A stretch of 40,254 bases of DNA from Clostridia bacterium (lineage in GTDB: Bacteria > Bacillota > Clostridia > Oscillospirales > CAG-272): positions 1-40,254 of the forward strand of contig JAFVYZ010000030.1 in assembly GCA_017508425.1 (NCBI GenBank), read 5' to 3'. Positions 1 to 40,254 of the stretch are shown one piece after another; the first letter of the stretch is position 1, and every line of letters starts with the position of its first letter. Position numbers and translations under genes: made by a program. The notes below the pieces were generated by a model. The model saw only the letters and a program-made list of their open reading frames with translations, did no database searches and was not told the origin of the DNA.

Positions 1-1
1 C

Positions 2-1213
2 TTCCACCGCGAAAAATATGTGTCGCACGGCGGCCCCTCCGGCGGTGACGGCGGTCACGGCGGCAACATTGTGTTCAAGGTTGACCGCGGTGCCACGACC
101 CTGCTTTACTTCCGTGACCACCGCAAGTTCGTGGCCAAAAACGGTGGCAACGGCTCGGGTGAAAAATTCCACGGTGCCACCGCTCCCGACGTCACCATTT
201 TGGTGCCCCTCGGCACGCTTATTCGCGATGCCGAAACCGGAAAGATCATTAAGGATATGTCGGATGACGAGCCCTTCATTTGCTGCCGCGGCGGCCGAGG
301 CGGCTGGGGCAACAAGCATTTTGCCACCCCCACCCGTCAAGTGCCGATGTTTGCAAAAAACGGCACAACGGGTGAAGAAAAAGAGTTGATTTTGGAGTTG
401 AAGATGCTCGCGGACGTGGGGCTCATCGGTATGCCGAGTGTGGGCAAATCCTCGATCCTTTCCTGCATCAGCTCGGCACGCCCGAAGATCGCCGCCTACC
501 ATTTCACCACCCTTTCTCCCAATCTCGGAGTCGTTTCCACGGGCGGTGAGAGTGGCTTTGTGGCGGCAGACATCCCGGGGCTTATCGAGGGCGCGGCTGA
601 CGGCGCGGGCCTCGGGCACGCGTTCCTGCGCCACGTCGAGCGCTGCCGCCTGCTTTTGCACGTGGTGGACATCGCACGCACCGAGGGGCGCGACCCCGTC
701 GAGGACATCAAGGCCATCAATCACGAGCTGTCTCGCTACAGCGAGCAGCTGGCAGGGCGTCCGCAAATCATTGTCGCAAACAAGGCTGATGCACTGGATG
801 AGGAGCTCACCGACGTCCAAGCCTTTGAGGCCTTTGTCAAGAAAAACGGCTGGGAGCTCATTTACGTGTCGGCCGCAACGGGCAAAAACCTCGACGTTTT
901 GGTCGATACCGTGGCCAAACGCCTGCGCGACCTGCCCCCCGTTATGGTATTTGACAGCGAAATTACCGAGCAGGATCTCGCCGCCGAGGACAAAATGGCC
1001 ACCACGGTACGCCGCGAAAACAACACTTTTTTTGTGGAAGGCAAGTGGCTCATCGACCTTATGGGTCGCACCAATTTCAACAGCTACGATTCGCTGTCCT
1101 ACTTCCAGCGATCGCTGCAAAAAAACGGCGTGATCGCGCTGCTTGAGGAAAAGGGCTGTACCGACGGCCACACCGTAAACATCTACGATTTTGAATTTGA
1201 GTTTGTAAAATAA
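2..1213 (+). CDS. obgE: GTPase ObgE/CgtA, 5'-truncated by window edge
   Basis: Obg-family GTPase, which acts on the 50S ribosomal subunit and in stress and cell-cycle control. The frame is open to the window edge and begins with FHREKY, the family's glycine-rich N-terminal region (usually FRREKY near residue 25), so roughly 20 residues are missing. The GTG at 20 is internal, not the start. Visible parts in order: glycine-rich Obg fold; G domain with G1 GMPSVGKSS (visible residues 143-151), G3 DIPGLIEG (about 190) and G4 NKAD (about 260); C-terminal OCT domain over the last ~75 residues. G1 is more usually GFPNVGKST, so the Met and the Ser-Val are mild departures. It ends with TAA, 9 bp before ppa, and the two are probably cotranscribed. 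Confidence 0.97.
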   Translation, partial: FHREKYVSHGGPSGGDGGHGGNIVFKVDRGATTLLYFRDHRKFVAKNGGNGSGEKFHGATAPDVTILVPLGTLIRDAETGKIIKDMSDDEPFICCRGGRGGWGNKHFATPTRQVPMFAKNGTTGEEKELILELKMLADVGLIGMPSVGKSSILSCISSARPKIAAYHFTTLSPNLGVVSTGGESGFVAADIPGLIEGAADGAGLGHAFLRHVERCRLLLHVVDIARTEGRDPVEDIKAINHELSRYSEQLAGRPQIIVANKADALDEELTDVQAFEAFVKKNGWELIYVSAATGKNLDVLVDTVAKRLRDLPPVMVFDSEITEQDLAAEDKMATTVRRENNTFFVEGKWLIDLMGRTNFNSYDSLSYFQRSLQKNGVIALLEEKGCTDGHTVNIYDFEFEFVK

Positions 1214-1222
1214 GGAGGGCAC

Positions 1223-1762
1223 ATGAATATTTGGCACGATATGAACCCCAATGAGATCACCGCCACCGACTTTACCGCGGTCATCGAGATCTCAAAGGAC
1301 AGTCAATGCAAATACGAGCTTGACAAGGCCACGGGCCTTTTGCGCCTGGACCGCATTCTTTACACCGCAACGCACTACCCCGCCAATTACGGCTTTATTC
1401 CCCGCACCTTCGCCGATGACGGCGACCCCTTGGACGTGCTGGTGCTGTGTGCCCGCCCCATTCAGCCGTTGACACTTGTACGTGTCTATCCCATCGGTGT
1501 CATGCGCATGCTGGACGACGGAAGAATGGATGACAAGATCATCGCCATCCCCTTCTCCGACCCCACCTACAACAACATCGGCTCGATCGATGAGATGCCG
1601 CCGCATATTTTTGATGAAATGCTGCACTTCTTCTCGGTCTATAAGCAGCTTGAAAACAAGCAAACGGCCGTCAAGGAGCTCTTTGGGAAGGAAAAAGCCG
1701 AGGAGATCATCTCCGAGGCAATCGAATGCTACGAGCGAACCTTTGTGGACAACAAAAACTAA
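1223..1762 (+). CDS. ppa: Inorganic pyrophosphatase, family I
   Basis: Soluble Mg2+-dependent pyrophosphatase (PPi to 2 Pi), which pulls biosynthetic reactions forward. At 179 aa it has the usual bacterial family I length. The signature DDGDPLDVLV is at residues 65-74. Acidic and lysine active-site positions are visible at K30/E32, Y56, D66, D68, D71, D98/D99, D103/D104 and K105. The ATG has an AGGAGG site 6-8 bases upstream and follows obgE by 9 bp. It ends at a strong hairpin shared with the convergent phosphoesterase gene. Family assignment is certain from the signature; nothing unusual seen. Confidence 0.97.
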   Translation: MNIWHDMNPNEITATDFTAVIEISKDSQCKYELDKATGLLRLDRILYTATHYPANYGFIPRTFADDGDPLDVLVLCARPIQPLTLVRVYPIGVMRMLDDGRMDDKIIAIPFSDPTYNNIGSIDEMPPHIFDEMLHFFSVYKQLENKQTAVKELFGKEKAEEIISEAIECYERTFVDNKN

Positions 1763-1765
1763 AAA

Positions 1766-1809
1766 GTGCCCCCGTGCGCCGAAATATCGGCACACGGGGG
1801 CGTTTTTTA
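1766..1809. terminator. Bidirectional intrinsic terminator between ppa and the convergent phosphoesterase gene
   Basis: The arms GCCCCCGTG (1768-1776) and CACGGGGGC (1793-1801) are perfectly complementary, with inner pairing CCG/CGG. A run of six T follows on the plus strand, and five A at 1761-1765 give a T run on the minus strand. The T run overlaps the TAA of the minus-strand gene. Confidence 0.93.
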
Positions 1810-2367
1810 TTGACAAATATACTCGGCAAACACCGAAGCATCCGACAAGCGGCGAATGGTAAAGACGCCCGTTTCGGTATCATACACCATATAGCAAGCC
1901 GGGGTATCCCCCTTCGGCATGGAGGCCGAGCCGGGGTTCAGGCACGTAGCACCGGAACGCGTTTTATGTACGCCCGCCACGTGCGTATGACCCTCAATAA
2001 GGAGGTCCTTTTCCCCCAACGGCACAGGGCCCTCTCCGCCAAACAAATGTCCGTGCGTGAGATACGCCGTGCCGCCGTTTGAAAGCGGGAGCGTGGCGTA
2101 ATCCGAAAGGATCGGGAAGGGCAGCACCATTTGATCTACCTCGGCGTCGCAATTCCCGCGCACCGCTGTGATCACATCCTTCATCTCCGAAAAGAGGGCG
2201 ATCACGCCCTTGGGTCCATACCCATCCGGGATAAAATTTCGCGGACCGTGATAAAGCTCATCTCCGAGCAAAAAAAGGCGCACCGCACCCTCGCTGCGGT
2301 AAGCATCTACCACGGCGCGGGCCGCCGTGAGATCCCCGTGAATGTCCGAGGCAAACAAGTATTTCAT
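1807..2367 (-). CDS. YfcE-type metallophosphoesterase
   Basis: Calcineurin-like phosphodiesterase of the YfcE/MJ0936 class, 186 aa (family about 180). All metal-binding motifs are present: DIH (D8, H10), GD (D36), GNCD (N72, D74), HGH (105-107) and GHTH (126-129). E. coli YfcE hydrolyses model phosphodiesters; the physiological substrate is unknown. ATG with AAAGGAGGA upstream. It is the last gene of the minus-strand polysaccharide cluster, 30 bp after the GT2 gene with no terminator between, so probably cotranscribed, although a role in glycan synthesis is not implied. Confidence 0.9.
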   Translation of the reverse strand: MKYLFASDIHGDLTAARAVVDAYRSEGAVRLFLLGDELYHGPRNFIPDGYGPKGVIALFSEMKDVITAVRGNCDAEVDQMVLPFPILSDYATLPLSNGGTAYLTHGHLFGGEGPVPLGEKDLLIEGHTHVAGVHKTRSGATCLNPGSASMPKGDTPACYMVYDTETGVFTIRRLSDASVFAEYICQ

Positions 2368-2397
2368 AAAAATTCCTCCTTTAATAAAAGCAATTTA

Positions 2398-3774
2398 TTA
2401 TCGTTTTTTGCGTACCGTTCCCTCTTTTTCAATATCCTGTGCCGTCAGGGCGTGCTTGTGCGCCACGGGCTTCCACTCCACGTGCCGCGAGAAAAAGGCA
2501 GAGAGCGAGATGGGGATATAGGTCAGCATAAACAAGGGAAAGGTAAAAAGCAGCAGCACCGCGCGGAGCTTGGGGCAATGGATCTTTTTCCATTCACTGA
2601 CCAAGGCAAACAGCCCCAGCACAAAAAAGATGCCATACCCAAAGGCAAGAAAATCGGCAAGACACTGCAAAAGCACCAAGGACACCTCGCCGTACGCCAC
2701 CCAATTCACCAAAAAAAGCAGCAGCGTGGCGATCAGCTGAACACTGGAAAGTACAAACGCCGGGGTGATGTTCATCAGCATATCAAACGACGACCAGCGA
2801 AAGCGCAACGCACCGGCAAGCAAGCCCTTGCCGTAATGACGGATGACCTGAAACATCCCCTTGGCCCAACGCTTTCTTTGCCGCCAGGATTGCGCGAGCG
2901 TTTCGGGCTGCTCATCAAAAAGCTCGGCCGCGTGGCAGTAGCCAATGCGATCGCCGCACAAAATGCAATCGGCGGTAAATTCAATATCCTCCGTGAGGAG
3001 AAAGTGCTTCCAGCCGCCCTGACGCTCCACAATAGCGCGATCCACCAAAAATCCCGTGCCCGAAATCGCGGCACTGGATCCCAGCCACGCGCGCGGATTT
3101 TGCAAATGACGCGACTCACGCATAAACCACAAGGAATAGCCTGCACTGATCCAGCTTTTGCCGTAATTTTTACTGTTACGGTACGAGGTGATGACGCGGT
3201 ACCCCGCCGCGTGTGCCCAACTCATTTGCTCAATGAAATTCGCGCAAAGGACGTTGTCGGCATCAAAAAAAAGATACCCGTCATAAGCGGAAAGGCCGCA
3301 CGTCTTGCGAATGCAGTCGAAAAGATACGCCAGCGCATACCCCTTTCCCACCTTTTGTTGGTTCTCACGCTCAAAGACCGTCGCACCCGACGCGCGCGCC
3401 ACAGCGGCGGTGTTGTCGGTACAGTTGTCGGCCACCACAAATATGTCGATTTGCTCCACGGGGTAGGTTTGCCCCCGAATACTATCGAGCAAAAAAGGCA
3501 ACACACAGGCCTCGTTGCGCGCGGCGATCACCACGGCATACCGTTTTGTGGGGGGGACGGGGGCATATTTTCGCGGTGTTACCACGCACGCCAAAAACAA
3601 ATAAAAAAATTGATACGCATAGCAAAGTGTAAACAACGTGCCGATGACGGCCGTCAGGTAAAAGCCGACCGTCTCCACCGCGTTGAGGGCCGGGGCGGTT
3701 TGGCCGAAGGACAACAGCACCCTCTTAAAGAAATCCGCAAAAGCTTCAAAAAATCTCATTTTTCTCGTTTTCAC
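2398..3774 (-). CDS. Membrane-bound family 2 glycosyltransferase (processive type)
   Basis: GT2 enzyme of the PgaC/NodC/cellulose-synthase-like class, 458 aa. Layout: N-terminal hydrophobic region (about 35-67), GT-A catalytic domain (about 78-310), then several C-terminal membrane segments. Catalytic signatures: DAD metal site at 171-173, acceptor-base motif TEDIE at 261-265, and QRKRW (QxxRW) at 299-303, the combination typical of membrane polymerising beta-glycosyltransferases. The start taken is GTG at 3774, with AAAGG 5 bases upstream; an in-frame ATG at 3759 has a weaker site. Sugar specificity cannot be read. Probably builds or extends a surface glycan from lipid or nucleotide precursors made by the upstream genes. 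Confidence 0.85.
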   Translation of the reverse strand: MKTRKMRFFEAFADFFKRVLLSFGQTAPALNAVETVGFYLTAVIGTLFTLCYAYQFFYLFLACVVTPRKYAPVPPTKRYAVVIAARNEACVLPFLLDSIRGQTYPVEQIDIFVVADNCTDNTAAVARASGATVFERENQQKVGKGYALAYLFDCIRKTCGLSAYDGYLFFDADNVLCANFIEQMSWAHAAGYRVITSYRNSKNYGKSWISAGYSLWFMRESRHLQNPRAWLGSSAAISGTGFLVDRAIVERQGGWKHFLLTEDIEFTADCILCGDRIGYCHAAELFDEQPETLAQSWRQRKRWAKGMFQVIRHYGKGLLAGALRFRWSSFDMLMNITPAFVLSSVQLIATLLLFLVNWVAYGEVSLVLLQCLADFLAFGYGIFFVLGLFALVSEWKKIHCPKLRAVLLLFTFPLFMLTYIPISLSAFFSRHVEWKPVAHKHALTAQDIEKEGTVRKKR

Positions 3775-3783
3775 CCGCGCCTT

Positions 3784-4578
3784 TCAAATTTTGTCGGCGG
3801 TCCTTTGAAGCCTTGCGGCAAGGGCTCTTGCGCCCCGTATCGCAAGGTAAGTCAGCAAAAACGGGAGAAAGGATTGCCCAAGCCACATAACGGGGGTGAA
3901 AAATCGACCGCACAAGCGGTAAATGAGTGACAACGGAGTGCCCTGAAAATCCCGTGAGATGAACATGAGATTTGCAACAGGCTCCGCGGCCAGTCTGTTA
4001 TATACGGTATTAAACAAAAACGCTACGGCACACACGCCGCCAATGAGCAAGGAAACCGGAAGCAAGTCCGACATTTTCTCGCGGTACACGCCCGACATCA
4101 GGAGCAAAAGCCCCAAGTACACCATCGCACCGTGCAGCAAAAAGCTGTGCCAGGAGATGAAATGGAACATCGGATATTGCGGCAGGGACGTGGTGGGAAA
4201 TATCAAAAAGATCGCACCGCCAACTATGCCGCCCATCACCATAAACGCATCCCCCACGCGACGCCAAAGAGGATGCTCAAGCGACCCCAAAAACCCGGCA
4301 TACAAAATGATGCTGCAATAATAAAGCGGGACAAATTCATTGGGGTTGCGAGAGCCGATGACGCAAAGAACAAATGCGATCTTCGCCGCCTCAAGGATCC
4401 ACAAGCCGACAGTCACGGCACGCACCGTGCGGCGAACCGACAAGGCACACATTCCGCGCGAGGCATAAAGGGCCAAGGCTGTCAAGCACAGGGTCACCGC
4501 AAGCAGCAGTAGGTGTGAAAAGGAAAATATCCCTGCCGACGGGTACTGATTTGGCATAGAAAAGAAACGCCCTGCCAC
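3784..4578 (-). CDS. Integral membrane protein, YwaF/TMEM164-like
   Basis: 264-aa hydrophobic protein with about seven predicted membrane spans. The central segments have a YYCSIILYAGFLG stretch and a WHSFLLHG stretch, resembling the conserved Cys and His positions of the YwaF/TMEM164 family. Eukaryotic TMEM164 is an acyltransferase-like protein; bacterial members are uncharacterised. I place the start at GTG 4578: GGGAGGA lies 5 bases upstream, inside the end of the preceding gene, and the GTG follows that gene's TGA by one base. An upstream TTG (4623) would force a 44-bp overlap; ATG 4557 has a poorer site. Its place between two GT2 genes suggests a role in surface glycan assembly, which is inference. 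Confidence 0.65.
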   Translation of the reverse strand: MAGRFFSMPNQYPSAGIFSFSHLLLLAVTLCLTALALYASRGMCALSVRRTVRAVTVGLWILEAAKIAFVLCVIGSRNPNEFVPLYYCSIILYAGFLGSLEHPLWRRVGDAFMVMGGIVGGAIFLIFPTTSLPQYPMFHFISWHSFLLHGAMVYLGLLLLMSGVYREKMSDLLPVSLLIGGVCAVAFLFNTVYNRLAAEPVANLMFISRDFQGTPLSLIYRLCGRFFTPVMWLGQSFLPFLLTYLAIRGARALAARLQRTADKI

Positions 4579-4579
4579 G

Positions 4580-5527
4580 TCAGTCCTCCCGATCAAATCC
4601 AATGCGCCGCTCCTCGACCACAAGGGGCCGCCGCATCACCTTTTCACGCAGGGTGAGCACGTACTCACCGAGCGCACCGAGGGAAAGCAGCACCAAGGCT
4701 GTGCAAAGCAGCATAAGCGGAGAGAGCAGCACAACGCCGAGCGGGGTATCCCCCGTACGGCGAAAGCACAGGGTCGCGCCCCAAGCCACACCGAGCGCAA
4801 GTAGTAAAAATCCAAGCACCGTGATCGCCCGAATGGGCAATTTGGTATAGGTGGTAAAGCTTTGCCATGCCGCATCGTAAAGCGTGGCAAAATTGTTGTG
4901 CGTGCGCCCTGCCCTTCGCCGCGCTTGCGTGTACGGGATCTCGACACGGCGCGGCGCGAGCTCGGCCACGATCCCACGAAGAAACGGGGTGGGGTCATCC
5001 AGCGCACGCATCACCTCGACAAAGCTTTTATCGTAGAGCCCAAAGCCCGTAAAATGCTCAATTTGTGCCACACGTGATGCTTTTTTGATGAGCTTGTAGT
5101 AGCACGTTCGCAAAAATCGCAGCACCGCATTTTCGCGGCTTGCAGTCTTTACGGCGCATACCACAAGGTAGCCCTCCTCCCACTTTTCAACCAAGCGTGG
5201 GAGCATCTCAACGGGGTCCTGAAAATCGGCGCACATAGACACCGTGCAATCCCCCGTCGTTTGGCATATCCCATAATACGGGGAGTTGAATTGGCCAAAA
5301 TTTTGCGTATTGAAAATGGCGCGCACGTGAGGATTTTTCGCACAAAGCTCCTCCAACAGCTCGCGCGTACCGTCGGTGGATGCGTTATCAATAAACAGGA
5401 TATCATAATCAAAGCGAGACAGCGACGTGGTAAACTCCTTTTCAAGTGCCGCACACAGCGGCACCACGTTCCCCACCTCGTTATACGTCGGCACCAGCAC
5501 GCTGATGTGTTTTCGGTATTTTTCCAT
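4580..5527 (-). CDS. Family 2 glycosyltransferase, DPM1/GtrB type
   Basis: 315 aa. An N-terminal GT-A domain resembles dolichyl- and undecaprenyl-phosphate sugar transferases: LVPTYNE at 11-17, DNASTDGT from 47, and an aspartate-rich CADFQD acceptor/metal segment near residue 100. Two C-terminal membrane segments (about 230-250 and 262-285) follow, as in GtrB/ArnC/YfdH-type enzymes that load a sugar onto a polyprenyl phosphate. ATG has GGGGGAGG upstream. It lies 32 bp after the flippase gene and overlaps the translation signals of the following membrane protein. Which sugar is transferred is not visible. Confidence 0.87.
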   Translation of the reverse strand: MEKYRKHISVLVPTYNEVGNVVPLCAALEKEFTTSLSRFDYDILFIDNASTDGTRELLEELCAKNPHVRAIFNTQNFGQFNSPYYGICQTTGDCTVSMCADFQDPVEMLPRLVEKWEEGYLVVCAVKTASRENAVLRFLRTCYYKLIKKASRVAQIEHFTGFGLYDKSFVEVMRALDDPTPFLRGIVAELAPRRVEIPYTQARRRAGRTHNNFATLYDAAWQSFTTYTKLPIRAITVLGFLLLALGVAWGATLCFRRTGDTPLGVVLLSPLMLLCTALVLLSLGALGEYVLTLREKVMRRPLVVEERRIGFDRED

Positions 5528-5559
5528 ACCGTTCCTCCCCCAAACGCAAAATAAACGTC

Positions 5560-6789
5560 TTATCCGAGGGAGTCGGTCTTATGTGCCGCCCATCCAAACC
5601 CTGCCACAAGTGACAGTACAAAGCGCGTGGCCGAGGCCGATATCATAGCGATCGAAAAGCCGAGAAGACCAAACCGCAGCGTTAAGGGAATGCCAAGCCC
5701 GAAGAACAGGATGACAAAGACCGTGTTGATGATCACCTGATAGCTCTTTTTGGCAAAACGGATCAAAACCACCATCAAGACGCTTGTCACAAAATAAAGC
5801 ACCTCGGCAAGGCTTCCAAGCCAAAGATACCCCTTAACGGTATTGAATTCGGCAGGATACAGCAAAAAGATCATCACATAGCCGCCCAAAACGCAAAGAA
5901 GCGTGAAAAGCAGGACCGCCGCCACACTCCCCGCGGTAAGATACCGCATCGTGCGACGCGTCAGTTTCCCATCGTAGCGGGCAAGGTAGCCAATAAGAAC
6001 TCCGTTCAACGGAGTTGCCACGACCGACATCACCTTGCCGGCCAGGGTAGCCAGATAATATACCGTGACTGCCGAGGCACCGACCAAGAGCTTGAGCAAA
6101 ATGCGATCCACGTTCAGGATCAAATTGGCCATACCCTCGGAAATGGAAAAGATAAGTATGGTACGAAGTGTTGCGCGCCACGCAGGTGAAAGCCGAAGAC
6201 CACGGCGAAACAGGCGCTCGGAGCTCAAATACGCATAAAGAACGCCCAACGCCTCACCGACAAGAAGTCCCAGCGGCCAAATGCCCGTTTCCCATACCAA
6301 TACGGCTCCAATGACATAACCCAAGCCGATCACGGCATAATACAAGAAGTACCGTTTGTAATTCAGTGTGATCTTATAAGCCACGTCCGCATAATAGCGA
6401 AACGTCATGGCCACAAAAAGCAAAAAATAGCAAATATAGGTGGGAGTATCCATCGGCGCGCCGCCAAAGCGCCACACCAAAAGAGTCACGGGCAGCCCGA
6501 GGAGCGACACCAGCAAAAGAAGGAGATTATAGTCGCCCGCGTTTTGCTCGCGCTCTCCTGCGGGGCTCACCATGCGCGCGTAGCTTGCGGCCGATCCCAC
6601 CGAGACCGTCAGCACATTCACATAAGCCATAAGATATTGCAGATCGCCGTACCCCACGGCCCCGAAGCGGCGGTCGTATAATGGGAAAAGCACGATCTGC
6701 GCCACGGCATTCATCACCAAAAGCCCCAAAAGGCTGTATGCCGAATCTCCGATCACGCGCCTGTATTTTTGATAGACCCTGCCGATCAC
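5560..6789 (-). CDS. Polysaccharide flippase (Wzx/MVF-like)
   Basis: 409-aa polytopic membrane protein with ten to twelve hydrophobic helices and the loop pattern of the Wzx/RfbX oligosaccharide flippase family, which moves undecaprenyl-linked repeat units across the membrane. Family members share little sequence, so assignment rests on topology and context among rfb and GT2 genes. The GTG start overlaps the TGA of rfbH (GTGA) and its site AAAGGAGG lies inside the 3' end of rfbH. Translation was therefore probably coupled to rfbH, and the amber codon in that gene could lower flippase synthesis. Confidence 0.8.
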   Translation of the reverse strand: MIGRVYQKYRRVIGDSAYSLLGLLVMNAVAQIVLFPLYDRRFGAVGYGDLQYLMAYVNVLTVSVGSAASYARMVSPAGEREQNAGDYNLLLLLVSLLGLPVTLLVWRFGGAPMDTPTYICYFLLFVAMTFRYYADVAYKITLNYKRYFLYYAVIGLGYVIGAVLVWETGIWPLGLLVGEALGVLYAYLSSERLFRRGLRLSPAWRATLRTILIFSISEGMANLILNVDRILLKLLVGASAVTVYYLATLAGKVMSVVATPLNGVLIGYLARYDGKLTRRTMRYLTAGSVAAVLLFTLLCVLGGYVMIFLLYPAEFNTVKGYLWLGSLAEVLYFVTSVLMVVLIRFAKKSYQVIINTVFVILFFGLGIPLTLRFGLLGFSIAMISASATRFVLSLVAGFGWAAHKTDSLG

Positions 6790-8123
6790 ATTACCGCCTC
6801 CTTTATGGCCTCGGCAATATAATCGATCGCCTCACCGCTCATACCGGGGTAAATACCGACCCAAAATGTATCGGTCATCACGGTGTTGGTCACGGGGAGG
6901 TCACCGACCGTACGGTAACCGTTGCCCGACTCACGCATGCCGTCAAAGCAGGGATGGCAAATCAAATTGCCCGAAAAAAGCATCCTCGTTTGGATCCCCT
7001 TCCCCTCAAGATGCGAGAGCACCGACTCCCGCGACACCCCCTCACGGCAGGTAAGCAAAAAGCCAAAGGGCGACGGGGTCGAGTGGGGGCAGGCCTCGGG
7101 CAGGATCAAGCGATCCGCCACAGGCAAAAGCGCCGCGCGAAGGCGGTCATAATTTTCACGGCGCTTGGCCACGAACGAGGGGAGCTTTTCAAGCTATGAA
7201 AGCCCCACTGCCGCCTGCATATCGGTGGCCTTTAAATTATACCCGAAATGCGAATACACGTACTTGTGGTCATAGCCCGCGGGCAGGGTGCCGTACTGCC
7301 GATCAAAGCGGTGATGGCAAGCATTGTCCACCCCGGGAGGGCAAATACAGTCACGGCCCCAATCGCGCATCGAGCGCATGATCTTATGAAGATAGGTGTC
7401 GCGTGTATAAACGGCCCCACCCTCGCCCATGGTCATGTGGTGCGGAGGATAAAAGCTACTGGTTCCAATATCACCGACCGTGCCCGTCTTATAGACGGTG
7501 CCATCAAAATCGTACTCGGCCCCGAGCGCATCGCAGTTATCCTCGATCAGCCAAAGGTCGTATTTGTTGCAAAAATTGCGTACCGTTCTCAAGTTAAACG
7601 GATTTCCGAGCGTGTGTGCGACCATCACAGCCTTGGTTCGCGGAGAGAGCGCGGCCTCCAGCGCGGACACGTCAATATTATATTGCGGCAAGGTAATGTC
7701 CACAAACACGGGAATAGCGCCGTACTGCACGATTGGCGCCACGGTCGTAGGGAATGCCGCCGCCACGGTGATCACCTCATCCCCGCGCGCCACGGCGCGC
7801 TCGCCAAGCAACGGCGAGGTCAAGGTCATAAATGCAAGCAGATTGGCCGAGGAGCCTGAATTCACCAGCGTGCAGTAGGGCACGCCGAGATACTCGGCAA
7901 AGCGGCGTTCAAACTCGGCCGTGTACCTGCCCGAGGTGAGCCAAAAATCAAGGGCACTGTCCACGAGATTCACCATATCGGTCGCGTCGTACACACGCCC
8001 GGCATAAGGGATACGCTCCCCCTCTCGCCACGGCTTTTTTTCGTGATAACGATCGCAATATTCCTTTGTCAGCTCGAGGATCTCGGCCCTTGCCTCACTC
8101 TCGGTCTTGCCTGTAAAATGCAT
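6786..8123 (-). pseudogene. rfbH: rfbH: CDP-4-keto-6-deoxy-D-glucose 3-dehydrase, interrupted by an in-frame amber codon
   Basis: PMP-dependent, iron-sulfur E1 enzyme of CDP-3,6-dideoxyhexose synthesis. The class hallmark is clear: the usual PLP lysine is replaced by His in [14 protein letters not shown] (HH at 228-229), and the [2Fe-2S] cysteines occur as C197...C259-x-C261-x7-C269. At codon 310 (7194-7196) a TAG interrupts the frame between GLS and LEKLPSF. Relatives read GLAQLE, so a Gln (CAG to TAG) is expected. The frame resumes without shift to TGA at 6786, and total length (about 445 codons) is normal. Start ATG 8123 has GGAG 6 bases upstream; ATG 8135 has no good site. It is a nonsense-mutated gene, a sequence error, or a read-through case. 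Confidence 0.9.
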
Positions 8124-8135
8124 ACTGTTCTCCAT

Positions 8136-9200
8136 TTATTTTATCATTTCTATATAATCATCAATTTGCTGATCTGTCACGCTGACCGCATCAAGCCCCC
8201 CGTAAAAGGCCTTACTCCAAGCAACGGTGAGCTCCACCGCCTCGCCGATGCCCAAACGCGGCTCAAAGCCGAGCTGTTTTTTGATCCTTGAAGAGTCCAG
8301 CTTCAAAAAGGTTGCCTCGTGAGGTCCCTTTTCGCTCCCCGTGCAAAGGGGGATCTCACCGCCCCAAGCGCGCACCAGTAGTGTAGCAAGCATTTTGTTC
8401 GTGACGCAGTCACAGTCGTTGGGCCCGACGTTGTAGCAGTCGGCAAGATTCGGGCTTTGATACCCCCGTGCCGCGATCAAAAGATACGCAAACAACGGGT
8501 CAAGGACGTGCTGATAAGGGCGCGTGGCGTTGGGATTTCGCAGCACGATCGGCTCCCCTGCCACGGCGGCACGCACACAGTCGGGGATAATGCGATCGGG
8601 GGCAAAATCGCCGCCCCCGATCACGTTGCCGGCTCTCGCAGTCGATACCGCCACACCTTGCGCCGCCAAAAACGACTGCTTGTAGGAATAGGTCACCAGC
8701 TCCGCACAGGATTTGCTGTTGGAATAAGGGTCCAAGCCGCACAAACGATCGTTTTCGCGGTATCCCCATTCCCATTCCCTGTTGAAATAGACCTTATCGG
8801 TCGTTACGTTCAAAAAAGAGCGCACCGTGCCCGTTTTTCTCACACATTCAAGCAGGTTCACCGTGCCCTGCACGTTGGTCTCATAGGTACCCACAGGATC
8901 GCAGTAGCCCTCTCGCACCAAGGGCTGTGCCGCCAAATGAAAGACTACCTCGGGGCGTGCGGCACCAAACACCTCATAAAGCCGCCGCGAATCTCGAATA
9001 TCCCCGTAAACGGTATGAGTTTGATCGGTATTTTTCAAAATTTCAAAAAGCGAGGGTGTCGTTTTCGGCTCCAAGGAATAGCCCGTCACCCTTGCGCCAA
9101 GATGCGAAAGGATGCGGCAAAGCCACGCCCCCTTAAAGCCCGTATGACCGGTCACAAGCACGCGCCGACCGCGGTAAAAATCCAAGAAATCGGCCATCAT
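8136..9200 (-). CDS. rfbG: CDP-glucose 4,6-dehydratase
   Basis: SDR-family enzyme converting CDP-D-glucose to CDP-4-keto-6-deoxyglucose, the substrate of RfbH. 354 aa, normal for the family. Features: Rossmann motif TGHTGFKG near residue 18, the CDP-glucose dehydratase segment AAQPLVREGY, and catalytic YSNSK (YxxxK). Start: ATG 9200 overlaps the TGA of rfbF as ATGA; a second ATG follows at 9197. An upstream in-frame start would lie deep inside rfbF and is rejected. Cotranscribed with rfbF and rfbH. Confidence 0.95.
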   Translation of the reverse strand: MMADFLDFYRGRRVLVTGHTGFKGAWLCRILSHLGARVTGYSLEPKTTPSLFEILKNTDQTHTVYGDIRDSRRLYEVFGAARPEVVFHLAAQPLVREGYCDPVGTYETNVQGTVNLLECVRKTGTVRSFLNVTTDKVYFNREWEWGYRENDRLCGLDPYSNSKSCAELVTYSYKQSFLAAQGVAVSTARAGNVIGGGDFAPDRIIPDCVRAAVAGEPIVLRNPNATRPYQHVLDPLFAYLLIAARGYQSPNLADCYNVGPNDCDCVTNKMLATLLVRAWGGEIPLCTGSEKGPHEATFLKLDSSRIKKQLGFEPRLGIGEAVELTVAWSKAFYGGLDAVSVTDQQIDDYIEMIK

Positions 9201-9970
9201 TGCCACCGCTTCCAAGGGGCTCTGCCCTCTGCCCAAAGGCGCTCCAGCTTTTCCTTATCGCGCAACGTATCCATGCATTGCCAAAAGCCGCGATGACGAT
9301 ACGCGACCAATTGCCCCATTTCACAAAGCCGTTCAAGCGGACCGTGCTCAAACACGGTGCTATCCCCCTCGATGCAGTCGATCACACCGGGCTCAAGCAC
9401 CATAAAGCCGCCGTTGATCCAATCCACGTCCGCCTCGCTCTTCTCGCGGAAGGCACGGACAAGATCCCCCGTTGCATCCAACACGCCAAAGCGCGAATCG
9501 GGATGCACCGCCGTCACGGTGGCAAGACACCCGTGCGCGCGGTGGAAGCGGAGCAATTCCGCCACGTCCACGTTACAAACACCGTCTCCGTACGTTAAGA
9601 AAAAGGGGGCGTCATCCAAGTACGGACGTATCCTTTTGATGCGGCCACCCGTCATGGTCGAAAGACCCGTATCCACCACCGTCACGCGCCAGGACTCGGA
9701 GCTACTGCGATGAACGGTGATATTTTCCCGTTCACTAAAGTCAAAGGTCACGTCGCTGTGGTTGATATAATAATCGGCAAACCATTCCTTGATCACGCTT
9801 TGCTTATACCCTGCGCAAACCACAAAATCACAATGCCCGAATGAGGCGTAATATTTCATAATATGCCACAAGATCGGCATACCGCCGATCTCGACCATAG
9901 GCTTAGGGCGCAGGTGCGATTCCTCGCTGATGCGCGTGCCAAAGCCGCCTGCCAATATCACCACTTTCAT
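9197..9970 (-). CDS. rfbF: Glucose-1-phosphate cytidylyltransferase
   Basis: Nucleotidyltransferase making CDP-glucose from CTP and glucose 1-phosphate, the first step of CDP-deoxyhexose synthesis. 257 aa, as expected. Motifs: LAGGFGTR nucleotide loop at 6-13, RPKPMVEIGG just after, and the YGDGVCNVD metal-binding segment. Start ATG 9970 has GGGAGGTGGG about 11 bases upstream; extra in-frame codons back to 10036 lack similarity to the family and are leader. First gene of the minus-strand polysaccharide operon, with a promoter at 10091-10120 giving a leader of about 115 nt. Confidence 0.95.
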   Translation of the reverse strand: MKVVILAGGFGTRISEESHLRPKPMVEIGGMPILWHIMKYYASFGHCDFVVCAGYKQSVIKEWFADYYINHSDVTFDFSERENITVHRSSSESWRVTVVDTGLSTMTGGRIKRIRPYLDDAPFFLTYGDGVCNVDVAELLRFHRAHGCLATVTAVHPDSRFGVLDATGDLVRAFREKSEADVDWINGGFMVLEPGVIDCIEGDSTVFEHGPLERLCEMGQLVAYRHRGFWQCMDTLRDKEKLERLWAEGRAPWKRWQ

Positions 9971-10090
9971 AGGAAAAAAGCCCACCTCCCGTTTGCAAAG
10001 GTTTTCACCTATTTCAATCTTTCCCAAATGGGGCAAGATTATGCAATCGAGCCGATTTTACCCCGGGGGGCAAGGGCGTTTTCTCAAAAA

Positions 10091-10120
10091 ATTATATCAT
10101 AAATTACAGAACCGTGTCAA
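10091..10120 (-). promoter_or_regulatory. Sigma-A promoter of the rfbFGH polysaccharide operon
   Basis: On the minus strand, a perfect TTGACA (10120-10115) is followed after 18 bp by a perfect TATAAT (10096-10091). The predicted start is near 10085. Confidence 0.88.
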
Positions 10121-10186
10121 GTCCGAACCCCCGTGTACACCCACATCCGCCCCTTTCTCAATTTCACGATTTCTTTTAAAAAAGCA

Positions 10187-10215
10187 TTGACAAACCGATA
10201 AAAATATGCTATATT
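10187..10215 (+). promoter_or_regulatory. Sigma-A promoter driving the tRNA-Pro locus
   Basis: TTGACA (10187-10192), 17-bp spacer, TATATT (10210-10215). The predicted start, near 10222, is only ~16 bp before the tRNA-like 5' fragment at 10238 but ~180 bp before the intact tRNA. This suggests the promoter originally abutted a tRNA that has since been split or displaced. Confidence 0.87.
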
Positions 10216-10235
10216 ATTATGGTAACATTTTAAAC

Positions 10236-10330
10236 ATCGAGGTGTCGCTCCTGAAACACTCCGTGTTTCGCCAAAGAACGTCTTGTCGGCTAAACGCCGC
10301 CATTTGCTTTGCAAAACCGCCGTTCTTGCA
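10236..10330. repeat. tRNA-Pro 5'-end fragment fused to an inverted copy of the downstream repeat module
   Basis: Bases 10238-10250 repeat the first nucleotides of the tRNA (CGAGGTGT then C-G-CTC, one mismatch) and then diverge. The following ~80 bp, read on the minus strand, contain a TGGCGGCGTTTAGCCG segment followed by a CAAGACGTTCTTT segment. This matches, with few changes, the plus-strand module at 10587-10617. The minus-strand copy also ends in CACCTCGA like the others. Seen directly; origin is inferred. Confidence 0.6.
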
Positions 10331-10399
10331 CGCCGCTTTCCCCCATGAGTTAAAGCGATTACAATATTTTCATATTCCCTCCTTTACAAAATCAAATAT

Positions 10400-10476
<77 letters not shown>

Positions 10477-10519
10477 AAAGGGAAAGGGCATCCACAAGGG
10501 TGCCCTTTCCCTTTTGTTT
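10477..10519 (+). terminator. Intrinsic terminator after tRNA-Pro
   Basis: AAAGGGAAAGGGCA (from 10477) pairs with TGCCCTTTCCCTTT (10501-10514) around a 10-nt loop. A T-rich tail (TTTTGTTTG) follows. Confidence 0.87.
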
Positions 10520-10662
10520 GTGCGTGGCGGCGAGAAATTGCGCAGCCGAAGGCGGCGCAAGGGGAAGAACGCCGTGCGCTTTTGCGTGGCGGTGTTTAGC
10601 CGCCAAGGCGTTTCTTCCTACAAAGCGCACAGCGCTTTGTGAACGAATAGGCACGTGTGCCG
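10520..10662 (+). repeat. Repeat module 1 between tRNA-Pro and the first 3'-end copy
   Basis: No gene seen. GC-rich, hairpin-rich segment. It contains GCGTGGCGGTGTTTAGCC followed by the CAAGGCGTTTCTT core (10583-10617), then a hairpin AAAGCGC-aca-GCGCTTT (10622-10638). The core recurs as CAAGGCGTTCTTT near 10836 in module 2 and, inverted, near 10270. Antisense reading frames here resemble commonly mispredicted proteins over tRNA loci and are not believed. Confidence 0.6.
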
Positions 10663-10679
10663 TCCTGTCACCTCGACCA
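10663..10679 (+). repeat. Second copy of the tRNA-Pro 3' end
   Basis: The 17 bases TCCTGTCACCTCGACCA are identical to 10460-10476, the last 17 nt of the tRNA, and lie exactly 203 bp downstream. The rest of the tRNA is absent. As at the intact gene, a terminator hairpin follows immediately. Confidence 0.9.
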
Positions 10680-10680
10680 C

Positions 10681-10719
10681 AAAGAAAAGGCACCCTCTTG
10701 CGGGGTGCCTTTTCTTTGT
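10681..10719 (+). terminator. Terminator-like hairpin after the second tRNA 3'-end copy
   Basis: AAAGAAAAGGCACC (10681-10694) pairs with GGTGCC-TTTTCTTT (10704-10717), with a T-rich 3' arm. It mirrors the arrangement after the intact tRNA. Confidence 0.8.
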
Positions 10720-10882
10720 GCGGTGGCACGGATAAGAACCTCCACCGCCGCACAAATTATGGAAATAAAACAAACTGCAATGCGGTGGAAAAGAATGCCG
10801 ATTTTTGTCTTGCAAAATGATGCCGTCAAGGCATCAAGGCGTTCTTTGGGCGTCTGCGGCTTGCCGCAGTAAGTGGGGGATA
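10720..10882 (+). repeat. Repeat module 2 between the second and third tRNA 3'-end copies
   Basis: No gene seen. It carries hairpins (GATGCCgtcaaGGCATC near 10819; CTGCGGcttgCCGCAG near 10854) and the CAAGGCGTTCTTT core shared with module 1. It ends directly in the third 3'-end copy. Confidence 0.55.
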
Positions 10883-10898
10883 TCCTGTCACCTCGACC
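10883..10898 (+). repeat. Third copy of the tRNA-Pro 3' end
   Basis: The 16 bases TCCTGTCACCTCGACC match 10460-10475 exactly, 220 bp after the second copy; the final A of CCA is G here. The following ~20 bp are unique, then the ilvE terminator. Confidence 0.88.
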
Positions 10899-10920
10899 GC
10901 CCAACGTCACTTTCCATCAA

Positions 10921-10958
10921 AAAACCGCCCTGAAACGATTGGTTTCAGGGCGTTTTTT
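10921..10958. terminator. Bidirectional terminator at the end of the ilvE operon
   Basis: CGCCCTGAAAC (10926-10936) pairs with GTTTCAGGGCG (10942-10952) around a short loop. T run on the plus strand, and AAAAAA on the other side supplies a T run for the minus-strand ilvE transcript. Confidence 0.92.
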
Positions 10959-10969
10959 ACCTTATTATA

Positions 10970-12001
10970 TTACTTTACCTTGATCTCGCGGATCCAGCCC
11001 TCGGGCGCTTCAATGCGACCCATCTGGATGCCCGTGAGGGTATCGTAGAGCTTCTTGGTGACAGGACCCATTTCGGTCATGCCGCTGGGGAAGCAGATCT
11101 CCTTGCCGTGGTCAACGACCTTACCGACAGGCGAGATCACGGCCGCCGTGCCGCAAAGGCCGCACTCGGCAAAGTCCTTGATCTCATCAAGGAACACCTC
11201 GCGCTCCTCAACCTCCATACCGAGGTACTCCTTTGCCACATAGCAAAGCGAGCGACGGGTAATGGAAGGAAGAATGGTATCGGACTTGGGGGTCACGAGT
11301 TTGCCGTCCTTGGTCACGAACAGGAAGTTTGCACCACCCGTCTCCTCCACCTTGGTTCGGGTTGCAGAGTCGAGATACATATTTTCGTCAAAGCCCTGAT
11401 TGTGCGCGTCAACGATCGCATGCAGGCTCATTGCATAGTTCAGGCCCGCCTTGATGTGACCCGTGCCACGGGGAGCCGCACGGTCGAGATCACACACGCG
11501 AAGCGTAAGCGGCTTCACACCGCCCTTGAAGTAAGGGCCAACGGGAGTTGCAAAAATGCGAAGCTGGTACTCGGTTGCGGGCTTTACGCCGATGACGGGG
11601 TTCGTGCCGAAGAGATACGGACGAAGGTACATCGTCGCGCCCGACCCGTAGGGGGGCACGAAATCAGCGTTAGCGGCAACGACGGCCTCAACGGCCTCGA
11701 CAAACTTATCCTCGGGGTACGCGGGCATTTCAAGACGTCTTGCGCTATCGGCAAGGCGCTTGGCATTGAGGTCGGGGCGGAAGGTCACAATGCGGCCATC
11801 CTCGGTACGGTAGGCCTTCAGGCCCTCAAATACAGTTTGCGCGTACTGGAATACACCGGCGCACTCATTCAGTACCACATTGGCATCCTCAGTGAGAGTC
11901 CCCTGTTCCCATGCGCCGTTCTTATAATTGGCAACAAATCTCTTGTCGGTTTGAACGTATCCAAAGCCAAGATTCGCCCAATCAAGTTGCTTAGTAGCCA
12001 T
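10970..12001 (-). CDS. ilvE: Branched-chain amino acid aminotransferase
   Basis: Class IV PLP aminotransferase interconverting Val, Leu and Ile with their 2-oxoacids using 2-oxoglutarate/glutamate. 343 aa, the size of the longer BCAT form. The PLP lysine is K184 in GHIKAGLNYA. Other family segments are FEGLKAY near the N-terminus, EETGGANFLFV (cofactor phosphate region) and the CGTAAVISPV loop. ATG with GGGAGAAAAT upstream; 17 bp after the oxidoreductase gamma gene. Last gene of the Ile T-box operon, where it would perform the final amination of 2-oxoacids made by reductive carboxylation, or the first deamination in reverse. Confidence 0.96.
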   Translation of the reverse strand: MATKQLDWANLGFGYVQTDKRFVANYKNGAWEQGTLTEDANVVLNECAGVFQYAQTVFEGLKAYRTEDGRIVTFRPDLNAKRLADSARRLEMPAYPEDKFVEAVEAVVAANADFVPPYGSGATMYLRPYLFGTNPVIGVKPATEYQLRIFATPVGPYFKGGVKPLTLRVCDLDRAAPRGTGHIKAGLNYAMSLHAIVDAHNQGFDENMYLDSATRTKVEETGGANFLFVTKDGKLVTPKSDTILPSITRRSLCYVAKEYLGMEVEEREVFLDEIKDFAECGLCGTAAVISPVGKVVDHGKEICFPSGMTEMGPVTKKLYDTLTGIQMGRIEAPEGWIREIKVK

Positions 12002-12018
12002 GATTATTTTCTCCCTTA

Positions 12019-12558
12019 TTATTTGTTATAATTTTTGCCAAGCTCCAGGGCCTTCATATTGAGGTCCTTCAGAGCCGCCTTCTTCGGGGGCACCAGCTTT
12101 TCAACCACCTCTGCGGTGCCCTCAAAGGAGAGCTCGGGGTGATTTTCAAGCAAATGACCAACGATGATCATATTGGCAAGGGTCGAGAGGCCCTGCTCCT
12201 TGGCAATTTGCGTGGCAGGGATGTAGAACACCTCCACGTCATCACGCGAGACCTTCGCATCAATGAGCGAAGAATCTACGTAGATCTGTCCGCCGGGGAC
12301 GACCGCATCCACATACTTTTGGAGCGAGGGACCGTTCATCGCGATCAGGACCCCGGGAGCCGTAATAATGGGCGAGCCGACGGGCGTATCGGAAAGAATG
12401 ACGTTGCAGTTGGCCGTGCCGCCGCGCATTTCGGGGCCGTAGGACGGCAGCCACGATACCTGAATACCCTCAAGCAGGCCCTTGTAAGCCAGGAACTTGC
12501 CCGAGAACAAAATGCCCTGACCGCCAAAGCCGGCGATCAAAATTTCAGTGGTCTTCAT
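12019..12558 (-). CDS. 2-oxoacid:ferredoxin oxidoreductase, gamma subunit
   Basis: 179-aa gamma domain of four-subunit VOR/KOR/POR enzymes (KorC/VorC type). N-terminal [15 protein letters not shown] (about 10-24) is the family's nucleotide-binding-like loop, and [16 protein letters not shown] (38-53) is its second hallmark. The gamma subunit sits at the dimer interface with the alpha/beta catalytic pair. The start overlaps the beta gene's stop as ATGA, so translation is coupled. Partner genes beta, alpha and a 2x[4Fe-4S] delta lie directly upstream. Branched-chain specificity is inferred from ilvE and the acyl-CoA ligases in the same operon; 2-oxoglutarate or pyruvate specificity cannot be excluded. 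Confidence 0.92.
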
Positions 12559-13313
12559 TGTGCGCAGCCTCCCTTCTCGGTGCGATCCTTAAATACGCCA
12601 AGCGGGTAATAAGGCAGCATGTCGCTCTCGATCCACTCGAGTGCCTGCTTGGGCGTCATACCCCAGTTGGTGGGGCAAGCGGACACGACCTCGACGAGCG
12701 AGAAGCCCTTGCCCTCGATCTGATTTTGGAAGGCCTTTTTGATGGCCTTTTTGGCGTTCTTTACATTCTTCACGTTGTTCACAGCCACGCGGGTGATGTA
12801 CTCGGGGCCCTCGAGCGTCGCGAGCATTTCGCTCACACGGATCGGCCAACCGCAATGGTTGACGTCACGGCCGTAGGGCGAGGTTTGCGTCACCTGACCG
12901 GGCAAGCTGGTGGGGGCCATTTGACCGCCCGTCATGCCGTAGATCGCGTTATTGACGAAAATAACGGTAATGTTCTCGTTTCTTGCCGCCGAGTGCACGG
13001 TCTCAGCCATACCGATCGAGGCAAGGTCGCCGTCGCCCTGGTAGGTGAAAACAATATTCTCGGGACGGCTGCGCTTGATGCCCGTGGCAACGGCAGGTGC
13101 TCTGCCGTGGGGAGCCTCGATCATATCGCAGCTAAAGTAATCGTATGCCATAACGGCACAGCCAACGGGGGCAACGCCAATGGTCTTGCCCTCGATGCCA
13201 AGCTCATCGATCGCCTCGGCAACCAAACGGTGAATAATGCCGTGAGGGCAGCCGGGGCAGTAATGAAAGGGCGCATCGGTCAGGGACTTCGGTTTTTCAA
13301 ATACAGTTGCCAT
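12555..13313 (-). CDS. 2-oxoacid:ferredoxin oxidoreductase, beta (TPP-binding) subunit
   Basis: 252 aa. Binds thiamine pyrophosphate and the proximal cluster. Motifs: [10 protein letters not shown] near residue 16 (CPGCGHG-type Cys motif), GDGDLASIG (TPP GDG motif, about 95-103) and [16 protein letters not shown] about 25 residues later (the NNxxYGMTGGQ TPP/Mg segment). The start is ATG 13313 with AAGGAG about 10 bases upstream; a TTG two codons earlier is less likely. It follows the alpha gene by 2 bp and overlaps the gamma gene. The reaction is 2-oxoacid + CoA + 2 Fd(ox) to acyl-CoA + CO2 + 2 Fd(red), reversible. Confidence 0.93.
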
Positions 13314-13315
13314 AA

Positions 13316-14377
13316 TCAAAACTCTCCTTTCTCGGCCTTCACAATGGCCGCCAATACCTCATCGGGCGTGGGGATCATACCGCCTGCGCGGTTGCAAAGC
13401 GACACGGGCTTTTTGCTTTCGGTCGCAAGTCTTACATCCTCGATCATTTGGCCCATGCTGAGCTCAACCGAGATAAAGCCCTTGACCTTGTCAGCGGCCG
13501 CACGCAGTGCCTTGGTCGGGAAGGGCCAAAGGGTAATGGGACGGATCAGACCCACCTTGATGCCCTGCTTTCTTGCCTCGGCCACGGCATTTTTCGCCAC
13601 ACGAGATGCAATACCGAAGGCGACAACGCAAAGGTCGGCATCCTCCATCATATATTCCTCCCACATGGGCTCGTTTTCTTCGATCACACGGTACTTCTCG
13701 TAGCGGTCAAAGTTCTTCTTTTCAAGCTCCTCGGGCTTCAGGTACAAGGAGTTCACCACATTGTGGGGACGCTTGCACTCGGTACCCGTCAGGGCCCAGG
13801 GCTTTTCATAAACGGTGGGCTCGGAATCCTCAAAGGTGATGGGCTCCATCATTTGACCGATGGTACCGTCGGCAAGGATCATCGAGGTAATGAGATACTT
13901 GTCGGCAAGGTCAAAGCCCTTCATTGTCAGGCTTGCCATCTCCTGCACCGAGGCGGGAGCCAAAACGATCATACGGTAGTCGCCGTGACCACCACCCTTG
14001 GTGGCCTGGAAGTAATCGGACTGCGAGGGCTGAATGCCGCCAAGGCCGGGACCGCCACGCTGAACGTTGACAACGAGCGCGGGCACGTCGGAGCCGGCAA
14101 TGTAGGAAAGGCCCTCGGCCTTCAGCGATACTCCGGGAGAGGAGGACGAGGTCATGACGCGCACGCCGGCAGCGGCCGCGCCGTACACCATATTGATGGA
14201 TGCCACTTCACTCTCGGCCTGCAAAAACACGCCGCCGATCTTGGGCATTTTCTTTGCCATGTAAGCGGCAATCTCGGTTTGAGGGGTGATGGGGTAGCCG
14301 AAATAGTGGCGGCAGCCTGCACGGATCGCAGCCTCCGCGATTGCCTCGTTACCCTTCATTAAAATTCTGTCAGCCAT
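13316..14377 (-). CDS. vorB: 2-oxoacid:ferredoxin oxidoreductase, alpha subunit (VorB-like)
   Basis: 353 aa with the PFOR N-terminal and domain II folds. [28 protein letters not shown] (split here: [14 protein letters not shown], then [12 protein letters not shown]) marks the start. [20 protein letters not shown] and [11 protein letters not shown], the substrate/CoA region, follow. It resembles subunits annotated as 3-methyl-2-oxobutanoate dehydrogenase VorB in Clostridia. ATG 14377 has AAGGAGG 6 bases upstream; the longer reading back to 14446 overlaps the ferredoxin gene and is rejected. 10 bp after the delta gene. Confidence 0.92.
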
Positions 14378-14387
14378 AATATCCTCC

Positions 14388-14594
14388 TTACCTTTCAACG
14401 GTGATGATGCAATCAGGGCACATCGTCGCGCAAAAAGCACAACCAATGCACTTGTCGGGCTCCTTCATAAACGCCGGAGAGTAGCCCTTGGGGTTCAGCT
14501 TATCCTCGGCGATGGCCAAGCACCCCTTGGGGCAGGCATCCACGCAAAGACCGCAGCCCTTACACATATCCGTGTTAAACGTTACTTTACTCAT
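14388..14594 (-). CDS. 2-oxoacid oxidoreductase delta subunit, 2x[4Fe-4S] ferredoxin
   Basis: 68-aa dicluster ferredoxin. First motif CKGCGLCVDACP at about 11-22, second CIGCAFCATMCP at about 49-60. This is the electron-transfer subunit linking the TPP enzyme to soluble ferredoxin. ATG 14594 has AGGAGG upstream; 14 further in-frame codons before it have no site. First of the four oxidoreductase genes. Confidence 0.95.
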   Translation of the reverse strand: MSKVTFNTDMCKGCGLCVDACPKGCLAIAEDKLNPKGYSPAFMKEPDKCIGCAFCATMCPDCIITVER

Positions 14595-14632
14595 GGTTTT
14601 CCTCCTATGTTGCGACCGCATTCGACAAAGCG

Positions 14633-15304
14633 TCAAATGGTGAGGTCAAAATATTTCTTTTGAAGTGTGAGGGGCAGGACCGGTAGGCCCTCGATTCCCT
14701 CGGCCACACTTTTTTCAGCAGTATAAAGCCAGATCGGCAGACCCGTGACGCGACTGACGCCCTCGGCATACGCGACCGAATCGAGTACGGTCCCGGGCGT
14801 GGTTTCGGAGCCGATGTTGGAGTTGTTTACAATGCAGGTGAACTGCAAATGCGAGGCCGCCTCGATCTCCTTCATAATTTCAACCGTATCCTCCACCGTC
14901 GAGGTCAAGGGCCTATGGCAGTTGATGACAAAGGCCATACGGTAATCCCCCTCCGCCCGAATGGCGTCGGCAAACCGTCCCAAGGCGTACGCACCGCGGT
15001 CGTCGCCGCCAAGGTCGATGACACCGTGGATCGATTTATCCTGCACCAGGCGATAGCTTTCGGCAGGGATCGAGGGGAGATCGACGTTGGTGTTGGCATA
15101 GCGCGAGGAAATGAGGGTAATGCCCTGCTTTTCAAGCTCCTCGGCACTGTCCTTGGTCCTGAAATACGGATTGACGATATCAAGGTCGGCAATGCATACC
15201 TTTTTGCCCTCTTTGGCCAGGGCCACGGCATAATTGACGGCAATATTGGTCTTGCCGCTGCCGTAGTGCCCGGCAAAGAGCGTTAATCTTTTATGCTCCA
15301 TCAT
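14633..15304 (-). CDS. P-loop ATPase of unknown role (CobQ/MinD/ParA-like)
   Basis: 223 aa. Walker A GHYGSGKTN at about 12-20; ADLDIVNPYF at about 39-48 fits the deviant switch I/A' region; DLGGDDRGAYALG at about 98-110 resembles a Walker B/switch II region; IVNNSNIG at about 158-165 resembles a base-recognition loop. Together these point to the SIMIBI class (MinD/ArsA/CobQ). No membrane segment or metal-cluster cysteines are obvious. The ATG at 15304 overlaps the TGA of the upstream ligase (TGATG); ATG 15301 is an alternative. Lying between the ligase and the oxidoreductase, it may assemble or regulate them; no function is established. Confidence 0.78.
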   Translation of the reverse strand: MMEHKRLTLFAGHYGSGKTNIAVNYAVALAKEGKKVCIADLDIVNPYFRTKDSAEELEKQGITLISSRYANTNVDLPSIPAESYRLVQDKSIHGVIDLGGDDRGAYALGRFADAIRAEGDYRMAFVINCHRPLTSTVEDTVEIMKEIEAASHLQFTCIVNNSNIGSETTPGTVLDSVAYAEGVSRVTGLPIWLYTAEKSVAEGIEGLPVLPLTLQKKYFDLTI

Positions 15305-17577
15305 CACAGCAGCTTGCGGATGATCTTACCGCTGGTGGTCTTCGGCAGGCTTTCGTGGAATACCACGATACGGGGATACTTGTAGGGAGCCGTGCGCGAT
15401 TTGACATAATTTTGGATCTCTTTTTTGAGCTCCTCGGTGCCCTCGGTGCCCGCGACAAGCACGATGCTGGCCTTGACGACCTGACCGCGGATCTCATCGG
15501 GTGCAGCAGACACGCCGCACTCCAAAACGTAGGGCAATTCCATAATGACGTTTTCGATCTCAAACGGACCGATGCGGTAGCCCGAGGACTTGATCACGTC
15601 ATCGGCGCGGCCGACGTACCAAAGGAATCCATCCTCGTCACGCCAAGCAAGGTCGCCTGTGTGATAAAATCCGTCACGCCAGGTCTCGGCCGTGATCTCG
15701 GGGTTGCCCTCATAGGCATACGCAAGACCGCAAGGCAATCCGTTTTGGATGTTAATGCAGATCTCACCGCTTTCACCCACACCGACCTCCTCGCCCTCGG
15801 GGCTCAGAAGCCGTACGTCGTAAAGGGGTGAGGGCTTGCCCATAGAGCCGATCTTGTAGCTGTCACCCGCAAGGTTGCCGGCGATCAGTGTGCTCTCGGA
15901 CTGACCGAAGCCCTCCATGATCTTCAGGCCCGTGTGCTCCTCAAAGCGGCGGAACACCTCGGGGTTCAGAGCCTCACCGGCCGTCGATGCGTGCTCGATG
16001 CTCGACAGGTCAAAGCGAGAAAGGTCTTGCTTGATGAGCATACGGTACATCGTGGGCGGTGCACAGAAGGTGGTAATGTTATATTTTTTAAATAGCGGTA
16101 GGATCTTTTCGGCGTCAAAGCGGTCAAAGTCGTAAACGAAGATTGCGGCCTCCGAGAGCCATTGGCCGTAGAGCTTGCCCCACATGGCCTTGGCCCAGCC
16201 GGTATCGGAGATCGTCAAATGCAGGCCATCGGGATTGACCTGATGCCAATACTTGGCGGTAATGAAATGGCCAAGCGGATATTTATAGCTGTGCGCCGCG
16301 ATCTTCGGGTACCCCGACGTGCCGGATGTGAAGAACATCAGCATCGGGTCGTCGCCGCAGGGGGCGTCCTCGGTGCGGGTGTAATGACTGCTGTAAAGGC
16401 TGTACTCCTCATCAAAGGTATGCCAGCCCTCTCTGGTGCCGCCCACCAAGATCTTATGTGCCAGCCCCTCGCATTTCGCGGCGGCGGCATCGACCGAATC
16501 GGCCACCTCACCGTCCGCAGTACAAAGGATCGCCTTGACGTTGCCGGCCTTAAAGCGGTACTCAAAGTCCTTTTCAAGAAGCTGATTGGGTGCAGGGATC
16601 GCGATGGCACCGAGCTTGTGGAGTGCCAGCACCGAGAACCAGAACTGGTAATGACGCTTCAAAACGAGCATCACGCGATCGCCGCGCTTGATGCCAAGCG
16701 ATTTGAAGTAGTTGGCGGTTCTCGCCGACTCCTTTTTCATATCGCTGAAGGTAAAGCGGTGCTCGACCCCGTCCTCACTGACATGGAGCATCGCAAGCTT
16801 ATCGGGCTTGCGGGTGCCGAGTGCATCGACCACGTCAAAGGCAAAGTTGAAGCGGTCCGCGTCCTTGAAGGCAATATCGGTAAGCACCCCATCCTTTTCG
16901 GTGGGAGTGATGAAATCGTGGTAGATTCTTTGCTGCTTATCCTCATCGCGGCGCTTGGTCGCCATAAGCGAGGCGGCAGCCTGCTCGCCCACGCGTGCCG
17001 CCTGGTTGCGCAGCACGATCGCGTAAAAGGCGCAATCCTCTCCGCCGACGGCGATCATGCCGTGGGGCATGCCCGAATCGTAGTAAATACAGTCGCCGGG
17101 GCCGAGGACCTCGGTGTGGTCACCGATCTTGATCTTCATTTGACCCTTGATGACGATGTCGCACTCCTGCCCCTCGTGGGTCACGAGATCGATCGCCTCG
17201 CTCTCCGCGCCCTCGTGGTAATTCATTTCCATGTAAAGCGGAAGCGCGATACGGTTGCGGAAATCCGCGGCAAGGTTGTAGCCCACCATGTGGTGTGCCT
17301 CCTCGATCCTTTGACCGTCGCCGCGACGCGTCAGCGCATAGGAGCGAAGCTTGGGGCTTTTACCCTCCAGAATATCGCTCATATCGACGCCGAAGTTCAG
17401 CGCGCAATGGTAAAGAAACGCAATGCTGAGATTGCGCTCACCGCGCTCGCAGGCCTCATATTCGGCTTCGCTCATGCCCGTACGTGACGCCATCTCGGCC
17501 ACAGTAAGGCCCGAGATCAGACGTAGCTCGTGCACGCGGTGAGCGATCTCTTTTATTTTATAATCCATTGTGTCCAT
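15304..17577 (-). CDS. XRE-cupin-acyl-CoA synthetase fusion (paralogue 2)
   Basis: 757 aa in three parts: XRE-type helix-turn-helix (about 8-65); cupin barrel (about 130-185, with the metal-site-like segment HEGQECDIVIKG and an MPHGMIAV strand); then an AMP-forming acyl-CoA ligase (about 225-757). Ligase core: A3 loop FTSGTSGYPK near 413, A5 GFGQSEST near 556, A7 TGDLAW, A8 GRADDVIKSSGYRIGP, A10 KTTSGKIIRK with the catalytic Lys. Resembles medium-chain/branched acyl-CoA synthetases (acid + ATP + CoA to acyl-CoA + AMP + PPi). ATG 17577 has AGAGGTG upstream. 38 bp after its paralogue. The HTH-cupin half resembles PuuR-like regulators, so the protein may both sense and activate acids; this is inference. 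Confidence 0.9.
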   Translation of the reverse strand: MDTMDYKIKEIAHRVHELRLISGLTVAEMASRTGMSEAEYEACERGERNLSIAFLYHCALNFGVDMSDILEGKSPKLRSYALTRRGDGQRIEEAHHMVGYNLAADFRNRIALPLYMEMNYHEGAESEAIDLVTHEGQECDIVIKGQMKIKIGDHTEVLGPGDCIYYDSGMPHGMIAVGGEDCAFYAIVLRNQAARVGEQAAASLMATKRRDEDKQQRIYHDFITPTEKDGVLTDIAFKDADRFNFAFDVVDALGTRKPDKLAMLHVSEDGVEHRFTFSDMKKESARTANYFKSLGIKRGDRVMLVLKRHYQFWFSVLALHKLGAIAIPAPNQLLEKDFEYRFKAGNVKAILCTADGEVADSVDAAAAKCEGLAHKILVGGTREGWHTFDEEYSLYSSHYTRTEDAPCGDDPMLMFFTSGTSGYPKIAAHSYKYPLGHFITAKYWHQVNPDGLHLTISDTGWAKAMWGKLYGQWLSEAAIFVYDFDRFDAEKILPLFKKYNITTFCAPPTMYRMLIKQDLSRFDLSSIEHASTAGEALNPEVFRRFEEHTGLKIMEGFGQSESTLIAGNLAGDSYKIGSMGKPSPLYDVRLLSPEGEEVGVGESGEICINIQNGLPCGLAYAYEGNPEITAETWRDGFYHTGDLAWRDEDGFLWYVGRADDVIKSSGYRIGPFEIENVIMELPYVLECGVSAAPDEIRGQVVKASIVLVAGTEGTEELKKEIQNYVKSRTAPYKYPRIVVFHESLPKTTSGKIIRKLL

Positions 17578-17615
17578 AAGTACACCTCTTGTTAAACGAT
17601 TGTTGGGATCAGAGC

Positions 17616-19883
17616 TTACAGCTTGTTGCGCATGATCTTACCGCTGATGGTCTTGGGAAGCTCACGGCGGAACTCAACGATACGCGGATATTTGTAGGGG
17701 GCCGTGTGCTGCTTGACGTAGTTCTGAATTTCCTTCTTCAGCTCCTCGGTACCCTCGGTGCCGGGCACGAGCACGATGCAGGCCTTCACGACCTGACCGC
17801 GCACCTCATCGGGTGCGGCACACACGCCGCATTCAAGCACATAGGGCAGCTCCATGATGGTCGATTCGATCTCAAACGGACCAATGCGGTAGCCCGAGGA
17901 CTTGATCACATCATCGGCGCGGCCGACGTACCAGTAATAGCCCTCCTCATCACGCCATGCGAGGTCGCCCGTGTGATACATGCCGTCGTGCCACACGCCC
18001 TTGGTGGCCTCCTCGTTCAGGTAATAACCGAGGAACACGCCGCACGTGGGCTTCGGCTCGGTGCGAATGACGATCTCACCGTTGACACCGTCGGCAACAG
18101 GGTTTCCGTCCATATCGACAAGGTCGATGCCGTATCCGGGCACGGGCTTGCCCATCGCGCCGGGCTTGAGCTTAGTGCCAAACAGGTTGGCAATGCCGAG
18201 CGTCATCTCGGTTTGACCGAACCCCTCGGCAATGCGAAGACCGGTGGCCTTCTCAAACTGATAAAAGACCTCGGGATTGAGCGCCTCGCCCGCGGTGGTC
18301 GCGTGACGGATCGAGGAGAGATCGTACTGACTGATATCCTGCTTAATGAGCATGCGGTACATCGTGGGCGGTGCGCAGAAGGTGGTGATGCCGTATTTCT
18401 CGAACATCGGCAGGATCTTGGCCGAATCAAAGCGGTCAAAATCGTAGGTGAAGATCGCACCCTCGCACAGCCACTGGCCGTAAAGCTTGCCCCACAGGGC
18501 CTTGCCCCAGCCGGTCTCGGAAATGGTGAAGTGGAGCCCATCCTTTTCGCACAGGTGCCAATACTTGGCCGTGACAAAATGGCCGAGCGCGTACTTGTAC
18601 GAATGGAGTGCCATTTTGGGATAGCCCGTGGTGCCCGAGGTAAAGAGCATCAGCATCGGGTCGTTGCCGCAGGGAGCATCGGCCTCGCGCACAAAGCGGC
18701 GGCTGAACAGCGAATACTCACTGTCAAAATCACGCCAGCCCTCACGCACGCCGCCGACCAGCACCTTGGTCAACGGTGCACCGACCTCGGCCTCAGCCAG
18801 CTCCACCTGACGGGCGGTATCGCCGTCGGCGGTGCAAAGAATGGCACTGACCCCTGCCGCCTTGAAGCGGTAGGTGAAGTCGTGCGCGACCAGCTGATTG
18901 GTCGCAGGGATCGCGATCGCACCGATTTTGTGAAGACCAAGGATCGCGAACCAAAATTGATAATGACGCTTTAATACCAGCAGCACACGGTCACCGCGCT
19001 TGATACCGAGCGACTTAAAGTAGTTTGCGCTTTGCGAGGATGCATCCTTGATGTCCTTAAACGTAAAGCGACGCTCGGTCATATCGTTTGCAACATGCAC
19101 CATCGCAAGCTTTTCGGGCTCGCGACGCGCAATCTCATCGACCGTGTCAAACGCAAAGTTGTAGGCATCCTCATTGGTATATTCCACACCGAGGAAGTGC
19201 CCGTTTTCATCCTCCTTAGCCTTGACAAATTTCTCGCAAAGCAGGGGCTCGTTCACCGCCACACGCTGCTCGGTGCCGATGGTCATCGGCTGATCGGTCG
19301 CGTCGCTGGCCATAATGACCGACAAGAACACGCAGTCCGCACCGTCAATGGCGATCATACCGTGGGGCGTAGAGGATTTGAAGAAAATGCTGTCCCCCTC
19401 ACGAAGGATCTCCTCGCGGTCGCCCACGCGGAAACGCAGCGACCCCTTAATAACCATATCAAACTCCTGGCCCGCGTGGGTCACCGTGCTGATCGGCTTG
19501 CTTTGCAGCTCCTCGGAATACTGATAGGTCACCCAATAAGGAGTGGCGAGCTTCTGGCGGAACTGCGAGGCGAGGCCCTGAATGGTAATACCATCCTCCG
19601 CGGCGGTCACAAGACCCTCGCCACGACGCGTCACGGCATAGCCCGAAAGCTTGGCACTATGACCCTCAAGCAGATCGGTAATCTCAATGCCGTAGGCCTT
19701 AGCACATTTATGTATAAACGTAAAGGGCAGATCAATTCGTCCCGACTCATAGGAAACGTACTGTTTCTCGGAGATCTCGGTCAGCTCTGCCATTTTTGCC
19801 GTGGTATAGCCCATAATCTCTCGCATCTCGCGTATACGCAACGCGACCTTTTCAAGCTGGTTTACATCTGATTGATTTGTCAT
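17616..19883 (-). CDS. XRE-cupin-acyl-CoA synthetase fusion (paralogue 1)
   Basis: 755 aa, same architecture as the next gene: HTH (about 8-65), cupin (about 130-185, THAGQEFDMVIKG and TPHGMIAI), AMP-forming ligase. Ligase motifs: FTSGTTGYPK near 412, GFGQTEMT near 552, TGDLAWRDEEG, GRADDVIKSSGYRIGP, KTISGKIMRN at the C-terminus. The paralogues share long identical ligase blocks, so the tandem pair arose by duplication and may split substrates such as 2-methylbutyrate and isobutyrate (inference). The ATG at 19883 has AAAGGAGTG about 11 bases upstream. Reading further back to 19979 enters the T-box terminator and is rejected. First gene of the operon, behind the Ile T-box leader. Confidence 0.9.
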   Translation of the reverse strand: MTNQSDVNQLEKVALRIREMREIMGYTTAKMAELTEISEKQYVSYESGRIDLPFTFIHKCAKAYGIEITDLLEGHSAKLSGYAVTRRGEGLVTAAEDGITIQGLASQFRQKLATPYWVTYQYSEELQSKPISTVTHAGQEFDMVIKGSLRFRVGDREEILREGDSIFFKSSTPHGMIAIDGADCVFLSVIMASDATDQPMTIGTEQRVAVNEPLLCEKFVKAKEDENGHFLGVEYTNEDAYNFAFDTVDEIARREPEKLAMVHVANDMTERRFTFKDIKDASSQSANYFKSLGIKRGDRVLLVLKRHYQFWFAILGLHKIGAIAIPATNQLVAHDFTYRFKAAGVSAILCTADGDTARQVELAEAEVGAPLTKVLVGGVREGWRDFDSEYSLFSRRFVREADAPCGNDPMLMLFTSGTTGYPKMALHSYKYALGHFVTAKYWHLCEKDGLHFTISETGWGKALWGKLYGQWLCEGAIFTYDFDRFDSAKILPMFEKYGITTFCAPPTMYRMLIKQDISQYDLSSIRHATTAGEALNPEVFYQFEKATGLRIAEGFGQTEMTLGIANLFGTKLKPGAMGKPVPGYGIDLVDMDGNPVADGVNGEIVIRTEPKPTCGVFLGYYLNEEATKGVWHDGMYHTGDLAWRDEEGYYWYVGRADDVIKSSGYRIGPFEIESTIMELPYVLECGVCAAPDEVRGQVVKACIVLVPGTEGTEELKKEIQNYVKQHTAPYKYPRIVEFRRELPKTISGKIMRNKL

Positions 19884-19921
19884 AATGACGACACTCCTTT
19901 CGTGTAATAAATTATGAAAAT

Positions 19922-20187
19922 AAAAAAACGCCCCAAGAATAAAAATCCTGAGACGAGTATAAAAAACCCGCGGAACCACTCAACTTGCGTAAAACCGCCA
20001 CTCAGAGCTCCAATAAGCCCTTGCCCTTAACGCGGGACACGTGAGCGCCTAACCATAAGCTCGGAGCTCCGACTCGGAAGTGATGGGTAGCCCGGCTTTT
20101 TGCAATCGGCTCGCACCAACCGCCGACTCTCTTGATGCTGATTATGCCCTACCGTCTCCGTCACAGTCTTTATATCTACCTATTTAT
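19922..20187 (-). promoter_or_regulatory. T-box riboswitch leader, specifier ATC (Ile)
   Basis: On the minus strand: Stem I with GACT...AGTC base pairing, the conserved AGAGAGTCGGCGGTTGGTGC apical region, then the T-box core TGGTTCCGCG (20 bp before the terminator; consensus TGGNACCGCG, one change). Terminator CGTCTCAGGA/TTCTTGGGGCG with a 7-T tail (19922-19955). Aligning Stem I with the divergent T-box places ATC (20084-20082) in the specifier position, followed by A. Known mechanism: uncharged tRNA-Ile pairs with specifier and T-box and prevents termination. Controls the ligase/oxidoreductase/ilvE operon. Confidence 0.88.
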
Positions 20188-20193
20188 AGATAT

Positions 20194-20222
20194 ATTTTAT
20201 CATCATTTGCGAAAAAAGTCAA
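20194..20222 (-). promoter_or_regulatory. Promoter of the Ile T-box operon
   Basis: Minus strand TTGACT (20222-20217), 17-bp spacer, TAAAAT (20199-20194). Start predicted near 20187, just before T-box Stem I. Confidence 0.8.
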
Positions 20223-20327
20223 ATATTTTCTTTTATAAAAATGTATAAAATTTTGCCGCATCCGCGTTTGTTTTTGTGCGTTATCACTAAATATTTAGAA
20301 TTTTACTATTCACTATTCATAAAACAC
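20223..20327. other. AT-rich gap between divergent T-box promoters
   Basis: 105 bp between the two -35 elements, AT-rich, with several near-palindromic AT stretches (for example CTAAATATTTAG at 20287-20298). No gene seen. Could hold a shared operator, but nothing specific is recognised. Confidence 0.4.
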
Positions 20328-20356
20328 TTGACAAATTCCTTGTTTGATGCTTAAAT
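20328..20356 (+). promoter_or_regulatory. Promoter of the Leu T-box operon
   Basis: TTGACA (20328-20333), 17-bp spacer, TTAAAT (20351-20356), directly before T-box Stem I. Confidence 0.78.
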
Positions 20357-20362
20357 ATATTT

Positions 20363-20636
20363 AATGAAATAGCAAAAGACTATGACGGAAATCTTGCCCC
20401 ATATTCCTATGCCCAAGAGAGTCGGCGGTTGGTGTGAGCCGATGCAAACGGTATGGGTGCCCTCTCTCCCGAGTCTGTCCTGTCAACGCCACGGTCAGTA
20501 GCAGGACACGGCAGCCCCCGTTACAGGGCCGGCCCTTTTTGGGGCTTTTGAGTGATTTCCCTGCTTGGGGGTAATCAGGGTGGTACCGCGAAGATTTTTC
20601 GTCCCTGAAGCCGATTGCGGCTCGGGGCTTTTTTGT
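20363..20636 (+). promoter_or_regulatory. T-box riboswitch leader, specifier CTC (Leu)
   Basis: Stem I begins AAAGACTATGACGGA and contains the same AGAGAGTCGGCGGTTGGTG apical block as the divergent leader. The T-box core TGGTACCGCG is exact (20581-20590). The antiterminator pairs CAGGG with CCCTG (about 20575-20608). The terminator is GCCG-attg-CGGC extended by CCC/GGG, with a T6 tail ending near 20635. At the position aligned with ATC of the other leader the codon is CTC (20462-20464). Controls the LeuA-like gene and the two after it. Confidence 0.9.
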
Positions 20637-20653
20637 TTGAAAGGAAGTTTTAG

Positions 20654-22063
20654 ATGATGAGACACATTGTGATCAGCGATGCAACGATGAAAGCGGAGGC
20701 AGGCGAGCTGCGCCTGTCCTTTAAAGAAAAAATTGAATTGGCCAAGCTCCTTGACAAGCTCGGCGTCGATTTGATCGAGCTCAGTGGCATTGAGGATGCC
20801 CGTACCGACGCACTCCTGATCAAATCGATCGTTGCGGCCGTCGGCAACAGCCGCATTGCCGTACCGGTAGAGTTCGGCAGCAAGGACAGCATCGAGCGCA
20901 CGGCGGCGGCCCTCAAAAACGCCAAGGCACCGCGCCTTCAGGTCGTAGCGGCCACCAGCCCTGTACAAATTGAATATCTCTTCCACAAGAAGCCCGACGC
21001 CATGCTTGCGGCGATCGCCGAAACGGTAGCCGCTTGCCGTGCGCTTTGCGATGACGTTGAATTCGTGGCTACGGATGCCACGCGCGCCGAAAGCGATTTC
21101 CTGGCTAAGGCGATCGGTGCGGCCATCGAGGCCGGTGCCGCGACCGTCACGCTCGCGGATACCGCAGGCACCCTGCTCCCCGCCGAATTCGGTGACTTTA
21201 TCAAGGCGCAATATGAGGCCGTGCCTGCCCTGAAGAGCATCGCGCTCGGCGTGCAGTGCGCCAACACCATCGCCATGGCCGATGCCTCGGCCATCACGGC
21301 CGTGCGCGAGGGCGCCTCTCAGATCCGTGCCGCAGCGCAAACCGACACTGAGGCCTCGCTGAAAAACATTGTCAGCATCCTCACAGCCAAATCCGATTCG
21401 CTCGGTGCCGCGACAAGAGTCAGCGCCACCCAGCTCGGCCGCATTACCTCTCAGATCGAGTGGCTTTGCCACACGGGCAAGAGCGCGACCGTAGCCTCTG
21501 AGACCGAGCACGACGACGGCGTGTTCCTCACCGCTCACGACACCGAGGAGGCAGTCACGGCCGCCACAAGCCGTCTTGGCTACGACCTCTCGAGCGAGGA
21601 TGCCCAAAGGGTATTCGCCGCCTTCAAGCAAATTGCCGACAAAAAGGAAAAGGTCACCTTCAAGGAGCTCGACGCCATCGTTGCCTCGGCCGCCATGCAG
21701 GTTCCCGCCACCTATAAGCTGGATACCTATGTCATCACCTCGGGCAACACCATTTCGGCTACGGCCCACATCAAGCTCATCAAGGACGGCAAGACCGCCG
21801 AGGGCGTTTACATTGGTGACGGCTCGATCGACGCCGCTTTCCAAGCCATTGAAAAGATCACGGGCTGCCACTACGAGCTCGACGACTTCCAGCTGCAAGC
21901 CGTAACCGAGGGCCGCGAGGCCATGGGCCAGACCGTGGTCAAGCTCCGCGCGAACGGCAAGGTCTTTTCAGGCCGCGGCATCTCGACCGACATCGTCGGC
22001 GCCGGCATTGAGGCCTATCTCAGTGCCCTGAATAAAATCGTTTACGAGGAGGAAGTAGAATGA
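20654..22063 (+). CDS. LeuA-like protein lacking catalytic residues
   Basis: 469 aa. N-terminal HMGL-type TIM barrel and C-terminal LeuA allosteric domain (last ~115 residues, with GDGSIDAAF and the typical GRGISTDIVGAGIEAYLSAL ending). In true isopropylmalate/citramalate synthases the barrel starts DTTLRDGEQ and has HxHND plus GERAGN. Here the start is DATMKAEAG (Arg to K13, metal Asp to A14), the HxH site is VQCAN (Q201, A203), and GERAGN is missing. Metal binding and the usual aldol chemistry are therefore unlikely, while the leucine-binding domain looks intact. ATG 20654 or 20657 with AAAGGAAG upstream. A regulatory or otherwise repurposed role is inferred. Confidence 0.85.
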   Translation: MMRHIVISDATMKAEAGELRLSFKEKIELAKLLDKLGVDLIELSGIEDARTDALLIKSIVAAVGNSRIAVPVEFGSKDSIERTAAALKNAKAPRLQVVAATSPVQIEYLFHKKPDAMLAAIAETVAACRALCDDVEFVATDATRAESDFLAKAIGAAIEAGAATVTLADTAGTLLPAEFGDFIKAQYEAVPALKSIALGVQCANTIAMADASAITAVREGASQIRAAAQTDTEASLKNIVSILTAKSDSLGAATRVSATQLGRITSQIEWLCHTGKSATVASETEHDDGVFLTAHDTEEAVTAATSRLGYDLSSEDAQRVFAAFKQIADKKEKVTFKELDAIVASAAMQVPATYKLDTYVITSGNTISATAHIKLIKDGKTAEGVYIGDGSIDAAFQAIEKITGCHYELDDFQLQAVTEGREAMGQTVVKLRANGKVFSGRGISTDIVGAGIEAYLSALNKIVYEEEVE

Positions 22064-24573
22064 AGCTCTCCTTTTCCACAAGAGGCTGGCCCACGCTCTC
22101 CTTTGGAGAAATGCTGGACGTTGCCTCGGATATGGGGTTCCTTGGCGTTGAGGTCTATAACCTCAACAAATTCGACCCCTTGATGGGCAAGGGCGGTGCG
22201 TTCCACAAATACAACGTCGCGGCCACGGTGCGCCGTTTGCGCGACAAGGGGCTCACCATTCCCTGCTTTGACACCTCACTCGACATTTCCTTTGACCCGA
22301 CGGCCGTCGCCGGCGTCAAGGAGCTCATCGACGTCGCCCACAACGCAAGAGTCCCTTACGTGGTCGTTTGCGCCCTGCACGATGATGAGGAGTCCGTCTA
22401 TCGGGCCCTGGTGGAGCTGCTCCCCGTGGCCGAAGAAAAAAACGTCAGCATCCTCATCAAGACCAGCGGCATTTACGCCGATACGGCACGCCTGCGTGCC
22501 ATGCTCGATCGCTTTGCCAGCGACTGCCTGGCGGCGCTTTGGGACGTTCATCACCCCTACCGCGACTGCGGTGAGTCGGGCGATAAAACCATCAAAAATC
22601 TCGGCTCGTACGTCTCGCACGTGCATATGCGTGACTCGGACGATGAGGGCCATTATCAGCTGATCGGTGAGGGCACGATGCCGATCGAGGACGTGATGCG
22701 CGCACTTTCCTCGGTCAATTACGACGCCTTTATTTCACTGGAATGGAAGCCCGATTGGCTCGAGGACCTGAAGGACCCCGAGATCATCTTCCCCCACTTT
22801 GTCAATTACATGTCCCACTACCATTCGCCCAAGGGGATGAAGAAAAGCCTTTACTTCAATCACGACGGCACGGGACAGTACGTATGGAAAAAGGACGAGC
22901 TGATCGACCTCACCTTCTCCGAGGTGCTCGACCGTATGGCCGAGGAATTCCCCGACCAATACTGCTTTAAATACACCACACTCGACTACACGCGCACCTA
23001 TGCGCAATTCCGCGAGGACGTGGACCGCTTTGCACGCGCCCTGGTATCGCTCGGTGTAAAGGCCGGCTCCAAGGTGGCGGTATGGGCCACCAACCTGCCC
23101 GCGTGGTACATCACCTTTTGGGCGACCACAAAGCTCGGTGCCGTGCTCGTCACCGTCAACACGGCCTACAAGATCCACGAGGCCGAATATTTGCTTCGCC
23201 AATCCGACACCCACACTCTGGTGATGATCGAGAGCTGCCTTGACTCCAATTACAAGGATATCATCAACACGCTTTGCCCCGAATTAAAGCAAACCGTTCC
23301 GGGTGAGGCGCTCCACGCCAAAAAGCTGCCCTTCCTTAGAAACGTCATCACCGTCGGCTTCAAACAGGAGGGATGCCTCACGTTTGATGAGGCCATGGCG
23401 CGTTACCCCCTTGTCAGCCGACAGGAGGTGGCCCGAATGGCGGCGGCCGTAAAGCCTGGTGACGTGTGCAATATGCAGTACACCTCGGGCACCACGGGTT
23501 TCCCCAAGGGCGTGATGCTCACGCACTACAACGTCGTCAACAACGGCAAGTGCATCGGTGACCGTATGGGCCTTTCCACCGCCGACCGTATGATGATCCA
23601 GGTGCCGATGTTCCATTGCTTCGGTATGACCCTCTCGATGACCTCCTCGATGACGCACGGTGCCACGATGTGCCCGATGCCCTATTTCTCGGCAAAATCA
23701 TCGTTGGCGTGCATCAATCAGGAAAAGATCACCTGCTTCAACGGTGTGCCTACGATGTTTATTGCGATGTTCAACCACCCGAATTACCGCCAAACCGATT
23801 TCTCGCATATGAGAACGGGCATTATGGCCGGTGCCGGATGTCCCCCTGAGCTGATGAAGCGCGCCGCACGCCCCGATGAAATGAATATGACGGGCATTGT
23901 GAGCGTCTATGGTCAAACCGAGTGTGCCCCCGGCAACACCATGAGCTCCTGGACCGATCCCCTTGACGTGCGTACCGAAACGGTAGGCTCCGCCTTCCCC
24001 CACGTGCGCTGCAAGATCATTGACCCCGAAACGGGTGAGGAGGTCGGCCCCGGCGTGAACGGCGAGTTTTGCGCCAAGGGCTACAACACCATGAAGGGCT
24101 ACTACAAAATGCCCGATGCCACACGAGATACCATCGACAAAGATGGGTGGCTGCACTCGGGCGACCTTGCGTGCCGCGATGAAAACGGCAACTACAGGAT
24201 CACCGGACGCCTGAAGGACATGATCATCCGCGGCGGTGAGAACATTTACCCCAAGGAAATTGAGGAATTTATCTACACACATCCCCAGACCCGTGACGTG
24301 CAGGTCATCGGCGTACCCGACAAAAAGTACGGCGAGGAAATTATGGCTTGCATTATCTTGAAGGAAAAAGGTAGCGTAACCATCGAGGAAATGACTGCCT
24401 ACATCAAGGCCAGCATGGCGCGCCACAAGGTGCCCAAGTACATCGAGTTTGTCGATAGCTTCCCGATGAATGCGGCGGGCAAGGTCCTCAAATACAAGAT
24501 GCGCGAGGAGGCGGCAAAACGCCTCGGCCTTGTCGGGGACGGTGCCGACACCGCCTCCCCCGGAAAGCAGTAA
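22060..24573 (+). CDS. TIM-barrel (sugar isomerase/AP-endonuclease 2-like) fused to acyl-CoA synthetase
   Basis: 837 aa. Residues 1 to ~265 form a xylose-isomerase-like/AP-endonuclease-2 barrel: GVEVYNLNKF, WDVHHPYRD, HVHMRDSD and SLEWKPDW carry the Glu, Asp and His ligands expected in IolE/hydroxypyruvate isomerase-like folds. From ~275 comes a complete AMP-forming fatty-acyl-CoA ligase: TSGTTGFPKG near 476, YGQTE near 617, SGDLAC, GRLKDMIIRGGENI, and AGKVLKYK with the catalytic Lys. No frame break separates the halves. The ATG overlaps the TGA of the LeuA-like gene (ATGA), so translation is coupled and under the Leu T-box. The ligase may activate isovalerate or a related acid; the barrel's reaction is unknown. 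Confidence 0.9.
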   Translation: MKLSFSTRGWPTLSFGEMLDVASDMGFLGVEVYNLNKFDPLMGKGGAFHKYNVAATVRRLRDKGLTIPCFDTSLDISFDPTAVAGVKELIDVAHNARVPYVVVCALHDDEESVYRALVELLPVAEEKNVSILIKTSGIYADTARLRAMLDRFASDCLAALWDVHHPYRDCGESGDKTIKNLGSYVSHVHMRDSDDEGHYQLIGEGTMPIEDVMRALSSVNYDAFISLEWKPDWLEDLKDPEIIFPHFVNYMSHYHSPKGMKKSLYFNHDGTGQYVWKKDELIDLTFSEVLDRMAEEFPDQYCFKYTTLDYTRTYAQFREDVDRFARALVSLGVKAGSKVAVWATNLPAWYITFWATTKLGAVLVTVNTAYKIHEAEYLLRQSDTHTLVMIESCLDSNYKDIINTLCPELKQTVPGEALHAKKLPFLRNVITVGFKQEGCLTFDEAMARYPLVSRQEVARMAAAVKPGDVCNMQYTSGTTGFPKGVMLTHYNVVNNGKCIGDRMGLSTADRMMIQVPMFHCFGMTLSMTSSMTHGATMCPMPYFSAKSSLACINQEKITCFNGVPTMFIAMFNHPNYRQTDFSHMRTGIMAGAGCPPELMKRAARPDEMNMTGIVSVYGQTECAPGNTMSSWTDPLDVRTETVGSAFPHVRCKIIDPETGEEVGPGVNGEFCAKGYNTMKGYYKMPDATRDTIDKDGWLHSGDLACRDENGNYRITGRLKDMIIRGGENIYPKEIEEFIYTHPQTRDVQVIGVPDKKYGEEIMACIILKEKGSVTIEEMTAYIKASMARHKVPKYIEFVDSFPMNAAGKVLKYKMREEAAKRLGLVGDGADTASPGKQ

Positions 24574-24582
24574 GGAGATTCT

Positions 24583-25365
24583 ATGATGAGTGATACGGCA
24601 AAAACAATTTTCTACATTGTCTTGGCGCTGCTCCTGATCGTTCCCTTTGCGGTGCTTTTCTTCCTGCACGGCAAAACCGACCTTTTGTGCGGCTTTGACA
24701 AATTTTATTTCTTCGCCACTGCCATTTTGGTATTCGCACTGTGGGCGATCATGCAATTCGATGAAGCTCCCATTGGCTTAACGATCGGCATATGGGTCGC
24801 TGTCGGCGTGCTTGCCCTGCTCTCGGGCATTGGCGAAAATGACGCGACCCTGCTGCGCGGTGGCGCTATGGTGCTCCTCGCACTCTCCTTTATCACGGCA
24901 TCGCTACACGTCGCGTTTTTGCACAATTTCCCCACCGTATGGGCGACAATTTATGCGCTGCTGCCGATCGTTTCCTTCTTTATCATCCCCGCATTTATTG
25001 ATTATGCGCCCAACATCAAGGATCTCGGCGCACCCCTTGGCATCATCGCCGTGGCCTCCATCCCCGCAGCACTGCTGATCGACAAGCTTTGCGACATCTT
25101 CTCGGGAGTCATTCCCTCGGGCGCTCGCACCTCCTCCCGACGCACGGTATCCTTCTCGTCGGTGGAAAGCGCCATGCGCGCCTACAACCGCACCAGCACC
25201 AAGTGCGTGGGCGGTGTGAAGCAACACGGCAGCACGATCATCGTGCAGCTCTCGGGCATTCACGGCTACTCCGTCTCGGGCTGGGAGGCAGCCCAAGTCC
25301 GCCGGCACCTTGAAAGCTGGCTTAAAGTCGATCTTGACCGTACCAACATTTCTATTTATTACTAA
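24583..25365 (+). CDS. Unknown membrane protein with C-terminal soluble domain
   Basis: 260 aa; family not recognised. About six hydrophobic segments fill residues 8-175. A Ser/Thr/Arg-rich linker (about 180-195) leads to a ~65-residue soluble tail containing VESAMRAYNRTSTKC, STIIVQLSGIHGYSVSGWE and a final ISIYY strand. ATG preceded by AAGGAG. It follows the ligase fusion by 9 bp and so belongs to the Leu T-box operon; transport or sensing of branched-chain acids is possible but unsupported. Its TAA overlaps the left arm of the terminator that encloses the large repeat element. Confidence 0.75.
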   Translation: MMSDTAKTIFYIVLALLLIVPFAVLFFLHGKTDLLCGFDKFYFFATAILVFALWAIMQFDEAPIGLTIGIWVAVGVLALLSGIGENDATLLRGGAMVLLALSFITASLHVAFLHNFPTVWATIYALLPIVSFFIIPAFIDYAPNIKDLGAPLGIIAVASIPAALLIDKLCDIFSGVIPSGARTSSRRTVSFSSVESAMRAYNRTSTKCVGGVKQHGSTIIVQLSGIHGYSVSGWEAAQVRRHLESWLKVDLDRTNISIYY

Positions 25366-25757
25366 AAAAAATCCCCGCAGCTTTAGCGTGATGTCCTTAA
25401 CGGACAAATCACGCTAAACTATGATTGCCCTTTGGGCAAGTTATGAGTTATGATATGCCTTGCATAGTTATGATTGGCTTCGCCAAGTTACAGGTTAGAT
25501 GGGCAATCATATCATAACGCTTAGGTTTACCCAAGCTCATAGCGCGAGCAAAGCGAGCCTCATAACTCTAAACTAAGAACTAACAGAAAAGAGAGAACAT
25601 TTCGGATTAAAAATCGATTTGCTCTCTCTTTCTGTCGTTATAAGGGCTTGGGCTTAGCCCATATTTGCGTTTGACTAGTCAAATGCGATGCTCGCACTTT
25701 TTGTAGAGTGTAAATTCTCCGATAAGAACATCACCCATTGCCGTGGGGATTTTTTTG
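25364..25757 (+). repeat. ~393-bp structured repeat nested in an intrinsic terminator (copy A)
   Basis: Outer arms AAAAAAATCCCC (25365-25376) and GGGGATTTTTTT (25745-25756) are perfectly complementary and look like one terminator stem. Inside, in order: hairpin TTAGCGTGAT/ATCACGCTAA (25383-25417); an array of mini-hairpins spaced by GTTATGAT-like units (25418-25583); stem AAGAGAGA/TCTCTCTT (about 25589-25632); GGGCTTAGCCC; palindrome TTTGACTAGTCAAA (25670-25683); hairpin TGCGA-tgc-TCGCA (25684-25696); TAAGAACATCACC (25723-25735). The same order of blocks occurs in copy B at 36593-36992. No protein is likely here. Confidence 0.85.
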
Positions 25758-25767
25758 CAAAATACCG

Positions 25768-25796
25768 TTGATTTTCGTACCGTCCTATACTATAAT
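25768..25796 (+). promoter_or_regulatory. Promoter of the cation exporter gene
   Basis: TTGATT (25768-25773), 17-bp spacer, TATAAT (25791-25796), 30 bp before the start codon and 11 bp after the repeat element. Confidence 0.82.
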
Positions 25797-25825
25797 GATA
25801 TTAAACGTATATCTTGGAGGGCAAT

Positions 25826-26725
25826 ATGAAAACCGAAAAGAATATTTTGATTGCCTTTTTGCTCAATCTTTCTTTTTCCATATTTGAGGTTGTGGGAGGG
25901 CTTTTTACGGGTAGCGTGGCGATCCTCTCGGATGCCGTGCACGACCTGGGGGATGCCGCCAGCATCGGTCTTTCCTTCCTCCTTGAGAAAAAGAGCAAAA
26001 GGCAGCCCGATGACACCTACACCTACGGATACGCGCGCTATTCGGTCATGGGCAGTGTCATCACCACGCTGATCCTGCTCTTCGGCTCGGCGGCCGTCAT
26101 TTTCGGGGCCGTGTCGCGCCTGATCACTCCCACGGAGATCCACTACGACGGTATGATCTTATTTGCCGTGGTGGGCGTTGCCGTCAACCTGATCGCCGCG
26201 CTCTTCACGCGCGAGGGGGAGTCCCTAAACCAACGCGCCGTCAATCTTCATATGCTTGAGGACGTACTGGGATGGGCCTTAGTCTTGGTCGGCGCCATTG
26301 TCATGCGCTTTACCGACCTTTCCATACTGGATCCCCTGCTCTCGATCGGCGTAGCCCTGTTTGTACTTGTCAACGCCCTGAAAAATTTAAAGGAAGTCCT
26401 TGATCTCTTTCTTGAAAAGACGCCGCACGGCATGGATCTGAACGAAATCAAGGAGCACGTTTTGGAGGTCGAGGGTGTTCTTGACGTACATCACGTGCAC
26501 GTATGGAGCCTTGACGGGCAAAGCCACTTTGCCACGATGCACGTCGTGATCCGAGGCGAGGCACACGACATCAAGGACAAGATCCGCGAGGAATTAAAGG
26601 AGCACGGCATCGCTCATGCGACACTCGAAACCGAATGTGAGGGCGAGCATTGCCACGAGGAGCACTGCCACGTCGAGCATCATGCAACCGCGGGGCATCA
26701 TCACCATCATCACCATCACCACTAA
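25826..26725 (+). CDS. CDF-family divalent cation exporter
   Basis: 299 aa, CzcD/ZitB-type cation diffusion facilitator with about six membrane helices (residues ~8-190) and a cytoplasmic ferredoxin-like domain. The TM2 segment SDAVHDLGDAASIG holds the HxxxD metal site; TM5 carries HMLEDVLG (second HxxxD-type pair). The C-terminus is His/Glu/Cys-rich and ends in nine consecutive His, probably a metal-buffering tail. Expected role: efflux of Zn2+ or a similar ion in exchange for H+. ATG 25826 has TTGGAGGG 5 bases upstream; the TTG at 25814 is inside that site. Own promoter and own terminator. Confidence 0.93.
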   Translation: MKTEKNILIAFLLNLSFSIFEVVGGLFTGSVAILSDAVHDLGDAASIGLSFLLEKKSKRQPDDTYTYGYARYSVMGSVITTLILLFGSAAVIFGAVSRLITPTEIHYDGMILFAVVGVAVNLIAALFTREGESLNQRAVNLHMLEDVLGWALVLVGAIVMRFTDLSILDPLLSIGVALFVLVNALKNLKEVLDLFLEKTPHGMDLNEIKEHVLEVEGVLDVHHVHVWSLDGQSHFATMHVVIRGEAHDIKDKIREELKEHGIAHATLETECEGEHCHEEHCHVEHHATAGHHHHHHHHH

Positions 26726-26760
26726 AAAAAGCGGAAAACGCAATGCGTTTTCCGCTTTTT
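26726..26760. terminator. Bidirectional terminator between the CDF and DAHP synthase genes
   Basis: AAAAAGCGGAAAACGCA (26726-26742) pairs with TGCGTTTTCCGCTTTTT (26744-26760). A and T runs sit on both sides, so it can serve both convergent genes. Confidence 0.92.
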
Positions 26761-26763
26761 CTT

Positions 26764-27792
26764 TTAAAGCTGATCTGCCAACTCAAGGATCAGTCGCTCG
26801 GTCTTCTCCCAGCCAAGGCAAGGGTCGGTGATGGATTTGCCGTAAATCCCCTCCCCCGCTTTTCCGGCCCCGTCCTCAAGGTAACTCTCAATCATCAAGC
26901 CCTTCACCAGCCGTTTCACGTCACGGCTCTCGCAGCGACTTTTCAGCACCTCCATCGCTATTCTCGGCTGCTCCTGCCACTGCTTGCCCGAATTAGCGTG
27001 GTTGGTATCCACGATCACGGCAGGGTTGGCAAGTCCAAGGGCATTGTAGCTCTCACAAAGCCTCAAAAGGTCCTCGGTGCGGCAATTGGGCACCGCCTGC
27101 CCTTCCTTGCTCACGTAGCCGCGTAAAATGGCGTGTGCCAAGGGGTTGCCTTGGCTCTCCACCTCCCAGCCCCTGTAAAGAAAGGTATGAGCACATTGTG
27201 CGGATGCAATGGAGTTCATCATCACCGAAAGATCCCCCGAAATGGGATTTTTCATTCCAACGGGGATCGAAAGACCACTGGCCACAAGACGGTGAAATTG
27301 ATTTTCAACCGATCGTGCGCCCACGGTGGCGTAGGAAATCAGATCGGAAAGATAGCGGTAATTCTCAGGATACAGCATCTCATCCGCACAGCTAAATCCG
27401 GTATCGCGCAGCACTTTTAAATGAAGATCACGAATGGCAAGCAAGCCGCCGAGGATATCCGATCCGCCTTGAGGGTCGGGTTGATGCAGCATCCCCATAT
27501 ATCCGTCCCCCGTGGTACGGGGCTTGTTGGTATAAATACGTGGGATGATAAAGATCTTTTCTCTCACCTGCTGCGCCACGCGGGCAAGACGGGTGATGTA
27601 TTCCAGCACACTGTCCGCGCGATCAGCAGAGCAAGGACCGATCACCAAAACAAATCGCTCATCCCTGCCCTCAAAGATCGCTTTGATCTCCGCATCACGT
27701 GCGGCCTTGACGGCGACCATTTCGGGTGTCAGGGGGAATCGCTCCTTGATCTCCTTGGGGATCGGCAGCTTGCGTTTAAAATCCATATTCAT
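26764..27792 (-). CDS. 3-deoxy-7-phosphoheptulonate synthase, AroF/AroG/AroH type
   Basis: DAHP synthase of type I-alpha (342 aa): PEP + erythrose 4-phosphate to DAHP, the entry to aromatic amino acid synthesis. Family segments: VIGPCSADR near 50, PRIYTNKPRTTGDGYMG (PEP/E4P site; KPRT motif), GMKNPISGD, IVDTNHANSGK, and the C-terminal GKSITDPCLGWEKTE. Start ATG 27792 has GGGAG 8 bases upstream; a GTG at 27813 is weaker. Feedback-inhibitor specificity is not assigned. It follows nifJ on the same strand with a 93-bp gap containing two hairpins. Confidence 0.93.
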   Translation of the reverse strand: MNMDFKRKLPIPKEIKERFPLTPEMVAVKAARDAEIKAIFEGRDERFVLVIGPCSADRADSVLEYITRLARVAQQVREKIFIIPRIYTNKPRTTGDGYMGMLHQPDPQGGSDILGGLLAIRDLHLKVLRDTGFSCADEMLYPENYRYLSDLISYATVGARSVENQFHRLVASGLSIPVGMKNPISGDLSVMMNSIASAQCAHTFLYRGWEVESQGNPLAHAILRGYVSKEGQAVPNCRTEDLLRLCESYNALGLANPAVIVDTNHANSGKQWQEQPRIAMEVLKSRCESRDVKRLVKGLMIESYLEDGAGKAGEGIYGKSITDPCLGWEKTERLILELADQL

Positions 27793-27810
27793 ATCGTTTC
27801 TCCCATGGTT

Positions 27811-27870
27811 CACCGCACGTCGGCGGTGTAAGACCGCCCTCCCCCTTTTTTTCGGGGGAGGGCGGTTTTT
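27811..27870. terminator. Two tandem hairpins between nifJ and DAHP synthase
   Basis: CACCGC/GCGGTG (27811-27828), then the strong ACCGCCCTCCCCC/GGGGGAGGGCGGT stem (27833-27866). The T run (TTTTTT) is on the plus strand only. On the minus strand, the direction of both flanking genes, the stem is followed by CTTACACC, so termination there would be inefficient. Confidence 0.7.
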
Positions 27871-27885
27871 TCTCGGTTTACACCG

Positions 27886-31475
<3,590 letters not shown>

Positions 31476-31585
31476 TCATTAAATTTACACGAAATTCGTC
31501 GTGGAGTATTCTCCAGCTTTTATATTAACATAAATCAATATAAAAATAAAGGGTTTTTTGAAAAATAAATAAATTTCCGAAAAAA

Positions 31586-31628
31586 TTAAAAAAAGGCAGG
31601 TCCGCAGCTTGGCGCCGGCGGACCTGCT
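31586..31628 (-). terminator. Terminator of the decarboxylase beta/gamma operon
   Basis: GCAGGTCCGC and GCGGACCTGC (31618-31627 first on the minus strand) form a perfect 10-bp stem. On the minus strand it is followed by a long T run (A-rich on plus at 31588-31594). It lies just after the small gene's TAA. Confidence 0.9.
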
Positions 31629-31632
31629 TTCT

Positions 31633-31776
31633 TTATTTGTTGTTGTTCTTGGGAGCGGTGAGCTTTGCGATCGCGTAGGTGGAGGCGATAATGATGCCGA
31701 TGATCATAAATACACCCAGGAGCCCCACGCCCATATATTTGAGATTTGCCACAAAGTTTCCGAGATTGAAATCCAT
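31633..31776 (-). CDS. Small membrane subunit of Na+-pumping decarboxylase (OadG/MmdD-like)
   Basis: 47-aa protein: a short N-terminus (MDFNLGNFV), one strong membrane helix (about residues 16-37, GVGLLGVFMIIGIIIAST), and a short basic/Asn tail. ATG 31776 has AAGGGGG about 9 bases upstream, and the gene lies 18 bp after the beta-subunit gene on the same strand and before a terminator. Size, single helix and position match the OadG/GcdD/MmdD gamma or delta subunits that anchor these complexes. Sequence similarity within this family is low, so context carries most weight. Shorter than typical OadG (about 80 aa). Confidence 0.7.
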   Translation of the reverse strand: MDFNLGNFVANLKYMGVGLLGVFMIIGIIIASTYAIAKLTAPKNNNK

Positions 31777-31794
31777 TCTTTTCGTCCCCCTTTC

Positions 31795-32940
31795 TTACGA
31801 GAAGAAGCCGAGCACCAGCGCACCGGCAATAACCGACGCGATCTGGCCCGATACGTTGACACCGATCGAGTGCATCAACAAGAAGTTGCCGCGATCCTCT
31901 TCCTGTGCCATTTTGTGGACGATACGTCCCGACATCGGGAATGCGGAAATGCCCGCAGCACCGATCATGGGGTTGATCAAAGGCTTACCCAGGAGCTTCA
32001 TGATCACGTTGTAAAGCTTTGCAAACAGCACGCCGCCCGCGGTATCAAAGATGAACGCCACAAGGCCAAGACCCATAATAAGGAGCGTTTCAAGCGCCAA
32101 AAACTGCGTGAAGTGCATATTGAAGGCGATGGTGATGCCAAGGAAGATCGTAACGAGATTTGCCAACACCTTTTGCGCCGTTTCGGAGATCGAATCGAGC
32201 ACTCCGCACTCGCGAATCAGGTTGCCGAACATCAAAAAGCCGATGAGCGACCCGGCGGACGGTGCAAAGATGCAGGCCACGATCGAGATGACGATCGGGA
32301 ACAGGATCTTGGTGAGCCTGGATACCGATTTTTGCTCATAGGGCATACGGATCAGTCGCTCGCTTTTGGTGGTAAGAAGTCGTATAACGGGGGGCTGAAT
32401 AATGGGCACAAGTGCCATATAGGAGTATGCAGCCACGGTAATGGCACCAATGTAATTGGAGCCAAGCGCATTGGCAACCACGATCGAGGTGGGACCGTCA
32501 GCCGCGCCGATGATGGAGATCGAGGCCGCATCCTTGATGTCGGGGAAAAACACCGATGCCGCGCAAAGCGTAAAGAAGATACCGAACTGTGCGGCAGCAC
32601 CGAAAAGCATCAGCTTGGGGTTGTTGAGGAGAGGCCCAAAATCGATCATCGCACCGATGCCGATGAAGAGCAAAAGCGGGAACAGCTCGTTGGCAATGCC
32701 CGCGTGATAGAGCTCGTTTAAGGGCTCGGCAATGCCGCCGAAATGCTTGACACCGTCCACGACCGTAACCACGCCGGGAAAGTTCATCAAGATCGCACCG
32801 AAGCCGATCGGGAGAAGAAGCGTCGGCTCCATTTCCTTTTTGATCGCAAGGTAAATGAGCACGCCGCCGATGATCCACATGATCACCATTTTGAAGTTCA
32901 ATTCGGTGATCGAAGAGAACAGGTCGAGCAAGTCTTGCAT
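31795..32940 (-). CDS. Na+-translocating decarboxylase beta subunit (OadB/MmdB/GcdB)
   Basis: 381-aa polytopic carboxyltransferase/decarboxylase beta subunit, which couples decarboxylation of carboxybiotin to Na+ export. Conserved segments: GFGAILMNFPG; GAADGPTSIVVAN (the region with the Asp essential for Na+ binding); GNLIRECGVLDS; LINPMIGAAGISAFPMSGR near the C-terminus. ATG with AAAGGAG upstream. No alpha (carboxyltransferase) or biotin carrier gene is in the window, so whether the substrate is oxaloacetate, methylmalonyl-CoA or glutaconyl-CoA cannot be told. Confidence 0.95.
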   Translation of the reverse strand: MQDLLDLFSSITELNFKMVIMWIIGGVLIYLAIKKEMEPTLLLPIGFGAILMNFPGVVTVVDGVKHFGGIAEPLNELYHAGIANELFPLLLFIGIGAMIDFGPLLNNPKLMLFGAAAQFGIFFTLCAASVFFPDIKDAASISIIGAADGPTSIVVANALGSNYIGAITVAAYSYMALVPIIQPPVIRLLTTKSERLIRMPYEQKSVSRLTKILFPIVISIVACIFAPSAGSLIGFLMFGNLIRECGVLDSISETAQKVLANLVTIFLGITIAFNMHFTQFLALETLLIMGLGLVAFIFDTAGGVLFAKLYNVIMKLLGKPLINPMIGAAGISAFPMSGRIVHKMAQEEDRGNFLLMHSIGVNVSGQIASVIAGALVLGFFS

Positions 32941-32977
32941 AAAAAATCTCCTTTGCTTTTTTAATCACACGCCTTAT

Positions 32978-33006
32978 ATAATAATATGTACAAAAGGATT
33001 TGTCAA
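32978..33006 (-). promoter_or_regulatory. Promoter of the decarboxylase beta/gamma operon
   Basis: Minus strand TTGACA (33006-33001), 17-bp spacer, TATTAT (32983-32978), about 38 bp before the beta-subunit start codon. Confidence 0.82.
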
Positions 33007-33249
33007 TACTATTTGCAAAATTTGTCATTTGTTTATTTTTTGTCAATTTTTTCAACATTTTTTGACAAGTTTTGCAAACCGAACCTTGCAAAAATTGATG
33101 ATGATTTCATTTTCATCCCCAAAATGCAATGCAAGGTTGGCATTGCACAATTCCCTGCCGTTTTCCTCATTTTCAGGGGATAATATCCGGCAAAGCGGCC
33201 ATACTTTTTGGGGGGAAAGCCCCGTAAAAACAAAAGGAGAACGCACCAA

Positions 33250-33411
33250 ATGAAATACGTATGTGACGTTTGCGAATGGGTATATGACGAAGCGCGCGGC
33301 TACGCCGCCGGCGGCATTGCTCCCGGCACCAAATTTGAGGATCTGCCCGAAGATTTTGTTTGTCCCCTGTGCGGGGTCGAAAAGGATCTTTTCACCCCTC
33401 AAAAAACGTAA
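33250..33411 (+). CDS. Rubredoxin
   Basis: 53-aa Fe(Cys)4 electron carrier. CDVCEW (C5, C8) and CPLCG (C38, C41), with the typical YDEARG and [12 protein letters not shown] in between; length exactly that of clostridial rubredoxins. ATG 33250 has AAAGGAG 9 bases upstream; 14 in-frame codons further upstream are leader. The ~200-bp region before it (33010-33240) is AT-rich with a small hairpin GCAATGC/GCATTGC (33127-33147) and a possible -10 near 33180; no clear -35. Convergent with the flavodiiron protein, its likely redox partner in O2/NO reduction. Confidence 0.96.
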
Positions 33412-33445
33412 AAAACACGCCGCACGGCTGTGCGGCGTGTTTTTG
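33412..33445. terminator. Bidirectional terminator between rubredoxin and flavodiiron genes
   Basis: AACACGCCGCAC (33414-33425) pairs with GTGCGGCGTGTT (33430-33441) around GGCT. A and T runs are on both sides. Confidence 0.93.
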
Positions 33446-33453
33446 TTATTTGT

Positions 33454-34602
33454 TTAAGCCAGCTCGCGGGCAAGCGCGTCAAGCGCGGCCTCACTCTCGG
33501 CATTAAGGGCCGAAAGCAGTCTTACCGTGGTTTCGGCAAAGGTAATCTCCTTGCATCCCTCAAGGAGTCCGCGCATCACCTTGGCGGCCGCCGGTGCCCA
33601 GCTGCCGTTTTCGATGAGTGCTACGGTGCGCTTTTGGTAATTGCGCTCGACAAGGTGGTGGATAAACTCGTGCATAAACGGGAAAATGCCGTTGTTATAG
33701 GTGGTAGTGGCAAGCACCAGCTTACCGTAACGGAACGCGTCCTCAACAGCCTCCGCCATATCGGTACGGGCAAGATCGTGCACCACAACGTCACCCACGC
33801 CCTGCTCCTTTAGCTTTTGCGCCAACAGCTCTACCGCCTTTTTGGTGTTGCCATACACCGAGGTGTAGGCGATCACCACGCCCTCGCTCTCGACCCCGTA
33901 GCTCGACCAGGTTTTGTAAAGCGAAAGATAATAGCCGAGGTTTTCCGAAAGAACCGGTCCGTGCAAGGGGCAGATCTTCTCAATATCCAGCGTTGCCGCC
34001 TTGCCGAGAAGGGCCGCGGTCTGCGCGCCGTACTTACCAACGATACCGAAGTAGTAGCGTCGCGCCTCGCAAGCCCAGTCCTCATCGGCGTCCAGTGCGC
34101 CGAATTTGCCAAACCCGTCCGCCGAAAAAAGCACCTTGTCCTTGGCATCGTATGTCACAATGACCTCGGGCCAGTGGACCATGGGGGCAGTGTAAAAGGT
34201 CAGCGTATGCGCGCCAAGCGACAAAACGCTCCCCTCCCCGACCGTCATAGCGGCAGCGTGTACCACGCCGTAAAAGTTTTTCATCATCAAAAACGCCTGC
34301 TTTGATGCCACCACCGTAGCGTCGGGATAGCGCGCGAGAAACGCCCCGATGCTGGCCGAATGGTCAGGCTCCATGTGCTGCACCACGAGATAGTCGGGAG
34401 TCCGATCCCCGAGCTCGCGTGCAATATTTTCAAGCCACGTACCGGAAAAACGGGCGTCAACGGTATCCATAACGGCGATCTTTTCGTCAAAGATCACATA
34501 GGAGTTGTACGCCATGCCGTTCGGCACGACATACTGCCCCTCAAACAGATCGATCTCGCGGTCATTGACACCGACGTAGCGAATATCCTTGGTTATCACC
34601 AT
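33454..34602 (-). CDS. Class A flavodiiron protein (FprA/ROO)
   Basis: 382 aa: metallo-beta-lactamase-like diiron domain (1-~245) plus FMN-binding flavodoxin domain (~250-382). Diiron ligands visible: H76, E78, D80, H81 (HMEPDH), H143, D162 and H214. The FMN loop YTSVYGNTKKAVE lies near 255. Reduces O2 to water and/or NO to N2O with electrons from rubredoxin, protecting anaerobes. ATG with AAGGAGAA upstream. It follows the GH28 gene by 18 bp with no terminator, so it may be cotranscribed with yhcH-GH28; a separate promoter was not seen. Confidence 0.95.
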   Translation of the reverse strand: MVITKDIRYVGVNDREIDLFEGQYVVPNGMAYNSYVIFDEKIAVMDTVDARFSGTWLENIARELGDRTPDYLVVQHMEPDHSASIGAFLARYPDATVVASKQAFLMMKNFYGVVHAAAMTVGEGSVLSLGAHTLTFYTAPMVHWPEVIVTYDAKDKVLFSADGFGKFGALDADEDWACEARRYYFGIVGKYGAQTAALLGKAATLDIEKICPLHGPVLSENLGYYLSLYKTWSSYGVESEGVVIAYTSVYGNTKKAVELLAQKLKEQGVGDVVVHDLARTDMAEAVEDAFRYGKLVLATTTYNNGIFPFMHEFIHHLVERNYQKRTVALIENGSWAPAAAKVMRGLLEGCKEITFAETTVRLLSALNAESEAALDALARELA

Positions 34603-34620
34603 TTCAGTTCTCCTTGGTTT

Positions 34621-36018
34621 TTAATCTTCGTTCACGTGCACGAGGACAAAATCCTCACGCGCGTCGGGACGGTAGGTCTTGACCGTCACGTTATCAAGCA
34701 CAAGGTTGTCGATATAGCGGAAGAAAATGCCCTTTGCAGGCAAGATCTTACCGTAAACGTACGCCTCGGGGTAAGCGGGGGGCACGTCGGGCACCTCGCG
34801 CTCATATTCCTTCACACCGCCGTCCACCTTCAGGTGCACGTTTCGAAGCGTGATGTTCTCAAGATGCCGTTCCTTCAAGCCACAGCAGTTCGAGGTGATC
34901 TGCCAATCCTTGAAGCGACCCGTCAGGCGCAGGTCCTCACCCTCGGCCGCAGGCGCGGCCTTAAAGAGCCAAGGGTACTGGTAAAAATCGCCCTGCTTAT
35001 ACTGGGTATAATTGCAGGCAATCACGGGGTAAGGCTCGTAGGGGCCCTGCGCCGTGATATTTTCAAGCGTGACGTTGCGAATGGCACCGATCTCTCTGCC
35101 CTCAGGCCCGCGCATACGCTGACCGATGTGGATGAAAATGGGGGCGTTAACGTTGGTCATCTTGACGTTCTTGATCAGGAGCCCGTCAATGACAGCACCG
35201 TCCACGCTCTCCACGGCAATGCCCGAAATGCGCACGTCACGGATATCAATATCCTGCACAACGGTATCGTAAAAGCCGCCGTTGGTCTCCGTACCGAATT
35301 TCACCGCGTTGCAGCGGCTCTTGACGCGGCAGTTCCAAACTCTGATGTTTTGGCAGTAATCCAAACGGTTGAGGGTGTAGCTCGATTTAAACACGATCCC
35401 GTCGTCGCCCGCCTCGATGTCACAGTCGTAAATTTTGACGTTTTTGCTGTTATCGGGCGAGATGCCATCAATGTAAACGTACATTTTAATGCCGTGGATA
35501 TCCACGTTCTCGCACCCTGCAAAATAAATGGCAAGGTCGGTGACGTTGTTCATATCAAGGTCGGAAATGAGCACGTTTTTGCACTCCTTCAGTGAAATGC
35601 ACTTCGGGCCGCGATTGCGGATCGCCTTGCCGCGCACCCCGTCCTCATCCCACACCGAGCGCATATCGATATAGGCCTTGCCCGTGATCGAGATGTTTTC
35701 ACACCCGAGCCCGACGAACATCGACAAATGGAAATAGCTGTGCGAGGCATCCTGATACAGCGGGTAATCGAGCTCCTCCTGCTGTGCGTAGGCGTAAAAA
35801 TCAAGCGCGCCTAAGATCACCGTGCCGTCCTCAAAGCAAATATGCACGTTGTCCTTCAAAAACACGGTCGCAAGCACGTAATCCCCCTTCGGGAAATACA
35901 CCTTGCCGCCGCCCGCCTCAGAGCAAGCGTCCACTGCCGCCTGCACTGCCGCGGTATCGAGGTCTATTGAGTTGGCGTGTGCGCCAAAATCCAGCACGTT
36001 AAACAGTTTTTCGCTCAT
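34621..36018 (-). CDS. Glycoside hydrolase family 28-like protein (cytoplasmic)
   Basis: 465-aa right-handed parallel beta-helix protein of the polygalacturonase (GH28) class. N-terminal NVLDFGAHANSIDLDTAAVQ is the common pectinase-superfamily start. The core has DGISPDNS (cf. NTDG motif), GDDGIVFKSS (catalytic Asp pair) and the bacterial RCNAVKFGTETNGGF segment replacing the plant/fungal GHG/RIK arrangement. No signal peptide, so probably cytoplasmic and acting on imported oligouronides or related oligosaccharides. ATG with SD-like AAGGGTATAAAA upstream, 2 bp after yhcH, so cotranscribed. Confidence 0.83.
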   Translation of the reverse strand: MSEKLFNVLDFGAHANSIDLDTAAVQAAVDACSEAGGGKVYFPKGDYVLATVFLKDNVHICFEDGTVILGALDFYAYAQQEELDYPLYQDASHSYFHLSMFVGLGCENISITGKAYIDMRSVWDEDGVRGKAIRNRGPKCISLKECKNVLISDLDMNNVTDLAIYFAGCENVDIHGIKMYVYIDGISPDNSKNVKIYDCDIEAGDDGIVFKSSYTLNRLDYCQNIRVWNCRVKSRCNAVKFGTETNGGFYDTVVQDIDIRDVRISGIAVESVDGAVIDGLLIKNVKMTNVNAPIFIHIGQRMRGPEGREIGAIRNVTLENITAQGPYEPYPVIACNYTQYKQGDFYQYPWLFKAAPAAEGEDLRLTGRFKDWQITSNCCGLKERHLENITLRNVHLKVDGGVKEYEREVPDVPPAYPEAYVYGKILPAKGIFFRYIDNLVLDNVTVKTYRPDAREDFVLVHVNED

Positions 36019-36020
36019 TT

Positions 36021-36479
36021 TTATACCCTTACCTTTACAACGATCTTACGAACGGTACCCTTATCGCCTTGATAGGCGAGCCCCGGCTTGTGCACGTCAT
36101 GCGGGAAGAAGATGCAAAACTCGCCATCCTCTACCACACAGTAGCCCGCCTTGTCGTTGTCGTAGTAAAACTCCACGTCCTTTTCGGGGTTGTACTCGGA
36201 TTTCGGCACCGCCTTAGCCATATCCATATCGCCCATCGTTTCAATACCCGAAATAATGTACTGAATATCAATGTAATTGCGATGGGCCTCAAACTTTCCG
36301 TCAGAGGGGGCCTTGGGGGTGTACTCCTGCACCGAGGCATAGAGCGCCTTGCCGTCGATCTCATATTTGCCGACCGCAAGATCCTTTTCTACGGCTTCCT
36401 TGATAAAATCAAAGGCTGCTTCAAATTTTTCGTGCAGGCTGTAATACTGTGCCGCGTTTTTTAACGTATCAAATACCAT
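36021..36479 (-). CDS. YhcH/YjgK/YiaL family protein
   Basis: 152-aa cupin-like protein of the YhcH/EbgC family (DUF386). Family signatures: EAHRNYIDIQY near 65-75 and FFPHDVHKPG near 125-134, supplying the metal-binding His and Glu residues. Members cluster with uronate, sialic acid and beta-galactoside genes and are thought to act as anomerases or sugar-binding subunits. ATG has AAAGGAG upstream. First gene of the operon with GH28, driven by the promoter at 36537-36565. Confidence 0.92.
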   Translation of the reverse strand: MVFDTLKNAAQYYSLHEKFEAAFDFIKEAVEKDLAVGKYEIDGKALYASVQEYTPKAPSDGKFEAHRNYIDIQYIISGIETMGDMDMAKAVPKSEYNPEKDVEFYYDNDKAGYCVVEDGEFCIFFPHDVHKPGLAYQGDKGTVRKIVVKVRV

Positions 36480-36536
36480 AACATACTCCTTTGTAGGCCA
36501 TTTTTCCGGTCAAGCATTGCTCGCCTATATAATTCA

Positions 36537-36565
36537 ATTATAATCAAATTTGAAGGGATAGTCAA
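36537..36565 (-). promoter_or_regulatory. Promoter of the yhcH-GH28 operon
   Basis: Minus strand TTGACT (36565-36560), 17-bp spacer, perfect TATAAT (36542-36537). It starts 28 bp beyond the end of the large repeat element. Confidence 0.88.
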
Positions 36566-36592
36566 GCATCTATTGCGTTTTTATTGTCATGC

Positions 36593-36992
36593 AAAAAACG
36601 GCACTCCGCAAATAGGTGATGTTCTTAGCGGAGTATTTGAAAGACATGATGAAGTGCGAGCATCACATTTGACCGGTCAAATACTTTATGGGCTAACCCC
36701 AAACCCATATTACAAACAAAAAGAGATAACAAATCGGTTCTTCGCCGAAATGTTATCTCTTTCTCTGTTTTTTAATGAAATCGTGGCAAGCCACGATGAA
36801 ATCTTCACTTCGTTCAGATGAAATCCAAGACACGCCTTGGATGAAATCAAATCCGTCTAAATACAACCCTGCGAAGCAGGATTTCTTCGCGAAAGTGATT
36901 TCATCCGCCATAGGTGGATTTCACCCGTCGAAGACGGATTTGACTGCGTGATTGTCCGTTAAGGACATCACGCTAAGGGAGTGCCGTTTTGA
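36593..36992 (-). repeat. ~395-bp structured repeat nested in an intrinsic terminator (copy B)
   Basis: Inverted relative to copy A. Outer arms AAAACGGCACTCC (36595-36607) and GGAGTGCCGTTTT (36978-36990) are perfectly complementary and form a terminator for the minus-strand lipoprotein gene, whose stop is 3 bp away. Minus-strand order matches copy A: GCGTGAT hairpin (36976-36946); mini-hairpin array with GATGAAATC spacers (36945-36778); stem AAAGAGATAACA/TGTTATCTCTTT (36762-36720); GTTAGCCCAT; palindrome TTTGACCGGTCAAA (36681-36668); TGTGA-tgc-TCGCA (36667-36655); TAAGAACATCACC (36627-36615). An 82-codon frame across it is not believed. Confidence 0.85.
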
Positions 36993-36993
36993 T

Positions 36994-39360
36994 TTATCGG
37001 ATCTCTAAGACCGTAGCGTTCTTCAGCTCCAAAATATTGTTGTATTTGCCGATGATCGCCCGAACCTTGATCGTGTCGCCGACCTCGGGCTTTTGGTCCA
37101 TAAACTCATAACGGTTTCCGTTTTCATCATAAATACCGTACACGTAAATGCGATTTCCCTGCCCGTCTTCTATGTAAAGGTTACCGTAAACGTTGCCGGC
37201 CACCATTTCAACAATGGTGCCCTCCACCACATATTGCTCGGTGGTAAAGGTGCCGTTTGCCTGGGCCGTGGCGATGGCGATCGCCTCGGGAATGCTGAGG
37301 ACCTCAAGGGCATCCGGAGCCCTGCCGAGGCCGCCCGCCTTCACGTAATCGGCCACAAGGTCTCTGGCGTACACGCCGGGCTCGAGCACCTCAACGAGAG
37401 TGAGTCCGTTTGGTGCGTAGTCGATCGAGTATTGGTCGGAAATAATGTAATAGGTTGCGTTATCGTTAATGTTGTCTTTGATCGACGAGCCGTAAGAGCT
37501 GTAATCCACAAAATAATTGCCGTTGGTGGTGTTGATAAACTGCCGTTTAAGATCCTGACCCTTGATCGTGCAAAGCGCGATCACATTGTCAAAAGGAAGC
37601 ACCGCCATCAGGTCGTTATAGGTCAGGTTGCCCACCGTAAACATACCGGGATCGCGTGCGGAAATGTAACCGCCGCCGAGCACGATGTCGTACTGCTGCC
37701 CCCACTTTTCCAGTCCTCTTTCAAGATAGAGCTGTGCCACCAGACTGCGAATGAACGTGGCGTTGCGGTACTGCTCATTGTAGCCGAGGGGCTTACTTGC
37801 AAATCCGATTTCGTCCTCGTATTTCCCCAGCAGTTCATCCACTATGGGGTGGTCGTCAAGAGTGGCGTACTCACTGTTTTCCACGATCTCGGCCTCACGC
37901 ACCGTCACGATATCGGCGGCATAGTTCAGCTTGATCTCCACGTGCGAAATGCCCTCGTCATACCCACCGTTTTGCAGGTGATATACGCCATTTGTATCCA
38001 CGTGTACGTAATTTTGATGCGAGTGACCCTCAAACACAATGTCAACGTACCCGTCGGAGAGTGCCACGTCATAGTAACTGCTCATCGATGAGGCCGAGGG
38101 ATAGCTCGTGCCCGACGAGGAGGAGCCGTACCCATCATGAAGCGAGTACACGATCAGCTCACACCCTTCCTCGCGAAGACGCTCGGACTCGGCCTTGACC
38201 AGTGCCGTCAGATCGGCCCCCACCTTGAAATCAAGATCGGTAACCAAGCTCGACGAGATCGAGGACTTGCAGTCGCCAATGGCACCGATGATGCCGATCT
38301 TCACACCGCCGCGCTCCACGATGACCGAGGCCTCGCAAAAGTCGGCACGTGTGCCCGTATCCTTATCATACACGTTGATCGCGAGGATCGAGAAATCCGC
38401 GATCTCGGCATTGTTCGCAATATGGTCCGTGCCCCAATCGAACTCGTGATTGCCGAGTGTCAGCGACACAAAGCCCATCTCGTTCATCCAATCGGTAATG
38501 ATGGCACCCTTGGTGAGGTTGGATTCCGCCGACCCCTGCCACATATCTCCCGAGGAAAGCAAAATCGTGTTGGAATTTTCAAGCACGGCATTGGCAAGGT
38601 AGGTGCTCAGCTCATCCACACCCACAGCTCCGACGCCGTCGTCAAACTTGCCGTGCAGATCATTTAAGGCAAAAAGATCCAGGATGATGACGACCGATAC
38701 ACCGCACTCATCGCAAAGGTCGTTTTTGTCGGCATCCTTGTGCACCGAGCACTCGTCCTTTTCATATACGGCACGTACCGTGATGCTCTCGGTCACGTTT
38801 TGGAATGTCTTGTCCCAGCCAATAAAGGTGTAACCGGCTCTCGTGGGAGCCGCGGGAGCCGTGGCGGCACCGCCCTTCTCGACCAGCTCATTTTTGAGAA
38901 GCGTATTATCGTAATCGAGGAAGGTGACACTGCATTTTGCCGCACCTGCCGACTCAGTGCCCACATAGCCGGCATCGATCGTTTCACCCGTGGAAAGCAC
39001 CAGCCAAAGGTGGAGATCCTCGTCCACGTAAGCGTTAATGACACCGACGCCCATCGCACCCACACCACCGGGCATGCCCTTTAGGGTCTCAAGCCACTCG
39101 GCCTCTGTACCCGTGTATTCGGGGTGATATTTTTTATAGATCTCGTAGGCGGAAAGACCCTGCTGTCCGTCCTTACCGGGTTGCCCCACAAGGGATGCAA
39201 GCCATTGCTCCAGCGTCCCCTGATAGCCGTTTTCCACGGCCAGCTCATACGCGGATTTCCCATCGGCCCCCGCAGTTCCCATCTCACACGCGGAAAGCAC
39301 CGGGATCAAAAGCAATGCCGAAAGCAGCAAAGCGATCGATCTCATCCATACCCTTTTCAT
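36994..39360 (-). CDS. Multidomain 5'-nucleotidase/metallophosphoesterase lipoprotein
   Basis: 788-aa exported lipoprotein. Signal peptide with lipobox LSAC (Cys25); two short GKSAYELAVENGYQGT-type modules ending EQWLASL and EAEWLETL (about 35-95); an InlB-type beta-repeat (about 143-205, ending GYTFIGWDK); a calcineurin-like phosphoesterase (about 228-460: NDLHG, SSGDMWQG, LGNHEFDWG, EGHSHQN); a 5'-nucleotidase C-terminal domain (about 490-680); and an OB-fold-like domain (about 700-788). Probably hydrolyses extracellular nucleotides at the cell surface. Start ATG 39360 has GGAGG 8 bases upstream; ATG 39366 lies only 2 bases after it. Own promoter; the transcript ends in repeat element B. 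Confidence 0.9.
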   Translation of the reverse strand: MKRVWMRSIALLLSALLLIPVLSACEMGTAGADGKSAYELAVENGYQGTLEQWLASLVGQPGKDGQQGLSAYEIYKKYHPEYTGTEAEWLETLKGMPGGVGAMGVGVINAYVDEDLHLWLVLSTGETIDAGYVGTESAGAAKCSVTFLDYDNTLLKNELVEKGGAATAPAAPTRAGYTFIGWDKTFQNVTESITVRAVYEKDECSVHKDADKNDLCDECGVSVVIILDLFALNDLHGKFDDGVGAVGVDELSTYLANAVLENSNTILLSSGDMWQGSAESNLTKGAIITDWMNEMGFVSLTLGNHEFDWGTDHIANNAEIADFSILAINVYDKDTGTRADFCEASVIVERGGVKIGIIGAIGDCKSSISSSLVTDLDFKVGADLTALVKAESERLREEGCELIVYSLHDGYGSSSSGTSYPSASSMSSYYDVALSDGYVDIVFEGHSHQNYVHVDTNGVYHLQNGGYDEGISHVEIKLNYAADIVTVREAEIVENSEYATLDDHPIVDELLGKYEDEIGFASKPLGYNEQYRNATFIRSLVAQLYLERGLEKWGQQYDIVLGGGYISARDPGMFTVGNLTYNDLMAVLPFDNVIALCTIKGQDLKRQFINTTNGNYFVDYSSYGSSIKDNINDNATYYIISDQYSIDYAPNGLTLVEVLEPGVYARDLVADYVKAGGLGRAPDALEVLSIPEAIAIATAQANGTFTTEQYVVEGTIVEMVAGNVYGNLYIEDGQGNRIYVYGIYDENGNRYEFMDQKPEVGDTIKVRAIIGKYNNILELKNATVLEIR

Positions 39361-39399
39361 CGTCATATCCTCCTTTTTAAAACAAAGCGGTACAGTCTA

Positions 39400-39429
39400 A
39401 TAATAACATAGAAAGAGGGATACTGTCAA
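39400..39429 (-). promoter_or_regulatory. Promoter of the lipoprotein gene
   Basis: Minus strand TTGACA (39429-39424), 18-bp spacer, TATTAT (39405-39400), about 40 bp before the start codon. Confidence 0.83.
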
Positions 39430-39554
39430 CCCATAAGGACCGCGCACACGTTAGCGATCTTCCCCGCCTTAGCGTTGAGAAAATATCACACGCAGCAAGC
39501 AGGCATTCTTGCGGCCGAGGTAAAACCCAAGGCCCTGCTTCAACGATAAAAAAC
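39430..39554. other. Intergenic stretch without recognised features
   Basis: Between the lipoprotein promoter and the repeat block. No convincing gene, RNA or hairpin of note was seen. Confidence 0.4.
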
Positions 39555-40254
39555 AAAGGCACTCCCCACGAAAAAAATGCTTTATCCTTTATTATCTAGC
39601 CGCTTCGCGCCGTCGCACTTTTGCGGTGCCCGCATCGCGTTGCGCTCCTCACGCTCGCTTCCGCTCTGCGACCGCTGCAACTCGTACAAGCACGCTCCCC
39701 CTGCCACCGGCAGCGCGTGCTTGCACTCCCTCTCGCGCGCGGCGCTCGGTTCAAAGCTCGACTTCGACGCCAAAAAACAAGGGCATCCCCACGAGGGGGA
39801 TGCGATCATCTAGCCGCTTCGCGGCGTCGCACTGTTGGCGTTACCGCATCGCGCTTCGCAAGCCGCCGTTTGCTCGCGTTCTGCGACGCCTGCCACTCCT
39901 TAGCGCTCCCTGCATCCGCCACCGGCGGCGGTCGCGCACTCTCCGCCGCTTCGCGCCGTCGCACTGTTGCCGTTACCGCATCGCGCTTCGCAAGCCGTCG
40001 TTTGCTCGCGTTCTGCGACGGCTGCCACTCCTTAGCGCTCCCTGCATCCGCCACCGGCGGCGGTCGCGCACGTCCCTCTCGCCGGTACCCGGCGCTCGGT
40101 TCAAAGCTCGACTTCGACGATAAAAAATAAGGGCATCCCCACGAAAAAAATGCTTTATCCTTTATTATCTAGCCGCTTCGCGCCGTCGCACTTTTGCGGT
40201 GCCCGCATCGCGTTGCGCTCCTCACGCTCGCTTCCGCTCTGCGACCGCTGCAAC
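39555..40254. repeat. GC-rich degenerate tandem repeat block running off the window
   Basis: The CGCTTCGCG-CGTCGCACT unit starts at 39601, 39815, 39947 and 40174. Copies 39815 and 39947 are a direct 132-bp tandem, differing at a few positions. The first and last copies, with their AT-rich leader ACGAAAAAAATGCTTTATCC, are nearly identical from about 39567 to 39684 and 40140 to the window end. Spacers share GCGCTCGGTTCAAAGCTCGA and a GCATCCCC-acga-GGGGGATGC hairpin (39783-39803). Many 5-bp mini-hairpins occur, such as GCCGC-ttc-GCGGC. Long open frames here are by-products of GC-rich repeats; no gene is supported. Confidence 0.8.

Follow-up and report, generated by a model that had tools for sequence, protein, structure and literature searches.

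Multi-targeting serine recombinases are under development as genome tools, and their sites are called relaxed and often A/T-rich. For the clade of large serine recombinases with a DUF4368 domain, the available text of two papers (PMC10083194, PMC13137831) describes many unrelated sites of relaxed specificity, some with TT cores and T/A-enriched ends, others with AA cores and A/G and C/G ends, and, in the case of Cp36, a free core with A/T-enriched ends. One enzyme of the clade integrates in Streptomyces at sites that have only the TT core in common, as far as described in the available text (PMC13137831); hence terminators are not strictly needed by the enzymes of this clade. The word "terminator" has no occurrence in the main texts of PMC10083194 and PMC13137831, and in the part of the open-licence literature that was covered we found no mention of terminators as targets of serine recombinases. 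Some of the published DUF4368 sites could fit a terminator with its A tract and T tract. A structured RNA that touches on the elements described below, Gut-1, was described in 2010 as a likely non-coding RNA and from human gut sequence only, according to the available text of PMC2864571.

Here we analysed a stretch of 40,254 nucleotides from a Clostridia bacterium (contig JAFVYZ010000030.1), which we call the window and which also holds a T-box leader (20373-20609) and a tRNA gene (10400-10473). Two structured copies of about 395 bp, which we call copy A and copy B, had originally been predicted in it, and they hold up in position, strand, order of the conserved blocks, which align between both, and in the distinct paired outer stem around each. 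We consider it probable that copies A and B belong to a non-autonomous kind of mobile element, moved by a large serine recombinase that is supplied in trans and for which an intrinsic terminator is the attachment site attB.

Copy A lies on the forward strand. The stop codon of its upstream gene is found at 25363-25365, and the left arm of the host terminator, AAAAAAATCCCC (25365..25376), pairs as the outer stem with the right arm GGGGATTTTTTT (25745..25756), which contains the T run. Inside these arms are the left and the right crossover dinucleotide, both TT (25383..25384 and 25738..25739), the left one being placed by the offset of the shared dinucleotide (k = 2, i = 4, j = 4) and by the core counts given below. 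Between them lies the element proper, which extends from end to end with one spacer base per side (25385..25737). It consists of a hairpin-type (H) end, GCGTGATGTCCTTAACGGACAAATCACGC (25386..25414), an array of short hairpins with TTATGA-like linkers, delimited by eye and by folding (25415..25580), an internal hairpin whose arms co-vary between elements and which scores 9.0 in this copy (25587..25631), a 14-bp palindrome, TTTGACTAGTCAAA (25670..25683), a conserved block, GATGCTCGCAC (25687..25697), and an R-type end, that is, an inverted copy of the terminal half-site, on the minus strand (25715..25736).

Copy B is found on the minus strand. The stop codon of the upstream gene (36996-36994) is followed by the left arm of the host terminator, AAAACGGCACTCC (36978..36990), the core TT (36976-36975), the element proper (36613..36974, with the H end at 36973 and the R end at 36614), again the core TT (36612-36611), and the right arm with its T run, GGAGTGCCGTTTT (36595..36607). 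Both copies are about 355-360 bp in size, and neither contains a reading frame of the size of a DUF4368 recombinase. When folded, they have z values of -11.7 (copy A) and -10.4 (copy B) compared with dinucleotide shuffles, none of 100 shuffles being as good, and the outer stem is paired in the best predicted structure of each. By eye, each copy seems to use one linker throughout its array (TTATGA at 25415-25580 in copy A, GAAAT at 36790-36970 in copy B), and other elements have other linkers; this looks like concerted change.

An element has a terminal half-site, about GCGTGATGTCCTTAACGGAGAA, at each end, the two copies being inverted relative to each other; the end sequence is N-GCGTGAT, with a 2-bp repeat alongside, and the H end can in addition fold into a hairpin of its own. 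We compared the interior across the 31 elements of 290-430 bp among 35 elements that could be oriented. The internal hairpin scores at least 10 in 28 of the 31, with 20 different 5' arms, that is, the pairing is kept in spite of changed arms. The palindrome (read as TTTGN6CAAA) is present in 24 and the conserved block, if up to three changes are allowed, in 27 of the 31. RNAalifold, applied to 27 of these elements, gave few supported base pairs; the aligner had probably split the hairpin, and for this reason the arms were compared element by element instead.

In the array we see the connection to Gut-1 (RF01706). A search of 20 related loci found three above the cut-off of 50 bits (L155 with 57.2, L090 with 54.5 and L145 with 51.4), each of them within an element. 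Copy B has a match below the cut-off (42.9 bits, 36893..36989 on the minus strand), as does L004, another element of the same genome, and copy A has none in the Rfam search. Since three loci exceed the cut-off inside elements, Gut-1 makes up the interior of this mobile element in at least some cases. Gut-1 resembles the interior hairpin arrays of L155, L090 and L145, but it spans 77 positions, and no ends, terminator or mobility are noted in the available text of PMC2864571. Apart from the Gut-1 match of copy B, the matches of the copies to Rfam at relaxed thresholds were taken as chance. The original prediction that the architecture belongs to no described family was therefore close to correct, Gut-1 being a partial exception. 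Group IIC introns associate with terminators as well; however, neither the window nor the copies have a group II intron match in Rfam.

How often do such elements sit in terminators? The genome of the window contains six elements with both ends, copies A and B included, each in a different intrinsic terminator and each with outer arms that pair (scores from 8 to 18.5). There are further single ends in this genome, for example on contigs C19, C31 and C56, for which no partner was followed, and three loci (L007, L008, L010) have interior hairpin arrays without both ends and are either decayed copies or independent arrays. Similarity to copy A was found in 41 of 147 genomes (its own included), some of the matches being to the interior array alone. 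The pattern of the ends occurs in 35 of 69 genomes; the reversed pattern, used as a control, had one match. All this refers to fragmented assemblies. Neither the viral contigs, searched with exact patterns, nor the phages and plasmids, searched by similarity, gave a match to the elements.

The flanks and the search loci yielded 61 distinct elements that have both ends, from the window genome and its relatives. Their outer stem scores at least 9 in 49 cases, compared with a mean of 6.25 for mismatched flanks; where several partner ends existed, the choice preferred stems, which favours this result a little. Homologous copies without paired flanks, which the original prediction had regarded as contrary evidence, do occur but are a minority: the stem is below 9 in 12 of the 61, with L003, L081 and L155 at 8-8.5 and L033, L069, L070, L118, L138, L149, L150, L153 and L197 lower still. 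If the flanks are joined at the core dinucleotide, a terminator-like hairpin results in 49 of the 61 (mean for mismatched flanks, 18.8%), and the 12 that fail this test are partly a different set from the 12 with weak stems. Of these 49 joints, 26 have a loop of 4 nt and 11 one of 3 nt, and in 41 the centre of the dyad is at most 1 nt away from the core, which places the crossover near the dyad centre. The flanks differ among the 61 elements, which amounts to many unrelated target sites.

It had also been predicted that the copies start near the stop codon of the upstream gene and point the same way. For copies A and B this is correct; it is not a rule, because L004 in the same genome lies opposite to its upstream gene and the distance from the stop codon varies widely among elements, presumably simply following the position of the terminator. 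We also note that in two pairs of loci (L086/L087 and L004/L089) different species have an element in the terminator behind orthologous copies of one gene, which means that certain genes have been targeted more than once. In genome G026, several nearly identical ends are found at contig breaks (the loci concerned are L124-L127 and L204, in G026 and G052), and one with 99% identity was found in another genus; this points to a recent spread. A gene inside resembles DUF559.

The central claim of the original prediction was an insertion into terminator hairpins that leaves the host stem outside. The many copies in terminators bear it out, and so does an empty site. For the two window genes, the search of 39 genomes each returned only the gene itself and one partial relative, and no empty site, so other host genes were used. 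In genome G013, the terminator behind a gene that we take from its sequence to be of the PHP type reads AAACGAACAGGCGCGCC-GCAC-GGCGCGCCTGTTCGTTTT, and behind the orthologous gene in the sister species G012 the same arms flank a 361-bp element. By eye, the empty locus (L233) and the filled one (L232) have an identical stem, with the loop GCAC where the insert sits. Orthologous terminators with and without the insert can thus be set side by side, as the prediction had envisaged, and the same stem without an insert tells us that the outer stems are host terminators. Among the best ten of 19 matches to this gene, three have an element (L227, L232 and L236), six have a plain terminator, and the remaining one continues into the gene that follows. 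The stems of the five other plain terminators differ from that of L232 and L233, and the flanks of L236 (L033 in the set of elements) pair poorly.

These observations bear on a different explanation, namely that the copies are Gut-1-like regulatory RNAs of the 3'-UTR that arose at terminators and do not move. The strong folding, the internal hairpin kept with changed arms and the Gut-1 matches would all fit such an RNA. However, both orientations relative to the genes occur, the empty orthologous terminator has already weakened this explanation, the shared dinucleotide and the inverted ends are marks of recombination, and the same ends also enclose protein genes. We hold a purely regulatory, immobile RNA to be extremely improbable; the element may be transcribed even if it is mobile.

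The position of the crossover can be read from the junctions. Two bases, located one base outside the half-site, are common to both sides in 45 of 52 elements (expected 14.4, z 11), where the 52 are those of the 61 with a stem of at least 8 or individually named (L188), a choice that favours the result a little. Of the 108 combinations of length and offset that we tested, this one stands out. In the oriented set, which comprises 35 of the 52, the H end has TT in 18, AT in 10 and another dinucleotide in 7, with AA in 2; the dinucleotide is equal on both sides in 30 and unequal in 5 of the 35. The core is thus mostly oriented. Inverted half-sites around a shared central dinucleotide, by which an element of a DUF4368 recombinase may be judged, are therefore present.

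To these small elements there are larger relatives. The half-site together with the pattern AACCGARTAGGA was found at 65 loci in named genomes, mostly Clostridia or Oscillospiraceae assemblies and many from the ruminant gut; 62 were kept and three (L276, L298 and L330) dropped as chance. The core is AA in 56 of the 62, and AAAA is found at -13 to -26 in 54 of the 62, compared with 11% of random 14-mers; the small elements have an A tract at the same distance. Reading frames were read in 8 of the 65 loci, and for 22 of them the genome was scanned for ends. A search for both ends, in which partner ends were ranked by stem and listed if the stem scored at least 9 or the right end had at most three mismatches, gave six larger elements (441, 682, 1038, 2691, 2955 and 12698 bp, outer stems 11 to 14.5), five of them with at most two mismatches in the right end. 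A seventh, of 4.6 kb (L337/L268), has no clear stem by eye. One short element (L205/L306) has, by eye, a left end of the large serine recombinase type and no proper right end; it is located in a reading frame, and it ends, on the far side, within what we take to be a truncated sigma-factor-like gene.

The longest of the six, L331, is a complete element of 12.7 kb in the terminator AAAAAGCACCTTCC/GGAAGGTGTTTTTT. It encodes a recombinase of 553 aa, whose gene ends 74 bases from the right end of the element and which contains the Resolvase, Recombinase, Zn ribbon and DUF4368 domains; its best match among solved sequences is TnpX (residues 9-123). The remaining genes of L331 include DUF6809 and FRG genes, along with genes that have weak matches, below the cut-offs, to models of type III restriction and of adenine methyltransferases. 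Among the elements examined it is the only one with a complete recombinase. L335 and L336, both at contig edges, have a recombinase tail next to this same right end, and remnants of the gene lie inside the right end of L333, L334 and L337; these remnants suggest a route by which the loss of the recombinase may leave dependent elements behind. The domains of the L331 recombinase are those of the multi-targeting DUF4368 large serine recombinases and TnpX/TndX-like transposons, and the difference is that the window elements encode no recombinase in their 355-360 bp. Since we found the DUF4368 recombinase in L331 and not in the window copies, the latter would be at most dependants of such elements. 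We infer that a recombinase of the class of L331 may move the small elements in trans, from the shared ends, the shared targets and the genome G156, in which both the small and the larger kind are present, as judged by the end sequence.

Could the small elements instead be miniature inverted-repeat elements (MITEs) of a DDE transposase, for example an IS30-like one, with 2-bp target duplications and a preference for palindromes? Like the MITEs of insertion sequences, they are short, non-coding and present in many copies, they have inverted ends and an exact 2-bp repeat, and the dinucleotide varies in the elements of the window type; IS30 prefers palindromic targets. Inverted ends with a repeat of fixed length are, however, equally expected for serine recombination, and here we see recombinase-like half-sites, a mostly fixed core and a terminator dyad as the target. 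A duplication copies any target, whereas the dinucleotide seen here is for the most part constant and has an orientation: 56 of the 62 larger elements have AA, and at the H end of the small ones TT occurs 18 times and AA twice. Furthermore, no DDE gene was recognised by eye in the elements whose frames were read, and the complete larger element with the same ends bears a serine recombinase. We therefore regard a DDE transposase as an unlikely agent.

The same ends also enclose cargo genes. In Pfam, the products match NUDIX, HAD, nucleotidyltransferase, methyltransferase, DMP19 and penicillinase-repressor (BlaI-like) families; in addition we find a P-loop protein below the cut-off and proteins without a match. 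In some of the longer elements, which have no recombinase, the first gene slot is taken by a RAYT-like or a DUF559 gene: a RAYT-like gene in L142 (NCBIfam REP_Tyr_transpos, 44 bits against a cut-off of 80) and, by resemblance, in L012, where the frame is broken by a stop, and DUF559 genes, recognised in L111 with 98 bits in Pfam and in L114 and L134 by resemblance. By eye, L111, L114, L134, L147, L148, L012 and L142 have a common backbone, with a hairpin and a promoter-like TATAAT, a gene slot, a GGGGTATGGGCTTTGCCC-like linker, a cargo gene and a terminator in this order.

We had at first thought of RAYT or DUF559 as the mobility gene and then dropped both as cargo. The corresponding explanation, in which a RAYT (Y1, HUH) enzyme or a DUF559 nuclease would move a REPIN-like element, draws on these genes lying within the same ends, but six gene-bearing elements that were read (L106, L140, L141, L161, L210 and L214) have neither gene, both genes look like cargo behind the shared promoter-like region, and the interrupted frame of L012 does not help it. 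REPIN/RAYT systems are known by a GTAG-type foot before the hairpin and are not known to have a shared junction repeat, and to our knowledge a 2-bp repeat is not expected from Y1 transposition; the ends found here are N-GCGTGAT, with the 2-bp repeat at the junctions. Taken as a REPIN-like system, the elements would make a very unlikely case.

Returning to the serine recombinase, which offers the simplest account, we propose the following mechanism. The two ends of an element would each be one half of the attachment site of a large serine recombinase, in inverted orientation, and the enzyme would come from larger integrative elements with the same ends, of which L331 is the complete example. 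The terminator would serve as attB through its dyad, in which a central A/T-rich dinucleotide is flanked at set distances by an A tract and a T tract, and would probably be recognised as double-stranded DNA. Cleavage with a 2-nt overlap would take place near the centre of the dyad, that is, in the hairpin loop, so that the two arms of the host stem would be separated and come to lie outside the element, which would have identical pairs of bases at its two sides. The element's own hairpins may then keep termination working.

In a wider sense, we lean somewhat towards the view that gut Clostridia have a general docking port in their intrinsic terminators: one class of multi-targeting serine recombinases would recognise the terminator itself as its attachment site and move parts from one terminator to another. 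Such parts would range from integrative elements that carry restriction systems, through cassettes of a single gene, to structured elements that are non-coding, Gut-1 among them. A comparison with integrons suggests itself: the gene cassettes of integrons are cargo genes moved via a shared recombination site by a tyrosine recombinase. Here, too, cargo would move via a shared site, presumably with the recombinase in trans; the difference is that there are inverted half-sites at both ends, that the docking sites are terminators scattered over the genome and that the recombinase is a serine recombinase.

For Gut-1, the results supply a mobile context for a structured RNA that was previously known to its describers from gut metagenomes only. 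They also point to a system of cassettes through which genes spread to positions behind other genes. A terminator rule would let the natural targets of multi-targeting serine recombinases be predicted in bacteria, and the docking port, if true, would be an integron-like exchange of cassettes without arrays, in which the class of targets is a regulatory structure and not a sequence.
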